DNA of 63,881 bases. Origin: Roseburia sp. (GTDB lineage Bacteria; Bacillota; Clostridia; Lachnospirales; Lachnospiraceae). Numbering within the stretch: the first letter of the stretch is position 1; each line of letters begins with the position of its first letter. Under the pieces are notes generated by a model. That model did no database searches and had not been told where the DNA came from. It saw nothing but the letters and a program-made list of their open reading frames with translations. The position numbers and the translations under genes were made by a program. The stretch is from NCBI GenBank assembly GCA_017549185.1, contig JAFYVJ010000068.1:1-63881 (forward strand), written 5' to 3'. Shown here piece after piece: positions 1 through 63,881 of the stretch.

Positions 1-115
1 ATACGGATAATTGTGTTTTCGCAGATTCAATTATACTAGTGATTTAGGGGGTAATCACCTTTTTTGTGCAAAAATGTGAGAATTCCTTGAAAATATAAGG
101 TTTAAAAAATAAAAA

Positions 116-138
116 AGGTAGTAGATTTGACACTACCT
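116..138. promoter_or_regulatory. Small inverted repeat upstream of the first lipoprotein gene
   Basis: AGGTAGT (116-122) and ACTACCT (132-138) form a perfect 7-bp inverted repeat with a 9-nt loop, 22 nt before the ATG at 161. It could be an operator or a leader hairpin. No run of T follows, so it is not an obvious terminator. Nothing else is recognised in bases 1-115. Confidence 0.35.
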
Positions 139-160
139 ATAGGTTCTAGGAGGGAATATT

Positions 161-817
161 ATGAGAGTAAAAAGATTAATGAGTATGTTTTTAGTAATTA
201 TTATGACGATATCTTTATGTGCATGTGGAGAAAACAATGCATCAGGAAACAGCGCGTCTGATAAATCTTTGTATGAGCAGGGATTAGGAGTTATTGCTTT
301 GATGGCAGAGGCTGCACAGGCAGAAGAGTATGTGGGAGCTTATACCGGTAATCCGGAAATTATGGAAATCATTCAGAATGTGGCAGCCGGAGATTATACA
401 ACACCAACAGCGGTATATTCCCTTTCTGTAAATGATGAAGTTTTATTAAGTATGTTAGGACTGGAAAATCTGAAGGGTATTTCTGCTGAATTGAAAGAAA
501 ACTTATTAAGCAGATCCTTTGGTTCACTGATTACACAGATAAACGGCTATGCAGGTGTAAACAATCTGGCAGCATCTAGTGTACTGACACTTGGAAAATC
601 ATTTGTAGATAGTAGCATAACAGAAGATGTGATTTATATTTATACATTTGAAAATGCTTTCCCAGTAGCAGTTTCATTTACGGTTGGAGAAAACGGTGCT
701 GTTTCAGCAGGTGGCAATTTTATTATGTATGAAGAATTTACTTGTGGTTCAGTAGCGGAAGTTCAAGAGTTCTTTAGTGAATTTGGGGCAGTAGTAGCAG
801 AAGTAGATTTAAAATAG
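161..817 (+). CDS. Lipoprotein of unknown function
   Basis: A 218-residue secreted protein. It begins with a basic N-terminus, a hydrophobic stretch (about residues 7-20) and a lipobox L-C-A-C, so Cys22 is the predicted lipidation site and the protein would be tethered to the outer face of the membrane. The mature part is acidic and has no motif I recognise. The start is supported by AGGAGGG seven bases before the ATG. It stands alone; the next gene starts about 80 bases downstream with its own weak ribosome site. No function is assigned. Confidence 0.8.
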   Translation: MRVKRLMSMFLVIIMTISLCACGENNASGNSASDKSLYEQGLGVIALMAEAAQAEEYVGAYTGNPEIMEIIQNVAAGDYTTPTAVYSLSVNDEVLLSMLGLENLKGISAELKENLLSRSFGSLITQINGYAGVNNLAASSVLTLGKSFVDSSITEDVIYIYTFENAFPVAVSFTVGENGAVSAGGNFIMYEEFTCGSVAEVQEFFSEFGAVVAEVDLK

Positions 818-896
818 CAAGAGTAATTTAAGGATTTATTGATTTATGTCGAAATATGTGTTATGCTTACCAAATCTTGTAAATGGAGTTGGTATA

Positions 897-1457
897 GTGA
901 AAGTATATCATGGAACGCTTTTGCGCCATGCAGTTGACATATGCAATAATGGAATTGATTTAAATAAGAGTAAAAAATATTTAGATTTTGGTAGAGGATT
1001 TTATGTTACACCAGATATTGAAATGGCAAAGAATATGGCAAGGCGAGCATTAGAGTTTGAAAAAAGGGCAAAGAGAGGTAATGATGCTTTTCCTGCGGTA
1101 ATGACATTTGAATATAAAGAATGTCAGGAATTAAATTATAAAAAGTTTGAATTTGAAGATATAAATTGGGCAAAATTTATTATGGCAAATCGCTTGACAT
1201 TAGATGTTGTACAGAAATTAGGATTAATAGACAGTAATGCAGATTTAAAATACGATATTATAATTGGTGGTACTGCGGATGGAAGTGTAGCTAATATAGC
1301 ATCAAATCTACGTTTTGGAACTTTGAAACCAGAGGAATTTGAATTGAATTTATCAGATTTTTTGAAAAAAGATGGTAGTTCATTCGGTATACAAATAGTA
1401 TTTTGCACAGAAAGAGCTTTATCTTGCATAGAATATATAAAATGTGATATTATATAA
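897..1457 (+). CDS. DUF3990 family protein (ADP-ribosyltransferase-like fold)
   Basis: The 186-residue protein carries the hallmarks of DUF3990: V-Y-H-G-T at the N-terminus, D-F-G-R-G-F-Y-V-T about 25 residues later, and a C-terminal Q-I-V-F-C-T-E-R-A-L motif. These resemble elements of the ADP-ribosyltransferase fold (inference). I place the start at GTG 897, which has GGAG eight bases upstream and gives the family-typical V-K-V-Y-H-G-T start. An in-frame ATG at 846 would add 17 residues unlike the family. The gene is followed after 21 bases by a 72-codon gene. DUF3990 genes often sit beside small genes in toxin-antitoxin-like pairs, so a TA module is plausible but unproven. Confidence 0.7.
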   Translation: MKVYHGTLLRHAVDICNNGIDLNKSKKYLDFGRGFYVTPDIEMAKNMARRALEFEKRAKRGNDAFPAVMTFEYKECQELNYKKFEFEDINWAKFIMANRLTLDVVQKLGLIDSNADLKYDIIIGGTADGSVANIASNLRFGTLKPEEFELNLSDFLKKDGSSFGIQIVFCTERALSCIEYIKCDII

Positions 1458-1478
1458 ATGAGAAAAGAGGTGGGAATC

Positions 1479-1697
1479 ATGAAAGATAGGGTTAATAAAT
1501 ATAAGAATAGTATGGTAAATATATTTAGAATAAAATATGATATTTCTGAGTTTGAAGCAAAAAAATGGATTAGAGAGTATGATTTTAATAGCGTACTTAA
1601 ATCATGTAATTATATTGCCCTTCATGATGACCCAGAAATTTGGGTAGATGCAATTTATCAATGGGCAACAGGAGAAGAAGATTTATTAGAGATGTAA
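1479..1697 (+). CDS. Small protein, candidate partner (antitoxin-like) of the DUF3990 protein
   Basis: A 72-residue protein rich in charged and aromatic residues, predicted mostly helical, with no signal or membrane segment. The ATG at 1479 has AAGAGG upstream at good spacing. An in-frame ATG at 1458, abutting the stop of the previous gene, lacks a ribosome site. The gene is co-directional with the DUF3990 gene and is closed by a terminator at 1707, so the two form a bicistronic unit. I recognise no domain with certainty; the size and position are those of a TA partner, as for the DUF3791 proteins that accompany some DUF3990 genes. Confidence 0.6.
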   Translation: MKDRVNKYKNSMVNIFRIKYDISEFEAKKWIREYDFNSVLKSCNYIALHDDPEIWVDAIYQWATGEEDLLEM

Positions 1698-1706
1698 AAA
1701 ATGTAC

Positions 1707-1744
1707 AAGGCATATCAGGTAGAGATACTTGGTGTGCCTTTTTT
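1707..1744 (+). terminator. Intrinsic terminator after the DUF3990 pair
   Basis: A 10-bp stem, AAGGCATATC (1707-1716) with GGTGTGCCTT (1731-1740), with two G-T wobbles and followed by a run of T to 1744. It closes the two-gene unit 897-1697. Confidence 0.75.
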
Positions 1745-1846
1745 CGGTTATGAGCATAGTGCCAAAGCTATAAAAAACATTGTCGAAAGTTGTAGAATGA
1801 ATTGTAATATGAATTGGAAAGTTATAGTAGATATGAGGAGAGAATA

Positions 1847-2221
1847 ATGGTGAATATACTGGCAAGATTTTTGGCGAAAAAAGATTCTAAAAAAGATTTT
1901 AGTAGATGGTATTCAAAAAGAATTAAGGAATATGAAAATATTATAAACATGGTTGAACAAAATGTTGGCACAAAAAGTGTGTGTGAAAAAAGGATGTAGC
2001 GCATGTTGCAAACAAGCTATATATATTAATCCGGCTGATTATAGAATTATTAAAACGTACACAGAGCAATTATCATATGATGAAAAGGAAAGATTAAAAA
2101 ACAGGTCAGAGAAGCACTAGATACATTAAAGCAAGTGGATATACCAATGAAAACTGTAGGTGAGATTACTGAAAGTACGGAAGAGGAATTTGTGAAAAAA
2201 TATCCGAAATATATTCAATAA
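1847..2221 (+). pseudogene. Broken YkgJ-type cysteine-cluster protein (two frameshifts)
   Basis: The ATG at 1847 follows GAGGAG and opens a frame (M-V-N-I-L-A-R-F-L) that ends at a TAG at 1997. Reading continues sensibly in another frame from about 1975-1990 with K-G-C-S-A-C-C-K-Q followed by N-P-A-D-Y, the cysteine-cluster signature of the YkgJ (CxxCxxCC, PF03692) family. It then returns to the original frame at the A-run near 2096-2101 and ends at TAA 2219-2221. The two shifts compensate (one extra, one missing base). Joined, the product would be about 124 residues. It is a decayed gene or carries two sequencing errors; both shifts lie in or next to simple repeats (GTGTGTG and poly-A). Confidence 0.7.
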
Positions 2222-2389
2222 TTATTTTACAGTGTATTAAAAATTAAGGAAGTCAGGCCTGCTACCCTATTAGAGTAGTTGAATGCACTAAATGATTAAT
2301 TTTGCGACAGTCCCTTTTTTGTAGAAACTTTTGATGCTATTTGCTATAATGATTCATGGTAGTAAGGGAATAGGTCGGAGGAAGGATTT

Positions 2390-4861
2390 ATGGGAGAACA
2401 CTGGATATTCATATTAGTGTCATTAGGGGTGTGTACACTGAGTATTTGGATTGCTAAAAGTATATATGACAGACGAGAGCAACGTGCGAAAGAGTTGCGT
2501 ATCAGCGGTCTGTATCAGACAATTTTAGACGGTACGCAAACAGCGATTGTGGTACATGATATTGAGACTGGGGAAATTGTGTACATTAATGAGTTGTTAC
2601 GTAAAATCTACGAGGTGGAAGGAAAGATTGAAAATCTTTCGACAGAATCAAAACTTATAAAAGAGCGTGGTAAGAAACATTTAGATCTTGATTATGCAGC
2701 ACTTAAAACGGGAGCATGTAATGAGGCGATTGAGTATCATGATTCCGGTAGAATTTATCAGGTGAAAGGTAAGATTATAGATTGGAATGGCAGAGAAGCG
2801 TATCTGGAATATCTGACAGATGTGACGGATAGTAAGAAGTTTAACGAACAGCTACAGTTAGAGCATGAGGAGTTACAACGTAAGTATCAGGAAGAGGTAT
2901 TATATCGTGAAAAGGCGATTGCAGATGATATTATTGCATCTTGTCGTATCAATCTGTCACAGGGCTATGTGGAAGAGATGCGAGTAGGTACACAGGATGG
3001 TTATGAAAATACATATCGGTATGCAGTGGATTTGTTATCGCGTACGACTGCATTTACAAATAAAGTATGGATGGCGGAAGAACAGAATACGAGCATGTCG
3101 GGTTCGATTCTGCTAAATCATTATCTGCACGGAGGACGTAGTGCTTCGGAAGAATATATGGCAGAGTTAAAAGATGGAAGGCATGTGTGGCTTAGAAGTG
3201 AAGCGAAATTGGTACAACGTCCGGAAACTGCGGAGATTATCGCATTTACCTACTGTAAAAATATTACTCGTGAAAAGGTTTTAACTAATATTTTAGAATG
3301 TATCATGTCTTTTGATTATGATGAAATTTTTACGGTAGACTCTCTTAATGGACAGATTTCATTAGTAACAACGGGGCGTTATGTTATGGATGAGCAGATG
3401 CAGGAGGGGTACTATGAAGAAGAGATTGATAATCTTATAGAAAGAGCTGGTACAAAGGCAGATGCCGAATGTCTGAAAAAAGATTTGAAGTTAGATCATA
3501 TTTTGCAGATTTTAGAGGTGGAACCGGTATATATTAAAGAGGTTTCATTACGTTCTAAAAATGGAAAAGCACGTTTGAAACAGTTGCGGTTTAATTATTT
3601 AAATGAGACTTTGGGAACATTACTTTTTACCATTACGGATATTGATGAAATGGTGAAGGCTGAGAAACAGAAGCAGGAGGAATTAGAGAAAGCACTACTG
3701 ATAGCAGAAGAAGCTAATATTACAAAGATGCGTTTCCTTGCAAATATGAGTCACGAGATTCGTACGCCTATGAATGTAATTATTGGTTTGGCATCGATTA
3801 TTCGAGATGAGGCCGAACATGCGGAAGCAGTATTAGAGAATGCTAATCGTTTGGATTCTGCTTCAAAATATTTATTATCACTTTTAAATGATGTGTTGGA
3901 TATGTCTCGCTTGGAAAGCGGAAGTGCGTCTTTAAGTAAGCAGGAATTTATGGTGCAGCAGTTTTGGGAAACTATAAACACCATAGCGACTTCACAGGCT
4001 AAAGCGGCTGATGTTAATTATGTTTTTGAAAAAGAAGAGGGGATTCAAAAAAGTTATATTGGAGATGTTGTTCGCTTAGAACAGATTCTAATTAATCTAA
4101 TTAACAATGCGATTAAGTTTACTCCAAAGGGCGGCACCGTAACAGTATGTATAAGTCAGTTGGAAGTAGTACAGAAGCGTGCTAAGTTACAGGCGAAAGT
4201 CAGTGATACAGGGATTGGTATTTCAAAGGAGTTTTTGCCAAAAGTATTTCAGGCATTTTCACAGGAGCATGATGCGGCTACAAGTTTTTACGGGGGCAGT
4301 GGCTTAGGCTTGTCAATCGCCAAAAGTTTTGTGCATATGATGGATGGCGATATTACGGTAGAGAGCCAGGAAGGATATGGTACTACCTTTACAGTTGAGG
4401 TCTGGCTGGATGTGGCAACAGACCGAGATGTGGTCAAACAGGTAGAACAGGCTGAGAGTGAGAATGATTTTTTTGTGGGAAAACGTATTTTACTAGTAGA
4501 AGATCATCCTCTTAATACAGTGGTTGCAAGAAGAGTACTTGAAAGGCAAAAGATGGATGTTATTCATGCAGAAAATGGGCAGGATGCGCTGAAGTTATTT
4601 GTAGAAAGTGAAATTGGAGCATATGACGCAATTCTTATGGATGTGCGTATGCCGGTTATGGATGGTATTACAGCGACACAAAGGATTCGTGAACTTAATC
4701 GTGTGGATGCAAAAACGATTCCAATTATTGCAATGACGGCCAATGCTTATGACGAGGATAGGCAGAAGACTTATGAAGCAGGCATGAATGCTCATCTTGC
4801 AAAACCAATTGAACCTAGAAGGTTGTATGATACGTTAGCAGAGCAGATGGGATGTAAGTGA
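2390..4861 (+). CDS. Hybrid sensor histidine kinase with C-terminal receiver
   Basis: An 823-residue membrane-anchored hybrid kinase. One N-terminal transmembrane helix (about 4-22) is followed by PAS-like sensor regions (about 40-150 and 170-420) and a linker helix. A HisKA dimerisation domain has the H-box S-H-E-I-R-T-P-M (phospho-His near 455). The HATPase domain has an N-box near 565-575, D-T-G-I-G near 605 and G-S-G-L-G-L-S-I near 635-643. A receiver spans about 700-820, with acceptor Asp near 750 in L-M-D-V-R-M-P. No output domain or separate HPt gene lies nearby, so the phosphorelay partner is probably encoded elsewhere. The start has GGAGGAAGG upstream. No extracellular domain is visible, suggesting cytoplasmic or membrane-proximal sensing. 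Confidence 0.9.
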   Translation: MGEHWIFILVSLGVCTLSIWIAKSIYDRREQRAKELRISGLYQTILDGTQTAIVVHDIETGEIVYINELLRKIYEVEGKIENLSTESKLIKERGKKHLDLDYAALKTGACNEAIEYHDSGRIYQVKGKIIDWNGREAYLEYLTDVTDSKKFNEQLQLEHEELQRKYQEEVLYREKAIADDIIASCRINLSQGYVEEMRVGTQDGYENTYRYAVDLLSRTTAFTNKVWMAEEQNTSMSGSILLNHYLHGGRSASEEYMAELKDGRHVWLRSEAKLVQRPETAEIIAFTYCKNITREKVLTNILECIMSFDYDEIFTVDSLNGQISLVTTGRYVMDEQMQEGYYEEEIDNLIERAGTKADAECLKKDLKLDHILQILEVEPVYIKEVSLRSKNGKARLKQLRFNYLNETLGTLLFTITDIDEMVKAEKQKQEELEKALLIAEEANITKMRFLANMSHEIRTPMNVIIGLASIIRDEAEHAEAVLENANRLDSASKYLLSLLNDVLDMSRLESGSASLSKQEFMVQQFWETINTIATSQAKAADVNYVFEKEEGIQKSYIGDVVRLEQILINLINNAIKFTPKGGTVTVCISQLEVVQKRAKLQAKVSDTGIGISKEFLPKVFQAFSQEHDAATSFYGGSGLGLSIAKSFVHMMDGDITVESQEGYGTTFTVEVWLDVATDRDVVKQVEQAESENDFFVGKRILLVEDHPLNTVVARRVLERQKMDVIHAENGQDALKLFVESEIGAYDAILMDVRMPVMDGITATQRIRELNRVDAKTIPIIAMTANAYDEDRQKTYEAGMNAHLAKPIEPRRLYDTLAEQMGCK

Positions 4862-4878
4862 AAGGATAATAGATAATA

Positions 4879-4937
4879 AAAGGGCTTGTTTTTATAGGTG
4901 TTGAATATATCCAATATCTATGAACCAAGTCCTTTTT
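4879..4937 (+). terminator. Intrinsic terminator after the hybrid kinase gene
   Basis: A long two-part stem: AAAGGGCTTG (4879-4888) pairs with CAAGTCCTTT (4926-4935), and ATAGGTGTTG pairs with CAATATCTAT inside it, allowing G-T pairs. T residues follow to 4937. Confidence 0.75.
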
Positions 4938-5231
4938 CAAACAGTTGACTCTGCGAATTAGACTTCCTTACTTTTTGACACCACAACAAAAAATACGTTT
5001 ATACAAAATAGGAGCACTTATATAGACTGTGAAAATAAATACTCAGAGGAAGAACGCCTTTTTATCAGCCCATTAAATGAAAGATTATCGTTCTAAATCC
5101 TTTTATATCTGGTGCAAGGTATTAAAAATGCAGAAAAATATAATTACTAATTGCTGTTTATTTTAAAAGGTTTGTCACAAACAGCAATTTCAAGTGTTTA
5201 ATATATATAAACAAAGGAAAGGGGGAGTGTA
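4938..5231. other. Non-coding stretch before the ECF sigma gene
   Basis: AT-rich, with no convincing gene. A short open frame at about 5030-5095 ends at a TAA and has no ribosome site; it may be a coding remnant but matches nothing I recognise. The only clear structure is the inverted repeat at 5150-5188, listed separately. Confidence 0.4.
5150..5188. promoter_or_regulatory. Perfect 10-bp inverted repeat upstream of the ECF sigma gene
   Basis: ATTGCTGTTT (5150-5159) and AAACAGCAAT (5179-5188) are perfect inverted copies separated by 19 bases, about 45 bases before the sigma-factor start. The position fits an operator or promoter-proximal element for the sigma/anti-sigma operon; autoregulation by the ECF factor is only a guess. 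Confidence 0.4.
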
Positions 5232-5726
5232 ATGTTACATAATGAATGGAAACTAATATATGAAAGATATTCCAAGGCACTATATCTATATGCACTTTCC
5301 CTTACAGGAAATCCGCAGGACGCTGAGGATTTGGTACAAGAAACCGTTGTAAAAGCTTTTTTATCTTATGAGGCAACAGGAAGTATAAAAAGTTGGTTAA
5401 TTATTGTGCTGAGGAATGAATTTTTAAATTTAATGAGGAAGCGAAAACGAGAAGTGTATGAGAATCCCTCTCTTTCCTTAGATAATAAAGCTTCCTATGA
5501 ATTTGATTTATTAGATAACATAATTCAAAATGAAGAACGAATGCAATTATATCTTGCAATTCGAAAACTTCCAATTACTATGCAAGAGATTTTAATTGAA
5601 AGCGTTTATCTTAATATGAGAGACGAAGAAATTGCTTTATTACATCGAACGAGTCAAGAAAATGTACGTCAGATTCGCTCGCGAGCAAAGAAGAAGATAA
5701 TAGAATTTATGAAGGAGGTACGATGA
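5232..5726 (+). CDS. ECF-type RNA polymerase sigma factor
   Basis: A 164-residue sigma-70 family protein of extracytoplasmic-function size. Region 2 is at about 8-70 with the typical N-P-Q-D-A-E-D-L-V-Q-E-T helix. Region 4 is at about 105-160, where the helix-turn-helix includes R-D-E-E-I-A-L-L and Q-E-N-V-R-Q-I-R-S-R-A-K. A strong AGGAAAGGGGGAG precedes the ATG. Its 3' end overlaps the next gene, which has a single membrane helix and looks like its regulator, the usual sigma/anti-sigma arrangement. It should direct core polymerase to promoters for an envelope response; targets are not evident here. Confidence 0.9.
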   Translation: MLHNEWKLIYERYSKALYLYALSLTGNPQDAEDLVQETVVKAFLSYEATGSIKSWLIIVLRNEFLNLMRKRKREVYENPSLSLDNKASYEFDLLDNIIQNEERMQLYLAIRKLPITMQEILIESVYLNMRDEEIALLHRTSQENVRQIRSRAKKKIIEFMKEVR

Positions 5727-6715
5727 TGAGAGAATGGGATGAGAACAAACTTGATCATGAATTAGAAGTATTATTAAATGAGATTCCTGAACATGATGAA
5801 TTTGAGAAACGTATTGAAAAATATATCAATGATAGGATTCGTAAGATTGTGCATAAAACACTTGCAATGACGGTTATTGTAGCAATTCTTTTGCTAGCAC
5901 TTGTCAATCCTATGTTTAAAGTAAGTTTTATTGATCCAACGAAAAGGAATGAGAATGACACTTCTATTTATTTTGATGTGTTACGCGATTACTATGAAAC
6001 AACTCGTCCATATGTAGAGATTGTATCCTTGGACGCAGAATATAAAGGACTCGCCCATTATGAGGTAACTATGCAAGCGACAAATCATAGGGAACGGTTA
6101 AATGTTGGAAGAACTAATATACTTTACGATTTGAATTGTGGAACTATTAAAAATCTAAATGATGCACAATTATATTTAATGACTTACATGGGGAGATTTG
6201 ATAATTATCTCTATCAAAATGATGAAAATTGGATTAAGGAATCTATTGAAGAGTTGAGAAAGCTACCTGAATCTTCCAATATATATATTTCGTTATACAC
6301 AGCACTTCCACAGGCAATAGATGAACTTAGAAATGCAAATATTTGTTTAGAATGGATAGAAGTATATCAGCCCGATGTGGAATATCGCGGTGGACTGAGT
6401 TTGGCATTAAGCAGTGCACAAGATAAAACAGATTTGCGCTATGAAATATCAGAGGCAGAGTTGATCGATGTGTATTGTAACAATTTGAAAAATTTACTCG
6501 AACATAAAGACATGTGGAAAGAATTAAGTCTGCCAAGTACAACTGTTATATATGGAGATTTGAGTGTTCTCCAAGATACATATGAGGACGCATTATATTT
6601 AACAGAATTAAAGACGGAACGATTCACTCTCTATGGAGAGAAGAAGGATATTATTGAGTTTTTGGAGAATATAGATATTATTTCTATACAAATTGATGAA
6701 ATAACTCTTTATTAA
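5726..6715 (+). CDS. Membrane anti-sigma factor-like regulator
   Basis: A 329-residue protein with an N-terminal cytoplasmic segment (about 1-45), one transmembrane helix (about 46-63, rich in V, I, L and A) and a large extracytoplasmic domain. This resembles the sigma-factor regulator families (Sigma_reg_N/Sigma_reg_C type) that pair with ECF factors. The ATG at 5726 lies seven bases after AGGAGG and overlaps the sigma stop; an ATG three bases earlier is also possible. Inference: the N-terminal part holds the upstream sigma factor inactive and the outer domain senses the signal. No zinc-binding ZAS motif (HxxxCxxC) is visible, so it is not a classical zinc anti-sigma. Confidence 0.7.
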   Translation: MREWDENKLDHELEVLLNEIPEHDEFEKRIEKYINDRIRKIVHKTLAMTVIVAILLLALVNPMFKVSFIDPTKRNENDTSIYFDVLRDYYETTRPYVEIVSLDAEYKGLAHYEVTMQATNHRERLNVGRTNILYDLNCGTIKNLNDAQLYLMTYMGRFDNYLYQNDENWIKESIEELRKLPESSNIYISLYTALPQAIDELRNANICLEWIEVYQPDVEYRGGLSLALSSAQDKTDLRYEISEAELIDVYCNNLKNLLEHKDMWKELSLPSTTVIYGDLSVLQDTYEDALYLTELKTERFTLYGEKKDIIEFLENIDIISIQIDEITLY

Positions 6716-6807
6716 ATTCCCCATAAGTTAGATAAAATTCAAATTATAGACAATATACAAGACAAAGTGAGTTTGGCTAATGTTGATTTTTGAATAGTGC
6801 AAAATAT

Positions 6808-6878
6808 AAAAAGAGGTGCTGTATCAGATTTCTTTCTGCTAAGTACGCAAAAGAAATCTGGTACGGCACCTCTTTTTT
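6808..6878. terminator. Bidirectional intrinsic terminator between convergent genes
   Basis: A very long hairpin: an A-rich start and AAGAGGTGC followed by AGATTTCTTT pairs across a short loop with AAAGAAATCT and GCACCTCTT, flanked by A-runs on one side and T-runs on the other. It serves both the anti-sigma gene (plus strand) and the M20 peptidase gene (minus strand). Confidence 0.85.
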
Positions 6879-6924
6879 ATGTTCAATAATATTTGAACCA
6901 AAATCGAATTACTAAGTGAAATAT

Positions 6925-8379
6925 CTACTTTACTCGTGCTGCCTGTGCTTTGATGATTTCTTTGTAGTAATCAACAGCACCCGGCAGGCATCCGGTTTCG
7001 ATAGTTTCATTTAAACCGTGCATACCAGCCATCTGCTCTGGTCCATAGTTTACAGGACTGAAACGTACACAGCTGTCTGCTACGTCATCGTAGAAGCGTG
7101 CATCCGTACCACCGGTTACTACATATGGAAGAATGCCGATACCTGGGAAGCAGGTTTTAATCGTATTTTGTGTGATAGCAAAAGCATCTCCGTTTAAATC
7201 TAAAGATTTTGACGGATAACCACGGTAAACAACTTCTGTTTCTAATCCAAATTTCTTAGCTAATTCAGTGATTATTTCAATACTTTCATCTGTACCCTGA
7301 TGAGGGATATATCTCATATTTGCACACACGCTGGCTTCCTGTGGAAGTACGTTATATCCAGAAGAACCGGCCTGCATAGTGAAAGCAATCGTAGTCTGTA
7401 ACATAGCTGCAGCCTGTGCACTAATCATTGGCATTACTTTCTTTAAAAGAGGACCAAAGAGCCAAAGATTTGCCATTACAAGGCGTAATCCGAAATTACC
7501 TACATAAGGAGCCATACTAGTAAACATTGCAGTAACAGCAGGAGTAAAGGCAACACGGAAAGGAGTTTTCTTTTCTACACAACTGATAAATTTTGCTAAG
7601 CGTGGAATTGGTGTATTTTTGCCTGGTGCACTGGCATGTCCGCCATTGCTGCTGGCAATAAATTTTACATCACCATATCCTTTTTCAAAAATACCCACTG
7701 CAGCAAAATGTCCTTTTACGCCACCAATAGGATCTTGAATAATACTACCACCTTCGTCGCAGAGCATGAATAGATGTACATCATGGTCTTTTAACCATTT
7801 TGCAAGTTTCGGAGCACCAGTACCACCAATTTCTTCGGTACAGCTACTACCCATATAAATATCACAAGCAGGAACATAACCTTCAGAAATCATTTCCTCT
7901 GCGGCCTGTAAAAATGCCATAAGACTGCATTTTGTATCAGCTGAGCCACGTCCCCATACTTTGCCATCTGCAATTGTTCCGGAAAATGGAGGATATTTCC
8001 ATTCGCCGGTAGCTTCAACAACGTCCATGTGACTGATTAACATGATGGGTTCTTTGGAAGAGTTTCCCTTCCATTTTAATAATAAGTTACCATCAATTTC
8101 TACTTTCTCGCAGGTTGCAAAAACCTTTGGAAATAATTCTTCTAATAATTTATGAAAAGCAAGGAACTTTTCATAGGAAGGGTCATTTCGGTCTGAAATA
8201 GTTTCAATCTGTACCATGCGAGATAATTTTTCTGAATATGTATCAATACGTGTTGTATCTTCAGACAATGAAAAAGAGGTCTGTTTTTTGGGTAAAACCA
8301 GTGTGCGGATTACTGCAATCAGCAGGCACATAAGTAAAATACCAAGTAATAATAATAGTATTGTAATAACGGCATCCAT
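6925..8379 (-). CDS. M20 family metallopeptidase, PM20D1/CPS1-like, membrane-anchored
   Basis: A 484-residue zinc-dependent amidohydrolase. An N-terminal hydrophobic helix (about 4-27) should anchor it. The M20 metal ligands are present: S-H-M-D-V-V (His near 115), G-R-G-S-A-D-T-K (bridging Asp), C-T-E-E-I-G-G (catalytic and ligand Glu), a later C-D-E-G-G and a C-terminal G-M-H-G-L-N-E. Length and motifs resemble carboxypeptidase-S/PM20D1-type enzymes that cut or form N-acyl amino acids or dipeptides. It is third in a three-gene minus-strand operon behind two membrane proteins, its start overlapping the stop of the gene before it (TAATG). Inference: the membrane pair transports the peptide-like substrate or product. 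Confidence 0.85.
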   Translation of the reverse strand: MDAVITILLLLLGILLMCLLIAVIRTLVLPKKQTSFSLSEDTTRIDTYSEKLSRMVQIETISDRNDPSYEKFLAFHKLLEELFPKVFATCEKVEIDGNLLLKWKGNSSKEPIMLISHMDVVEATGEWKYPPFSGTIADGKVWGRGSADTKCSLMAFLQAAEEMISEGYVPACDIYMGSSCTEEIGGTGAPKLAKWLKDHDVHLFMLCDEGGSIIQDPIGGVKGHFAAVGIFEKGYGDVKFIASSNGGHASAPGKNTPIPRLAKFISCVEKKTPFRVAFTPAVTAMFTSMAPYVGNFGLRLVMANLWLFGPLLKKVMPMISAQAAAMLQTTIAFTMQAGSSGYNVLPQEASVCANMRYIPHQGTDESIEIITELAKKFGLETEVVYRGYPSKSLDLNGDAFAITQNTIKTCFPGIGILPYVVTGGTDARFYDDVADSCVRFSPVNYGPEQMAGMHGLNETIETGCLPGAVDYYKEIIKAQAARVK

Positions 8380-9092
8380 TATGAATTCTCCTTTTCAGCA
8401 GCTTTTGCAAGTTCTTTGCCTTCTTTCTGGAATAAAATGAATGCATGACCAATAGTAATTGCACCACTGAGTAACATTAAGAAACCAACATTTGAAATTA
8501 GGCTTGGTACGCAAATGAATAACAGTGTCATTACAATGAGTGGGATGGCAACTAAGTTTTTTCCTTTGCGGAAATATTGGTATGCCATTGCACCAAAAAG
8601 AGCAGGAACTACATTATTAAATGCAGGTTGTAATGCCTCTGCTTCTAAAACCGGGCGAAGTGGTGCTAGCATGAAAACACCAAGTGCGATAACCACAGTT
8701 GTTACCAAAGAAGAAGTTGCAATGGATAGTGTAGATACAATATCATTTTCCGGAGTACCAGCTTGTGTTCCAACAATGTCTCTTGCGTTGAGGGCACAAG
8801 GAATTTTCATATTAATCAAATTACCTGTAATAAAGCCTAAATAGCTTCCGCCGGCTCCAAGCATTGGAGTATAAATCAAAAATTCAACAATACAGCTTGG
8901 TATGTAAATAATGGCAATCTGTGCAAAACCTTTCCAGAAAGCCGGCATATTTGGCATAGCATTTAAAGAGATACCCATTAAAAATGGTGAAATAATAAGC
9001 ATTGAAACACCGATGATCAAACCGATACGGCCGAAGAGGTGTGTTCGTTCATTATATTTTTCAAGATAAAGTTCACGTTCTTTTTCGTTCAT
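8379..9092 (-). CDS. Multi-pass membrane protein in the M20/DUF5058 operon
   Basis: A 237-residue protein with about six or seven hydrophobic helices and no recognised domain. Segments near 22-43, 55-80, 125-145, 155-172, 178-195 and 198-220 look membrane-spanning. A glycine-rich stretch (M-L-G-A-G-G-S-Y-L-G) between helices and a conserved-looking N-A-R-D-I-V-G-T-Q-A-G loop could line a transport path. It lies 18 bases after a DUF5058 gene and overlaps the M20 peptidase start. The pair of similarly sized membrane proteins suggests a two-subunit transporter, which is inference only. Confidence 0.6.
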   Translation of the reverse strand: MNEKERELYLEKYNERTHLFGRIGLIIGVSMLIISPFLMGISLNAMPNMPAFWKGFAQIAIIYIPSCIVEFLIYTPMLGAGGSYLGFITGNLINMKIPCALNARDIVGTQAGTPENDIVSTLSIATSSLVTTVVIALGVFMLAPLRPVLEAEALQPAFNNVVPALFGAMAYQYFRKGKNLVAIPLIVMTLLFICVPSLISNVGFLMLLSGAITIGHAFILFQKEGKELAKAAEKENS

Positions 9093-9110
9093 GATGATTG
9101 TCCGCCTTTC

Positions 9111-9869
9111 TTAGAAAATCATGCCACAGATGACTGCTGCGGCCATACCTACCAACATACTGCCGGCAATGGAGAAGTTATCGAGCCAAGCCATTTTTTT
9201 CTTTTCTGCAAAGTAGGTGAAGACTGCCATGGCAAGAGCTGCAAAAACGAAGGTTACAATCTGTAAGTATTGACCGGTTACGACAAGAGAACCATTCTGT
9301 AACTGAACGAACTGACCGATGTAGCTTCCGGTATAAGCAGTAATTAGACCAATAAACATAGCGGTCATGGCACTGTCACCGAAACTGCGGCCACCGCTTT
9401 TTTTCGATTTATTGCTGGAAAGTTTTTTATTATAGGCTTTTCCAAAGATAATGGTACAGACACATCCCCAGATAATACCCATAGTCATAAGTAATGCAAT
9501 AGTAGTGAATGCCTCGGTAGTCATTTCAGCAGCATTTAAACCGGAAAGACCAATACTTTTTGCGGCGATATCAGCAACACTGGTTTCATAATGTAATGCA
9601 CCGATTACAGAAAGGCGAAGCCATGGTAATGGGATGCCTAATGTTCCAGAAAGTGCAATAACACCTAATAAAATGCTGATACTTGGTAAAAGTGAAAAAG
9701 TAACACTAGATGTGATGGCACGTTTCAGTTTTACCTTATCCATTCCAAGTGCGATTCCTGCACGGTAGGAGCGGATTAAAAAGAAAATGCTCATTCCGAC
9801 TACGAATAAAATGATGAGACCGGAGATGAGAAAGAGTGGGGTACTACTTAATTGTTCTAAAGTATTCAT
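9111..9869 (-). CDS. DUF5058 family membrane protein
   Basis: A 252-residue membrane protein with an N-terminal helix (12-32), then a region S-V-T-F-S-L-L-P-S-I-S-I-L-L-G-V-I-A-L and P-W-L-R-L-S-V-I-G-A that fits my memory of DUF5058 proteins of Firmicutes. About six helices in total, with a basic lysine/serine-rich loop near 148-160. It is the first gene of the minus-strand operon, preceded by GGAAGGG and a MITE-like repeat (9909-9959). The role is unknown. Its association with the M20 peptidase suggests import or export of peptides or acyl amino acids. Confidence 0.6.
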   Translation of the reverse strand: MNTLEQLSSTPLFLISGLIILFVVGMSIFFLIRSYRAGIALGMDKVKLKRAITSSVTFSLLPSISILLGVIALSGTLGIPLPWLRLSVIGALHYETSVADIAAKSIGLSGLNAAEMTTEAFTTIALLMTMGIIWGCVCTIIFGKAYNKKLSSNKSKKSGGRSFGDSAMTAMFIGLITAYTGSYIGQFVQLQNGSLVVTGQYLQIVTFVFAALAMAVFTYFAEKKKMAWLDNFSIAGSMLVGMAAAVICGMIF

Positions 9870-9908
9870 AAATGAACCCTTCCTTTGTAATAATTTTTTT
9901 AGTTAATA

Positions 9909-9959
9909 GTAATTATTCAGAGCACCATTCGCAAAATTGCCTTGGCTCTGAATAGTTAC
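9909..9959. repeat. Short (solo) copy of a MITE-like palindromic repeat
   Basis: The ends GTAATTATTCAGAGC (9909-9923) and GCTCTGAATAGTTAC (9945-9959) are inverted repeats around a 21-base core. Read on the minus strand it matches the two ends of the longer elements at 51308-51461 and 63581-63712, with the middle deleted. It lies just upstream of the DUF5058 operon start, where it could affect transcription. Confidence 0.7.
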
Positions 9960-10002
9960 ACTTATTATAGAAATAATTAAGAAGAAATGCAATGAAATAA
10001 GG

Positions 10003-10365
10003 TTATTTAGTTTGTTCTAAATCACGCAATTCTTTTAATTTTTTTGCATACTCTACGAGTCGCTCTTTGTCAGCACTACAGTATACGTCAAATAGTACTT
10101 TGTCATTTTGATATATCCGGTGTGCAGTTTCCGCAGTGATTGCATCCAAAAGATATTTGTTAGAATCGGGCGTAGATTCGCCAGTTGCGAGATAATCTGC
10201 GCTTACTTGAAAATAGTCCGCAAGTTTTTTTAACCGTTCGTGAGTAGGCATGCTGTTTTTCCATTTGGAAACAGAACCATTGGAAAATCCGAGTTCTTTT
10301 TCTAAAGAACCTTGAGAAATTCCTTTCGATTTGCGGAGAGATTCAATTCTTTCATAAAAAGTCAT
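10003..10365 (-). CDS. XRE family transcriptional regulator
   Basis: A 120-residue regulator. The Cro/C1-type helix-turn-helix spans about residues 4-60 (R-I-E-S-L-R-K-S-K-G-I-S-Q then F-S-N-G-S-V-S-K-W and A-D-Y-F-Q-V-S-A-D-Y-L). A helical tail of about 55 residues may mediate dimerisation or sensing. AAGGAG lies upstream of the start. It is divergent from the pilin-like operon at 10639. The gap between them holds two near-identical palindromes, one overlapping the plus-strand promoter. Inference: it represses that operon and probably itself. Confidence 0.85.
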   Translation of the reverse strand: MTFYERIESLRKSKGISQGSLEKELGFSNGSVSKWKNSMPTHERLKKLADYFQVSADYLATGESTPDSNKYLLDAITAETAHRIYQNDKVLFDVYCSADKERLVEYAKKLKELRDLEQTK

Positions 10366-10382
10366 AAAAACTCCTTTCTGTC

Positions 10383-10429
10383 ACAGAAAAAAATCTGTAA
10401 AACAACTTGACAAATAGAAAAAAATCTAT
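10383..10429. promoter_or_regulatory. Twin palindromic operators, likely for the adjacent XRE regulator
   Basis: Two 16-bp sites with the same design: ACAGA-A6-TCTGT at 10383-10398 and ATAGA-A6-TCTAT at 10414-10429. Their centres are 31 bp apart, almost exactly three helical turns, so two bound dimers would lie on one DNA face. The second site fills the spacer between the -35 and -10 boxes of the plus-strand promoter; the first lies just upstream of the ribosome site of the XRE gene. Confidence 0.7.
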
Positions 10430-10434
10430 ATAAT
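10407..10434 (+). promoter_or_regulatory. Sigma-A promoter of the pilin-like operon
   Basis: A perfect -35 TTGACA (10407-10412) and -10 TATAAT (10429-10434) with a 16-bp spacer. The spacer is occupied by the second XRE-type palindrome, so repression by occlusion is expected. The start point near 10441 would give a leader of about 200 nt, AT-rich, before the gene at 10639. Confidence 0.75.
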
Positions 10435-10638
10435 GTAATTAACACAGAAAAGTTTCGGTAACGGATTCTTATATAACAATATTTTAAAATAATAATATTA
10501 TTAGATTTATTTTAGAATATTTTCTGTAAAACGTCAATCTAATCTATATATTCAAAAATATTCCATTTTAAAATTAGAAGATTCAGTCAATAAGGAGCAG
10601 GATGCTCTTTATTAATAAAATTTTATAAGGAGGAAAAT

Positions 10639-10824
10639 ATGGAACAGGTATTAAAGCATTATGGAGATGCCATTCTTGTAGTGGTGGTATTACTTGCGTT
10701 AGGAGGGATACTGATAACAGCATTGACTTCTGACGGGTACGTAGCGGTTGCATTCAGAAGTGCAATAGAGGATTTCTTCAGTAGCATGAATGCATTGACA
10801 CCGGGTACAGTGCCAAATCCTTGA
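10639..10824 (+). CDS. Small leaderless pilin-like protein (first gene of Tad-like operon)
   Basis: A 61-residue protein. Residues 1-8 are polar (M-E-Q-V-L-K-H-Y), Gly9 follows, then one hydrophobic helix (about 11-30) and a short polar tail. There is no signal peptide or prepilin leader before the helix. AAGGAGG lies seven bases before the ATG. The pattern M-E-Q-x-x-x-x-Y-G-x-x-[IL]-L recurs in the products at 13854 and 14010 of the same operon. The size and hydrophobic N-terminus fit a Flp/pilin-like structural subunit that does not need cleavage. Function is inferred from the ATPase and TadB/C-like genes next to it. Confidence 0.6.
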   Translation: MEQVLKHYGDAILVVVVLLALGGILITALTSDGYVAVAFRSAIEDFFSSMNALTPGTVPNP

Positions 10825-10879
10825 TTTAAGGGAAAGAAAACTCCGGCAGTTATGCTGCCGGAGTATTTAGGAGGAGCAA

Positions 10880-11944
10880 ATGAGCGAATTAATTACATAT
10901 GAACCAACAACAGAACATTTTGGGGTATTTGGTAAATATATAGCAGAACCTAGTGTGACAGATATTGATTATAATGGCACAAGTCTGTGGATTACAGATT
11001 TTAAGAAAGGGCGTTATGAGGTGAAAGAGGAGATTTCGGAACAGTTTTTAAGTTCGTTTACTCATAATATTTCTAATTGTGTAAATAAACAATTTAATAA
11101 TGCGAATAAGGTGTTAGAAGCAGATACAAAGGAATTACGCATTAGTATTATTCATAGTTCTGCGGCTACTTCCGGAACCAGTATTTGTATTAGAAAATCA
11201 CCATGTTTTATAAGAAATACGATAGAGACTATGGTAAAGGAACGATACTGTCAACAGGAAGTTTTACAATTGTTGTTAAATTGCGTTCAAGCGAGGATGA
11301 ATTTTGTATTTGGAGGAGAACCAGGTAGTGGTAAGACAGAGTGTGCAAAGTTTTTTATGCAGTTTATACCGAAGGAGGAGAGGGTAATTACCATCGAAGA
11401 TTCTTTGGAGATTCATTATCCTGAGATTAATCCGGGGGCAGATGCGGTAGAACTTAGAATAGGTCCGGGATTTTCCTATACAGATGCTATTAAGGCATGT
11501 TTGCGCCAAAATCCAAAGTGGTTGGTTTTGTCAGAAGTACGTTCTGTGGAAGTGACCTCACTTTTAGAACAATGGAGCACTGGCGTAAATGGTTTTACAA
11601 CAATACATTTGGATGATTTGCGAAAACTTCCAGATCGAATACAGAATATGATGGATAATGTGAATGATGTGGAACGAATGGAGAATCGAATCTATCAGTA
11701 TGTAAACGTGGGGATATTGATACGTGTAATGGAGGAACAGGATGGACATATTCGGCGCTATATAGATCAGCTGTGCTTTTATAGTAGAGAAAATGATACG
11801 AATAAAGTTTATATGATTGTGAAAAATGGAGAAGTGGTTTCTAAAGAATTGCCACCGGACATTTTAAAAAAGTTTTCTTATGCAAATATAGAAGAGCCAT
11901 TTTTGTGTAAAGAATTTAAGCAGTATCAGAAAGAAGGAAGGTAA
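10880..11944 (+). CDS. CpaF/TadA-type secretion ATPase
   Basis: A 354-residue ATPase of the VirB11/GspE/CpaF superfamily that should power assembly of the pilus-like structure from the cytoplasmic side. The N-terminal domain is about 1-120. The nucleotide domain has Walker A G-E-P-G-S-G-K-T (146-153), the acidic box V-I-T-I-E-D-S-L-E (about 169-177), Walker B-like W-L-V-L-S-E-V-R-S (about 210-218) and the His box G-F-T-T-I-H-L-D-D. It is shorter than typical CpaF (about 450), lacking extra N-terminal sequence. AGGAGG precedes the ATG. The following gene starts directly after its stop. Confidence 0.85.
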   Translation: MSELITYEPTTEHFGVFGKYIAEPSVTDIDYNGTSLWITDFKKGRYEVKEEISEQFLSSFTHNISNCVNKQFNNANKVLEADTKELRISIIHSSAATSGTSICIRKSPCFIRNTIETMVKERYCQQEVLQLLLNCVQARMNFVFGGEPGSGKTECAKFFMQFIPKEERVITIEDSLEIHYPEINPGADAVELRIGPGFSYTDAIKACLRQNPKWLVLSEVRSVEVTSLLEQWSTGVNGFTTIHLDDLRKLPDRIQNMMDNVNDVERMENRIYQYVNVGILIRVMEEQDGHIRRYIDQLCFYSRENDTNKVYMIVKNGEVVSKELPPDILKKFSYANIEEPFLCKEFKQYQKEGR

Positions 11945-13375
11945 ATGAGAAAAAGGAGAATTATTAGAAGTTTACAGCTACTGAATCCTAAGAATCTTGT
12001 AAGAGAAGTTCATGTATATGGATATCATTTTTCCTGGAAAACACATTTATTGGCGTTGTTAGCTACATTGGCGGGAATGAGTGTGGTGAGTGTTTTATTT
12101 CAATTAAAACCCATTTATTTTAGTTGTGTTTTGGTGGCGGTATGTTTTATGTTGCCAATATTGATATTAGAGATGTATAAGGGGATGTTTGAACAGAAAA
12201 GATTTGCAGATGCAGTAACTTATGGAGAACAGATTTTATATTCTTTTCAGAAAAATGGTAAAGTGGTATCGGCTTTAAAGGAGACTAAGGAGATTTTTGA
12301 AGATGGCAGGATGAAGTGGGTGATTGAGGAGGCTATTTCATTTCTAGAAGACGGGAATTCCAATAGTGAAAAGGGCATTTTAAAAGAAGCTTTAGAGCAA
12401 ATTGAGCAGGCTTATAGCTGTAGCAAAATCCACATGATTCATGAATTGTTAATTAGTTGTGAAGAATTGGGGGGAGATGCAGGGAATTCGATATTATTAG
12501 TTTTAAACGATATTGAACTGTGGAAAAGAAGAGAATATTCACTGCAAGCAGGAAAAAAGGTACAGAATCGAGATAACGTGATATCCATTATTGTCTCGTT
12601 TGTGTTGTGTTTGATTACACTGTATGTTTTGGATGGTATGAGCCTGTTATTACCTAATAAAACGGTTGCCGGTTTATTTCCATTAGAAGTGATACAGATA
12701 TCGTCTTTTTTGTTTATCTTATTTATGCTGTTTGTGTTTTATAAAAGTAGAAAGTCTCTTACAAAAAGCTGGTTGCAACGGGAAACTTTATATAAACAAG
12801 ATTACATATTGGCAAGTTATGATTTGGTAATAAATTATGGTGAAAAGAATTGGTGGCAAAGAATATTAAGTAGAATACCTTATTATTTAGCCAAAAAAGA
12901 TATTAATCGGGAATTATATACTACGTTGCCACAGTGGCTGATGCAGATAGCTTTGTTGTTGCAGAATAATAATGTTCAGGTTTCATTGATGAAGTCTATA
13001 GAAGATGCTTCACCAGTACTGCAAAAGGAATTAGAAAGGCTTAGGGAGAGGCTTGAGATAAGGCCGAATGAATTGCAGTCGTATACAGAATTCTGTAAGA
13101 ATTTTGATATTCCGGAAGTGCAGAGTTGTATGAAAATGCTGCATGCTATTTCAGAGTCAGGAACAGGAAATGCACAGCTTCAGGTAAATAATTTGTTACA
13201 GCGTGTTCAGGAAATGCAGAATATAGCAGAAGATATTCGTAGTGGGAGTGATGCGTTTCAAATGAGATTATTGTTTTCATACCCTGTATTAGGTGTGACA
13301 ATTAAATTATTGGTGGATATGACAGTAGGAATGTTATATATATTCCAATTATTAAGTCAGGTTGGAGGTATGTAA
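11945..13375 (+). CDS. TadB/TadC-like membrane platform protein
   Basis: A 476-residue inner-membrane protein. Two transmembrane helices lie near 34-80, a cytoplasmic segment at about 85-205, two helices near 210-268, a second cytoplasmic segment at about 275-430 and a terminal helix near 440-468. Two T2SSF-like helical regions in one chain suggest a fused equivalent of TadB and TadC, the platform that couples the ATPase to subunit insertion (inference from layout and neighbours). It starts one base after the ATPase stop and its own stop lies inside the ribosome-site region of the next gene. Confidence 0.65.
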   Translation: MRKRRIIRSLQLLNPKNLVREVHVYGYHFSWKTHLLALLATLAGMSVVSVLFQLKPIYFSCVLVAVCFMLPILILEMYKGMFEQKRFADAVTYGEQILYSFQKNGKVVSALKETKEIFEDGRMKWVIEEAISFLEDGNSNSEKGILKEALEQIEQAYSCSKIHMIHELLISCEELGGDAGNSILLVLNDIELWKRREYSLQAGKKVQNRDNVISIIVSFVLCLITLYVLDGMSLLLPNKTVAGLFPLEVIQISSFLFILFMLFVFYKSRKSLTKSWLQRETLYKQDYILASYDLVINYGEKNWWQRILSRIPYYLAKKDINRELYTTLPQWLMQIALLLQNNNVQVSLMKSIEDASPVLQKELERLRERLEIRPNELQSYTEFCKNFDIPEVQSCMKMLHAISESGTGNAQLQVNNLLQRVQEMQNIAEDIRSGSDAFQMRLLFSYPVLGVTIKLLVDMTVGMLYIFQLLSQVGGM

Positions 13376-13376
13376 T

Positions 13377-13712
13377 ATGAGAAATATTATTGGGGCATTT
13401 GGTACGTTGATCATGTTATTGATTTATTTTTTCTCATGTATATCAGTTGGGAATGCAGGTATTGCGGTTGCAGCAGCAAAAGAATTCAAAGCAGAGGTAG
13501 TAGCGGAGATTGAAAATAGTAACTTTAATCCTAAAGTGATAGAAGGATGTATTAGGCAGGCCGAGAATGCAGGATATCAGCTCCAGGTTACTTCATGTAT
13601 GTATGATGAGAGATATAATATGCAGTCTGCCGAAGTTGTTTTGACATATAGTTATACCATTCCACTTTTAGGGATATCAGAAACGAGGACAACTAGGGGA
13701 ATTGCTAGGTGA
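13377..13712 (+). CDS. TadE/pseudopilin-like membrane protein
   Basis: A 111-residue protein with an N-terminal hydrophobic helix (about 7-32) and an extracytoplasmic domain. The domain contains one Cys pair (C-I-R-Q and T-S-C-M) and ends in Y-S-Y-T-I-P-L-L-G-I-S-E-T-R-T-T-R, which resembles TadE-like minor subunits. I choose ATG 13377 because GGAGG lies eight bases upstream; a TTG at 13362 would place that ribosome site inside the gene. Gly9 again precedes the hydrophobic core, as in the small pilin-like products of this operon. Confidence 0.6.
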   Translation: MRNIIGAFGTLIMLLIYFFSCISVGNAGIAVAAAKEFKAEVVAEIENSNFNPKVIEGCIRQAENAGYQLQVTSCMYDERYNMQSAEVVLTYSYTIPLLGISETRTTRGIAR

Positions 13713-13730
13713 GATTATGGAGAATCAGAT

Positions 13731-13838
13731 ATGAAGATGGTGATAGAAGAATTAGGGCAAACATTTATAGCATTGTTTTGCACAGGGTATATGATTGTTA
13801 TTTTTCTTGAGATTTTGAATGGGGTTACAGCGTTTTAG
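13731..13838 (+). CDS. Very small membrane protein of the pilin-like operon (35 aa)
   Basis: A 35-codon gene: M-K-M-V-I-E-E-L-G then a hydrophobic helix (Q-T-F-I-A-L-F...) to the end. GGAG lies eight bases before the ATG. The N-terminal spacing (eight residues, then Gly9, then helix) matches the other small products at 10639, 13854 and 14010, which supports it as a real gene despite its size. It is probably a membrane or minor filament subunit. Confidence 0.5.
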   Translation: MKMVIEELGQTFIALFCTGYMIVIFLEILNGVTAF

Positions 13839-13853
13839 AAAAGGGGGATAAAA

Positions 13854-14000
13854 TTGCAGGAGATAATGGAACATTATGGCATAGCACTGCTAGCGGTTAT
13901 TGCAGTAACAGGAGCGATGGGAATGATATGTAGTTGTATGGGAGCTGATGGAATAGTTTGCCAAATAGTTGGTATTTTCATGCAAAGTATATGTGGATAG
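13854..14000 (+). CDS. Small leaderless pilin-like protein (48 aa, TTG start)
   Basis: A 48-residue protein beginning at TTG 13854, with AAGGGGG six bases upstream. With this start the N-terminus reads M-Q-E-I-M-E-H-Y-G-I-A-L-L and aligns without gaps with M-E-Q-V-L-K-H-Y-G-D-A-I-L from 10639. The alternative ATG at 13866 sits only three bases after an AGGAG and would lose this match. A hydrophobic helix (about 10-28) and a short tail with four cysteines (C-S-C, C-Q and C-G) follow, suggesting disulphide bonding. A paralogue of the first pilin-like gene. Confidence 0.55.
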   Translation: MQEIMEHYGIALLAVIAVTGAMGMICSCMGADGIVCQIVGIFMQSICG

Positions 14001-14009
14001 GAGAACTAT

Positions 14010-14516
14010 ATGGAGCAAATAGGAAGTTTGTATGGGAAATTTATTCTGGAGGGAATCGTTGTTGTATGTCTGGCTGGTTTTTTGTTTTGTAATATTTCAG
14101 ATACGGATGGAAACGCAGGAATGCTAGAAATGATAGGGAGTAACTTACCTAAAATAGATGAGAAATATGATTCTTATACAGATTTTAAAGAGGTTTATAA
14201 AGAAGAGAGTAATAAAGATGCACCGAAAATATTTTTGATTGCAGGAGCAGTTGATATTGGGAAAATAAAACTGTCTCAGATAATAAAGGCCGTTGATTAT
14301 AGTGGAAGTGAAATAAAATTGGAAGTAATGAGTATTAAAAATATGCAGAATGAGGAATTAATAGAGAATTATAATTTGGAGACGATGGAAATAGATTTAA
14401 CGAATGCTGGAGTTTATTCCGTGTTGGTTAAAGCTACAGATGATGGGAACAGAACAACCGAATGCCAGATAAAAATACCTGTTAATAATAAGCAGCTATT
14501 GGAGGATGTGGATTGA
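14010..14516 (+). CDS. Membrane-anchored protein with Ig-like outer domain
   Basis: A 168-residue protein whose N-terminus M-E-Q-I-G-S-L-Y-G-K-F-I-L matches the short pilin-like products. A helix (about 10-28) follows, then a linker and a beta-rich domain (about 68-165). That domain has A-G-V-Y-S-V-L-V-K-A-T-D-D-G-N and ends I-K-I-P-V, similar to the bacterial Ig-like DUF5011 type. It may be a long minor pilin or tip subunit: the same anchoring helix with an added outer domain. GGAG precedes the ATG; the stop overlaps the next start (TTGA). Confidence 0.6.
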   Translation: MEQIGSLYGKFILEGIVVVCLAGFLFCNISDTDGNAGMLEMIGSNLPKIDEKYDSYTDFKEVYKEESNKDAPKIFLIAGAVDIGKIKLSQIIKAVDYSGSEIKLEVMSIKNMQNEELIENYNLETMEIDLTNAGVYSVLVKATDDGNRTTECQIKIPVNNKQLLEDVD

Positions 14517-14890
14517 AAAATGTAGTGTTAATACTTAATGGGATGGTATTGTTGTTGCTATCATTAATAATACTTATGGCTATTTATGGAAGAATGAATC
14601 ACAGTATGGAATTACAAAGTAATTTGTCTTCTGTAATGGAAGAACAGATAAACGAGATGATGTTGAATGAGGAATATAGTATTACCAATACCCAGGAATT
14701 TCTGACGGATTTTATAGGAAACCTAGTCGTAGCATTAGATGGAAAATATGATTTAACCATAGATGTGTTACAGGTAGATATGGAAAAGGGGATTTTATCA
14801 GTGAGAGTGACGGCTGATTTTCTTTATCTGAATGGAAATCGAGGAACAACAGTATGCGAGCGAACGGTGATTTTTGATAGGTTACAGTAG
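14513..14890 (+). CDS. TadE-like small membrane protein (TTG start)
   Basis: A 125-residue protein with an N-terminal helix (about 4-24) and a mixed outer domain ending in R-T-V-I-F-D-R-L-Q. The start is TTG at 14513, overlapping the previous stop by three bases, with GGAGG about eight bases upstream. Size and topology fit a TadE-like minor subunit. No catalytic motif is visible. Confidence 0.55.
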   Translation: MKNVVLILNGMVLLLLSLIILMAIYGRMNHSMELQSNLSSVMEEQINEMMLNEEYSITNTQEFLTDFIGNLVVALDGKYDLTIDVLQVDMEKGILSVRVTADFLYLNGNRGTTVCERTVIFDRLQ

Positions 14891-14908
14891 TCATAGGAGA
14901 GAAGAACA

Positions 14909-17728
14909 GTGAGGATAAAAAAGAAAATTAGTTTAGTAGGAATATTGTTGTTAGCTTTGATATTGGTGTATTTTAGTGTTCAAATACAAGAAAGTCCTAA
15001 AGTGAGGCAAGAAGTAGTGATTGCTGTTTTGGATACGGGATATTCTGGTGAAAGCAGTCGTGTATTGAAAGGAATTGCAGTACTTGAAAGTGAAAAGAAT
15101 GCTTGGGATAATAATGGACATGGAACTGGAATTACACAAATTATTTTAGAGGAAACCGATGATTGGGTTCAGATTTTACCTATAAAAATTGCTGATTATA
15201 CGGGATGCTCAACGGAAGAAGCTGCGTATCAAGGGGTGAAATATGCAATGGAATATGGTGTGGATATCATACATATGTCATTGAATATGAGTAATTTGGA
15301 TGAAAATAGTAAATTGGTTGGGATAGTGAAAGAAGCAATTGCAGAAGGAATCGAGATTGTAGTATCAGCCGGAAATAGCGGGAAAGATACCATTAGAGTG
15401 TTTCCAGCTAATATAGAAGATGCGATTGTAGTGAGTGCAGTAGATGAAGAGGAGGAGTTTTGTCGTTATAGTAATTATGGAGAGACAATAGATTTTGCAG
15501 CAGCAGGTTTTTATAAAGGAGAGTCGGGGACTTCCTATGCAGCGGCCAGAGTGACAGGGATGTTGGCTAAAGAATACAGCAATGGTGGTAGTACAGAGAC
15601 GTTGCGAGAGTTAACTGTTGATAAGGGGATAAAAGGAAAAGACGTTTATTATGGGTATGGTGTTTTACGGTGTTCCGCAAAGATTGAGGAAGATAGAAAA
15701 GAAAGAATATATGTAGGGAAGTCCAAATATGACATAGGATATAAAATACTTGATATTGACTGGCACAAGACGGATATGGAGTTGTTAGATAAATATTTTG
15801 TAGAGACTCATGCTGCTTATGTGGGAATGTATTTATCAAAACTAGAAGAAGCAGAATTAGAACAGCTGAAAAAGAAATCAGAAATATTGGATTCAATGGT
15901 TTTGGTACAGGAGTTTGCCTGCATGAACAAAACAGGAAATTATGAGGAAAAATTATCCTACGAAGAAGGGTTTGTAGAAAATGCTATAAGAGAATACATG
16001 AAACATGAAGAGGAGTTAACGATTTCTGCGGAATGGCTAATATTAAACAAATATGGGTATTTTGTGATTTCATCTGATAATCGAAATGATATTTTTCATT
16101 TTCGAATAAATGGATTTGCTTATACAACTATAACGGAATCCAAGTGGTTTCCAATGTTTAATCCTGAAAAATTTACGATTACCAGGACAATAGTGAAGCA
16201 GACTACTGATTTTGGTGCAGTGGATATAGCTGGTTTTTCTACATATCTATGTTCAGGAAACAGTTTTGCGTCAGAGTATACGAATCCTGTTACAGGAAAA
16301 GTCTATGCAGAGGATAATCTTTATTCGATAGACATGGAAGTTGATGATGGTACGGAAAATTACGGATTATCTATTATTTTAGAGGGTTATAAAAATGTGA
16401 AGGAAGGTTATCATACAGAGGAAGCAGACATTGTGTTAATACCATATGATTATACACACGCTCATGAGAAATATACTTATGAAGAATATAAAGCACCTTT
16501 GCGATATGTTTTTTCGTATTATGATGGATCTACTAATAATGGTGGGTATGCTGATACACCACAAAGAGTAGAGGCACAAGAAAAAAACTTTATGAAATTA
16601 ATAAAAACAAATCAGACTGTATGGTACAACGGAGTCTATAAGAAAGGATATGATTATAGTGATGTAGATGAGATGTTAAGTTTAGAAGAAAAAATTTCAA
16701 AGTATTTAAAATCATATTCGAAAAAAGTTATTAAAAATGTGAATATATATTCAGAAGAATCCTCCCTAAGTGATAGTGGATTTACGATAAATGCAGATTT
16801 AGAAGCGTCGTTAGGAATACAGTGGAATCATGGAGAAACTGCTACGATTGCAGTGCAGAATGATATTCCGGAATATAATTTTCCGTTAGTTTTGAATAAA
16901 TATGAGATTGTTTATAATGGAAATGGGGCAACAGCAGGTGGAATGTCAAATACTTCTATGGTGTATAATGAGGCGAAAGCACTGGAAGAAAATCAGTATA
17001 GCAGGCGTGGATATTCATTTTTAGGATGGTCTACTACAGAGAACGGAGAAGTGGAGTATTTGGATGGACAGGAAGTATGTAACTTGTCTTTAGAGCACAA
17101 TGTGCAGGTTGTTTTGTATGCAGTTTGGGATGAATATCCGTGGATTATAGCTGAGGATTTATATTTTTCATTAGAAGAAGCACAAAATGGAACGATTACA
17201 TATGAGAGATTGATGGAATATGCGAGAGCAAAAGATAGAGAAGCCGGTGGTGTAATTTTACCTGGAATTGATGAAGAAAAAGGGACTACATTTATTATGG
17301 TAGATTATGCAGAGTCAAATTATACCGAATTGTTGCAGGAAGATGATGTTGCGGTAACTTATCAGGTTATAGATAGTGTAGGAAACATATATGAAAAGCT
17401 AATTACGGTTCATATAATAAATACCACTCCAAAGGAGAAGTTGCCAATAGGAAGGACACGTTTCATTAGTGAAAAATATTATATGAGAACCTATGAAGAT
17501 GGCGGTTTAGAGACAAATTCAATCTGGAAAACGAATGAGGATTATAGGAATACCATTGTAAGTGCTTTTGAGAATAGCAAAAACAAAACACCAATTTATA
17601 CCTTTAGATTATCTTATGAGGACATAGTATTGATGAAAGAAGTTATTCGGAAGAAGGGACTGAGAAATACAGAAAGTACAGATGTACTACAGTATTTCTA
17701 TGAAAATTTTTTGCCCGATTTCGTATGA
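14909..17728 (+). CDS. Membrane-anchored subtilisin-like (S8) protease with InlB-type repeat
   Basis: A 939-residue protein beginning at GTG 14909 with AGGAGAG upstream. The N-terminal helix (about 7-25) is a signal anchor. The S8 domain (about 35-255) has the full triad: Asp42 (V-L-D-T-G), His71 (N-G-H-G-T-G) and Ser209 (S-G-T-S-Y-A-A), with oxyanion Asn156 (S-A-G-N-S-G). There is no propeptide of usual length between anchor and catalytic domain. A long middle region (about 260-665) is unrecognised. A Listeria-Bacteroides (Flg_new/InlB B) repeat lies at about 668-735 with R-R-G-Y-S-F-L-G-W. Last gene of the Tad-like operon; it may process secreted subunits or the host surface (inference). 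Confidence 0.8.
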   Translation: MRIKKKISLVGILLLALILVYFSVQIQESPKVRQEVVIAVLDTGYSGESSRVLKGIAVLESEKNAWDNNGHGTGITQIILEETDDWVQILPIKIADYTGCSTEEAAYQGVKYAMEYGVDIIHMSLNMSNLDENSKLVGIVKEAIAEGIEIVVSAGNSGKDTIRVFPANIEDAIVVSAVDEEEEFCRYSNYGETIDFAAAGFYKGESGTSYAAARVTGMLAKEYSNGGSTETLRELTVDKGIKGKDVYYGYGVLRCSAKIEEDRKERIYVGKSKYDIGYKILDIDWHKTDMELLDKYFVETHAAYVGMYLSKLEEAELEQLKKKSEILDSMVLVQEFACMNKTGNYEEKLSYEEGFVENAIREYMKHEEELTISAEWLILNKYGYFVISSDNRNDIFHFRINGFAYTTITESKWFPMFNPEKFTITRTIVKQTTDFGAVDIAGFSTYLCSGNSFASEYTNPVTGKVYAEDNLYSIDMEVDDGTENYGLSIILEGYKNVKEGYHTEEADIVLIPYDYTHAHEKYTYEEYKAPLRYVFSYYDGSTNNGGYADTPQRVEAQEKNFMKLIKTNQTVWYNGVYKKGYDYSDVDEMLSLEEKISKYLKSYSKKVIKNVNIYSEESSLSDSGFTINADLEASLGIQWNHGETATIAVQNDIPEYNFPLVLNKYEIVYNGNGATAGGMSNTSMVYNEAKALEENQYSRRGYSFLGWSTTENGEVEYLDGQEVCNLSLEHNVQVVLYAVWDEYPWIIAEDLYFSLEEAQNGTITYERLMEYARAKDREAGGVILPGIDEEKGTTFIMVDYAESNYTELLQEDDVAVTYQVIDSVGNIYEKLITVHIINTTPKEKLPIGRTRFISEKYYMRTYEDGGLETNSIWKTNEDYRNTIVSAFENSKNKTPIYTFRLSYEDIVLMKEVIRKKGLRNTESTDVLQYFYENFLPDFV

Positions 17729-17900
17729 TGAAAGTAAGATAGAATTATTTGGGGGAGCAAGCTTTTGATGTGCTAGAGACGGAGTTGTCAGTAGGTAGTG
17801 AACGAATTATAATATGAGTGACACTGCCAATTAGAAAGAAAATGGAGAAGTAAGTCAGCATGATGAGTATTCGATAGAGAAAGAATAGGAGAGAAGAAAT

Positions 17901-18863
17901 ATGGAAAAGAAATGGGATGTTTTGGCTTTTGGTGAGTTATTAATAGATTTTACACAGAATGGAATTAGTAATCAGGGGAACGGAATGTTTGAGGCGAATC
18001 CGGGTGGAGCACCTTGTAATGTGCTTGCTATGTTAAACAGATTAGGACATACTACAGCATTTATGGGAAAGGTAGGAAATGATATTTTTGGGCACTTATT
18101 AAAGCACACATTAGAAGAAATTTCTATTGATACTAGTGCTTTAGAAATAGATGAGGACATTCGAACGACTCTCGCATTTGTGGCTAATGATGAGAATGGT
18201 GATAGAAGTTTTTCATTTTATCGCAATCCGGGAGCCGATATGATGTTTACACCGGATGAAGTGAAGGCGGATGCTATTGGTGATGCTGAGATTTTTCATT
18301 TTGGAACATTGTCGATGACTCACGAATTGGTTCGGGAAGCAACAAAGAAAGCATTACAAATAGCAAAAGAAAAAGGTGTGATAATTTCTTTTGACCCAAA
18401 CTTAAGAGAATCTTTATGGACTTCACTGGAATTAGCAAAAGAACAGGTGGCTTATGGATTGAAATATTGTGATATTCTAAAAATTTCTGATAATGAAATT
18501 CAATGGTTTACAGGAGAGTTGGACTATAATAAAGGGATTTCTTTACTGCAGGAACAGTATCAGATACCATTGATTTTATTATCGCTTGGAAAGGAGGGAA
18601 GCCGGGCGTATTATAAGGACATATGCGTGGAAGTACCTGCCTTTTTACAGGAAAATACGGTAGATACTACAGGGGCTGGAGATACATTTTTCGGAAGTTG
18701 TTTGCATTATGTTTTGAAAAAGGGCTTATATAATTTGGAAGAAAAGGATTTGCGAGAGATGCTTTTATTTGCGAACGCGGCGGCAGCGATTATTACAACA
18801 AAACGAGGGGCGTTAAAAGTTATGCCATCCGAAACGGAGATACAAGCTTTGTTGAATCGGTAG
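17901..18863 (+). CDS. PfkB family carbohydrate kinase, fructokinase-like
   Basis: A 320-residue cytoplasmic sugar kinase. The PfkB N-terminal signature N-P-G-G-A-P-C-N-V (about 34-42) and the C-terminal D-T-T-G-A-G-D-T-F-F-G (near 254-264, with catalytic Asp) are intact. The sequence resembles fructokinases (ATP + D-fructose to fructose-6-phosphate). AGGAGAG precedes the ATG. It follows the protease gene after 172 bases that hold no recognisable gene or terminator, and is followed after 19 bases by a membrane protein. The link to the neighbouring surface genes is unclear; it may be incidental. Confidence 0.85.
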   Translation: MEKKWDVLAFGELLIDFTQNGISNQGNGMFEANPGGAPCNVLAMLNRLGHTTAFMGKVGNDIFGHLLKHTLEEISIDTSALEIDEDIRTTLAFVANDENGDRSFSFYRNPGADMMFTPDEVKADAIGDAEIFHFGTLSMTHELVREATKKALQIAKEKGVIISFDPNLRESLWTSLELAKEQVAYGLKYCDILKISDNEIQWFTGELDYNKGISLLQEQYQIPLILLSLGKEGSRAYYKDICVEVPAFLQENTVDTTGAGDTFFGSCLHYVLKKGLYNLEEKDLREMLLFANAAAAIITTKRGALKVMPSETEIQALLNR

Positions 18864-18882
18864 GTTTTGGGAGAGGTTGTAA

Positions 18883-19374
18883 ATGAGTAAGGAAAAATAT
18901 TACTTGAAATGGTTACCGCTATTCATAATGATAGGTTTGATTCTGATTTTATTTATTATGTTTTTAAATAAAGATAATCATGCAAATAGAAATAATGAAA
19001 CGTATGTAAATGATACCGAAATAACAGTTGTAGGAGATATTATCGAGGACGACAAAGAACTTACATCGGAACAAGAGTACATTATGATTCCTAGCTTAAG
19101 AACACAGTATAACATATCGGAAGAAAACAAGGAAATATTCCTAATAAATCCAGAAGGAAACTCGGTTTATTTGAAATATACACTATACCTGGTTGGGGAA
19201 GAAATATACACAACAGATTATATTAAACCAGATTCAATGGTAAAAGCTAACTTATACGATGTATTGAAAGGAGGCACGTATAATGTAGAAGTTGCTATTT
19301 CATCCATTGATATAGAAACGCATGCTGCTTGTAACGGTGCAGAACTTAGTACAGTAGTTACAGTAGCAAAATAA
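18883..19374 (+). CDS. Membrane-anchored extracytoplasmic protein of unknown function
   Basis: A 163-residue protein with an N-terminal transmembrane helix (about 11-29) and an outer domain predicted to be beta-rich (V-Y-L-K-Y-T-L-Y-L-V-G-E-E-I-Y near 105-120, T-Y-N-V-E-V-A-I near 139-146). A ribosome site GAGAGG precedes the ATG. It is followed by a secreted leucine-rich-repeat protein and is probably co-transcribed with it. I recognise no family; similar small domains accompany surface proteins in Lachnospiraceae. Confidence 0.6.
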   Translation: MSKEKYYLKWLPLFIMIGLILILFIMFLNKDNHANRNNETYVNDTEITVVGDIIEDDKELTSEQEYIMIPSLRTQYNISEENKEIFLINPEGNSVYLKYTLYLVGEEIYTTDYIKPDSMVKANLYDVLKGGTYNVEVAISSIDIETHAACNGAELSTVVTVAK

Positions 19375-19403
19375 CACATCTTAATTGTCGAGGGGGAACA
19401 GAA

Positions 19404-20336
19404 TTGAAAAAGAAAACACGAAAGAAAATTTTAAGTACACTGCTAATATGTACACTAGTGTTAGCAAACTCAGTAAATGTATTAGCTACAACAACAGAGA
19501 TTCAAGGATCGGGTACAGATGCAAAAGACACTGGATCGAGTATAGTAGAAGCAGATATGCCAAGCTGGTATACTGTCACAATTCCAAAGAAAATAATAAT
19601 TGATAGTGAGTCAGCACTAGGAGAATATATGGTTAATGTAACCGGTGATATAGCAGGAAATATGAAAGTTCATGTTGTACCAGAGTCTAATATAACATTA
19701 ACACAGGAAGGAAAAGATGACATAACGGCTACTATTTCACAAAACAAAACGAGTTGGACATTCAATGAAATGGGTACAAATACATCAGGTAATATATCTG
19801 CTCCAGACTTATCAGCTGGTATGTGGAACGGTACACTTTATTTTGATATTACTTTAGAAGGAGCATTAGCATTAGCACCAGGCTTATATGATGCTAATGG
19901 TGTTATGTTAGCCACTTGGGAGGAAGCTGGCATTGATGCAGAAAAGACTTATGATTACAGTAATTATAATACTGATAGAGCATCAGGTAATTATGTATTA
20001 ACAAATAAATATCCGGAAACTACGAAAGTAGTAATGCCAAGTACTATAACGAAAATAGGTTTTATGGCATTTAGGGAATGTGCAAATTTACAGAGTGTTA
20101 TTATACCAAACAGTGTAACACTTATAGAAGGTTCTGCATTTGAACAGTGTGGCAATTTAGTAAATGTTACACTATCTGATAATTTAGAGGAAGTGGGCTA
20201 TCAGATTTTTTATTATGTATCAGGTATAGAGAGTATTACATGGAAGGGAAGGATTTACACAGATACAGAAAAAGATGAGTTTAATCAGGCATTTAAAGAT
20301 GCTGGTATTACAGATAGCGAATATACATGGATTTAA
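19404..20336 (+). CDS. Secreted BspA-type leucine-rich repeat protein
   Basis: A 310-residue protein beginning at TTG 19404 with GAGGGGG upstream. A signal peptide (about 1-30, basic start then hydrophobic, ending V-L-A-T) precedes a beta-rich domain (about 50-155). Two to three LRR_5 (BspA-type) repeats follow at about 215-285: V-V-M-P-S-T-I-T-K-I-G-F-M-A-F then S-V-I-I-P-N-S-V-T-L-I-E-G-S-A-F and V-T-L-S-D-N-L-E-E-V-G. No LPXTG or other anchor is visible. Probably a surface or secreted adhesion-type protein; its gene lies downstream of the Tad-like cluster. Confidence 0.75.
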   Translation: MKKKTRKKILSTLLICTLVLANSVNVLATTTEIQGSGTDAKDTGSSIVEADMPSWYTVTIPKKIIIDSESALGEYMVNVTGDIAGNMKVHVVPESNITLTQEGKDDITATISQNKTSWTFNEMGTNTSGNISAPDLSAGMWNGTLYFDITLEGALALAPGLYDANGVMLATWEEAGIDAEKTYDYSNYNTDRASGNYVLTNKYPETTKVVMPSTITKIGFMAFRECANLQSVIIPNSVTLIEGSAFEQCGNLVNVTLSDNLEEVGYQIFYYVSGIESITWKGRIYTDTEKDEFNQAFKDAGITDSEYTWI

Positions 20337-20387
20337 TATATAAAATCAAGTTATATTTTAGAAGAATAAGTAGTTTTGGGAACAATT

Positions 20388-20416
20388 TTGGAAAAGGGAT
20401 TAAAATAATTTATAAT
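20388..20416 (+). promoter_or_regulatory. Sigma-A promoter for the FAD/Rieske oxidoreductase gene
   Basis: -35 TTGGAA (20388-20393), a 17-bp spacer and -10 TATAAT (20411-20416). Transcription would start near 20423, upstream of the two hairpins at 20449-20502. Confidence 0.5.
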
Positions 20417-20448
20417 GGTACATACTACCATAAAAAATAGTGAGGTTA

Positions 20449-20502
20449 GTGTGAAAAATAAATTTTTCACACGCAACTTTGTGCCTGCGGCCCAAAGTTT
20501 GC
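20449..20502. other. Two adjacent hairpins in the leader of the oxidoreductase gene
   Basis: GTGTGAAAAA (20449-20458) and TTTTTCACAC (20463-20472) form a perfect 10-bp stem with a 4-base loop. Directly after, GCAACTTTG (20473-20481) pairs with CAAAGTTTGC (20493-20502), with one bulged base. They lie between the promoter and the start codon at 20518, so they would be in the mRNA leader. There is no T-run after either stem. Possible structured leader or repeat remnant. Confidence 0.45.
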
Positions 20503-20517
20503 AGGTATTGAAAGGGC

Positions 20518-21894
20518 ATGGTTATTAGTATGGAATCATTATGGAGGCAACAAACAGAAAAAATTGAATCGAATCATTATTTTTTACAAGGAAGTATACG
20601 GGAGTCACATTGGGATGTTGTGGTGATAGGTGCTGGAATGGCGGGTATTCTGATTGCTTACTATTTGCAAAAGCAAGGGAAACGGGTGTTAATAGTAGAA
20701 GCAAAGACGATAGCGTCCGGACAGACAGAGAGAACCACTGCAAAAATTACAAGCCAGCATGGATTGAAATATGCAGAACTTATAAGGACGGTAGGAGAGG
20801 AAAAGGCAAAGCTTTATGCAATGGCAAATCAGCAGGCAATTTCTCAATATGCGAGGCTTATCAAAGATGAAAAAATAGATTGTCAGTTTGAATGGGTAGA
20901 CTCTTATCTATACTCTATAAGTCAGAAATATATTTTGATGGAAGAGGCGAAAGTGGCCAAACACTTTGGAATTCAGGCAGAATTTGTGGAGAAAACAGAA
21001 TTGCCATTTGCAGTCAAAGGAGCAGTTCGTTTTGAAAATCAGGCACAGTTTTTTCCACTGAAATTTATAAAAAGCCTATCGGAAGAATTGAATGTTTTAG
21101 AACATACATTGGTCACGGAAATAAAAGATTGTTGGGTAGTTACAGATAAAGGGATTTTAACAGCAGACGATATCGTAGTAACTACTCACTATCCGATTAA
21201 AGATGTACCGGGATTTTATTTTTTACGGCAGCATCAGGAACGGAGTTATGTGTTAGCATTGGCAAATACGGAACCCATTAAAAATATGTATTATGGAATA
21301 GACGAAAATGGGTTGTCGTTTCGACAAGCAGGAGAATATCTATTGTTAGGAGGAAGTAGTCACCGAACCGGACACATTTATGGAAAAAAGGGAAATACGA
21401 GAACACGGAGTGTTAGTGCATATGGACATTTAAGAGAAGCGGCGAAGAATTATTTCCCAAAGGCAAAAGAAGTAGCTTATTGGTCAGCCCAGGATTGTAT
21501 GCCACACGATGGTATCCCGTTTATTGGCAAATATTCTGTATTTACACCGCATTTGTATGTAGCTACGGGATTTCAGAAATGGGGAATGAGTACATCTATG
21601 ATTGCAGCAAAGGTGATATGTGATGAAATATGTGGGGAGAAGAATCCATATGAGTCACTTTTTACACCTCAGAGATTATTAGTTCGTGCAGGGAGTAAGG
21701 AGTTATTAAAAGATATAGGAATAAGTGCAGGTAATTTGACAAAGGGGCTATTTGGAAAAAGACGTTGTTCTCATATGGGGTGTGCACTGATATGGAATCC
21801 GGAAACCAAAAGTTGGGATTGTCCATGCCATGGATCAAGATTTGATGAAGATGGAAAAGTATTAGATAATCCTGCGAAAAAGGATATATCATAG
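20518..21894 (+). CDS. FAD-dependent oxidoreductase with C-terminal Rieske [2Fe-2S] domain
   Basis: A 458-residue DAO-type flavoprotein. The dinucleotide-binding motif V-I-G-A-G-M-A-G (about 32-39) and V-E-A (near 58-60) bind FAD. The C-terminal 45 residues form a compact Rieske domain with C-S-H-M-G-C and C-P-C-H-G-S-R-F, giving the two Cys and two His ligands. This architecture matches the DadA-like/Rieske proteins of Bacilli and Clostridia (YhfW type), whose substrate is unknown. GAAAGGG lies upstream of the ATG. It stands alone in orientation and spacing; the next gene begins 97 bases later. Confidence 0.88.
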   Translation: MVISMESLWRQQTEKIESNHYFLQGSIRESHWDVVVIGAGMAGILIAYYLQKQGKRVLIVEAKTIASGQTERTTAKITSQHGLKYAELIRTVGEEKAKLYAMANQQAISQYARLIKDEKIDCQFEWVDSYLYSISQKYILMEEAKVAKHFGIQAEFVEKTELPFAVKGAVRFENQAQFFPLKFIKSLSEELNVLEHTLVTEIKDCWVVTDKGILTADDIVVTTHYPIKDVPGFYFLRQHQERSYVLALANTEPIKNMYYGIDENGLSFRQAGEYLLLGGSSHRTGHIYGKKGNTRTRSVSAYGHLREAAKNYFPKAKEVAYWSAQDCMPHDGIPFIGKYSVFTPHLYVATGFQKWGMSTSMIAAKVICDEICGEKNPYESLFTPQRLLVRAGSKELLKDIGISAGNLTKGLFGKRRCSHMGCALIWNPETKSWDCPCHGSRFDEDGKVLDNPAKKDIS

Positions 21895-21991
21895 TTTATG
21901 AGGAATACTAAATAAATTCTGTGGTCTTGCCGATACAAATTATATGAAAATGCAAAAGGATTTGCAGGAAAAGAACAGGGAGGTAATTATA

Positions 21992-22714
21992 ATGAGTGTA
22001 AATATGAATGGTGTTCTTGAAACTTATGCTACGTATGGTAAGGCTACCGGAAAAGTAGGTAAAAATAGTGAGTATGGCAAGACAGTAGGTAAACCGGAAC
22101 TTACTGAAGATGGCAAGAAGTATTATGAAGAGTTGAAGAAGAAATTCTCTAACATGGATTTTATTCTTGTAAGTGATGACATGATTGATCAGGCCAAAGC
22201 CAATTCAGCCAGTTTTGCGAATCCGACCAAAACAGTTGTGTTAATCAGCGAAGAAAAGGTTGAGAAAATGGCAACAGATGAGGAATATCGTAAGCAGTAC
22301 GAAGGCATTATTATGAATGCCACTGCACAGTTAGCACAGATGCAGAACGGATTTGAAAGTACCGGTGCAGAGATTCAAGGCTTTGGTATTCAAGTGGATG
22401 ACAATGGAACAGCTTCTTATTTTGCAGTATTAAAAAAGGCTTCGGCAGCACAAAAAGAGCGTATTGCGGAGCAGGCAGCAGAGAAGAAAGCGAAAGAAAA
22501 GGCAGCAGATAAAAAGGCAGAAGCAAAGGAGTCGAAAGAACGACTAGAAGAGGCGAAGAAATCAAATAGAGCAGAGGACGTTACGGTTATTTCTGCATCA
22601 TCAATAGAGGAATTATTAAAAAAAGTCAGTGATTATGCACTTGAAGCGAGAAGTAATGTCGTTCAGACACCAGAAGAAAAAATGATAGGACAGAATTTTG
22701 ATTTCCAAATCTAA
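21992..22714 (+). CDS. DUF6033-like protein
   Basis: A 240-residue cytoplasmic protein. The N-terminal half is globular and includes F-I-L-V-S-D-D-M-I-D near 50-60. A long charged helix (about 155-205, many Ala, Lys and Glu) follows, then a short C-terminal part. AGGGAGGT lies seven bases before the ATG at 21992; an upstream in-frame ATG at 21944 lacks a ribosome site. It resembles what I remember of DUF6033 proteins of Lachnospiraceae; the function is unknown. A terminator follows at 22734. Confidence 0.55.
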   Translation: MSVNMNGVLETYATYGKATGKVGKNSEYGKTVGKPELTEDGKKYYEELKKKFSNMDFILVSDDMIDQAKANSASFANPTKTVVLISEEKVEKMATDEEYRKQYEGIIMNATAQLAQMQNGFESTGAEIQGFGIQVDDNGTASYFAVLKKASAAQKERIAEQAAEKKAKEKAADKKAEAKESKERLEEAKKSNRAEDVTVISASSIEELLKKVSDYALEARSNVVQTPEEKMIGQNFDFQI

Positions 22715-22733
22715 GAACATTCTAAGCGTTATA

Positions 22734-22760
22734 GGGGAGCAGCGAAGCTGTTCCCTTTTT
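22734..22760 (+). terminator. Intrinsic terminator
   Basis: GGGGAGCAG (22734-22742) pairs with CTGTTCCCT (22748-22756), with two G-T pairs and a 5-base loop, and runs into TTTTT ending at 22760. It ends the DUF6033-like gene. Confidence 0.8.
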
Positions 22761-22842
22761 ATTTGATTTTTTTGGTGAGTTGATAAAGAATAGCTTTGGC
22801 TTTTTCGATATTTCCTCTTACTTGGATTATTCAGGATTGACA

Positions 22843-22858
22843 TGGAATAATGATTCCA
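22843..22858. promoter_or_regulatory. Palindromic operator candidate upstream of the MFS-GH2 gene
   Basis: TGGAAT (22843-22848), four bases, ATTCCA (22853-22858): a perfect inverted repeat directly after a TTGACA (22837-22842) and upstream of AT-rich -10-like boxes (TATATG near 22863, TACAAT near 22876). The position fits a repressor site over the promoter of the transporter-glycosidase gene. No regulator gene lies beside it. Confidence 0.45.
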
Positions 22859-22931
22859 ATTTTATATGATTTGTAGTACAATATGAGTTAACTAAAATTT
22901 AGAAAAACGGGAGTAGGTGGGGCATTTAATT

Positions 22932-25900
22932 ATGAAAAAATTAGGAAGAAAATTTTGGACAGCCATGGTGTTATTTGGACTAGTAGGTCAGATTGCATGG
23001 GTAGTGGAAAATATGTACTTAAATGTATTTATTTATAAGATGTTTCATGCACAGCCGGCAGATATTTCACTAATGGTAGGAGCAAGTTCTGTGGCGGCTA
23101 CAGTGACTACTATTTTAATTGGAGCCTTGTCTGATAAAATTGGAAAAAGAAAACTTTTTATGTGTGGCGGTTATTTGGTTTGGGGTATTGCCATTTTAAC
23201 ATTTGGTTTTGTTCGTATGGATGTATTGACACCATTATGTGGTGGTGTAGTAGAAGCAGCCGCATTAGGAATTATGTTGGTTATCGCCATAGATTGCATT
23301 ATGACATTCTTTGGCTCAGCAGCGAATGATGCAGCATACAATGCATGGCTGACAGACGAAGGTGATGAGTCAAATCGTGGTAAAATCGAAGGTATTAATG
23401 CAATGATGCCGTTAATCTCCATTTTAATCGTATTTGGCGGTTTTATGGGATTTGATTTAGAACAGGCGGATAGCTGGACCACGATTTTTATGGTAATTGG
23501 TGCAGTAGTTTTAGCAATCGGTATCGCGGGAATTTTTTTGATTGAAGAGCATACACCGGAAGGAACTGGTAAAGATGCCTATTGGGAGAGTGTACTCTAT
23601 AGTTTTCGTCCATCTACTTACAGAGAGAATAAATTGTTGTATGTGGTGATTGCTACCTATGCATTATTTAATATTTCTATTCAGACATTTATGCCATATC
23701 TGATTGTATATTATGAGAAAACACTGCAGATGACTAATTATGTAATTGTATTTGCACCAGCGATTTTAATAGCAGCAATTGTTACTGCAATTTATGGAAG
23801 ATTTTATGACCAATTAGGTTTTCAGATGAGTGTAGTACCGGTAGTGATTATGTTGGTAACCGGTTATACTATTTTATATTTTACTACTACAACAGTGCCG
23901 GTATTCATTGGAACCGTTATCATGTTAAGTGGTTATTTGAGCGGTATGGCAGTATTCGGGGCCAAAATCCGTGAACAGATTCCGGAGAACATGGCGGGAC
24001 GTTTCCAAGGAGCACGTATAATAGGACAGGTGTTGATACCGGGTATAGTGGGTTCTGCAATTGGTGCATTCGTACTTCGTAATGCTGAGCAGATTGAAAA
24101 TAGTGATGGTACATTTTCTTTTTTACCAAATAAAAATATCTGGATTGCAGCATTAGTGACAGCAGGTATTTTGTGGATTGCGTTACAGGCATTGTTCCAT
24201 ATGATTCGTGTGGAACATTATGATATGTGGACTGAAGCAGGTTTGAAATTACAAACTCAAAAAGTAGCAAAAGAGAAGAAGAATCCATGGGATGTGTATC
24301 CGAGACCTCAGATGAGACGTGAAGGATACGTGATGCTGAATGAGGGCTGGACCTTGAACGGAAGGTCTATTTATATGCCTTTTCCACCACAGTCGGCATT
24401 GTCTGATTACGAAGGAAAAATAGGTGATCATTTGGTGTATGAGACAAAGGTGAAGATACCGGATAGTTTTGAAAAAGAACGTATTTTATTACATTTTGGT
24501 GCAGTAGATCAGATAGCAGAAGTGTGGGTAAATGATAAGTGCGTAGGTAAGCATGAAGGTGGCTATCTTCCATTTTCTTTTGACATAACTGGGCAGGTAC
24601 ATAAAGAAGCAGAGAATAAAATTATTGTAAAAGTAACCGATACCCTTTCTAAAGAATATCCTTATGGTAAACAGTGTAAAAAACGGGGAGGTATGTGGTA
24701 CACTCCGGTCAGTGGCATCTGGCAGAGTGTTTGGATGGAAAATGTAGCGAAATCTCATATTGAACGAATTATTATGAAACCGGATTTGACAGGTATTGAT
24801 CTAGAAGTAATTGGTGAGGGGATTGATAACTTTGAAGTAAATATAGCTCTTTCTAACGATGAGATTTATGTAAAAGAATTTGAAGGATGTAAAGGCAGAA
24901 TTCAGTTAACAGAGCATGTTTGTGCAGATGGAAATAATTATGAACCGAAAATTTGGTCAGTAGAATCACCATATTTATATGATATGCAGATTCAGACGGA
25001 GCAGGATTGTGTGAAATCTTATTTTGCACTTCGTACTATTGATATTCGAAATATGAATGGTGTAAATCGTGTTTGTTTAAATGGTACACCAATTTTTATG
25101 CATGGGGTGTTAGATCAGGGATATTATCCGGACGGAATCTTTTTGCCAGCAGAGCCAAAAGAGTTTGAACGAGATATTTTGCGAATGAAGGAATTGGGTC
25201 TTAATTTCCTTCGTAAACATATCAAAGTGGAACCGGAAGCATTTTACTATTATTGTGACAAGCATGGTATGTTAGTAATGCAGGATATGGTCAATAATGG
25301 AAGTTATAACTTTATTAGGGATACTGCGTTTCCGACAATTGGAATGAAAAAACGAAAGGATACAGGTGGGGGAGAAAATCGTACCAAAGAGATCTTCCGT
25401 AAACATATGACAGAAACGATTGCACATGTTTATAATCATCCTTGTATTATAGCATATACCTTGTTTAATGAAGGTTGGGGTCAGTTCGAAAGTGATGCGA
25501 TTTACGATTTGGCGAAATCATTAGATGACACTAGATTAATGGACAGCACTTCGGGATGGTTCTGGCAGAATAAAAACGATTTTGACAGTGAACATATTTA
25601 TTTTAAAACCATCGATTTAGATGTGAAAGAACGTCCGATGTTTGTTTCTGAATGTGGAGGGTATTCTTCGGTTGTAGAAGGACATTATTACAGTAAGTAC
25701 AATACTTATGGTTATGGTGGTGCTGAAGATGAAAATGCACTGACAGAGATGATTGTAGATATGTATCACGGTATGATTTTGCCAAGTATCGCAAAGGGCG
25801 GTTGTGGATGCGTGTATACGCAGCTTAGCGATGTCGAGGATGAAATTAACGGACTTTATACTTATGACAGACAGGTTTGCAAAGTGAATAAAGAGAAGAT

Positions 25901-25946
25901 GCAGGCAATGTCAGCGGAATTATATAGTGCAATGGAACAAGTATAA
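22932..25946 (+). CDS. MFS sugar transporter fused to a GH2 glycoside hydrolase
   Basis: One uninterrupted frame of 1004 residues. Residues about 1-430 form a 12-helix MFS permease (A-L-S-D-K-I-G-K-R-K between helices 2 and 3; R-F-Q-G-A-R in the second half). A linker (about 440-465) leads to a complete GH2 protein: sugar-binding jelly roll (about 470-610, W-Y-T-P-V-S-G-I-W-Q), Ig-like domain and a TIM barrel. The barrel has the acid/base Glu847 in F-N-E-G-W-G and nucleophile Glu907 in V-S-E-C-G-G. With an even number of helices the enzyme would sit in the cytoplasm. ATG 22932 has GGTGGGG nine bases upstream. Inference: imported beta-linked disaccharide is cleaved at the exit of the transporter. 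Substrate unknown (beta-galactoside or glucuronide possible). Confidence 0.88.
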   Translation: MKKLGRKFWTAMVLFGLVGQIAWVVENMYLNVFIYKMFHAQPADISLMVGASSVAATVTTILIGALSDKIGKRKLFMCGGYLVWGIAILTFGFVRMDVLTPLCGGVVEAAALGIMLVIAIDCIMTFFGSAANDAAYNAWLTDEGDESNRGKIEGINAMMPLISILIVFGGFMGFDLEQADSWTTIFMVIGAVVLAIGIAGIFLIEEHTPEGTGKDAYWESVLYSFRPSTYRENKLLYVVIATYALFNISIQTFMPYLIVYYEKTLQMTNYVIVFAPAILIAAIVTAIYGRFYDQLGFQMSVVPVVIMLVTGYTILYFTTTTVPVFIGTVIMLSGYLSGMAVFGAKIREQIPENMAGRFQGARIIGQVLIPGIVGSAIGAFVLRNAEQIENSDGTFSFLPNKNIWIAALVTAGILWIALQALFHMIRVEHYDMWTEAGLKLQTQKVAKEKKNPWDVYPRPQMRREGYVMLNEGWTLNGRSIYMPFPPQSALSDYEGKIGDHLVYETKVKIPDSFEKERILLHFGAVDQIAEVWVNDKCVGKHEGGYLPFSFDITGQVHKEAENKIIVKVTDTLSKEYPYGKQCKKRGGMWYTPVSGIWQSVWMENVAKSHIERIIMKPDLTGIDLEVIGEGIDNFEVNIALSNDEIYVKEFEGCKGRIQLTEHVCADGNNYEPKIWSVESPYLYDMQIQTEQDCVKSYFALRTIDIRNMNGVNRVCLNGTPIFMHGVLDQGYYPDGIFLPAEPKEFERDILRMKELGLNFLRKHIKVEPEAFYYYCDKHGMLVMQDMVNNGSYNFIRDTAFPTIGMKKRKDTGGGENRTKEIFRKHMTETIAHVYNHPCIIAYTLFNEGWGQFESDAIYDLAKSLDDTRLMDSTSGWFWQNKNDFDSEHIYFKTIDLDVKERPMFVSECGGYSSVVEGHYYSKYNTYGYGGAEDENALTEMIVDMYHGMILPSIAKGGCGCVYTQLSDVEDEINGLYTYDRQVCKVNKEKMQAMSAELYSAMEQV

Positions 25947-26082
25947 GGGGAGCTGTCAAGATATAATTTTGAATGGTACAATAAATATGATGGACAAGTT
26001 ACGGAAAGTAGTATGTTATAAAAGTAGAGAATAGATAGAGAGATCGAAAAATATATTATTAAGAAAAAGGTGAGGGAAAATT

Positions 26083-26589
26083 ATGCATGTATTTCAGCCA
26101 TTTCCAATGGATTTATTGGAAATTAACGCATTTACAAAATTTGGAAAAGAGTGGGCGTTAGTGTCTGCTGGAACAAAAATGAATGCCAATACCATGACGA
26201 TCGGATGGGGCGGCGTAGGTGTCATCTGGGGGAAAAACGTAGCCTATGTGTTTGTTCGTGATTCCAGATATACAAAAGAGTTGATGGATCAGGGAGATTT
26301 CTTTTCAGTAGCATTTTTGAATGAAGAGTATCGAGATGCTTTAAAGTATTGTGGTGCACATTCCGGTAGAGAGGGAGATAAGTTTAAAGCATCCGGGCTT
26401 ACCCTTGCTGCAAAGCTAGGGATTCCTTATCCGGATGAAGCGAATCTGGTATTCCTTTGTCATAAGATGGCAGCAGTTCCTATGACAGAAGAGAGTTTTA
26501 CTATGCCAGAGATAAAAGAGAAGTGGTATAAGGATGGAGACTATCATACCATGTATGTGGCAGAGATTATTGAGGTTTTGTCACGTTAG
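26083..26589 (+). CDS. Flavin reductase family protein
   Basis: A 168-residue protein of the FMN-binding split-barrel type. Features include N-T-M-T-I-G-W-G-G-V-G near 36-46, V-R-D-S-R-Y-T near 64-70, S-V-A-F-L near 81-85 and C-G-A-H-S-G-R-E-G-D-K near 93-103, all typical of the flavin reductase-like family that binds FMN and reduces it with NAD(P)H or acts as a small flavoprotein. GTGAGGG precedes the ATG. It is a single-gene unit followed by a strong hairpin at 26608. The partner enzyme is unknown. Confidence 0.8.
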   Translation: MHVFQPFPMDLLEINAFTKFGKEWALVSAGTKMNANTMTIGWGGVGVIWGKNVAYVFVRDSRYTKELMDQGDFFSVAFLNEEYRDALKYCGAHSGREGDKFKASGLTLAAKLGIPYPDEANLVFLCHKMAAVPMTEESFTMPEIKEKWYKDGDYHTMYVAEIIEVLSR

Positions 26590-26607
26590 AATTCGCATCA
26601 GAGAATG

Positions 26608-26643
26608 GGGTTATGAAGCAGTTTTTAAAATGCTTCATAACCC
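26608..26643 (+). terminator. Strong hairpin after the flavin reductase gene
   Basis: GGGTTATGAAGCA (26608-26620) and TGCTTCATAACCC (26631-26643) form a perfect 13-bp stem around a 10-base loop. No T-run follows, so it may be an mRNA-stabilising or factor-assisted terminator and not a standard intrinsic one. Confidence 0.5.
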
Positions 26644-26677
26644 TAAATCATGGTATTTATAAGCCTTCGGAATAATC

Positions 26678-26706
26678 TTGACATGTGGAAAAGAAAGTAT
26701 CATAAT
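26678..26706 (+). promoter_or_regulatory. Sigma-A promoter of ilvE
   Basis: -35 TTGACA (26678-26683), 17-bp spacer, -10 CATAAT (26701-26706). Start of transcription near 26713 gives a leader of about 105 nt before ilvE. Confidence 0.65.
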
Positions 26707-26725
26707 GTGTTTCAAGAATTGAATT

Positions 26726-26796
26726 TTCGGTAGAAAACGGGGGGCGTAGAGATGACATTTGCGCAAGAGAATTAGAAAGATTCTAATTTTACCGAA
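26726..26796 (+). promoter_or_regulatory. Structured 5' leader of ilvE
   Basis: TTCGGTA (26726-26732) pairs with TACCGAA (26790-26796), enclosing about 57 bases. These include a perfect 8-bp hairpin, AATTAGAA (26770-26777) with TTCTAATT (26781-26788), and a G-rich loop (ACGGGGGGCG). No T-box consensus or terminator T-run is visible. It may control translation or stability. Confidence 0.4.
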
Positions 26797-26819
26797 GAAG
26801 GAAAGGTAAGGCGAGTATT

Positions 26820-27884
26820 ATGGATATCAGATTTGTGAAAAGGGAAGTATTGAAAGAGAAACCGGATTGGAAAAATCTTGGTTTCGGAAAATATATGTCA
26901 GACTATATGTTTGTTATGGACTGGACAGTAGAGGAAGGATGGCATGATGCACGTATCGAGCCACATGCACCAATTGTTTTAGAACCATCTTGCGTAACTT
27001 TACATTATGCACAGGAGACTTTCGAGGGTATGAAAGCATACCGTACAGCAGAAGGTAAGATCCAGTTGTTCCGTCCGGAGATGAATGCAAAAAGAATGGT
27101 GAAATCTAACGAGAGATTATGCATGCCAGAATTTCCGGTGGATATGTTCGTAGAAGCAGTAAAAGCACTTGTGAAAGTGGAAGAGGATTGGGTTCCATCA
27201 GAACCAGATACATCTCTTTACATCCGTCCATTCATGTTTGCTACAGAAGCAGCATTAGGTGTACATATGGCTGTATCTTATAAGTTTATGATTATCTGTT
27301 GTCCGGTAGGTGCATACTATGCAGAAGGCATTAATCCGGTTAAGATTTTAGTAGAAGATGAATTGGTTCGTGCAGTAAAAGGTGGTACAGGCTTCACAAA
27401 ATGTGGTGGTAACTATGCAGGCTCTATTTTAGGTCAGGTAAAAGCAGCAAAATTAGGTTATTCACAGGTATTATGGTTAGATGGCGAACATCGTAAATAT
27501 GTAGAAGAAGTTGGCACGATGAACATTATGTTCAAGATTGCCGGAGAAATCTATACAGCACCAATCGAAGGTACTGTTTTGCCAGGTGTTACAAGAGATT
27601 CCATGATTCATCTTTTGAGAGAATGGGGATACAAAGTAAATGAGACAAAGCTTTCGATTGATGATGTAATGAAAGCTGGTCATGATGGTACTTTGGAAGA
27701 AGTATTTGGAACAGGTACAGCAGCAGTTATCTCACCGGTTGGAGAGTTGAGATATCGCGATGATGTAGTAACTATTAACGATTTTAAAATTGGTGAATTG
27801 ACTCAAAAATTATATGATACCTTAACAGGTATTCAGTGGGGTAGAATAGAAGATACTTTCGGTTGGACAGTAGAAGTAAAATAG
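26820..27884 (+). CDS. ilvE: Branched-chain amino acid aminotransferase
   Basis: A 354-residue fold-type IV PLP enzyme that interconverts leucine, isoleucine and valine with their 2-oxo acids, using 2-oxoglutarate/glutamate. The PLP lysine is Lys194 in G-F-T-K-C-G-G-N-Y-A. Other family motifs are H-Y-A-Q-E-T-F-E-G-M-K-A (near 61-72), Y-I-R-P-F-M (near 138-143), G-T-M-N-I-M-F (near 230-237) and the late G-T-G-T-A-A-V-I-S-P-V. The length is that of the eukaryote-like BCAT group (about 340-360) rather than the 300-residue E. coli type. It is monocistronic with its own promoter, structured leader and terminator. Confidence 0.93.
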   Translation: MDIRFVKREVLKEKPDWKNLGFGKYMSDYMFVMDWTVEEGWHDARIEPHAPIVLEPSCVTLHYAQETFEGMKAYRTAEGKIQLFRPEMNAKRMVKSNERLCMPEFPVDMFVEAVKALVKVEEDWVPSEPDTSLYIRPFMFATEAALGVHMAVSYKFMIICCPVGAYYAEGINPVKILVEDELVRAVKGGTGFTKCGGNYAGSILGQVKAAKLGYSQVLWLDGEHRKYVEEVGTMNIMFKIAGEIYTAPIEGTVLPGVTRDSMIHLLREWGYKVNETKLSIDDVMKAGHDGTLEEVFGTGTAAVISPVGELRYRDDVVTINDFKIGELTQKLYDTLTGIQWGRIEDTFGWTVEVK

Positions 27885-27926
27885 TAAGCAGATGCTTCTT
27901 ATCGGAGGAATGAGATTTAGTTTAAA

Positions 27927-27969
27927 AGGTCTGGTGGTTTTGTTTAATACAAAATTGCTGGGCTTTTTT
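27927..27969 (+). terminator. Intrinsic terminator of ilvE
   Basis: A 17-bp stem rich in G-T pairs: AGGTCTGGTGGTTTTGT (27927-27943) with ACAAAATTGCTGGGCTT (27949-27965), followed by a run of T to 27969. Confidence 0.8.
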
Positions 27970-28149
27970 ATTTGTGAAAGTATAATATAGGCAGTGATTG
28001 AAAAGTGTCGACTGTGTCACATTAGGTTACTTAGTAACAGATTCTATGTTTACCTCATTATAGAAAACATTCCACTTTTGTTGGGAAAAATATACACCAG
28101 ACAGGGTATAAGTGCATATGTTAATAGAAAGTGAAAATATGGTATTATC

Positions 28150-29412
28150 ATGCAAACAATGCATTATGCACAAACAGATACAGCAGATACAGGGACGCTT
28201 CGAACAGAGGTGGTTTCCACGACGGATAACCTTCCTATTGAAGGGGCACGAATTCAGATTTCTTACTCGGGAGATCCATCACAACAAATTGAGGAGGTGA
28301 GCACGGATGAGAGTGGTATGTCCGAGGCGATTACGCTTAATACGCCTCCACTTGAGTACTCAATGTCCCCATCCGAAAACCAGCCATTTGCACAGTACAC
28401 TATCCAAGTGTCTGCACCAGGTTACAGACCTTTTACAGTGTCGGGCATCCAAATCCTGCCGGAAGAACTTTCGTTGCAAAAAGTTCGGCTCACACGGGAG
28501 GAAGCGTCTGGATCTGGAATCGATGCGATCACTATTCCGCTAAATACGCTTTATGGAAATTTTCCGCCGAAAATTCCGGAATCTGAGATTAAACCGGTTT
28601 CTGAATCCGGAGAAATCGTACTTAGCAGGGTAGTAATTCCGGAATATATCGTAGTACATGATGGTCCTCCTTCGGATCCGAATGCAGCGAATTATTATGT
28701 GCGGTATAAGGATTATATTAAAAATGTTGCCAGCAGTGAGATTTATGCAACATGGCCGGATAGCACAATACGAGCGAATGTTTTAGCAATTATGTCTTTT
28801 ACACTTAATAGAATTTACACCGAGTGGTATCGTGGGAAGGGATACAACTTTAATATCACATCCTCCACGGCATTTGACCAGAAATTCACCTACGGTCGAA
28901 ATATTTTCCAAAGTATTTCTAATGTGGTAGATGAGATGTTCCAGAATTTTTTAGCAAGACCAAATGTAACACAACCAATCTTAACTCAATACTGTGACGG
29001 GCAGAGAGTGACCTGTAGTAATTGGCTAAGTCAATGGGGAAGTAAATATTTGGGAGATCAGGGTTACGATACAATTGAAATTATACGTTACTATTATGGA
29101 AATAATATGTATATCAATACTGCAGAGCAAATTTCTGGAATACCGGCATCCTGGCCGAGAGAGGATTTGGGAATTGGTGCGACAGGACCGAAGGTGAGAC
29201 AGGTGCAGAATCAGCTGGCTAGAATTTCGCGGGCATATCCTGCAATTCCAAGAGTAACGCCGGATGGCATTTATGGACCGGCAACGGAAGCGGCTGTTCG
29301 CAAATTCCAGGAAGTATTTGGTCTGCCGGTAACAGGAGTGATTGATTATCGAACCTGGTATGCAATTTCTGATATTTACGTGGGAGTGACACGAATTGCA
29401 GAATTGACTTGA
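28150..29412 (+). CDS. SpoIID-like protein with peptidoglycan-binding domain
   Basis: A 420-residue protein in three parts. Residues about 12-120 form a carboxypeptidase-regulatory-like beta-sandwich (L-P-I-E-G-A-R-I, then A-P-G-Y-R-P-F). Residues about 185-325 resemble the SpoIID/LytB region (Y-V-R-Y-K-D-Y-I-K-N-V-A-S-S-E-I, then W-P-D-S-T-I-R-A-N-V-L-A). Residues about 340-410 are a PG_binding_1 domain (I-G-A-T-G-P-K-V-R-Q-V-Q, then D-G-I-Y-G-P-A-T-E-A-A-V-R-K-F-Q). No signal peptide is seen. The ATG at 28150 has only a weak ribosome site, so the start is uncertain. Probably a cell-wall or spore-cortex protein; such proteins suggest a spore-forming lineage. Confidence 0.7.
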   Translation: MQTMHYAQTDTADTGTLRTEVVSTTDNLPIEGARIQISYSGDPSQQIEEVSTDESGMSEAITLNTPPLEYSMSPSENQPFAQYTIQVSAPGYRPFTVSGIQILPEELSLQKVRLTREEASGSGIDAITIPLNTLYGNFPPKIPESEIKPVSESGEIVLSRVVIPEYIVVHDGPPSDPNAANYYVRYKDYIKNVASSEIYATWPDSTIRANVLAIMSFTLNRIYTEWYRGKGYNFNITSSTAFDQKFTYGRNIFQSISNVVDEMFQNFLARPNVTQPILTQYCDGQRVTCSNWLSQWGSKYLGDQGYDTIEIIRYYYGNNMYINTAEQISGIPASWPREDLGIGATGPKVRQVQNQLARISRAYPAIPRVTPDGIYGPATEAAVRKFQEVFGLPVTGVIDYRTWYAISDIYVGVTRIAELT

Positions 29413-29476
29413 AGCAGGTATGGCAGACATATTATAATGTAGAGAAGAATAAATGGTTACGGAATAGAGAAATAAC

Positions 29477-31234
29477 ATGGAAAATTGGTTAGTTATTAAT
29501 AAAAAAGCGGACTTTGGGGCACTTTCCGAAAAATTCGGTATTAGTCCGCTAGTTGCACGCTTGATTCGCAATCGAGATGTGGTGACAGAAGAGGAGTTTG
29601 AACAGTACTTATCAGGGGATATCAGACATTTAAACGATCCACATCTATTAAAAGATGTGGACCGTTTGTGTGCCATTTTAAAAGAAAAAATAGAACAACA
29701 GAAAAAGATACAAATCATTGGAGACTATGATATTGATGGTGTCATGGCGACCTATATTTTGTATGAAGGTATCAGTAAAGCAGGTGGGAAGGTTTTTTCA
29801 CAGATTCCACATCGAATGACAGATGGCTATGGCATTAATATGCATTTGATTGAACAGGCAAAGGAACAGGGTATAGATACGATAGTAACCTGTGATAACG
29901 GAATTGCTGCGATTTCAGAAATTGCTTATGCAAAGGAGCAGGGAATAACTGTTCTCGTCACTGATCATCACGAGATTGCTTTTGATGAAAAGGACGGCGA
30001 AAAACAATATATAAAAAGCGAAGCTGATGCGATTGTGAACCCAAAACAGCCAGACTGTGATTATCCGTTTAAAGGGCTCTGTGGTGCCGCAGTCGCGTGG
30101 AAGGTTATACAGGTACTTTTTGAATTGTGCAGGATACCTGTAGAAGAAAGTTATAAGTTTTTGGAAAATGTAGCATTTGCCACTGTTGGTGATGTGATGG
30201 ATCTGGTGGAAGAAAATCGAATCCTTGTAAAAGAGGGGCTTAAGTGTATACATAAAACACAAAGTCCGGGGATGAGAGCTTTGATTTTACAAAATAATTT
30301 AACATTAGAAAATGTAAACGCATATCATTTTGGATTTGTTTTAGGTCCATGTATTAATGCGAGTGGAAGACTAGATACGGCACGTAAATCGTTGGAACTT
30401 TTTTTGGAAAAAGATGTAGAAAAAGCAGCTGCTATTGCCAGAGAATTGGTAGAGTTAAATATCCAACGAAAGGATATGACTGCTGAAAGTGTGGAAATAG
30501 CAAAGGAACAGGTTGAAAAAGAGTGTAAACAGGATAAAGTGTTGGTGGTATATTTGCCGGATACGCATGAAAGTCTAGCAGGCATCATTGCTGGAAGAAT
30601 TAGAGAAACTTATCACAAACCGGTATTTGTGCTTACTGATGCGGAAGATGGTATCAAAGGTTCGGGGCGATCTATTGAAGAATATTCCATGTATGAAGAA
30701 CTATGTAAGTGTAAGGAACTGTTGACAAAGTTTGGTGGACATCCTATGGCAGCAGGTTTATCATTGTGTCGGGAAAACTTAACTGCATTTAAAGAAAAAA
30801 TCAATGCAGAGTGTAAACTTTTAGATGAAGATTTTATACCAAAGATTCGAATAGATATTGCGATGCCGGTGGGGTATCCGGATGCTTCGTTGGTGAGAGA
30901 ACTGAACGTATTAGAGCCTTTCGGAAAGGGGAATACAAAACCATTGTTTGCTGATAAAGATTTGAAAGTAAAACGGATGGTGATTCTAGGAAAGAACCGG
31001 AATGTATTGAGACTGACATTAGAAACGGTATATGGTGAAAATATTTCAGCAGTATATTTTGGTGATGTTGAAGGTTTTTTGAATTATTATCGTGAGAAAT
31101 TTGGAAAAGAAGAAGTAGAGGCCGCTTTTTTTGGGAAAAATAATAAAATTTTAATACAAATAGTATACTATCCGGAAATAAATCTGTATAATGGAATGGA
31201 AAATATGCAGATGGTAATTCGAAATTATAGATAA
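29477..31234 (+). CDS. recJ: Single-stranded-DNA-specific exonuclease RecJ
   Basis: A 585-residue DHH-family 5'-3' exonuclease acting on single-stranded DNA in recombination and repair. Motif I is G-D-Y-D-I-D-G (Asp83, 85, 87), the DHH motif is T-D-H-H-E (163-165), and the DHHA1 motif is F-G-G-H-P-M-A-A-G (near 417-425). N-A-S-G-R-L near 292 is also typical. The length is normal for the catalytic core and OB domain, without the extra C-terminal part of the longer Bacillus protein. ATG 29477 has a modest ribosome site. The alpha/beta hydrolase gene follows after 30 bases. Confidence 0.92.
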   Translation: MENWLVINKKADFGALSEKFGISPLVARLIRNRDVVTEEEFEQYLSGDIRHLNDPHLLKDVDRLCAILKEKIEQQKKIQIIGDYDIDGVMATYILYEGISKAGGKVFSQIPHRMTDGYGINMHLIEQAKEQGIDTIVTCDNGIAAISEIAYAKEQGITVLVTDHHEIAFDEKDGEKQYIKSEADAIVNPKQPDCDYPFKGLCGAAVAWKVIQVLFELCRIPVEESYKFLENVAFATVGDVMDLVEENRILVKEGLKCIHKTQSPGMRALILQNNLTLENVNAYHFGFVLGPCINASGRLDTARKSLELFLEKDVEKAAAIARELVELNIQRKDMTAESVEIAKEQVEKECKQDKVLVVYLPDTHESLAGIIAGRIRETYHKPVFVLTDAEDGIKGSGRSIEEYSMYEELCKCKELLTKFGGHPMAAGLSLCRENLTAFKEKINAECKLLDEDFIPKIRIDIAMPVGYPDASLVRELNVLEPFGKGNTKPLFADKDLKVKRMVILGKNRNVLRLTLETVYGENISAVYFGDVEGFLNYYREKFGKEEVEAAFFGKNNKILIQIVYYPEINLYNGMENMQMVIRNYR

Positions 31235-31264
31235 TATAAGGCACGAAAAAGAGAGGTGTTGGTC

Positions 31265-32209
31265 ATGACAAGGGAAGAACGTTTTTCGTTTATGTCAGCA
31301 GATGGAAAGACGACTATAGATGCCGTAAAGTGGATTCCGGAAGATGGGAATTATCATGGGATTTTGCAGATTAGTCATGGTATGGTGGAGTATATTGATC
31401 GTTATAAGCCTTATGCAGAGTATTTGAATAAAAAAGGGTATTTGGTGGTAGGACATAGTCATCTAGGACATGGTGCATCGGTGCAGTCAAAAGATGATTG
31501 GGGATATTTTGCGGATAGCGATTCTGCAAATGTTTTAATGAAAGATATGCACACGTTACGGATGATGATACAAAAGGAAAATGAGGGTGTGCCATATTTT
31601 ATGTTGGGGCATAGTATGGGATCGTATTTGCTCCGAAGATATTTGACGGTGTATAATGATAATTTGCGAGGTGCGATTATCATGGGAACTGGTTGTGTTC
31701 CGGATGGTCTGTCAAAACTTGGTAAGGTTCTCTGTACAATTTTGGCTAAGATTTTTGGATGGCATCATCGTAGCAAATTTATAAAATCAGTTGCCTTTAG
31801 CGGGCCATACAAAAAATTTGATATGGACGGTAGTAATCCAGAGAATAACTGGTTGACCCGTGATGTGAAGGTTGTGAAAGAATACTATGGAGAACCACGT
31901 TGCAGGTTTTTGTTTACATTAAATGGATATTATATGTTAATGGATACGGTACATTATGATAATCAGATGGAGAATGTGAAGAAGATACCGGTAAAATTGC
32001 CACTTTTTATCGTATCTGGTGAGGATGATCCTGTCGGTGATATGGGTCAAGGAGTCAAAAAGGTTTATCATATGTATGAACAAGCCGGATTAAAAGACGT
32101 TACATATAAGCTTTATGAGAAAGGGCGGCATGAGATTTTAAACGAATTGGACAAAGATGTCGTGTATAGCGATATTTTCTCATGGATGGAAGTTCGTATT
32201 ACAACGTAG
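31265..32209 (+). CDS. Alpha/beta hydrolase (monoacylglycerol lipase-like, S33 type)
   Basis: A 314-residue Hydrolase_4/serine aminopeptidase-like enzyme. The nucleophile is Ser117 in G-H-S-M-G-S; the acid is in S-G-E-D-D-P-V-G-D and the His in K-G-R-H-E-I-L-N-E near the C-terminus. Such enzymes hydrolyse monoacylglycerols, lysophospholipids or other small esters. ATG 31265 has GAGAGGTG six bases upstream; GTG 31256 would start inside that site. Probably co-transcribed with recJ. Its stop codon lies inside the left end of the long palindromic element at 32205. Confidence 0.85.
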   Translation: MTREERFSFMSADGKTTIDAVKWIPEDGNYHGILQISHGMVEYIDRYKPYAEYLNKKGYLVVGHSHLGHGASVQSKDDWGYFADSDSANVLMKDMHTLRMMIQKENEGVPYFMLGHSMGSYLLRRYLTVYNDNLRGAIIMGTGCVPDGLSKLGKVLCTILAKIFGWHHRSKFIKSVAFSGPYKKFDMDGSNPENNWLTRDVKVVKEYYGEPRCRFLFTLNGYYMLMDTVHYDNQMENVKKIPVKLPLFIVSGEDDPVGDMGQGVKKVYHMYEQAGLKDVTYKLYEKGRHEILNELDKDVVYSDIFSWMEVRITT

Positions 32210-32516
32210 ATAATTTTACAGAAGTTGTATTATATGATCGGGTCTATGAAAACCAAGAAAAAGGCGAACCGGTAGATTTTTATTTATACGGATGTCCGCA
32301 TGAAGAAGTACTAATGATTCCTATATATAAATTATGTAAGAGTGACGCGTCGCAGCAAAGGCGAATCCTTTCGCCGTAGCTGCTGAAAATGTCATCCATG
32401 ACATTTTCTCGCTGTATCATTATATAGGAATCAAGTACTTCTAACATGCTACCAAACGTAAAATAAAAATTTACCGGTTCGCCTTTTTCTTGGTTTTATA
32501 TCTACGTTTTCTTTAT
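32205..32516. repeat. Long palindromic (cruciform) repeat, copy 1
   Basis: The left arm (about 32249-32330) and right arm (about 32421-32497) are long imperfect inverted copies: AAAACCAAG + AAAAAGGCGAACCGGTA on the left matches TTACCGGTTCGCCTTTTT + CTTGGTTTT on the right. Outer ends CGTAGATA and TATCTACG extend it to 32205-32516 with an insertion in the left arm. The centre holds two smaller hairpins: GGCGAatcctttCGCC (about 32361-32376) and AAAATGTCAtccaTGACATTTT (about 32386-32407). The right arm is also similar to the arms of copy 2. An open frame in the left arm (32182-32379) is probably a by-product. Confidence 0.75.
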
Positions 32517-32597
32517 ATTTACAAAAAATATTACTTATTATTTTATATATTGGCAAAAATGAATATGATTATAGAAATACTATTATAAGCAGACATA

Positions 32598-32853
32598 ACG
32601 TAAATAAGAGCAAAAAAAGTCCTGCCGTAATTTATTTTGCGTTTGGAAGCATGTTAGTAATACTTAATTCCTACTAGGATGTATAGCGAAAAAATGACAC
32701 GATGTCATTTTTAGTCTTCATCGAGCCATGGATGGCTCGTTGGAGACGACGCGTACTTAATCCATAATTGAAATGTAGGAATTTAGTGTTACTTCATGCA
32801 AACAACCGAAAAATAAATTACGACAGGACTTTTTTGCTCTCAATACATTACGT
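32598..32853. repeat. Long palindromic (cruciform) repeat, copy 2
   Basis: Same architecture as copy 1, in inverse orientation. The left arm (about 32598-32675; AGAGCAAAAAAAGTCCTG, then TAATTTATTTTGCGTTTGG) pairs with the right arm (about 32778-32853; CAGGACTTTTTTGCTCT at its end). The centre again has two hairpins: AAAAATGACAcgaTGTCATTTTT (about 32694-32713) and CGAGCCAtggaTGGCTCG (about 32723-32741). Both copies share GACGCGT beside the second hairpin and GCATGTTAG...AAGTA/AATAC...ATTCCT in the arms. 32517-32597 between the copies is AT-rich with nothing recognised. It ends 29 bases from the stop of the ABC-F gene. Confidence 0.75.
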
Positions 32854-32881
32854 ACATATAATACAACTTATAAGCAGAAAA

Positions 32882-34522
32882 TTAGTTATCGTTTTCGTCA
32901 TCAGCAGACATGTTGTATACCTGACGTTTACGAGCCATTTCGTCGTTTTCAAGGTATTCATCGTAAGTAGAAACTTTGTCGATGAATGTTCCATCAGGAA
33001 GGAATTCAATAATACGGTTTGCAGTAGTCTGAACTACCTGATGGTCACGGGATGCAAAAAGAATCACGCCCGGGAATTTGATTAAACCGTTGTTGAGTGC
33101 TGTGATGGATTCCATGTCTAAGTGGTCAGTAGGTTCGTCAAGCATTAATACATTGGTAGCCTGAATCATCATACGGGAAAGGAGAACACGTACTTTTTCA
33201 CCACCGGAAAGAACACGCATTTTCTTAACACCGTCTTCGCCTGCGAAAAGCATACGTCCTAAGAAACCACGCACATAAGTAGCATCTTTAATCTCTGAGT
33301 ACTGTGTCAACCAATCAACGATTAATAAATCTGTATCAAAGATTTCTGTGTTATCCTTAGGGAAGTAAGACTGACTTGTTGTTACGCCCCATTTGTAAGT
33401 ACCCGCATCTGGTTCCATTTCACCAGCGAGAATTTTGAATAATGTAGTTTTAGCCAATTCGTTACCGCCAACGAAAGCGATTTTGTCATCGTGTCCTACA
33501 ATAAAGGATACATTGTCTAAAATTTTAACGCCGTCGATTGTCTTAGAGATACCCTCAACGGTAAGTACTTCATTACCGATATCACGACTTGGTCTAAAGT
33601 CGATGTATGGGTATTTACGGCTAGAAGGACGAATCTCATCCAACTCAATTTTTTCCAAAGCTTTTTTACGGGCTGTTGCCTGTTTAGATTTTGAAGCATT
33701 TGCAGAGAATCGGGAGATGAATTCCTGTAATTCTTTGATTTTTTCTTCTTTCTTCTTGTTTGCTTCTTTCATCTGTTTTACTAATAACTGGCTAGACTCA
33801 TACCAGAAGTCATAGTTACCTGAGTAAAGCTGAATCTTGCCGTAGTCGATATCAGCGATATGTGTACAAACCTTATTTAAGAAGTAGCGGTCGTGGGAAA
33901 CCACGATAACAGTATTCTCGAAGTTAATTAAGAACTCTTCTAACCAGCCGATAGCATCTAAGTCTAAGTGGTTGGTAGGCTCGTCGAGCAATAAGATATC
34001 TGGATTACCGAATAATGCCTGTGCTAATAAAACTTTAACTTTTAATGCACCTGGTAAGTCAGCCATCATGGTGTAGTGTTCTTCTGTAGGGATACCAAGA
34101 CCATTAAGAAGAGTAGCAGCATCCGATTCTGCATTCCAACCATCCATATCTGCAAATTCAGCTTCTAATTCGCTGGCACGGATACCATCTTCATCACTGA
34201 AATCTTCTTTCATGTAGATAGCATCTTTTTCTTTCATAATTTCGTAGAGACGCTTGTTACCCATGATAACAGTATCTAATACGTTAAATGCGTCATATTT
34301 GAAGTGATCCTGCTGTAAGAAAGAAAGTCGCTGACCAGGAGTGATAATAATATCACCGTTGGTAGGCTCAATCTGTCCGGATAAGATTTTTAGGAAAGTA
34401 GATTTTCCGGCACCATTGGCACCAATCATACCGTAGCAGTTTCCTTCTGTAAATTTGATATTAACTTCTTCAAAAAGTGCTTTTTTTCCAAGTCGTAATG
34501 TTACATTACTTGCAGCAATCAT
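32882..34522 (-). CDS. ABC-F family ATPase (YkpA/YbiT-like)
   Basis: A 546-residue soluble protein with two ABC domains and no membrane helices, so a ribosome-associated ABC-F factor and not a transporter. NBD1: Walker A G-A-N-G-A-G-K-S (34-41), Walker B and switch L-L-L-D-E-P-T-N-H-L-D (about 177-187), V-S-H-D-R (208-212). The interdomain linker is about 240-315. NBD2: signature L-S-G-G-E (438-442), Walker B L-M-L-D-E-P-T-D-H-L-D. Odd: NBD1's signature is L-P-G-A-L (156-160), NBD2's Walker A is G-G-N-E-L-A-K-T (352-359) lacking the usual Gly before Lys, and NBD2's switch is S-R-D-H. One composite ATP site is canonical and the other degenerate. Confidence 0.9.
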   Translation of the reverse strand: MIAASNVTLRLGKKALFEEVNIKFTEGNCYGMIGANGAGKSTFLKILSGQIEPTNGDIIITPGQRLSFLQQDHFKYDAFNVLDTVIMGNKRLYEIMKEKDAIYMKEDFSDEDGIRASELEAEFADMDGWNAESDAATLLNGLGIPTEEHYTMMADLPGALKVKVLLAQALFGNPDILLLDEPTNHLDLDAIGWLEEFLINFENTVIVVSHDRYFLNKVCTHIADIDYGKIQLYSGNYDFWYESSQLLVKQMKEANKKKEEKIKELQEFISRFSANASKSKQATARKKALEKIELDEIRPSSRKYPYIDFRPSRDIGNEVLTVEGISKTIDGVKILDNVSFIVGHDDKIAFVGGNELAKTTLFKILAGEMEPDAGTYKWGVTTSQSYFPKDNTEIFDTDLLIVDWLTQYSEIKDATYVRGFLGRMLFAGEDGVKKMRVLSGGEKVRVLLSRMMIQATNVLMLDEPTDHLDMESITALNNGLIKFPGVILFASRDHQVVQTTANRIIEFLPDGTFIDKVSTYDEYLENDEMARKRQVYNMSADDENDN

Positions 34523-38359
<3,837 letters not shown>

Positions 38360-38366
38360 GAATAAT

Positions 38367-38406
38367 AAAAAAGTGCCTTGCCACGAAAGTGGCAGGGCAC
38401 TTTTTT
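38367..38406 (+). terminator. Intrinsic terminator of nifJ
   Basis: An A-run and GTGCCTTGCCAC pair across GAAA with GTGGCAGGGCAC, followed by TTTTTT: a stem of about 12 bp, or 16 with the flanking A-T pairs. Confidence 0.9.
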
Positions 38407-38470
38407 ATTCTATAGGAAAGAGCTTGTTACGTTAATTTGTGAAAGTCTGTGACTTTCCTATAGAATAAAA
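38403..38470. repeat. 18-bp perfect inverted repeat overlapping the nifJ terminator
   Basis: TTTTATTCTATAGGAAAG (38403-38420) and CTTTCCTATAGAATAAAA (38453-38470) are perfect inverted copies around 32 bases. The left arm begins inside the T-run of the terminator. It may be a second hairpin, or the terminal repeats of a tiny mobile element. Confidence 0.6.
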
Positions 38471-38488
38471 GCACTACGTGCAAACGAT

Positions 38489-38568
38489 GCACAGCTACGC
38501 ACGCGGAACAAAAGCTGTGCTATATCAGTAAATGAAATCGCGAAGTGTGCGAAAACACACTTTTGTTC
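38489..38568. other. Nested hairpins upstream of the LytS-type kinase gene
   Basis: GCACAGCT (38489-38496) pairs with AGCTGTGC (38513-38520). Alternatively GAACAAAAG (38506-38514) pairs with CTTTTGTTC (38560-38568), enclosing GTGTGCGAAAACACAC. The two pairings share bases 38513-38514 and are partly exclusive, like an attenuator or switch, but no T-run follows. The rest of 38569-38664 is AT-rich leader with TATAAT-like boxes near 38630. Confidence 0.4.
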
Positions 38569-38664
38569 TTGCAAGAGGTAAATATTGTCCTAATTACCAT
38601 CAATAAAATCCTTTGGAAGAAAAATATTTTATAATATAATTTAGTAATGAGGATATAAATTACT

Positions 38665-40404
38665 ATGAGGAAAAAGTTGAGAACAGTCTTTGAAGAATAT
38701 TTGAGAGGACCATCGAAAAAAGCATTATCCATGCGAAAGCAGTTGTCACGAATCATCACTTTTTGTTGTGTAATTGCGGTGTGTGTTCAGACCATCGTGA
38801 TGGTAGCTATGTTAAGTAGCCAGTATGTACAGCAAGAGCGAGAAAATATGTTAGTTCTCTTAGAAAACAGTAATGTTAAAACAGAGACCCTGTTTCAAAA
38901 TCTGGGAGAAATGGCATTGTCTATTCGGCATAGCGTAGGCTTGAGGAGTTTTTTTGACGATAACTTTTATAATATAGAAAGTGTGACAGAAGAATTGAAA
39001 GGTGTTGCCAATCTTTTTTCTGAGAGGAATCGTGTAGATTCTTCTGAAACATTTGTTGAGAAAATTTATTTGTTTAATGAGTCAGATGAGTTGGTTTATA
39101 ACTTGTATTATCCGATGACAATTACGGAAATTAATGAGTTACAAAAGAATTACGAAGCATTGTATCGGGTGTTTGGAGAGAGTGGACAGGATTTTTATTA
39201 TCAGATAGAGGAAGATTGTTTGAATCTATGCATGAGATTATATGATTCAGAAATGGCACCGCTAGGAGTATGTATTTTTGCGTTGAACAGGAATTGTATT
39301 GAGGCAAATTTTGAGAATTTAAAAAAAATCGAGAGTTATCAATGGAGAATTACATATGCTGAGGAAGTGCTTTTGGGGGAAGATGCAATTTCGTTACAGA
39401 AAAATGCTAAGGTTTTAGAACATAGTACTCAGATTGGATTTGGTTTGAAAGTTTATGCAGCAGTGGCAGAATGGGTAATTTATCAGTCACTAGGAGTAAT
39501 GGTAGTGATTGTTTTGGGGATTGCTGTTGTACTGATTATGTTTTTTGCATTTATTGGACGCAATATGGCGATTTATTATGTGCAGCCATTGGAAAATGTA
39601 GCAGAAAAAATAAAACTGGTAGGAAAAGGCAATTTTGATACAAAGTTAGAAGAGTATCCTATTGAGGAAGTGCAAAATATCAGTGATACCTTTAATGAGA
39701 TGACGGATTATGTAGAGCGCTTGGTGAAAGAAGTGTATGAGACACAGTTAATCGCACAGCAGTCTCAAATCCGGTATCTTCAGGCACAGATGAATCCTCA
39801 TTTTCTTTTTAATGTGCTTTCTATGATAGAGATGAGAGCGGCCTTGAATAAGGATGAAGAAGTTCAGGATATGCTATATAAGCTATCACGTTTATATCAG
39901 GGAAAAATCTTTCGAAAGAATGAGCATTTTATTTACTTGGAAGAAGAAATGGAGATCGTGGACTTTTATCTGAGTATTCAGAATAACCGTTTCGGAGAAA
40001 AAATTACATACTCCATTAATTATGAAGGAAATAAGAAATTATATGAAAAAATGATGGTTCCAAGGTTGAGTATAGAGCCACTAGTAGAAAATGCAGTGTG
40101 TCATGGATTAGAACCAAAGGAGGAAAAAGGGCATATTTTTATAAGTATTTCTTGTAAAGATAATAACTTGGAAGTTCTGATTAAAGACAATGGTGTGGGA
40201 TTTGAAACGGAAAAAATTGCTGAGAAAAAAGAGGATAAAAACCATAGCAATGTAGGTTTATGGAATACAAATAAGATGATTCACAATTTATGTGGAGAGC
40301 AATACGGGTTAGAGATAAATAGTAGAGTAGGTGAAGGAACAGTTGTCAGAGTTCTCTTGCCAATTAGAAATGGAGAAGGCTATGTGGAAGGTGATGGTCG
40401 CTGA
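38665..40404 (+). CDS. LytS/YesM-type sensor histidine kinase
   Basis: A 579-residue membrane kinase. It has TM1 (about 30-52), an extracytoplasmic sensor domain (about 53-270), TM2 (about 275-300), HAMP (about 305-360), a His_kinase domain with phospho-His379 in Q-M-N-P-H-F-L-F-N, and an HATPase_c domain (N-box E-N-A-V-C-H-G-L, then K-D-N-G-V-G-F). This is the HPK7/YesM class that partners AraC-type response regulators in carbohydrate control. GAGGAT precedes the start. The stop overlaps the response-regulator gene. Inference: it senses mucin-glycan availability, probably with the solute-binding protein encoded two genes on. Confidence 0.9.
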   Translation: MRKKLRTVFEEYLRGPSKKALSMRKQLSRIITFCCVIAVCVQTIVMVAMLSSQYVQQERENMLVLLENSNVKTETLFQNLGEMALSIRHSVGLRSFFDDNFYNIESVTEELKGVANLFSERNRVDSSETFVEKIYLFNESDELVYNLYYPMTITEINELQKNYEALYRVFGESGQDFYYQIEEDCLNLCMRLYDSEMAPLGVCIFALNRNCIEANFENLKKIESYQWRITYAEEVLLGEDAISLQKNAKVLEHSTQIGFGLKVYAAVAEWVIYQSLGVMVVIVLGIAVVLIMFFAFIGRNMAIYYVQPLENVAEKIKLVGKGNFDTKLEEYPIEEVQNISDTFNEMTDYVERLVKEVYETQLIAQQSQIRYLQAQMNPHFLFNVLSMIEMRAALNKDEEVQDMLYKLSRLYQGKIFRKNEHFIYLEEEMEIVDFYLSIQNNRFGEKITYSINYEGNKKLYEKMMVPRLSIEPLVENAVCHGLEPKEEKGHIFISISCKDNNLEVLIKDNGVGFETEKIAEKKEDKNHSNVGLWNTNKMIHNLCGEQYGLEINSRVGEGTVVRVLLPIRNGEGYVEGDGR

Positions 40405-41125
40405 TGATGAAACATATATGTTAGAGGCGATGGAGAAGCTGATAGATTGGAAAAAGCTTGATTGTCAGTTGGTATACAAGGCGGAAAACGGACAGGAACT
40501 TTTAGAACAAATAAAGAATAGTGCACCGGATATTGTTATTACAGATATAAAAATGCCTTTGATGTCGGGGATTCAAGTGGCGCAGTATGTGTATGAACAT
40601 ATGCTTCCGGTGAAAATAATCATTCTATCGGCATATGCAGATTTTGAATATGCACAGGAAGCAATCGAGTATGATGTATGTGGATATATTGTAAAAACAT
40701 CTGTGATAGAAATGTTACCGGGAATGATACAGAAAGCGATTAGGAAATTATCTGTTCCGCAGGAAGGGGAAAAAGGAAGCGGAGAATATCAGATAGATGA
40801 TATTTTTGGCAGATTGCAAAAATATATTGATGAACATTACACAGATAAGTTGACGTTACAGCAGATTGCTTATGATATTCACGCAAATGGAAGCTACTTA
40901 AGCAGGTTATATAAGATGAAAACGGGACAGAACCTGTTTGATGCTATTAATAAGAAAAAATTGGAAAAAGCAAAGGAATATATTCGTACGGGGAATAAGA
41001 TTTATGAAATAGCTCAAAAGGTAGGTTTTGATGATGTGTCTTATTTTTCAAGAGTTTTCCGGAAATATGAAGGATGTTCTCCTAGAGAATATGAAAAGAA
41101 ATTGCAGGAAGCGAAGAAAAGATGA
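40382..41125 (+). CDS. AraC-type response regulator
   Basis: A 247-residue YesN-like regulator. A receiver domain (about 1-120) has the acidic pair A-D-D-E, acceptor Asp55 in V-I-T-D-I-K-M-P, and conserved Ser/Lys near 83 and 103. A short linker leads to two AraC helix-turn-helix motifs (about 140-240; L-T-L-Q-Q-I-A-Y-D-I, then I-A-Q-K-V-G-F-D-D-V-S-Y-F-S-R-V-F-R-K). ATG 40382 has GGAGAAGG upstream and overlaps the kinase gene by 23 bases. It lacks the long middle domain seen in many YesN proteins. Likely target: the importer operon starting at 43552, whose promoter has a good -10 and no -35. Confidence 0.9.
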   Translation: MWKVMVADDETYMLEAMEKLIDWKKLDCQLVYKAENGQELLEQIKNSAPDIVITDIKMPLMSGIQVAQYVYEHMLPVKIIILSAYADFEYAQEAIEYDVCGYIVKTSVIEMLPGMIQKAIRKLSVPQEGEKGSGEYQIDDIFGRLQKYIDEHYTDKLTLQQIAYDIHANGSYLSRLYKMKTGQNLFDAINKKKLEKAKEYIRTGNKIYEIAQKVGFDDVSYFSRVFRKYEGCSPREYEKKLQEAKKR

Positions 41126-42411
41126 AAAGCAAAAGGATAGGAAACATACTGTTGTTGATTTTGGTCTGCGTGCTTTGCGTGTTGTCAGGATGTGGTAAGA
41201 CGCAGAAAGATACGATAGAGATTACCTTGATTCATGGATGGGGGAGTACAGGAGAAGATCATGTTGCCATGCGACAAATATATAAGGATTTTGAAGAAGA
41301 ACATCCGTGGATTCATTTGAATTTGATATCGATGCCATCTTCTACAGATGTGGTGGATAAGGTGGAAGATTTGTTGAATGTGGGAGAGGTTCCGGATATT
41401 GTGTTTACAGGTGGTGAAGGGAGAGAATCTATATACAGTTTTATGATACAAAAAGGCTATGCTGTAGATCTTATGCCGTATATAAAAGAAGATGATGACT
41501 TTGCGAGAAATGTGTCCCCTGCCATTTTACAGAGCTGGGAAACCGAAGAGGGAGAATTATATACAGTATCGGATGTAGTGCTGATGAGTGGTTATTGGTA
41601 CAATCAACAGATTTTTGATGATGCCGGAATTGAAACAGCCCCGACAACGTGGGATGAATGGTTTGAAATGTGCAGAAAAGTAGGGGAGTTGGGCAAAGAA
41701 CGCGATACAACATTGGTGCCGATCGTTTTAGATAGAGAGCATATCAGTTATCTGACAGCAGCTCTTTTAGTAGATGAGGGAGCTCAGGAAGCAACGAAAA
41801 TTGGGAATGACGAGATAAATGTAAATACGAAGGCTTTTAAGAATGTGTTGGAAAAGTTGAAAAAGATGTCAGCTTATGCCAGATTAGAAGAAGAATATCA
41901 TTATTTGGATACGTTATCCGACTTTAATAAAGGGGAGTCTGCTGTTTATATTAATGGTGTATGGGCGAATACTATGATAGATGAAAATTTACCTGTAGCC
42001 TATGCAGCATTTCCGACAGAAGATGGGGATGGTATTGTGGCTAAATCTGCTTGTGTGGGATATATATTGGGGAATACTAAAGATGAGAAGCGTATTGCTG
42101 CCAGTGTGGAATTTTTGAAATATATGTTGAGTGATAGGGTTGCAGAACGGATTTTAACATCGACAGGACAGATTCCGTCAAATCCAAATATAGAGATTAC
42201 ATCACAAAACAGCAGTGAAAGAATAAAACAGGCAGTAGTGTGTGTGGAAAAAGCAGGTATGATTATGGAAATACCGGAAAACCTTTGGAATCTATGCAGT
42301 AAAGAAAAATATGAAAAAAATGTGATTTTGTATTTAAAAGGTGACATTTCAGAAATGGAATTTTTGAAAAGGATGTCAGAAATTACAATGAAAAAGCAAG
42401 TATTAGAATGA
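41122..42411 (+). CDS. Solute-binding lipoprotein encoded in the two-component operon
   Basis: A 429-residue family 1 extracellular sugar-binding protein. The lipobox L-S-G-C places lipidation at Cys24. The fold signature includes D-I-V-F-T-G-G near 92-98, D-L-M-P-Y near 116 and A-V-Y-I-N-G-V-W-A-N near 270-280. It overlaps the response-regulator gene (ATGA), and no permease genes adjoin it. Inference: it acts as a sensing accessory that presents sugar to the LytS-type kinase, as in other three-gene sensor operons, or is an extra feeder for the importer downstream. The last codons lie in a tandem repeat (42391-42440). Confidence 0.82.
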   Translation: MKSKRIGNILLLILVCVLCVLSGCGKTQKDTIEITLIHGWGSTGEDHVAMRQIYKDFEEEHPWIHLNLISMPSSTDVVDKVEDLLNVGEVPDIVFTGGEGRESIYSFMIQKGYAVDLMPYIKEDDDFARNVSPAILQSWETEEGELYTVSDVVLMSGYWYNQQIFDDAGIETAPTTWDEWFEMCRKVGELGKERDTTLVPIVLDREHISYLTAALLVDEGAQEATKIGNDEINVNTKAFKNVLEKLKKMSAYARLEEEYHYLDTLSDFNKGESAVYINGVWANTMIDENLPVAYAAFPTEDGDGIVAKSACVGYILGNTKDEKRIAASVEFLKYMLSDRVAERILTSTGQIPSNPNIEITSQNSSERIKQAVVCVEKAGMIMEIPENLWNLCSKEKYEKNVILYLKGDISEMEFLKRMSEITMKKQVLE

Positions 42412-42440
42412 AAAAGCAAGTATTAGAATAAAAAAGCAAG
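42391..42440. repeat. 20-bp tandem repeat overlapping the end of the binding-protein gene
   Basis: AAAAAGCAAG + TATTAGAAT(G/A) occurs twice (42391-42410 and 42411-42430) and a third half-unit, AAAAAGCAAG (42431-42440), forms the left stem of the terminator. The stop codon TGA (42409-42411) lies at the junction of units 1 and 2. Confidence 0.8.
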
Positions 42441-42473
42441 CGGAATAGATGCTATCTATTTCCCTTGCTTTTT
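42431..42473. terminator. Bidirectional terminator
   Basis: AAAAAGCAAG (42431-42440) pairs with CTTGCTTTTT (42464-42473), and GGAATAGAT pairs with ATCTATTTCC inside. It serves the binding-protein gene (plus) and overlaps the 3' end of the AraC regulator gene (minus). Confidence 0.8.
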
Positions 42474-43279
42474 CTATATTCTTGTGGTGACATTTGACAT
42501 GACTTTTGAAATGCCTGTGAAAAATAACTGGCAGAAGAAAAACCGGTAGCACTAGCGACTTCTTCTATGCTATAGTTCGCTGTTAAGAGTAAATCTTTTG
42601 CAGCGTTAATACGTACTTCGGTCAGATATGCCATTGGAGCTTTCCCGTAGAGGTCTTTAAATTTATGACTTAGGTAATACTTAGTAAGATTACAGATGCC
42701 GGCAAGTCTGTCTAAAGTAATTTTATCGTGATAATGAGTTTCGATATATCGTTTGGCTTTGTGACATTCTTTACTACTGCTTTGTGGTTCAACAAGTTCG
42801 TAAGATACATGATCTTTACGGCAGATTAAGAGGATTAGAATTGCCAAATGGTGCTGACAAATCTGTGCATAACCTTCCTGCTTATGATTCATTTCGTGTA
42901 AAATACTTTCAAAACATTTGCGAATGGAAGAAGATTCCGGGGGAGAATAGATAATACTGTACTCGATAGGACGATCAGTATGGATTTTTAAACCTTCTAC
43001 GCCAAGGACATAATAATCTAATGGATCAGAAGGATTCGAAACTTCAGTGTGCTGTACTTGAGAACCGATGAGTACAAGAGTATTAGGACGAAGCGTTAGG
43101 GTTTCACTTTCAATAACCATATGCCCAGTCCCTTTCTTTATATAAAAAATTTCTGTAAAATAGTGGTTGTGCAGGTGACTTTCCCAGTCGTTTCCGTATT
43201 TTGCAGAAGTAATAGATAAAAGACGAGAGGAGATTTCGGGTAATATGATATTTTCTAAATTGAATTTCTGGTTGCTCAT
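42452..43279 (-). CDS. AraC family transcriptional regulator with cupin domain
   Basis: A 275-residue regulator. An N-terminal cupin-like sensor (about 25-100; H-L-H-N-H-Y-F-T-E-I-F-Y and G-S-Q-V-Q-H-T) probably binds a sugar. The C-terminal AraC domain (about 170-272) has I-T-L-D-R-L-A-G-I-C and the second helix-turn-helix I-E-E-V-A-S-A-T-G-F-S-S-A-S-Y-F-S-Q-A-F. AAGGAG precedes the start. It is divergent from the importer operon, whose promoter it may control together with the two-component system. It terminates inside the shared hairpin at 42431-42473. Confidence 0.88.
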   Translation of the reverse strand: MSNQKFNLENIILPEISSRLLSITSAKYGNDWESHLHNHYFTEIFYIKKGTGHMVIESETLTLRPNTLVLIGSQVQHTEVSNPSDPLDYYVLGVEGLKIHTDRPIEYSIIYSPPESSSIRKCFESILHEMNHKQEGYAQICQHHLAILILLICRKDHVSYELVEPQSSSKECHKAKRYIETHYHDKITLDRLAGICNLTKYYLSHKFKDLYGKAPMAYLTEVRINAAKDLLLTANYSIEEVASATGFSSASYFSQAFQKSCQMSPQEYRKSKGNR

Positions 43280-43403
43280 GAAAAACTCCTTTTATATAAA
43301 AATGGTAATAGCTCACTACACACTGCTTTTGCTTGTTATTCTGTCTATGGCTGAACTATTAGAAGGAAAATGATAAGTTTAGTATAGAAGAAAAATGGGA
43401 TTT

Positions 43404-43487
43404 TGACAATAATTTATATAAAAAAGCAAGAAATATAAAATTAATGACAATATATGTGTAGAAAAAATATGCATATTTAAGTATAAT
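43404..43487 (+). promoter_or_regulatory. Activator-type promoter region of the importer operon
   Basis: TATAAT (43482-43487) is a perfect -10, but the matching -35 position (about 43459-43464) is A-rich and non-consensus. Upstream, TGACAAT occurs at 43404-43410 and 43445-43451 as direct repeats 41 bp apart (about four turns). This fits an activator-dependent promoter bound by the AraC-type response regulator or the divergent AraC protein. Confidence 0.5.
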
Positions 43488-43551
43488 AACTAATGTGATG
43501 AGGAAGACATGGTGTTTTCCCGTCAAAATAACGAAAATGTGGAGGTACACA

Positions 43552-44943
43552 ATGAAAAAGAGATTAGTAAGTTTAGTGTTAAGCCTTGCTATGGTTGCTT
43601 CTTTATTCGCTGGATGTGGCGGAAGCAACAATGCAGATGCTAACGCAGACGCAAACGCAAACAATGATGCAGTTGTAAGCACAGAAGATGCTGCTACTCC
43701 TGCACCAGCTCCAGCAACAAAGATTACAGTTGCTGCATTTGAAGGTGGTTATGGTGCTGACCTTTGGAGAGAAGTTACAGCAGCATACACAGAAGTAACA
43801 GGTGTTGAGGTTGATTTAATTATCGACAAAGAGCTTGAAAACGTAATTGGACCATCTATGCAGGGTGGCGAATTCCCAGATGTTATCCATTTAGCAACAG
43901 GTCGTGCAGCTGGATTAACAGAACAGTTTATCAAAGATAACCTTATCACAGATATTACAGATGTATTATCTATGACAGTTCCAGGTGAATCTGCAAAAGT
44001 TTCTGACAAAATCGCTGGTGGTTTCACAGAAACAGCTTTAACAAACCCATACGGTGATGGCAAGACATACCTTGCTCCAATGTTCTACTCTCCATGTGGA
44101 TTATTCTACAATGCTGGCTTATTAGAAGAAAAAGGCTGGGCAGTTCCAACAACATGGGATGAAATGTGGGCATTAGGCGAGTTAGCAAAAGCTGAAGGTA
44201 TCGCTTTATTTACATATCCAACAGCAGGTTACTTCGATGCATTCCTTTATGCATTAATGTACTCTGTAGGTGGTGCTGATTTCTTCAACGCAGCTACAAA
44301 CTATGAAGAAGGCGTTTGGGATACAGCAGAAGGACAGAAAGTATTTGAAATCCTTGGTAAATTAGCTTCTTATACACATACTTCTACACCAGCTCAGGCC
44401 AACGGTGAAGACTTTACAAAGAACCAGCAGTTAGTATTAGATAACAAAGCAATCTTCATGCCAAATGGTACATGGATCGTTGGTGAAATGGCAGAAGCTC
44501 CAAGAGCAGAAGGCTTCAAATGGGGTATGACAGCTCTTCCAGCAGTAGAAGAAGGTGGAGACGGATACAGCTTTACATGGTTCGAACAGGCTTGGATTCC
44601 AGCAGGTGCTGTAAACCAGGATGCTGCTAAACAGTTCGTTGCATTCTTATACAGCGACAAAGCTTGTGAAATCTTTGCTAAATACAATGCTATCCAGCCA
44701 GTACTTGGTATCGCTGATAAATTAGAAGGCGACAACGTAATGTTCTACTCTATCTATGATAATGGTGCTAAAGCAGCTATGGGCGGATTTGCTCCATATG
44801 CATCAGTTGCAGGACTTGGAACAATTCAGGAAGTATTCTTTGATCCAATCAACTCTTTAGTTGAAGGTACAATGACAGTAGATCAATGGATCGAAAATAT
44901 CAAAGCAGCTACTGACCTTATGAGGGAAAACATTGTTAAATAA
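43552..44943 (+). CDS. ABC transporter sugar-binding lipoprotein, likely for galacto-N-biose/lacto-N-biose
   Basis: A 463-residue binding protein. A signal peptide with lipobox F-A-G-C (Cys22) is followed by an N-A-D-A-N-A-D-A-N linker (about 27-40), then a family 1 solute-binding fold (W-I-P-A-G-A near 360, typical of carbohydrate-binding proteins). ATG 43552 has GGAGGT five bases upstream. The codon choice (many GCT, ACA, GGT) suggests high expression. It heads the operon with two permeases, a GH112 phosphorylase and NahK, so the ligand is inferred to be Gal-beta-1,3-GalNAc/GlcNAc. The ATPase subunit is missing here and is probably a shared MsmK-type protein. Confidence 0.88.
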   Translation: MKKRLVSLVLSLAMVASLFAGCGGSNNADANADANANNDAVVSTEDAATPAPAPATKITVAAFEGGYGADLWREVTAAYTEVTGVEVDLIIDKELENVIGPSMQGGEFPDVIHLATGRAAGLTEQFIKDNLITDITDVLSMTVPGESAKVSDKIAGGFTETALTNPYGDGKTYLAPMFYSPCGLFYNAGLLEEKGWAVPTTWDEMWALGELAKAEGIALFTYPTAGYFDAFLYALMYSVGGADFFNAATNYEEGVWDTAEGQKVFEILGKLASYTHTSTPAQANGEDFTKNQQLVLDNKAIFMPNGTWIVGEMAEAPRAEGFKWGMTALPAVEEGGDGYSFTWFEQAWIPAGAVNQDAAKQFVAFLYSDKACEIFAKYNAIQPVLGIADKLEGDNVMFYSIYDNGAKAAMGGFAPYASVAGLGTIQEVFFDPINSLVEGTMTVDQWIENIKAATDLMRENIVK

Positions 44944-44956
44944 TGATTCTTATTGG

Positions 44957-44987
44957 GCGGCGGGCAGGTAAATGTCCGTCGCTTTTT
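44957..44987 (+). terminator. Attenuating terminator between binding protein and permease genes
   Basis: GCGGCGGGCA (44957-44966) pairs with TGTCCGTCGC (44973-44982), allowing G-T pairs, and is followed by TTTTT (44983-44987). Partial termination here would give more binding protein than permease, a common arrangement. Confidence 0.75.
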
Positions 44988-45027
44988 GTTTACTTAGACA
45001 TTTAATAAAAGAGAAGGAGTGACAGTC

Positions 45028-45918
45028 ATGAAAAATGGTATGGGAAGAAACCTTTTCCTTTTCGCATGTGTAGCACCTGCGACACTTTTGTTTTTCATTT
45101 TTATGGTTTTGCCAACGTTTAACGTTTTCCGAATGTCATTATTTGAAAGAGGGGCATATTCACCAACAGAGACATTTGTAGGATTCGCAAATTTCCAGTC
45201 GGCATTTGCAGATCCGAAATTTATTCGTTCCTGTCAAAACATGATTTTGATGATTGTGGTTGTAACAATTATTACATTTGGATTTGCAATTGTATTTGCA
45301 TCCATTCTTACTCGTGAAAATATTAAAGGAAAAAATATTTTCCGTGTTATTTTCTATATTCCGAATATTTTATCAGTAGTAGTAATTTCAGGTATTTTCT
45401 CAGCTATTTATAAACCGGAAAATGGTATGTTAAATAGTATTATCGGATTATTTAAACCGGAAGTTCTTGCCGACCCAATCCTTTGGAAGGGCGAACGTAT
45501 GGTTATGGTCAGCTTAGTTATTGCAATGGTATGGCAGGCAATCGGTTACTACATGGTTATGTATATGGCATCTATCTCAGCAGTTTCAGAAAGCTTATAC
45601 GAAAGTGCAGGACTTGATGGAGCAAACAGAATCCAGCAGTTCTTCATGATTACAATACCACTTATTTGGACAAATATTCGTACCACATTAACATTCTTTA
45701 TTATTTCTACTATCAATATGGCATTCTTGTTCGTAACAGCATTGACTTCAGGCGGTCCAAACGGAGCATCAGAAGTTGCTCTCAGCTATATGTATAAACA
45801 GAAAGATGCGGGTCTGTATGGTTATAGTATGGCGGTAGGTGTAATTATCTTCTTATTCTCCTTTGCATTATCCGGCATCGTTAATAAGATTACAGAACGT
45901 GAGCCATTAGAAATCTAG
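45028..45918 (+). CDS. ABC transporter permease (sugar), first subunit
   Basis: A 296-residue MalF-type permease with six helices and the EAA loop Y-E-S-A-G-L-D-G-A-N-R-I-Q-Q-F-F (about 190-205) that docks the ATPase. ATG 45028 has AAGGAG eight bases upstream, so GTG 45019 is unlikely. It pairs with the next gene, which follows after 11 bases. It should form the membrane channel of the galacto-N-biose/lacto-N-biose importer inferred from the operon. Confidence 0.9.
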   Translation: MKNGMGRNLFLFACVAPATLLFFIFMVLPTFNVFRMSLFERGAYSPTETFVGFANFQSAFADPKFIRSCQNMILMIVVVTIITFGFAIVFASILTRENIKGKNIFRVIFYIPNILSVVVISGIFSAIYKPENGMLNSIIGLFKPEVLADPILWKGERMVMVSLVIAMVWQAIGYYMVMYMASISAVSESLYESAGLDGANRIQQFFMITIPLIWTNIRTTLTFFIISTINMAFLFVTALTSGGPNGASEVALSYMYKQKDAGLYGYSMAVGVIIFLFSFALSGIVNKITEREPLEI

Positions 45919-45929
45919 GAGGTGGAGAG

Positions 45930-46811
45930 ATGAATAAGCAGAATGGTGGTACAAAATTATATAAATTCTTTATTTATTTTGTATTATTTGCATTAGCAAT
46001 TAGTATTGTAGTTCCGGTAGCCTGGGTATTTATGGCTTCTGTGAAAGAAAATAGTGAATTTTATGGAAACCCATGGACATTGCCAAATGGATTACATTGG
46101 GAAAACTTTGTAAATGCATGGAATAAGGCTTCAATGGGCGAGTACATGATTAATTCAGTTATCGTAACAGCATTGGCACTTGGCATACTCTTAGTGGTAG
46201 CACTTCCAGCGTCTTACGCGTTAGCCAGATTTAAATTTAAAGGCTGCAAATTATTAAATACTGCATTTATGGCAGGTTTGTTTATTAATGTAAACTATAT
46301 TGTTGTTCCGATTTTCTTAATGTTAAGAGATGGTAATAATTGGTTGATGAAGGTGTTCGGACAGGGCTTCCTTTTGAATAATCTTTTTGTGTTAGCAGTT
46401 GTATATGCGGCAACAGCATTGCCATTTACAATTTATTTGTTATCCGGTTATTTTGTTACACTTCCTCATGATTATGAAGAAGCTGCATATATTGATGGTG
46501 CAGGATTTGTTACAACAATGGTTCAGATTATTTTCCCAATGGCAAAACCATCTATCATTACAGTTATTTTATTTAACTTCTTATCATTCTGGAATGAATA
46601 TATCATTTCTATGACATTGATGAGTGGAATGGGTGCACAGAAAACATTGCCGGTAGGTTTATTAAACCTTATGCAGGCACAGCAGGCAGCAGCGCAGTAT
46701 GGTATGATGTATGCAGGTTTGGTAATGGTAATGGTACCAACATTAATTCTTTATATCTGTGTTCAGAAACAGTTGACCCAGGGTATGACAATGGGTGGAT
46801 TAAAGGGCTAA
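45930..46811 (+). CDS. ABC transporter permease (sugar), second subunit
   Basis: A 293-residue MalG-type permease with six helices and the EAA loop Y-E-E-A-A-Y-I-D-G-A-G (about 179-189). It ends with K-Q-L-T-Q-G-M-T-M-G-G-L-K-G, the usual C-terminus of this subfamily (typically G-x-x-x-G-A-x-K-G). AGGAGGTGGAG precedes the ATG. Partner of the preceding permease; no ATPase gene is in the operon. Confidence 0.9.
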   Translation: MNKQNGGTKLYKFFIYFVLFALAISIVVPVAWVFMASVKENSEFYGNPWTLPNGLHWENFVNAWNKASMGEYMINSVIVTALALGILLVVALPASYALARFKFKGCKLLNTAFMAGLFINVNYIVVPIFLMLRDGNNWLMKVFGQGFLLNNLFVLAVVYAATALPFTIYLLSGYFVTLPHDYEEAAYIDGAGFVTTMVQIIFPMAKPSIITVILFNFLSFWNEYIISMTLMSGMGAQKTLPVGLLNLMQAQQAAAQYGMMYAGLVMVMVPTLILYICVQKQLTQGMTMGGLKG

Positions 46812-46824
46812 GGAGGTAAATAAT

Positions 46825-47031
46825 ATGAAGTTTATTAATGAAAATCCGGTCTTAAGAGTTGCATCCATTTTAGTATGTTTTCTTGCTGGCGTTATCCTTG
46901 TTTTCACTGGTTGGAAGCAGACAGGTGATTTGGGCGGATTAATTCAGATGTTAATTGGAGTAGCTGTTTTATTACTGGCACTTGCAATTTATAATGAACC
47001 ATATAGTGATAAAAGAAAAAATAAAAAATAA
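46825..47031 (+). CDS. Small two-helix membrane protein in the importer operon
   Basis: A 68-residue protein with two hydrophobic helices (about 9-27 and 38-55) and a basic C-terminal tail (D-K-R-K-N-K-K). AGGAGG lies upstream and the gene sits tightly between the permease and phosphorylase genes, so it is translated in the same operon. It reminds me of the DUF6903 small proteins that accompany such transporters in Lachnospiraceae, but I cannot confirm this. It may be an accessory subunit of the importer. Confidence 0.6.
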   Translation: MKFINENPVLRVASILVCFLAGVILVFTGWKQTGDLGGLIQMLIGVAVLLLALAIYNEPYSDKRKNKK

Positions 47032-47051
47032 AAAAGGATGGAATAAACATA

Positions 47052-49223
47052 ATGAGCGAAGCTATCAAAAAAACAGGACAAGTAACAATTCCAACCAATT
47101 TAGACATTGTTCCGGAAACAATTGAAATCTTAAAACGCTGGGGAGCAGATGCTATTCGTGACTGTGATGGTACAGAGTTCCCGGAAGAATTAACTAAAGT
47201 AGGAGCAAAGATTTACTCTACTTACTATACAACTCGTAAAGATAACGAGTGGGCAAAAGCAAATCCGGACGAAGTACAGCAGTGTTATATCATGACAGGT
47301 TTCTATACTGCAAAAGAAAGTGAATTAGCAATTCCTTTAATGAAGGGCATTTCTGATGAATTGATGCAGGTAAATAATAACGATGATATTAGACGCTGGT
47401 GGGAAGTTATCGACCGTACAGCTGATAAAATCGTTCCAGTTGATCAGTGGGAATACAACGAAGAAACTGGCTGTGTAGTAATTAAAGATGCAGAATTATT
47501 CCATGAATATACAGTAAGCTTTTTAGCATACTTAATCTGGGATCCGGTACATATGTACAATGCGGTAACAAATGATTGGAAAGATTTCGAACATCAGATT
47601 ACATTTGACGTTCGTCAGCCAAAGACACATAAATATTCTATGGAAAGACTTCGTAAATTCTGTGAAGAACATCCATATGTAAACGTAATTCGTTATACAA
47701 CATTCTTCCATCAGTTCACATTAATGTTTGATGAATTGAAACGTGAGAGATATGTAGACTGGTATGGTTATTCAGCTTCTGTTAGCCCATATATTTTAGA
47801 ACAGTTCGAAAAAGAAGTGGGTTACAAATTCAGACCAGAATATATCATTGACCAGGGATACTATAACAACCAGTATCGTGTGCCAAGCAAGGAATTCAAA
47901 GATTTCCAGGCATTCCAGCGTAGAGAAGTAGCAGCTCTTGCAAAAGAGATGGTAGATATTACACATGAATGTGGCAAAGAAGCGATGATGTTCTTAGGCG
48001 ATCACTGGATCGGAACAGAACCATTCATGCCAGAATTTGCAACTATTGGATTAGATGCAGTAGTAGGAAGTGTTGGTAACGGTAGTACTTTACGTTTAAT
48101 TTCTGATATTCCAGGTGTTAAATATACAGAAGGAAGATTCTTACCATACTTCTTCCCAGATACATTCCATGAAGGTGGAGATCCAGTAAAAGAAGCAAAA
48201 GAAAACTGGGTAACTGCAAGACGTGCGATTTTAAGAAGCCCTATCGATCGTATCGGTTACGGCGGATACTTAAAACTTGCATTAGATTTCCCTGAATTCA
48301 TTGATTATGTAGAAAGTGTATGTAACGAATTCCGTGAATTATACGAAAATGCAAAAGGTACTACAGCTCACTGCGTAAAAACAGTTGCAGTATTAAATAG
48401 CTGGGGTAAGATTCGTAGCTGGGGTTGCCATATGGTGCATCACGCATTGTATCAGAAACAGAACTACAGTTATGCAGGAATTATCGAAACATTAAGTGGT
48501 GCTCCATTTGATGTAAGATTCATTTCTTTTGATGATATTTTAGCTGACGCAAATGTATTAAAAGACATTGATGTAATTATCAACGTTGGTGATGCTGATA
48601 CAGCTCATACAGGTGGTGCAATCTGGGAAAATCCACAGGTTACAGCAGCTATTCGTGAGTTTGTATACAATGGTGGCGGTTTCATTGGTATTGGTGAACC
48701 TTCAGGACATCAGCACCAGGGTCGTTTCTTCCAGTTAGCAGGTATGCTTGGTGTAGAAAAAGAAACAGGCTTTACATTAAACTACGATAAATATAATTGG
48801 GAAGAACATCCGGATCACTTCATTCTTGCAGATACAACAAAACCAGTTGACTTTGGTGAAGGCAAGAAGAATATCTTTGCTTTTGAAGGCACAGAAATTT
48901 TAGTACAGAAAGAAAAAGAAGTACAGATGGCTGTAAATTCATTTGGTGAAGGTCGTTGTGTATACATCAGTGGTTTACCATACAGCTTCGAAAACAGCAG
49001 AACATTGTATCGTAGTATTTTGTGGAGTGCAAATGCAGAGGATGAATTAAACCGCTGGTTCTCTACAAACTACAACGTAGAAGTTCATGCATATGTAGCA
49101 AACGGAAAATACTGTGTTGTAAACAATACATACGAACCACAGGATACAGTTGTATACCGTGGAGACGGAAGCAGTTTCGAACTTCATTTAGAAGCAAATG
49201 AAATTAAGTGGTACGCTATTTAA
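47052..49223 (+). CDS. gnpA: GH112 1,3-beta-galactosyl-N-acetylhexosamine phosphorylase
   Basis: A 723-residue cytoplasmic enzyme that phosphorolyses galacto-N-biose and/or lacto-N-biose to galactose-1-phosphate plus GalNAc or GlcNAc. Length and sequence match GH112 along its whole course: a TIM barrel with G-D-H-W-I-G-T-E-P (Asp317, which I take as the general acid by analogy with the bifidobacterial enzyme), then G-G-F-I-G-I-G-E-P-S-G near 546 in the Rossmann-like domain, and a C-terminal beta domain. AGGATGG precedes the ATG. Preference for GNB (mucin) over LNB (milk) is inferred from the GH101 gene nearby; the sequence alone does not decide it. Confidence 0.93.
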   Translation: MSEAIKKTGQVTIPTNLDIVPETIEILKRWGADAIRDCDGTEFPEELTKVGAKIYSTYYTTRKDNEWAKANPDEVQQCYIMTGFYTAKESELAIPLMKGISDELMQVNNNDDIRRWWEVIDRTADKIVPVDQWEYNEETGCVVIKDAELFHEYTVSFLAYLIWDPVHMYNAVTNDWKDFEHQITFDVRQPKTHKYSMERLRKFCEEHPYVNVIRYTTFFHQFTLMFDELKRERYVDWYGYSASVSPYILEQFEKEVGYKFRPEYIIDQGYYNNQYRVPSKEFKDFQAFQRREVAALAKEMVDITHECGKEAMMFLGDHWIGTEPFMPEFATIGLDAVVGSVGNGSTLRLISDIPGVKYTEGRFLPYFFPDTFHEGGDPVKEAKENWVTARRAILRSPIDRIGYGGYLKLALDFPEFIDYVESVCNEFRELYENAKGTTAHCVKTVAVLNSWGKIRSWGCHMVHHALYQKQNYSYAGIIETLSGAPFDVRFISFDDILADANVLKDIDVIINVGDADTAHTGGAIWENPQVTAAIREFVYNGGGFIGIGEPSGHQHQGRFFQLAGMLGVEKETGFTLNYDKYNWEEHPDHFILADTTKPVDFGEGKKNIFAFEGTEILVQKEKEVQMAVNSFGEGRCVYISGLPYSFENSRTLYRSILWSANAEDELNRWFSTNYNVEVHAYVANGKYCVVNNTYEPQDTVVYRGDGSSFELHLEANEIKWYAI

Positions 49224-49248
49224 TATTATCTAAGAAAGGTATATTGCT

Positions 49249-50175
49249 ATGAAAAAACCAGTATTAGTAATTATGGCGGCTGGTATGGGTAGCCGTTATG
49301 GTGGATTAAAACAGATTGACCCAGTAGATGAGCAGGGACATATCATTATGGATTTTTCCATCTTTGATGCGAAAAGAGCAGGCTTTGAAAAAGTAGTTTT
49401 CATTATCAAAAAAGAAAATGAGGCAGATTTTAGAGAAGCAATCGGCAATCGTATTGAAAAAGTAATCGAAGTAGAATATGCATTCCAGGATTTAAATAAT
49501 ATTCCTGATGGTTATGAAGTACCTGCAGAACGTGTGAAACCTTGGGGTACAGCACATGCAGTATTAAGCTGTAAAGATATCGTTGATGGACCATTTGCAG
49601 TAATCAATGCAGATGACTACTACGGAAGAGATGCATTCCAGAAGATTTATGATTATTTATCAACACATGAAGATGATGATAAATATCGTTACACAATGGT
49701 TGGATACCAGTTGGAAAATACATTGACTGAAAATGGTCATGTAGCTCGTGGTGTTTGTGCAATGAACGAAGCCGGTGAATTGGTGAGTGTAACAGAACGT
49801 ACACGTATCGAGAAAAGAGACGGTGGTGCAGCATTTACAGAAGATGATGGTGCTACTTGGACAGCAGTTCCAACAGATGCAATCGTATCAATGAATATGT
49901 GGGGCTTTACAGCAAGTTTCTTAAAAGAAATCGAGAACGGTTTTGAAAGCTTTTTAGAAGAAGGCTTAAAGAAGAATCCATTAAAGTGTGAATACTTCTT
50001 ACCAACAGTAGTAAGTAATCTGCTTGCAGCAGAGAAAGCAACAGTGGCAGTTCTTACTTCTGAGGATAAATGGTATGGTGTTACATATAAAGAAGATAAA
50101 CCGGTTGTTGTGAATGCAATTAAAAATTTCAAAGAGACAGGTTTATATCCAGAACATTTATGGGGTGATAAATAA
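49249..50175 (+). CDS. Sugar nucleotidyltransferase (NDP-hexose pyrophosphorylase-like)
   Basis: A 308-residue nucleotidyltransferase with the NTP-binding signature M-A-A-G-M-G-S-R-Y-G-G-L-K (about 9-21) and the metal site N-A-D-D-Y-Y-G (about 119-125). The bifidobacterial pathway uses GalT and GalE at this step, and neither gene is in the window. Here the enzyme lies between the GH112 phosphorylase and NahK with overlap to the latter. Inference: it converts a sugar-1-phosphate from the pathway (Gal-1-P, GalNAc-1-P or GlcNAc-1-P) with UTP to a UDP-sugar. Substrate unproven. GAAAGG precedes the ATG. Confidence 0.75.
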   Translation: MKKPVLVIMAAGMGSRYGGLKQIDPVDEQGHIIMDFSIFDAKRAGFEKVVFIIKKENEADFREAIGNRIEKVIEVEYAFQDLNNIPDGYEVPAERVKPWGTAHAVLSCKDIVDGPFAVINADDYYGRDAFQKIYDYLSTHEDDDKYRYTMVGYQLENTLTENGHVARGVCAMNEAGELVSVTERTRIEKRDGGAAFTEDDGATWTAVPTDAIVSMNMWGFTASFLKEIENGFESFLEEGLKKNPLKCEYFLPTVVSNLLAAEKATVAVLTSEDKWYGVTYKEDKPVVVNAIKNFKETGLYPEHLWGDK

Positions 50176-51287
50176 TGAGCAGAGTTTCAGCAGAACAGAT
50201 TAAAGAAGCGATTGGCAATTTTGATTTTCAGGGTACTTATGTAGAAGATATGCCTTGGGGCAATGGACATATCAACGATACATTTTTACTTGTATTCGAA
50301 TCAGAAGAAAAGAAAACAATTCGATATATTTTACAGCGTATGAATAAAAATATTTTTACAAAGCCTGTAGAATTAATGGAAAATGTTGTAGGAGTAACTT
50401 CTTATCTTCGTAAGATTATTATCGAAAATGGCGGTGACCCAGCAAGAGAAACATTAAATGTAATTCCTGCAAAAGACGGAAAGAACTACTATGTAGATGC
50501 TACTGGAGAGTATTGGAGAGCATATGACTTTGTAGAAGATGCTACTTGTTTTGATCAGGTTGAAAAACCGGAAGATTTCTACGAAAGTGCAGTATCATTT
50601 GGTAATTTCCAGAGACTTCTTGCAGATTACCCAGCAGAGACACTCCATGAAACAATTGTAAACTTCCATAATACAAAGGTAAGATTTGCAACCTTTAAGA
50701 AAGCAGTGGAAGAAGATGTTATGGGAAGAGCAGCTGAAGTTGCAGAAGAAATTCAGTTTGTATTAGATCGTGAAGATGTTGCTAACTATTTTACAGATCT
50801 TTTAGAAGCAAACGAACTTCCACTTCGTGTTACACATAATGATACAAAGTTAAATAATATCATGATGGATAATGCGACAAGAAAAGGTATCTGTGTAATT
50901 GACTTAGATACTGTAATGCCAGGTCTTGCAATGAATGACTTTGGTGATTCAATTCGTTTTGGTGCAAGCACAGCAGCAGAAGATGAGCAGGATTTAGATA
51001 AAGTATGGTGCGACATGGATTTATTTGAACTTTACAGCAAAGGCTTTATCGAAGGCTGTGGTGGTAAGCTTACACAGAAAGAAATTGAACTTCTTCCAAT
51101 GGGAGCAAAGACAATGACTTTTGAATGTGGTATGAGATTCCTGACAGATTATTTGCAGGGAGATACATACTTCAAAATTCACAGACCAGGACACAACCTT
51201 GACAGATGCAGAACACAGTTTAAATTAGTTGCTGATATGGAAGCAAAGTGGGATGTAATGCAGGGAATTATCGCAAAATTATTGTAG
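50175..51287 (+). CDS. nahK: N-acetylhexosamine 1-kinase (copy 1)
   Basis: A 370-residue kinase of the APH/choline-kinase fold that phosphorylates GalNAc and GlcNAc at C1 with ATP. Motifs: W-G-N-G-H-I-N-D-T-F (about 28-37, nucleotide loop), T-H-N-D-T-K-L-N-N-I (about 220-229, catalytic Asp) and V-I-D-L-D-T-V-M-P (metal-binding Asp, about 242-250). It overlaps the preceding stop by one base (TAATG). It is the last gene of the importer operon. A near-duplicate lies at 60184, on the other side of the GH101 gene. Confidence 0.9.
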   Translation: MSRVSAEQIKEAIGNFDFQGTYVEDMPWGNGHINDTFLLVFESEEKKTIRYILQRMNKNIFTKPVELMENVVGVTSYLRKIIIENGGDPARETLNVIPAKDGKNYYVDATGEYWRAYDFVEDATCFDQVEKPEDFYESAVSFGNFQRLLADYPAETLHETIVNFHNTKVRFATFKKAVEEDVMGRAAEVAEEIQFVLDREDVANYFTDLLEANELPLRVTHNDTKLNNIMMDNATRKGICVIDLDTVMPGLAMNDFGDSIRFGASTAAEDEQDLDKVWCDMDLFELYSKGFIEGCGGKLTQKEIELLPMGAKTMTFECGMRFLTDYLQGDTYFKIHRPGHNLDRCRTQFKLVADMEAKWDVMQGIIAKLL

Positions 51288-51307
51288 TCTAATAATATAA
51301 AAATGCA

Positions 51308-51461
51308 GTAACTATTCAGAGCCAAGGCAATTTTCGTAAAATGCAGGCATTCAGCTTGCTGAAATGTATGCATTTTTGGAAATTTCTTTGGCGAGAAGCC
51401 AATATGAGCAAAACAGAAGCCTTGAAAAGGCGGTTTTGCGAATAGTGCTCTGAATAGTTAC
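51308..51461. repeat. MITE-like repeat, long copy with internal terminator hairpin
   Basis: A 154-bp element with inverted ends GTAACTATTCAGAGC and GCTCTGAATAGTTAC. The middle shares AATTTCTTTGGCGAGA with the copy at 63581. This copy has an extra hairpin: AAAATGCA (51338-51345) pairs with TGCATTTT (51369-51376) around TTCAGC/GCTGAA, with a T-run to 51377, which works as an intrinsic terminator. It fills the gap between nahK and the GH101 gene, separating the two transcripts. Confidence 0.8.
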
Positions 51462-51510
51462 AAAATGTAACTTATTAATCAATAATAAAAACGATAAGTA
51501 GGTAAATTAT

Positions 51511-54500
51511 ATGAGATTAAGAAAAAGAATAACTGCAGCAGCATTGGCAGTGATTATGGTATGTTCGATGTTCCTTGGACATTTACCAGAAAACGTATTT
51601 GCTGCTGAGACAAAAACAATGGCTCATTTAAAAGCCGGAAGTGGTAATGCAAATGGTCATTTTGGCAGTGCAACACCGGAAGCGTTCGCTTTATCAGCAA
51701 AAGGTGATATTACAAACGAAGCATTTAGTGCAACTGTACAGCTTGCAAGTGCTAAAACAGATACAAGATTACGTTTTGTAACCAAATATGTAGATGATAC
51801 ACATTGGGGTTATGTGTCATATGACATGGGAACATGGATGTTCGAATATAAGAACGGTGATGCAGCTAACTGGCCAACCATCAGCGGACTTCCGACAATC
51901 GAACAGAATGACGTTGTAAATGTAGCATTCGAATATGTAGACACAGGTTTACAGGTAACTGTAAATAACGTAACAGCAAATACAAGTGGTTCTACAGTAG
52001 TAACAGATACGAACTGTCTTGCATTAAAAGACCAGGCAGGTAAAGTTGGTTTTGGTGCAGGTAGATATTCGGAGCAGATTACAGAGATTTATTTATCAGA
52101 TGTTGTAATCGGTGGCACAACTTATGCAAACTATACAACTGATTTTGCATTATACAATGCAAGTTTAGAAGGTCAGGTATTTGAAGTAGTAGAAGTTGGC
52201 GGAGAAGAACCGGATAATACAGAGAATACTGAGAATACTGAGAACACAGAGAATACCGAGAACACAGAAAAACCGGGAGATGATCCGGTAGTAGACCCAA
52301 GCTTAGGAAGAGCATGGTATAAAATTACTGGTGGAAGCAATAACGGAGGCGGTCACGCTTATGGTAATGCATCAACAGCAGCACCAGTTTTGTTATTGGA
52401 CAATAACAAAGTAATGGAAAATGGCGGAGCTATTTCTTTAGCATTAAAACCAAGTAATAACTGGGGTGTATTCTACAGCTATGTAGATGACAATAACTGG
52501 TTATATGTAGGTTATGATAGCAGCAGTCAGTGGTATTACCAGTACAAATTAAATGGACAGGAAAACTATCCGAAGATTGCTGGTTTACCAACACCTGTAG
52601 AAGGTGAAGAAATGCAGATGTCAGTTTCATTAAGTAATGAGACATTGGCAGTAATTGTAAATGGAGTAACCGTACGTGTTACAAATCAGACTTTAATCAA
52701 CTTTGCAAATCAGAATGCCGGCAAAGGACGTTTTGGTGTAAAAACAAATGGAGCAACAAACATTTCTTTTGCAGATTTTAAATACAATAATGCAGATTGT
52801 ATGAGCGATAGCTGGGTATTCTGTGCTGAACGTAATGGACAGCTCAAAAATGTAGAATATTCTCCGGTAGCACCTGTAACAGGTACAATTACAGATGCAG
52901 CAACAGGACTTCCGGTAGAAGGTGCATCTGTTTACTTTGGCAATAATGTTGCAAAAACAGCAGCAGATGGTACTTATTCCTTTACAGCACTTGAACTTGG
53001 TACTTATGCAGTAGCAGTGTCAAAACCTGGTTATCTTGCATATTCAGGTAATGCAGAAGTAGCAGAAGAAGGTAATGTATTTAATATTCAGATTTCAGAA
53101 CAACCACCACTTGATCTTGAACAGTATGATTCTATTCAGTCAGATGTAATGAAAGTTTACATCGGAAAAGAATTCCCACTTGTTGCAAGATATGAATTAC
53201 TTTCAGAAGGAAATGAAGGAAAATTCTTCCGTGGTAATGAAAATGCATTAAATACAGTAAAAATCAATGGAATTTCTATTGTTCCAACTGTAACAGTAGA
53301 AGGAACAACAGATGATGCTAGAACTTACGCAATGCATGTAGAAGATGCAACATCAGGAATCAACTTCGATATGAAAGTGAAGATTTCTGTAGATGCAGAT
53401 ACACTTACATGGGAAGTTGTTGAACTTAAAAAAGCACCAACTTGTCCTAAGATTGCTACGATTGACGTAGATGGATTAAATCTTTTGACAGTCAGTGCAG
53501 TAGAAGAAGGTGCAAACTTCGCAGGTGCAGGAAACTCTACTGTAACTACAGTAACTGGAGACGTGTTCCAGAGTTTTGAAGATGGATTCGTTCCATCCGC
53601 TAAAGATGGTTATTTATATGGTATTCTTACGAATGGTAAATTAAGTGCAGGTCTTTTCAGTAATTCAGAGGCAGAAGGTGACAAACGTGTTATCCGTAAC
53701 AACGGAGCTGATACAATGAGCTTAACAAGTGCACCATGGTACTATGAATTAGGTGATAAGAATGGACAGAGGGTGGCAGCAAATTATCAGCCTTATCCAG
53801 TAAGTGAACTTCCATGGGTAAAAGTTGCAATTGCAGCAGATGCCAATGAAGATGGTGAGATTGACTGGAACGATGGTGCATTAGTAACTCGTAAGATTGT
53901 TCATATTCCTTACGGAGCAGAAGTGATGAAAGATATGGTGAACTATCGTATCGTTATGAACTTCTCTAGTATGGCACCAAACCCATTCCTTGCGACAGCA
54001 GATAATATTAAAAAAGTATACCTTGCAACAGACGGTCTTCCACAGGGCGTTGTGTTAAAAGGTTATGGAAATGAAGGTCACGACTCAGCAAACTCTGAAT
54101 ATGCAGACGTTGCAGAACGTGAAGGTGGTATCGAAGATTTCCGTGATTTAATTAAGATTGCACATAAATACAATACAGAAGTTGGTATTCATGTTAATGC
54201 ACAGGAAGCGTATCCGGAAGCAAAATCTTTCAACGAAGATATGCTTTCAAAACCTATCTCCGGTGGTTGGGGATGGTTAGACCAGTCCCATGTAATCGAT
54301 AAGATTTGGGATTTATCAAGCCAGGCAAGATGGAAACGTCTTGTACAGTTATATGACCGTATCAATGGAACCAATCATTTAAACCTTGATTGGGAAAAAG
54401 GAGAGTATGTAAAAGATTCTCAGGGTACTGTTGATATTTCAAAAGAAGACATCCAGAAAGAAGCAGAATCTAAACCAGATAACATGGACTTCATCTACCT

Positions 54501-57500
54501 TGACGTTTGGTATCAGGATGCATGGGAAACAAGAAGAATTGCAGAAGAATTCAATGCATTAGGATGGAGATTCTCAACAGAGTTTAGTGCAGAAGGTGAA
54601 TACGATTCTACATGGCATCACTGGTCAACCGACGCAGCATACGGTGGAGCTGCAATGAAGGGATATAACAGCCAGATTATCCGTTTCATCCGTAATGACC
54701 AGAGAGATTCACAGGTATTAAACTATCCATCATTCGGTGGAACAGCAGATAACCAATTATTAGGTGGATATCGTTTATATGGTTTTGAAGGCTGGGGTGG
54801 TGACCAGAACTTTAATAACTATATTTTACAGACATTTAACCAGAACCTTCCAACAAGATTCTTACAGCACTATTATGTAGTTGACTGGGAGAATTATGCA
54901 GAAGGTGAATCACCAGTAGGAAACATCGAGAAACAGATTACCTTAAAGAACGACGACGATGATGTTGTAATTGTAAAGAGAAATGAAAAGCAGCGTTCAG
55001 ATGAAAATATCGAACGTACAATTACATTAAATGGTAAAAAAGTATTAGATGATGTTACATACTTATTACCTTGGACAGAAGAAGATGGTACTGTGAAGTT
55101 ATATCACTGGAACTTAGATGGTGGTAAGACAACATGGGAATTACCGGATGACTTCAAAGGTCTTAAAAATGTATATGTATACGAATTATCAGACCAGGGA
55201 CGTATCAATGAAAAGACTGTTGCAGTTAAGAATAACAAAGTAACTCTTGAAGCAAAAGCAGCTACAGCATACGTAGTTGTTAAAGGCGAAGGCGTAAAAG
55301 AATTACAGGATGACTTTGGTGAATGTGATTATGTTGTAGACCCAGGCTTTAACGGTTATGCAGCAGGTGAACAGTTAGACGAAGCTGATTGGACAGGTGA
55401 TATTACAGATGCATCTGTAGTAGTTGAGAAACATACAACAGGTGATCAGAGACTTGCAATCAACAGTCCAAAGAAAGAGATTACATTAAGCACAAAGATT
55501 TCCGGCTTAACAGCAGGTAAAGATTATGTAGCAGAGTTCTATGTACAGAACGATAGTGATGCGAAAGCATATATTATCGTAGATGCAGGTGAAAAAGAAG
55601 TAGATAATTATACTGAAAAATCTATTTCATATAACTATGTACAGTGTGATATCAAACATGGTACTAATATGCAGAGAATGCAGGTATCTTTCGTTGCAGA
55701 AGCTGAAACAGCAGATTTAATTATCGTAAGAGAAGCTGGTAAGGGAAGCACATATATTGATGATATCCGTATTGTAGAAATTACATTAAATAACTTCCGT
55801 GAAGATGGTTCATTTGTACAGGATTTCGAAACCGTTGTACAGGGATTATATCCATTCGTAATCGGTGGATCACAGGGTGTTACTGATCATAGAACACATC
55901 TTTCACAGTTGAACGCACCATATACACAGGCAGGATGGAATGGACGTGTGATTGATGACGTTATCAGTGGCGAATGGTCATTGAAACACCATACTTCAAG
56001 TACAGGTATTGTTTACCAGACAATTCCACAGAACTTCCGTTTTGAACCGGGTAAGGTATATACAGTAGAATTTGATTACCAGTCAGGTCCGGACAAAGCA
56101 TATGTAATGGTAGTTGGTGATGGAACAACTTACACAATTCCAGCAGCAAATGAATTCTATGCAGCAGCACATGGAACTACTCAGCATGTAACCATGCAGG
56201 TAGTAGGTAGCTTAAGTGGTCAGACATGGATTGGTTTGTATCAGAATGGAAACAAATCTGGTAGCGGAAGCATGGGTCAGACAGACTTTACTCTTGACAA
56301 TTTAGTAATTCGTGAAGAGAAAGATGCAAATGTTGTTTCAATTGAAAAAACTGAACTCTTCAAGGGTGAAACAACTGTAATCTTTGGTAATAATTTAGAA
56401 GCTATCACATGGACAACTAGCAAAGATGGAATTGTTAAAGTTAATAAAGAAGCTAGTACAGTAGAAGCTTTAGCAGCGGGTACAGTGACATTAACAGCAA
56501 CATTCCCAGAAGGCGAACCTATTGTATTTACAATTAAGGTAACAGATAGTGTAGTAGATGAGATTCCAAGAGAAGAGTTCACAGGTATTACAGCAAGTGC
56601 TAATACAGAAGAGCCAACTGGTGAGGGTGCAGGAAACGGACATGCAATCCATGCAGTAGATGGTAATTCATCTACAATCTGGCATTCTCAGTGGACTGGT
56701 GCCGGATTTGCAGTATCAGAACAGAATCCTGCAATTATTACCGTTGATTTAGGAAAAGAGACTGCAATCGGTGGATTTAAGTTCCAGCAGAGACCATCTG
56801 GAGGAACAAACGGTCTTGTACAGCAGTATAGCTATCGTGTATTTGCAGCTGATGGAACAACAGTGTTAAAAGAAGGTTCTCACATTGAAACATCTAATGC
56901 AGGCAAGACAAACGGTGCATGGGAAATAGTAAAATTTGATGACCTTGTAAATGTAAGATACATTGAAATTTCCGTAGAAGTAGGTAGTGGTGGATTTGCA
57001 GCTATTGCAGAAATCAGCCCGGTTGATTTAATAAAAGTAGCTGAGGAAGCAACTCTTAAAAATGCGGTTGTATATGTTGACCAGGAATATGTATTAGTAC
57101 CTAAGTGTACAGAAGGTACTGTAGCAAAAGGTCTTGTATGGACTTCGTCAAATAAAAATGTAGCAACAGTAGATAAGAATGGTGTGGTAACAGGTATTGC
57201 TTTAGGAACAACTGTAATTACAGTGACAAATGCAGTAGGTTTAAATGCAAGTTGTACGATTCGAGTAATTCCTACTCCAGATGATGTAAAACCTTCATTC
57301 AAATTTGATGCTACAACAGTGACATTAGATGCAGCATATCCAGGTTCATCAGAAGCAGTTATTAAACTGTTAATGAACGAAGGATATGTAGTAGAAGATA
57401 TGGTAATTACAGCACCAAATGCTAGTGTAGAAGATTTCGTTCAGGTAGAATGGAATAAAGAAGGTACAGTTTCTTTCGAAGTAGTGAAAGCAGGACTTTT

Positions 57501-59967
57501 GACAGCAGGTAAATATAAGATTGTTGCAACAGTAAAAGGACCTGAGGGTAATAGCTACGAACTTAAGGCTGCATCCGTGAATGTAAAAGTAACAAATTCT
57601 TCAAAAGCAACCGTAAGCAGCAAGAGTAAATCAGTAACAGTTAATCCTTATTTAGGTGGAGCAACTGTAAAAGCAGCTCTTACAGTAAAAGGTTTTGCAC
57701 CACAGAATTATGTAGCTTACACAACTACATATGATTTTGTACCAACGAATGATTTGGCAAAGAAAGCCAATATTCAGTTTGTAGTTGATGCAAGTGGAAA
57801 CATTATCATCACAGGCTTCAATACTTGTGAAGATGGCAAATATACTTATAATTTAATAGGTATTATTGAAGGTACAGACGGAACAGTTGAAACTACAAAA
57901 GCATTAGCATTTACAGTTACAGTGAAAGCAAAAGCTTTAACAGTTGTTCCTGCTAAGAGCTCTGTAACAGTTTATAAAGATTACTGTTCAATTGTTACTA
58001 GAGGCGATGGCGAAGAAGCAAAATCTTACTACAAGGTTGAGATTCCAGTTAGCGTAAAAGAAGCAGCTGGTATGAGTTTAAATAACAATACTACAAATTC
58101 AATGGATGATAAAGATGTTAGAACATACATTGACGACAATAAGTTAGTAGTAGAATTCCCAACTTCAATAGCTAAGCTTAGTAATTTAAAAGTTACACCG
58201 GTAAACGATGCATTTGCAACATTTAAGGTAAGTGTTTCTGTAAAAGCAACTGCACCAAAAGCAACTTTTGCAGCAAATACAGTTACATTTAATCGTTATC
58301 TTGATCCAGCAGTTGTGAATACAGTAGTTGATACAGAAGGATACACAATTGAATCCTTAGATCAGATTGTAATCACAGGCAAGAAGAACGTTGATGTAAC
58401 AGGAGACTTCACAATTACTAAACTTGGTAGAAATGGATTATCTATCAGCATTAAAGCAGAAAGTGTAGATACCATTGCAAATGGTGATTATACAGTATCT
58501 GTAGTACCAACAGTTAATCTTGGTGGAACTACTAAGACATTAGAGGCAGCAACTACATTTAAGTTAAAACTTACTCAGCCAAAACTGAAAGTAAGTGTTG
58601 GTGCAGCGATGAAATCTTCACAGGATGTGAATTTATATCCAGAGCTTGGTGAAGTGACATCAGAAACAGTAGCATTGAATGTATATTATGGAAATGTGAA
58701 ACTTGATATTTCTAAAGTAGAAATCAAGAACACAGCCAAAGAAGCAAAAGTAGTTGTAAATGGAAACGTTTCTGAGAATAATACAGTTAACTTTACTGCA
58801 ATAGCAGATGAGGCTGGATTATATAAGACAGGAAAGAATACGTTTAGTGCAGATATTTATGTAAAAAATGTAAATGGTAGTGCGGATATTAAAGTAGGTA
58901 CTCTTAAGAGTGCATTTGCTGTAAATGTAAAAGCTTTACCAACTAGCGTTACACTTGCAAAAACAAGTCTTACATTCAGCCCATATATGGAACGTAGTGT
59001 AGCTACAACTATTAAGAGTGCAGAATTAGAAGCATTAATACAGACTGGTAAATATCAGTATAGCATTACAGCAACAGAGACAAAGTCTAACTACAAGACA
59101 GAAGTTGCTGAAAAGAATGGTATCATTGATGTAGTTGGATACAACAACGGAATTGTCGTTGTTGATAACAAAGCTCTTCCAGAGAAAAATGCAACTTACT
59201 ATTATGCATTAAAGGTAGTATTCAGCCGAATTGATAATCCAGAGATGACATTTGACTATACTGCTAAGTTAAAAGTTTCTGTAAAGAATACTGTACCACA
59301 GGCAGCATTACAGATGAGTTCTGTTACATTAAACAATGCATTTGTAAATCAGGAAGTAACAAATAAAGTAATCCTTAAAACAGGAACAGGTCTTTGGACA
59401 TTAGATGATTTGAAGGCAGAAGACATCAAAGTAAAGAGCGGTAATAACGATGTTACTGATGCAGGATACTTTACTATCGAACGTGTTGGAAAACAGTTTA
59501 CAATTTCTCTGAATAATATGACAGAAGATGGCAAGTTTATCACAGCTCCTAAGGGAACATATAAAGTTGTTATCACTCCTGATTTAACAGAGAAAGATGG
59601 TAGTGTAAAAGCAGATGATAAAGTAAAAGCATTAACATTTACTGTAAAAGTTAATTCTAGCAGACCTACTGTAAAAGTTGCTTCATCTGTAAAAGTAAAT
59701 GCAGGCGGAGAGACAGTGAAATTACCAGTAACATTATCAAACAAAGGTTCACTTACCTCAATGACAGCAGAATGCACGAAGTTACCAAAGAACGTTGCAA
59801 ATGCGGATGGAATAGAAGTAATTTTATTGGACGATGTAACAATCGGTGTGAAAGCAGGAGAAAATGTAGTTCCTGGTACATACACATTTAAGATTAATCC
59901 TGTAACTATTATTGATGGTGAAGAAATCTTATTAGATGCAAAGACAATTACAGTAACAGTAAAATAA
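51511..59967 (+). CDS. Giant secreted endo-alpha-N-acetylgalactosaminidase (GH101)
   Basis: 2818 residues. It releases Gal-beta-1,3-GalNAc (core 1) from Ser/Thr of mucin-type glycoproteins. Order: signal peptide (1-32); two related concanavalin-like domains (about 40-230 and 268-445) joined by an E-N-T repeat linker; carboxypeptidase-regulatory-like domain (about 450-530); GH101 sandwich and barrel (about 540-1280) with nucleophile Asp998 in Y-L-D-V-W and acid Glu1024 in S-T-E-F-S by comparison with the pneumococcal enzyme; carbohydrate-binding-type domains (about 1285-1605); Big_2 domain; F5/8C-type CBM32 (about 1690-1835); Big_2 domain; then eight tandem beta-sandwich modules (about 1925-2818). 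No LPXTG or SLH anchor. Weak ribosome site (AGTAGGT). Confidence 0.92.
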   Translation: MRLRKRITAAALAVIMVCSMFLGHLPENVFAAETKTMAHLKAGSGNANGHFGSATPEAFALSAKGDITNEAFSATVQLASAKTDTRLRFVTKYVDDTHWGYVSYDMGTWMFEYKNGDAANWPTISGLPTIEQNDVVNVAFEYVDTGLQVTVNNVTANTSGSTVVTDTNCLALKDQAGKVGFGAGRYSEQITEIYLSDVVIGGTTYANYTTDFALYNASLEGQVFEVVEVGGEEPDNTENTENTENTENTENTEKPGDDPVVDPSLGRAWYKITGGSNNGGGHAYGNASTAAPVLLLDNNKVMENGGAISLALKPSNNWGVFYSYVDDNNWLYVGYDSSSQWYYQYKLNGQENYPKIAGLPTPVEGEEMQMSVSLSNETLAVIVNGVTVRVTNQTLINFANQNAGKGRFGVKTNGATNISFADFKYNNADCMSDSWVFCAERNGQLKNVEYSPVAPVTGTITDAATGLPVEGASVYFGNNVAKTAADGTYSFTALELGTYAVAVSKPGYLAYSGNAEVAEEGNVFNIQISEQPPLDLEQYDSIQSDVMKVYIGKEFPLVARYELLSEGNEGKFFRGNENALNTVKINGISIVPTVTVEGTTDDARTYAMHVEDATSGINFDMKVKISVDADTLTWEVVELKKAPTCPKIATIDVDGLNLLTVSAVEEGANFAGAGNSTVTTVTGDVFQSFEDGFVPSAKDGYLYGILTNGKLSAGLFSNSEAEGDKRVIRNNGADTMSLTSAPWYYELGDKNGQRVAANYQPYPVSELPWVKVAIAADANEDGEIDWNDGALVTRKIVHIPYGAEVMKDMVNYRIVMNFSSMAPNPFLATADNIKKVYLATDGLPQGVVLKGYGNEGHDSANSEYADVAEREGGIEDFRDLIKIAHKYNTEVGIHVNAQEAYPEAKSFNEDMLSKPISGGWGWLDQSHVIDKIWDLSSQARWKRLVQLYDRINGTNHLNLDWEKGEYVKDSQGTVDISKEDIQKEAESKPDNMDFIYLDVWYQDAWETRRIAEEFNALGWRFSTEFSAEGEYDSTWHHWSTDAAYGGAAMKGYNSQIIRFIRNDQRDSQVLNYPSFGGTADNQLLGGYRLYGFEGWGGDQNFNNYILQTFNQNLPTRFLQHYYVVDWENYAEGESPVGNIEKQITLKNDDDDVVIVKRNEKQRSDENIERTITLNGKKVLDDVTYLLPWTEEDGTVKLYHWNLDGGKTTWELPDDFKGLKNVYVYELSDQGRINEKTVAVKNNKVTLEAKAATAYVVVKGEGVKELQDDFGECDYVVDPGFNGYAAGEQLDEADWTGDITDASVVVEKHTTGDQRLAINSPKKEITLSTKISGLTAGKDYVAEFYVQNDSDAKAYIIVDAGEKEVDNYTEKSISYNYVQCDIKHGTNMQRMQVSFVAEAETADLIIVREAGKGSTYIDDIRIVEITLNNFREDGSFVQDFETVVQGLYPFVIGGSQGVTDHRTHLSQLNAPYTQAGWNGRVIDDVISGEWSLKHHTSSTGIVYQTIPQNFRFEPGKVYTVEFDYQSGPDKAYVMVVGDGTTYTIPAANEFYAAAHGTTQHVTMQVVGSLSGQTWIGLYQNGNKSGSGSMGQTDFTLDNLVIREEKDANVVSIEKTELFKGETTVIFGNNLEAITWTTSKDGIVKVNKEASTVEALAAGTVTLTATFPEGEPIVFTIKVTDSVVDEIPREEFTGITASANTEEPTGEGAGNGHAIHAVDGNSSTIWHSQWTGAGFAVSEQNPAIITVDLGKETAIGGFKFQQRPSGGTNGLVQQYSYRVFAADGTTVLKEGSHIETSNAGKTNGAWEIVKFDDLVNVRYIEISVEVGSGGFAAIAEISPVDLIKVAEEATLKNAVVYVDQEYVLVPKCTEGTVAKGLVWTSSNKNVATVDKNGVVTGIALGTTVITVTNAVGLNASCTIRVIPTPDDVKPSFKFDATTVTLDAAYPGSSEAVIKLLMNEGYVVEDMVITAPNASVEDFVQVEWNKEGTVSFEVVKAGLLTAGKYKIVATVKGPEGNSYELKAASVNVKVTNSSKATVSSKSKSVTVNPYLGGATVKAALTVKGFAPQNYVAYTTTYDFVPTNDLAKKANIQFVVDASGNIIITGFNTCEDGKYTYNLIGIIEGTDGTVETTKALAFTVTVKAKALTVVPAKSSVTVYKDYCSIVTRGDGEEAKSYYKVEIPVSVKEAAGMSLNNNTTNSMDDKDVRTYIDDNKLVVEFPTSIAKLSNLKVTPVNDAFATFKVSVSVKATAPKATFAANTVTFNRYLDPAVVNTVVDTEGYTIESLDQIVITGKKNVDVTGDFTITKLGRNGLSISIKAESVDTIANGDYTVSVVPTVNLGGTTKTLEAATTFKLKLTQPKLKVSVGAAMKSSQDVNLYPELGEVTSETVALNVYYGNVKLDISKVEIKNTAKEAKVVVNGNVSENNTVNFTAIADEAGLYKTGKNTFSADIYVKNVNGSADIKVGTLKSAFAVNVKALPTSVTLAKTSLTFSPYMERSVATTIKSAELEALIQTGKYQYSITATETKSNYKTEVAEKNGIIDVVGYNNGIVVVDNKALPEKNATYYYALKVVFSRIDNPEMTFDYTAKLKVSVKNTVPQAALQMSSVTLNNAFVNQEVTNKVILKTGTGLWTLDDLKAEDIKVKSGNNDVTDAGYFTIERVGKQFTISLNNMTEDGKFITAPKGTYKVVITPDLTEKDGSVKADDKVKALTFTVKVNSSRPTVKVASSVKVNAGGETVKLPVTLSNKGSLTSMTAECTKLPKNVANADGIEVILLDDVTIGVKAGENVVPGTYTFKINPVTIIDGEEILLDAKTITVTVK
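52222..52266 (+). repeat. 9-bp tandem repeat coding the E-N-T linker of the GH101 protein
   Basis: Five units of GAG-AA(T/C)-AC(N) encode (Glu-Asn-Thr)5 between the two N-terminal domains. Third-position variation shows the repeat is maintained at protein level. Length may vary between strains. Confidence 0.85.
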
Positions 59968-60014
59968 TAATTGTTAGAAACTAGTGAAATAATATAAGAT
60001 ATTGTTATCATTAG

Positions 60015-60050
60015 AAAATGAGGGAATCCAGTTTGGGTTCCCTCATTTTT
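60015..60050 (+). terminator. Intrinsic terminator of the GH101 gene
   Basis: AAAATGAGGGAA (60015-60026) pairs with TTCCCTCATTTT (60038-60049) around an 11-base loop, with further T. Confidence 0.9.
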
Positions 60051-60093
60051 GGTATTTATTTGCAAATTTTTAAAGTTTCTTGTCGAATGGGAG

Positions 60094-60123
60094 TTGACAG
60101 TTGCCATTTATTCTAATTATAAT
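60094..60123 (+). promoter_or_regulatory. Sigma-A promoter of the second nahK copy
   Basis: TTGACA (60094-60099) and TATAAT (60118-60123), both perfect, with an 18-bp spacer. It suggests that this copy is expressed independently of the activator-type promoter at 43404. Confidence 0.75.
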
Positions 60124-60183
60124 ATATAGGAGTATATTTAGGTGTAGACTGTCTAGAAATGTAATAGATTAAGATAGGTTAGA

Positions 60184-61311
60184 ATGGAGATAAGAGTGGA
60201 AATGGTTGCAGGAGAATTAATAAATGAGGTAATAGGTAACTTTAGTTTTCAGGGTGTTTTGAGAGAATCGGCACCATGGGGAAATGGTCATATCAATGAT
60301 ACATTTTTACTTACATATCAGAATGAGGATAAAAAAGAGACACGTTATATTTTACAGCGTATGAATAAAGGTATTTTTACACAACCTGTAGAATTAATGG
60401 AAAATGTAATGAACGTAACCTCTTATCTGCGTAAGATTATCATCGAAAATGGTGGTGATCCGGAACGTGAGACATTGAATGTAATTCCTGCAAAAGATGG
60501 AAAACCTTTTTATGTGGATTCAACAGGTGAGTATTGGAGAAGTTATGTATACATCGAAGATACTACTTGTTTTGACCAGGTAGAGAAACCGGAAGATTTT
60601 TATGAGAGTGCAGTAGCATTTGGTAATTTCCAGAGAATGCTTGCGGATTATCCGGCAGAGACATTACATGAGACTATCAAAGGATTTCATGATACAAAGG
60701 CACGTTTTGCTGTGTTTAAACAGGCAGTGGAAGCAGATGTATGTGGTAGAGCTGCTTCGGTTAAAGATGAGATAGATTTTGTATTAGCAAGAGAAGATGT
60801 GGCAGATTACTTTGGCGATTTACTTGAAAAAGGTGAATTAATTCTTAGAGTAACACACAACGATACAAAACTTAACAACATCATGATGGATAATAAAACA
60901 AGAAAAGGTATCTGTGTTATCGATTTAGATACTGTAATGCCAGGACTTGCGATGAATGATTTTGGCGATTCTATTCGTTTTGGTGCTAGTACAGGAGCAG
61001 AAGATGAAACGGATTTAGATAAAATATGGTGTGATATGGAGTTGTTTGAACTTTATACCAAAGGATTTATTGAAGGATGTGGCGGTAAGCTTGCGAAGAG
61101 AGAAATAGAGCTTCTTCCAATGGGGGCAAAGGTTATGACTTTTGAATGTGGTATGCGTTTCCTGACAGATTATTTGCAGGGAGATACTTATTTTAAGATT
61201 CACAGAGAGCATCATAATCTTGAACGTTGCCGTACTCAGTTTAAATTGGTCGCTGATATGGAGACTAAGTGGGATACGATGGCAGAAATTGTAAAGAAAT
61301 ATAATTATTAA
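60184..61311 (+). CDS. nahK: N-acetylhexosamine 1-kinase (copy 2)
   Basis: A 375-residue paralogue of the kinase at 50175, identical at most positions over the whole length. The catalytic motifs W-G-N-G-H-I-N-D-T-F, T-H-N-D-T-K-L-N-N-I and V-I-D-L-D-T-V-M-P are retained. They differ mainly at the N-terminus and in scattered positions (for example Y-D-F-V-E-D versus Y-V-Y-I-E-D), so the duplication is not recent. The start is either ATG 60184 or ATG 60202, with GGAG at 60186 favouring neither clearly. It has its own consensus promoter and is followed by a coiled-coil gene. It may differ in substrate (GalNAc versus GlcNAc) or simply be constitutive. Confidence 0.88.
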   Translation: MEIRVEMVAGELINEVIGNFSFQGVLRESAPWGNGHINDTFLLTYQNEDKKETRYILQRMNKGIFTQPVELMENVMNVTSYLRKIIIENGGDPERETLNVIPAKDGKPFYVDSTGEYWRSYVYIEDTTCFDQVEKPEDFYESAVAFGNFQRMLADYPAETLHETIKGFHDTKARFAVFKQAVEADVCGRAASVKDEIDFVLAREDVADYFGDLLEKGELILRVTHNDTKLNNIMMDNKTRKGICVIDLDTVMPGLAMNDFGDSIRFGASTGAEDETDLDKIWCDMELFELYTKGFIEGCGGKLAKREIELLPMGAKVMTFECGMRFLTDYLQGDTYFKIHREHHNLERCRTQFKLVADMETKWDTMAEIVKKYNY

Positions 61312-61342
61312 AGCTATGCGAATAAGAAGGAGGGAGAATGTT

Positions 61343-62167
61343 GTGAAGTTTTTTAGACGGATATTAACATTTCTATTTCCAACTTCCAAAACGCATGCTG
61401 AGAATAAAGAAGTAAAAAATAATTCTAAAGAAGAAAAAGAGAAGTATAATACGGAAAGTCCGGAAAGGATACACGGAAAAGTGGCAAAAGAAGATTTTTT
61501 ATTAAAACAGATTGATGAGTTTAGAGATAAGGCTAAACAGTTACAAGATTTACTCATCTCAAAAGAGTGCAAAGTGCAGGAATTGCAGTTTTTAGTGAAT
61601 GAGAGAGAAGGAAAAGCTAATGAGTTGGCACAGATTTTGACAGAACGTCAGGAACAGGCTGACTTGATAATGAAAGATTTTAATAAAAAAGTCGATGAGC
61701 TTTCGGAGAAACTGACAAATAAGATGACGGATATTGAGGAGTCAATTGCTGGTCAGGTGTCAGATGTGAAAAATGTCAGCATGGAACAGATCGAAGCAAA
61801 TCGCAAATTGAGTGAAGAACAGGTTGCAACGAACAAGAAGTTTTTAGAAGAACAGGCAGTTGCTAATAAGAAACTTGGCGAAGAACAACTTGCAGAAGTA
61901 AAACAACTGTTAGATAGTACAGCTGCACAGTTAGATTCTATTAAAACAGATTTGTCAGAAAAAGTACATACCGAGAATGTAAAGTGTTATCGTAATATTC
62001 AGGACTTGTTTAATGAATTTGATTCTAAGATTGAAAAAATGGATACCATGGAGAAAAACGTGGAATCAGTTCGTGGTTATGTAAAATGTCTTACATGGTT
62101 TTCAGTGGTGAATTTTGTGCTGCTAACAGCATTCATTTTATTCTCGTTAGGTGTATTTAAATTTTAG
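61343..62167 (+). CDS. Coiled-coil protein with C-terminal membrane helix
   Basis: A 274-residue protein starting at GTG 61343 with AAGGAGGG eight bases upstream; the in-frame ATG at 61316 lacks such a site. A basic, hydrophobic N-terminus (K-F-F-R-R-I-L-T-F-L-F) may be amphipathic. Residues about 50-235 are an almost continuous coiled coil with short repeats (E-E-Q-V-A-T-N-K-K-F, E-E-Q-A-V-A-N-K-K-L). One transmembrane helix (about 252-272) ends the chain, so the coiled coil faces the cytoplasm as a tail-anchored protein. No family recognised. Confidence 0.65.
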   Translation: MKFFRRILTFLFPTSKTHAENKEVKNNSKEEKEKYNTESPERIHGKVAKEDFLLKQIDEFRDKAKQLQDLLISKECKVQELQFLVNEREGKANELAQILTERQEQADLIMKDFNKKVDELSEKLTNKMTDIEESIAGQVSDVKNVSMEQIEANRKLSEEQVATNKKFLEEQAVANKKLGEEQLAEVKQLLDSTAAQLDSIKTDLSEKVHTENVKCYRNIQDLFNEFDSKIEKMDTMEKNVESVRGYVKCLTWFSVVNFVLLTAFILFSLGVFKF

Positions 62168-62177
62168 TGAAAAATGA

Positions 62178-62211
62178 GGAACTACGCAATATCAGAGCGT
62201 AGTTCCTTTTT
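62178..62211 (+). terminator. Intrinsic terminator
   Basis: GGAACTACGC (62178-62187) pairs perfectly with GCGTAGTTCC (62197-62206) around a 9-base loop and runs into TTTTT (62207-62211). Confidence 0.9.
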
Positions 62212-62235
62212 GCGGTAGAGATAGGAGGCATACTT

Positions 62236-63513
62236 ATGAAAAAGGGCGATATGAAATATAATGCATATGTCCAAATTCTAAAAGAAGAGCTGGTACCTGC
62301 GATGGGATGTACAGAACCAATAGCGTTAGCATATGCTGCGGCAAAAGCAAGGGAAGTATTGGGTAGTATACCGCAGAAAGTATTTGTAGAGGCAAGTGGC
62401 AGTATTATTAAAAATGTGAAGAGTGTTATTGTTCCAAATACAGGTCATCTGAAAGGGATTCCAGCGGCAGTAGCGGCGGGAATTATAGCCGGAAAAGCAG
62501 ATAAAGTATTAGAAGTAATTGCAGATGTAACACCGGAAGATATTATAAATATTCGAGAATATCTAGAAAATACTAATATAAAAGTACGTCACAGTGAAAG
62601 TGGTGTTACCTTTGAGATTGTGATTACGGTGATAGCGGAAGAATCTTATGTTAAGATAAGAATCGTAAATTACCATACGAATATTGTCCTAATTGAAAAA
62701 GATGGTGAGATTATTCATAGAATACCGGTTTTAGGAGAGTCAGAAGAAGGATTAACAGACCGATCCGTATTGAACCTTGAGGATATTTTGGATTTTGCTA
62801 ATACAGTAGAGATCGCAGATATAAAAAAAGTCTTAGAACGTCAGATTGTATGCAATATGGCGATTTCTGAGGAAGGTCTGCGTGGCGATTATGGTGCGAA
62901 TATCGGTAGCGTGATGCTAGATGCTTATGGCGATGGTATTATGAATCGTGCCAAAGCGAAGGCGGCAGCAGGGTCTGATGCTCGGATGAATGGCTGTGAA
63001 CTACCGGTAATTATTAATTCTGGAAGTGGGAATCAGGGTATGACTACCTCGATACCGGTGATTGAATATGCGAGAGAACTGCAAGTTGGAGAAGAAAAAA
63101 CATTACGTGCACTGGCATTGTCAAATCTGGTTACCATTCACCAGAAAACAGGAATTGGAAGACTGTCTGCGTTTTGTGGTGCGGTGAGTGCCGGAGCAGG
63201 AGCAGGAGCAGGAATTGCTTATCTTTTAGATGGAAGTTATGAAGCGATTGCGACAACGGTTTCTAACGCATTAGGGAATGTAGCAGGTATTGTATGTGAT
63301 GGTGCAAAAGCTTCTTGTGCAGCGAAGATAGCATCTGCTGTAGAGGCGGGGATTTTAGGTTATAATATGTACAAACATGGTCAGCGTCTGTGCGGTGGAG
63401 ATGGTATTATTGGAGAAGATATTGAGAAAACGATTACAAATGTAGGACGTCTGGGCAGATGTGGAATGAAACATACGAACGAAGAGATTATTAAAATTAT
63501 GGTTGGACGTTAA
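62236..63513 (+). CDS. L-cysteine desulfidase family protein (UPF0597/CyuA-like)
   Basis: A 425-residue protein of the serine dehydratase alpha-chain-like/UPF0597 family, which degrades L-cysteine to pyruvate, ammonia and sulfide using a [4Fe-4S] cluster. Motifs: P-A-M-G-C-T-E-P (about 21-28), N-S-G-S-G-N-Q-G near 256-263, F-C-G-A-V-S-A-G-A-G-A-G near 312-324, and cysteines in V-C-D-G-A-K-A-S-C and R-L-C-G-G-D-G as cluster ligands. AGGAGG precedes the ATG. It stands alone between the coiled-coil gene terminator and the repeat-rich edge. Confidence 0.85.
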   Translation: MKKGDMKYNAYVQILKEELVPAMGCTEPIALAYAAAKAREVLGSIPQKVFVEASGSIIKNVKSVIVPNTGHLKGIPAAVAAGIIAGKADKVLEVIADVTPEDIINIREYLENTNIKVRHSESGVTFEIVITVIAEESYVKIRIVNYHTNIVLIEKDGEIIHRIPVLGESEEGLTDRSVLNLEDILDFANTVEIADIKKVLERQIVCNMAISEEGLRGDYGANIGSVMLDAYGDGIMNRAKAKAAAGSDARMNGCELPVIINSGSGNQGMTTSIPVIEYARELQVGEEKTLRALALSNLVTIHQKTGIGRLSAFCGAVSAGAGAGAGIAYLLDGSYEAIATTVSNALGNVAGIVCDGAKASCAAKIASAVEAGILGYNMYKHGQRLCGGDGIIGEDIEKTITNVGRLGRCGMKHTNEEIIKIMVGR

Positions 63514-63580
63514 TAGTCAAGTGTTTTTGACATATATTTTATATACTTTTTAAAATGTGTCATGTATAATAAAATGTGTA

Positions 63581-63712
63581 TAACGATTCAGAGACAAGGC
63601 AATTTTTGAAAATTTCTTTGGCGAGAGGCCAACAATGAGCAGCATCAAGTATACTTGGTGTCAAGTAAAGTCTCACAGAGACGATTTTACGAATGGTGCT
63701 CTGAATAGTTAC
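63581..63712. repeat. MITE-like repeat, third copy
   Basis: The left end ATTCAGAGACAAGGCAATTTT, with one mismatch to the other copies, and the right end GCTCTGAATAGTTAC (63698-63712) flank a core. The core shares AATTTCTTTGGCGAGA and a following G-G-C-C-A-A stretch with the copy at 51308. The extra terminator hairpin of that copy is absent; a different insert (63645-63680) contains ATCAAGTATACTTGGTGTCAAG. It lies in the 368-base non-coding end of the window. Confidence 0.75.
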
Positions 63713-63746
63713 AAGTTAAGATGTACTAGAATAAAGCGCAGGGGTA

Positions 63747-63854
63747 GTGTCAAGTGACCTATGAAAAACTGAGCAAAAAGAAAAAGGCTCATATGAACCT
63801 TGAAAATTGCAGATATTTCAGTTTGAGGTAGGCGTCCGCCACCCTTGACAACAC
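63747..63854. other. Structured, possibly repetitive sequence at the window edge
   Basis: GTGTCAAG (63747-63754) is inverted at 63844-63854 (CTTGACAACAC, imperfect), and AAACTGA (63766-63772) is inverted at 63828-63834 (TCAGTTT). Inside lie GAGC/GCTC flanks and ATGAACCTTGAAAATTGC. The latter resembles the short conserved leader or spacer sequence near rRNA operons in Clostridia, but no rRNA follows within the window. The remainder to 63881 shows nothing recognisable. Confidence 0.35.
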
Positions 63855-63881
63855 ACAAAAGAACTGCTGTAGGTCGATTAC

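Follow-up and report, generated by a model that had tools for sequence, protein, structure and literature searches.

The window analysed here, a 63,881-nucleotide stretch of DNA from a Roseburia-related gut bacterium, contains at 10639-14890 an operon whose products are a 61-aa micro-pilin (gene 1), an ATPase, a membrane platform and proteins of 111, 35, 48, 168 and 125 aa (Table 1).

Table 1. Features in and around the operon (positions in the window).
Feature	Position	Strand	Basis or remark
XRE-type HTH regulator	10003..10365	-	divergent from operon; HTH assigned by eye from translation
inverted repeat ACAGAAAAAAATCTGT, candidate operator 1	10383..10398	.	pattern search
consensus promoter TTGACA-16-TATAAT	10407..10434	+	second inverted repeat in spacer
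second inverted repeat ATAGAAAAAAATCTAT	10414-10429		within promoter spacer
gene 1, 61-aa micro-pilin, proposed major subunit	10639..10824	+	class in 49/52 loci
strong hairpin, gene 1/ATPase gap	10840..10864	.	folding vs shuffles
secretion ATPase, T2SSE / VirB11 / CpaF class	10880..11944	+	Pfam, NCBIfam, PDB relatives, tree
membrane platform, two F-type halves in one chain	11945..13375	+	hhalign
111-aa protein, one helix and extracytoplasmic domain; proposed minor subunit, TadE position	13377..13712	+	
35-aa micro-protein MKMVIEELG...	13731..13838	+	30-39-aa class
48-aa micro-protein, TTG start, MQEIMEHYG...	13854..14000	+	class in 38/52 loci
168-aa micro-pilin, C-terminal ectodomain, G9-KFIL-E14; proposed tip or adapter pilin	14010..14516	+	
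125-aa membrane-anchored protein; proposed minor subunit, TadF position	14513..14890	+	44/52 loci
subtilase (S8) with Listeria-Bacteroides repeat	14909..17728	+	slot of other large secreted proteins in relatives

The promoter agrees with the consensus at 12 of 12 positions, and promoter-like sites over the whole window (31) are no commoner than in shuffled sequence (35.4). The inverted repeat pattern, with at most one mismatch, matches twice in the window against 0.04 expected, and none of 100 shuffles contained two matches. The XRE-type regulator, a homologue of which was found at one of 53 related loci (L067), may be a local repressor. Of the gaps that separate gene 1 from the gene for the ATPase, 26 are shorter than 50 nt and 24 longer or equal; folding was scored in the latter. 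Three of the 24 contain another copy of gene 1, and among the remaining 21 all except L046, thus 20, fold at z < -1.5 against mononucleotide shuffles. By the rule of the tool used, the hairpin of the window is no terminator on the + strand and is terminator-like on the - strand. It may favour gene 1 mRNA, and its recurrence in the long gaps fits a role of gene 1 as an abundant subunit.

The shared N-terminal plan that the earlier note had described, Gly9 and a hydrophobic helix, is present in the products at 10639 (MEQVLKHYG), 13377 (MRNIIGAFG), 13731 (MKMVIEELG), 13854 (MQEIMEHYG) and 14010 (MEQIGSLYG). Among starts preceded by an SD sequence and followed by hydrophobic residues 10-27, M-x6-[YFH]-G was found at 140 of 327 on the coding strand around the ATPase gene in 52 loci, and at none of eight on the opposite strand, a small control; the motif is not a chance occurrence. 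Over the whole window four of 22 such starts carry the motif, all inside the operon; the 13731 product, with Leu8, falls outside these four. For the 48-aa gene an automated start caller chose the ATG at 13866, and the TTG start at 13854 is consistent with 48-aa orthologues that begin at the same place. A comparison of 24 gene-1 copies of the Roseburia type shows no change at the second positions of codons 2-9, against differences in 43% of comparisons at the third positions and in 62% over the 30 upstream bases. This coding constraint, together with conservation in relatives, rules out that the short frames are non-genes, and by profile comparison the micro-proteins form one family (96-97%).

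A search with the platform profile found the system in 50 of 397 Lachnospiraceae genomes, about one in eight of those sampled, and outside the family in two clear cases among 391 genomes of the class; in a phylum sample of 398 genomes there was no carrier except the window's own genome. No match to the system occurred in 72,556 plasmid records, and phage records gave three weak matches, all in unannotated records. A literature search in openly accessible journal papers found no description of the system. Over 52 loci, which are related in sequence, so that counts across them are not independent events, the platform is present in 50, gene 1 in 49, the 111-aa protein in 47, gene 8 (125 aa) in 44, the 30-39-aa class in 41 (a few misassigned ORFs included) and the 48-aa and 168-aa classes in 38 each. 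Genes of the relatives were predicted with our own simple caller, which misplaced some starts and which, in the class assignment step, gave a bonus to certain residues at position 8 and a small one at position 9. The homologue search and check of co-occurrence with the ATPase that had been called for earlier find the short proteins conserved beside a clade-specific ATPase across these loci. The 48-aa protein matches the gene 1 profile at 97%, and the N-terminus of the 111-aa protein is similar to gene 1 (82%). In hhalign against a small set of nine canonical TadE-type sequences, no homology was detected for the 111-aa protein or the 125-aa protein (3.3% and 0.8%), and canonical TadE was rejected, for want of a signal, as a relative of the former. 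Relatives of the 125-aa protein are 123-225 aa long; in L080 the frame of this type reaches a length of 871 aa and includes a Listeria-Bacteroides repeat. The 168-aa product gave a weak match to InlK_D3 (E 0.0048), under the cut-off.

The ATPase matches Pfam T2SSE over the cut-off (4.2e-19). In NCBIfam it reaches 102 bits with VirB11, 83 with the TadA-type family and 56 with ComGA, the VirB11 and TadA-type scores being under their cut-offs (about 250 bits for VirB11). Its relatives in the PDB are 2oap (by its title a type II secretion system protein), a VirB11-like protein and CpaF (E 4.7e-15). The nucleotide motifs are intact: of 48 relatives, 46 carry GxPxxGKT and two GLVGTGKT. The ATPases form a clade of their own, apart from 16 canonical ATPases in 100/100. 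For the platform, no Pfam family exceeded the cut-off and no NCBIfam family was matched at E 1. In hhalign its N-terminal half matches canonical TadB at 96% and TadC at 0.6%, and its C-terminal half TadB at 84% and TadC at 59% with nine TadC sequences (91% with an earlier set of three); the whole chain reaches 38% against the nine. The T2SSE match and CpaF as a PDB relative agree with the CpaF-type ATPase claimed earlier, though in a separate clade and under the TadA-type cut-off, and the matches of the two halves are in line with a TadB/C-like platform, here in one chain. The claimed absence of TadZ is correct for the window, but a TadZ-like gene of about 180-225 aa, 21% to canonical TadZ, lies upstream in 13 of the 52 loci.

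We consider it probable that the operon encodes a compact type IV filament machine derived from a Tad system. The gene set, the coding constraint, the N-terminal plan, the homology of ATPase and platform and an acidic residue at +5 in three classes are observed; cleavage, filament formation, subunit roles and the link to a cargo are what we infer. The ATPase would power the two-domain platform, which would extract the one-helix micro-pilins from the membrane into a thin pilus with the gene 1 product as main subunit. Minor or adapter roles would fall to the 35-, 48- and 168-aa proteins, of which the last has an ectodomain. The 111-aa and 125-aa proteins would stand in the positions of TadE and TadF, and the secreted protein encoded next to the operon, a subtilase in this case, would be cargo or a tip factor. 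Residues 1-9 would represent a class III leader of very small size, which a peptidase of a separate canonical Tad locus would probably cleave in trans behind Gly9.

No micro-pilin exceeded any pilin cut-off where scanned, and no small protein or platform a curated cut-off. None of 43 gene-1 members passed the cut-off of Flp_Fap or Flp1_like; five matched each below it (best E 0.01 and 0.0033, respectively). As an unrelated viral envelope family matches more members (seven of 43, best E 0.0014), these weak pilin matches are not specific. Searched against the PDB, the gene-1 profile found TraM, a conjugation protein, at the top (E 0.011), PilA at 0.093 and designed proteins at 0.26, and its 44% match to the Flp1 profile is limited to 20 C-terminal columns. 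A two-helix Flp1_like gene (L050/L053) was rejected as a leaderless pilin: its internal ATG has no SD sequence and the frame opens upstream with the first helix.

The nearest alternative, which we regard as unlikely, is the same machine with the nine N-terminal residues kept and the subunits assembled uncut. A machine without prepilin processing, in which the main subunit, perhaps all subunits, would keep Met1 and an amphipathic N-terminus of eight residues with Tyr-Gly at its end, is considered just as improbable. Against a retained N-terminus stands the distribution of acidic residues: at helix positions 11-26, which were prefiltered for hydrophobicity, 22 of the 23 in 107 sequences of the 35-, 48- and 168-aa classes sit at residue 14, which would be the Glu5 site with Gly9 at -1. 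Glu or Asp is found there in 12 of 37 sequences of the 168-aa class, including the window's own, in 8 of 37 of the 48-aa class and in 2 of 33 of the 35-aa class; the 12 are among 22 Roseburia-type copies, as against none of 15 distant ones. G/xxxxE is a published pattern of type IV prepilins (PMC12075869). Since the acidic residues are nearly confined to +5 after Gly9, residues 1-9 resemble a very short leader. The earlier view of a Tad-like operon whose several short proteins share an N-terminal plan is supported. The absence of a prepilin leader is doubtful, "leaderless" is, judged from these sequences, probably the wrong label, and the claim that the subunits never need leader cleavage is probably wrong.

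Other observations divide between the two readings. Residues 2-9 are the least variable part of gene 1 (mean entropy 1.54, against 2.01 for residues 10-27 and 2.79 for 28-42), which favours a retained N-terminus, but in this set, prefiltered for G, S, A or T at position 9, the value is close to that of true Flp1 leaders (1.63). The replacement of Gly9 by Thr or Ser in 4 of 52 gene-1 copies also speaks for retention. Gene 1 of L061 begins MEQIIKHFT and has no Gly9. In the 111-aa and 125-225-aa classes, which show no cleavage-type site at a fixed position, Gly or Ala at position 9 is infrequent (9/46 and 3/43), as expected without cutting, but one or the other occurs somewhere in positions 6-12 in 37/46 and 31/43. 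The Flp_Fap profile places E7-Y8-G9 of L069, L071 and L072 on mature E5-Y6-G7, as an uncut subunit would have it, whereas Flp1_like sets Gly9 of L069 at -1 and L084/L085 in a leader-like register; the profile registers for Gly9 conflict. Of 15 canonical Flp1 sequences extracted from the genomes of carriers, ten have Gly at -1 and five Ala. Gly9 is found in 30 of 44 copies of the 30-39-aa class and 35 of 39 of the 48-aa class; in the 168-aa class, defined by the [YFH]G motif, its share is no evidence, and two similar genes, in L063 and L082, have Ser9.

Gene 1 would be the likeliest uncut subunit: with Glu at position 14 in 0 of 52 copies it has, by its sequence, lost the +5 Glu, and four copies lack Gly9. 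A longer gene-1 precursor, a possibility raised in the earlier note, is unlikely, as only 6 of 52 copies offer an SD-preceded in-frame start upstream, five of them at most three codons away. Such starts occur in 7/33, 10/39 and 5/39 copies of the 35-, 48- and 168-aa classes, respectively.

As to the peptidase, reported missing earlier, the whole-genome search found no A24 gene at the operon, and the match lies on another contig, which also holds a canonical Tad ATPase and a Flp1_like pilin. Genome-wide the absence is not supported: all 53 carriers tested (including G045, with a cut ATPase only) have A24 genes at other places. In favour of uncut subunits, none of the A24 places listed for these carriers is both on the contig of the operon and closer to it than 0.9 Mb. 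With A24 in 199 of 200 genomes of the family, its presence in carriers is uninformative, and carriers without A24, sought as a natural test, are absent among the 53. Given the machine, we had held a retained N-terminus to be slightly the likelier form; this was dropped after the result on the +5 acid, which moved retention from an even chance to a rather doubtful one, and cleavage in trans by the peptidase of the canonical Tad locus from a little below even to probable on the sequence evidence.

Less likely still is a secretion pseudopilus, in which the micro-proteins would form a short piston exporting the neighbouring large secreted protein. A large downstream ORF with a signal-peptide-like start is present, by a crude rule, in at least 24 of 54 loci, in line with such a role; its domains vary (S8, Ig-like, beta-helix, Gly-rich), and L037 repeats the subtilase arrangement of the window. 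However, these proteins begin like ordinary Sec substrates, and the remaining 30 loci, several of them cut by contig ends, have no such ORF by that rule. Lachnospiraceae are monoderm, which makes a second export step unnecessary. Within the filament machine preferred here, the subtilase may be cargo or a factor associated with the tip. That the operon is a type IV (conjugation) secretion system in remnant or variant form, as the higher VirB11 than TadA-type score and TraM as top match of gene 1 might suggest, is very improbable, as the ATPase stays far under the VirB11 cut-off, the platform is TadB-like, VirB4, the coupling protein (VirD4) and relaxase are absent among the ten products scanned, and the plasmid records gave no match.

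The operon resembles the Tad/Flp (type IVc) pilus in its CpaF-class ATPase and TadB/TadC-type platform, in a one-helix main subunit of about 55-60 aa, in two larger membrane-anchored proteins, in the G/xxxxE of part of its minor micro-pilins and in the TadZ-like gene of 13 of 52 loci. It differs in that TadV is not linked and RcpA/RcpC are not seen among its products, in a platform of one chain instead of TadB and TadC as two proteins, in several related micro-pilins, none over a pilin cut-off, and in an ATPase clade of its own.

In the Com pilus the peptidase gene lies outside the operon. The minimal set of the Com pilus of monoderms is an ATPase, one platform and about five small subunits (PMC10191384), and the present operon is similarly minimal, but its platform halves match TadB/TadC and its ATPase scores lower with ComGA than with the TadA-type family. 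MSH pilus loci, which all have no prepilin peptidase and may borrow that of another system (PMC6668835), share with it the absence of a peptidase gene at the locus; they are described as confined to a few Proteobacteria (PMC10191384). For Clostridia, Imam et al. (2011; PMC3244431) describe five Gram-positive tad-like loci without a product with an apparent prepilin signal peptide, in which tadV, tadZ and rcpC are present and which are distant from other Clostridial tad genes except tadA. Compared with the loci as described there, tadV is unlinked in the present operon and the ATPase is very distant.

With the operon, many Lachnospiraceae (50 of 397 genomes sampled in the family) would gain a probable surface filament, one that annotation misses because current family models do not reach micro-pilin subunits so small and so divergent. 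It also offers a natural test of what a type IV pilin needs, with a main subunit without Glu5, a leader of at most nine residues, copies without the cleavage glycine and an operon without its own peptidase gene.

In a tree of the ATPases, a single, very long branch (support 100/100) divides the 32 sequences of the system from 16 canonical ones taken from the same and related genomes. The N-terminal half of the platform is TadB-like by profile comparison (96%), and the C-terminal half compares with TadB at 84% and with TadC at 59% when nine TadC sequences are used (38% if the whole chain is compared), or at 91% when three are used. Published work has TadB and TadC arise when an ancestor with two domains split, the N half of that ancestor aligning best with TadC (PMC6668835). 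Here the N half is TadB, which, on small alignments, points to a re-fusion or a duplicated TadB and away from an ancestral platform. The platform also gave weak tblastn matches in three unannotated faecal 'Bacteriophage sp.' records (MT837507.1, MT835474.1, MT838642.1), which may be bacterial contigs.

The operon is compact, with intergenic gaps of 55, 0, 1, 18, 15, 9 and -4 bases, and the five short N-termini named in the earlier note were borne out by the translated products. Pfam cut-offs were reached by two of the ten products scanned, namely the ATPase (T2SSE) and the subtilase, and NCBIfam cut-offs by none.

Coordinates of features in the window and in related loci (L-handles)
Feature	Locus	Coordinates	Remark
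Inverted repeats, two, perfect	window	10383-10434	A[CT]AGAAAAAAATCT[AG]T; first adjoins divergent XRE-type gene
Consensus promoter	window	10407-10434	12-of-12 match; second inverted repeat in spacer
Operon	window	10639-14890
Subtilase, 939 aa	window	14909-17728	starts 18 bases after operon end; S8 and Listeria-Bacteroides repeat
Subtilase	L037	12349-15567	Listeria-Bacteroides repeat
Lipoprotein-like gene, then large secreted protein	L038	12450-15865	SH3 in lipoprotein-like gene
Lipoprotein-like gene, then large secreted protein	L052	12483-15864
Extra small two-helix protein	L050	open frame ~10937-11180	behind 111-aa gene
Extra small two-helix protein	L053	open frame 10970-11188	behind 111-aa gene

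The gene set was followed through 52 loci. Besides the window these were 24 of the 25 loci from genome_contigs and 27 regions from 26 further genomes; L061 was excluded as an apparent duplicate of L062, whose contig has equal length. The ATPase occurs in 52, the platform in 50, gene 1 in 49, the 111-aa protein in 47, gene 8 in 44, the 35-aa class in 41, and the 48-aa class and the ectodomain micro-pilin in 38 each, contig ends accounting for several absences. Among 52 copies of gene 1, Tyr8 is present in 46 and Gly9 in 48 (Thr9 and Ser9 in two each), and distant copies begin MKTFMEEYG, MKEIFEQYG or MQEIMKEYG. To judge whether the small frames are translated, copies were compared codon by codon. 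Pairwise differences among 24 Roseburia-type copies of gene 1 were 0.165, 0.000 and 0.427 at positions 1, 2 and 3 of codons 2-9, and 0.62 of comparisons differed in the 30 bases upstream; the corresponding codon values are 0.49, 0.35 and 0.65 for the 48-aa gene (14 copies) and 0.52, 0.30 and 0.66 for the 35-aa gene (nine copies). By profile comparison these three genes form one family (96-97%), and the similarity extends to the 111-aa protein at its N-terminus (82%).

Judging from the paired repeats and the promoter, the XRE-type regulator would repress both the operon and its own gene and so may form an autoregulated switch. Among 53 relatives, one has a homologue of this regulator. Of fifty gaps between gene 1 and the ATPase, 26 are shorter than 40 bases, and scoring covered the 24 of 50 bases or more. 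In three of these the gap includes another copy of gene 1; among the other 21, 20 contain a strong hairpin, a set in which the L084 gap holds a further short frame and L065, L066 and L088 are near relatives. In our reading, this hairpin would favour gene-1 transcripts.

Class III signals are described as having a hydrophilic leader that varies in length and has Gly or Ala as its last residue, followed by a hydrophobic stretch, with Glu at +5 frequent though not universal (PMC10191384); mature Flp pilins carry E5 and Y6 (PMC3244431). The small proteins, which the earlier note took to have no leader, can be placed in two competing registers. In one, E7-Y8-G9 would correspond to mature E5-Y6-G7: the PilA reference E5-Y6-G7 and residues 7-9 of L069, L071 and L072 all fall on Flp_Fap positions 12-14. 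In the other, Gly9 would be residue -1. The Flp1_like alignment of L069 places it there, L084 and L085 (MQEFLRENG) stand in a leader-like register beside canonical leaders such as ...REEDG, and the PilA chain aligns at an offset of 7. The placing of acidic residues favours Gly9 as -1: in the 35-, 48- and 168-aa classes (107 sequences), helix positions 11-26 hold 23 acidic residues, 22 of them at position 14, or +5 (2/33, 8/37 and 12/37, respectively), and the remaining one at position 26. The 168-aa product of the window begins MEQIGSLYG-KFILE. In gene 1, position 14 is acidic in none of the 52 copies (Ala in 33), and it is not acidic in the 111-aa and 125-aa proteins either. Over residues 1-8 of gene 1, 48 of the 52 copies carry a net charge of 0 or -1, and two lack Lys and Arg. 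Entropy in 26 gene-1 copies, filtered at position 9, is lowest at residues 2-9 (1.54, versus 2.01 and 2.79 farther along), and in 15 canonical Flp1 sequences the mature part is least variable (0.65; leader 1.63). As gene 1 and Flp1 differ little in the variability of their N-terminal segments, this comparison does not tell a leader from a retained N-terminus. Granting that the operon encodes a Tad-derived filament machine, the N-terminal residues are therefore probably cleaved in trans, and their retention uncut is rather unlikely.

The proposed lack of a prepilin peptidase holds for the operon but not for the genomes. None of the A24 places listed for carriers lies within 0.9 Mb of the operon on its contig; A24 genes are present in 27/27 and 26/26 carriers, against a base rate of 199 in 200 family genomes. 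In the assembly to which the window belongs (70% complete), another contig carries a canonical Tad locus with an ATPase, a Flp1_like pilin and two A24 peptidases. For Myxococcus Kil, it has been noted that the operon's own peptidase need not process the major pilin, which another is thought to do (PMC12075869). Imam et al. described tad-like loci of Clostridia that lack prepilin signal peptides in 2011, but these include tadV, tadZ and rcpC (PMC3244431). Our literature search found no paper describing the architecture seen here.

The 25 closest genome_contigs loci, 21 labelled Roseburia, have ATPases 60-80% identical. A search of 200 family genomes with the ATPase found 26, apart from the own genome, at 39-60% identity, separated by a gap from general matches near 30%. 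With the platform profile, the system was found in 50 of the 397 genomes sampled from the family, representing 43 of 334 genera (own genome included), and some genomes, such as G680, have two or three copies. Six of 391 class genomes match. Apart from the own genome and one member of the family, these are two convincing cases in other families (G295 and G529) and two weak ones (G575 and G507) whose frames of ~290 aa adjoin canonical Tad ATPases. The 398 genomes of the phylum gave no match beyond the own genome.

Further genes accompany the operon in some relatives. In 13 of the 52 loci (L040-L045, L047, L048, L051, L052, L057, L060 and L070), the region upstream of gene 1 encodes a protein that resembles TadZ or ParA and begins with a degenerate P-loop-like stretch (e.g. 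FWGETRQCGTTAN); three were scanned, and none showed a Pfam family above cut-off. The second helix of the extra protein of L050 and L053 exceeds the Flp1_like cut-off (41-43 bits), possibly marking what is left, within the operon, of a canonical Flp1 gene. The window and L037, which are closely related, have the subtilase directly behind the operon. A VGRYxxNYTG segment lies near the start of the large secreted protein of L038 and L052, and L045 and L060 have it in their flanks as well. By a crude criterion, a large ORF that starts like a signal peptide lies downstream in at least 24 of 54 loci. Among 12 proteins from downstream that were scanned, some of them cut pieces, nine have a domain over cut-off (S8, Ig-like, SH3, beta-helix, Gly-rich or Listeria-Bacteroides-type repeat); the L065 protein showed no domain, and those of L125 and one of L045 only sub-threshold repeats. 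We infer that these secreted proteins would act as tip or cargo factors.
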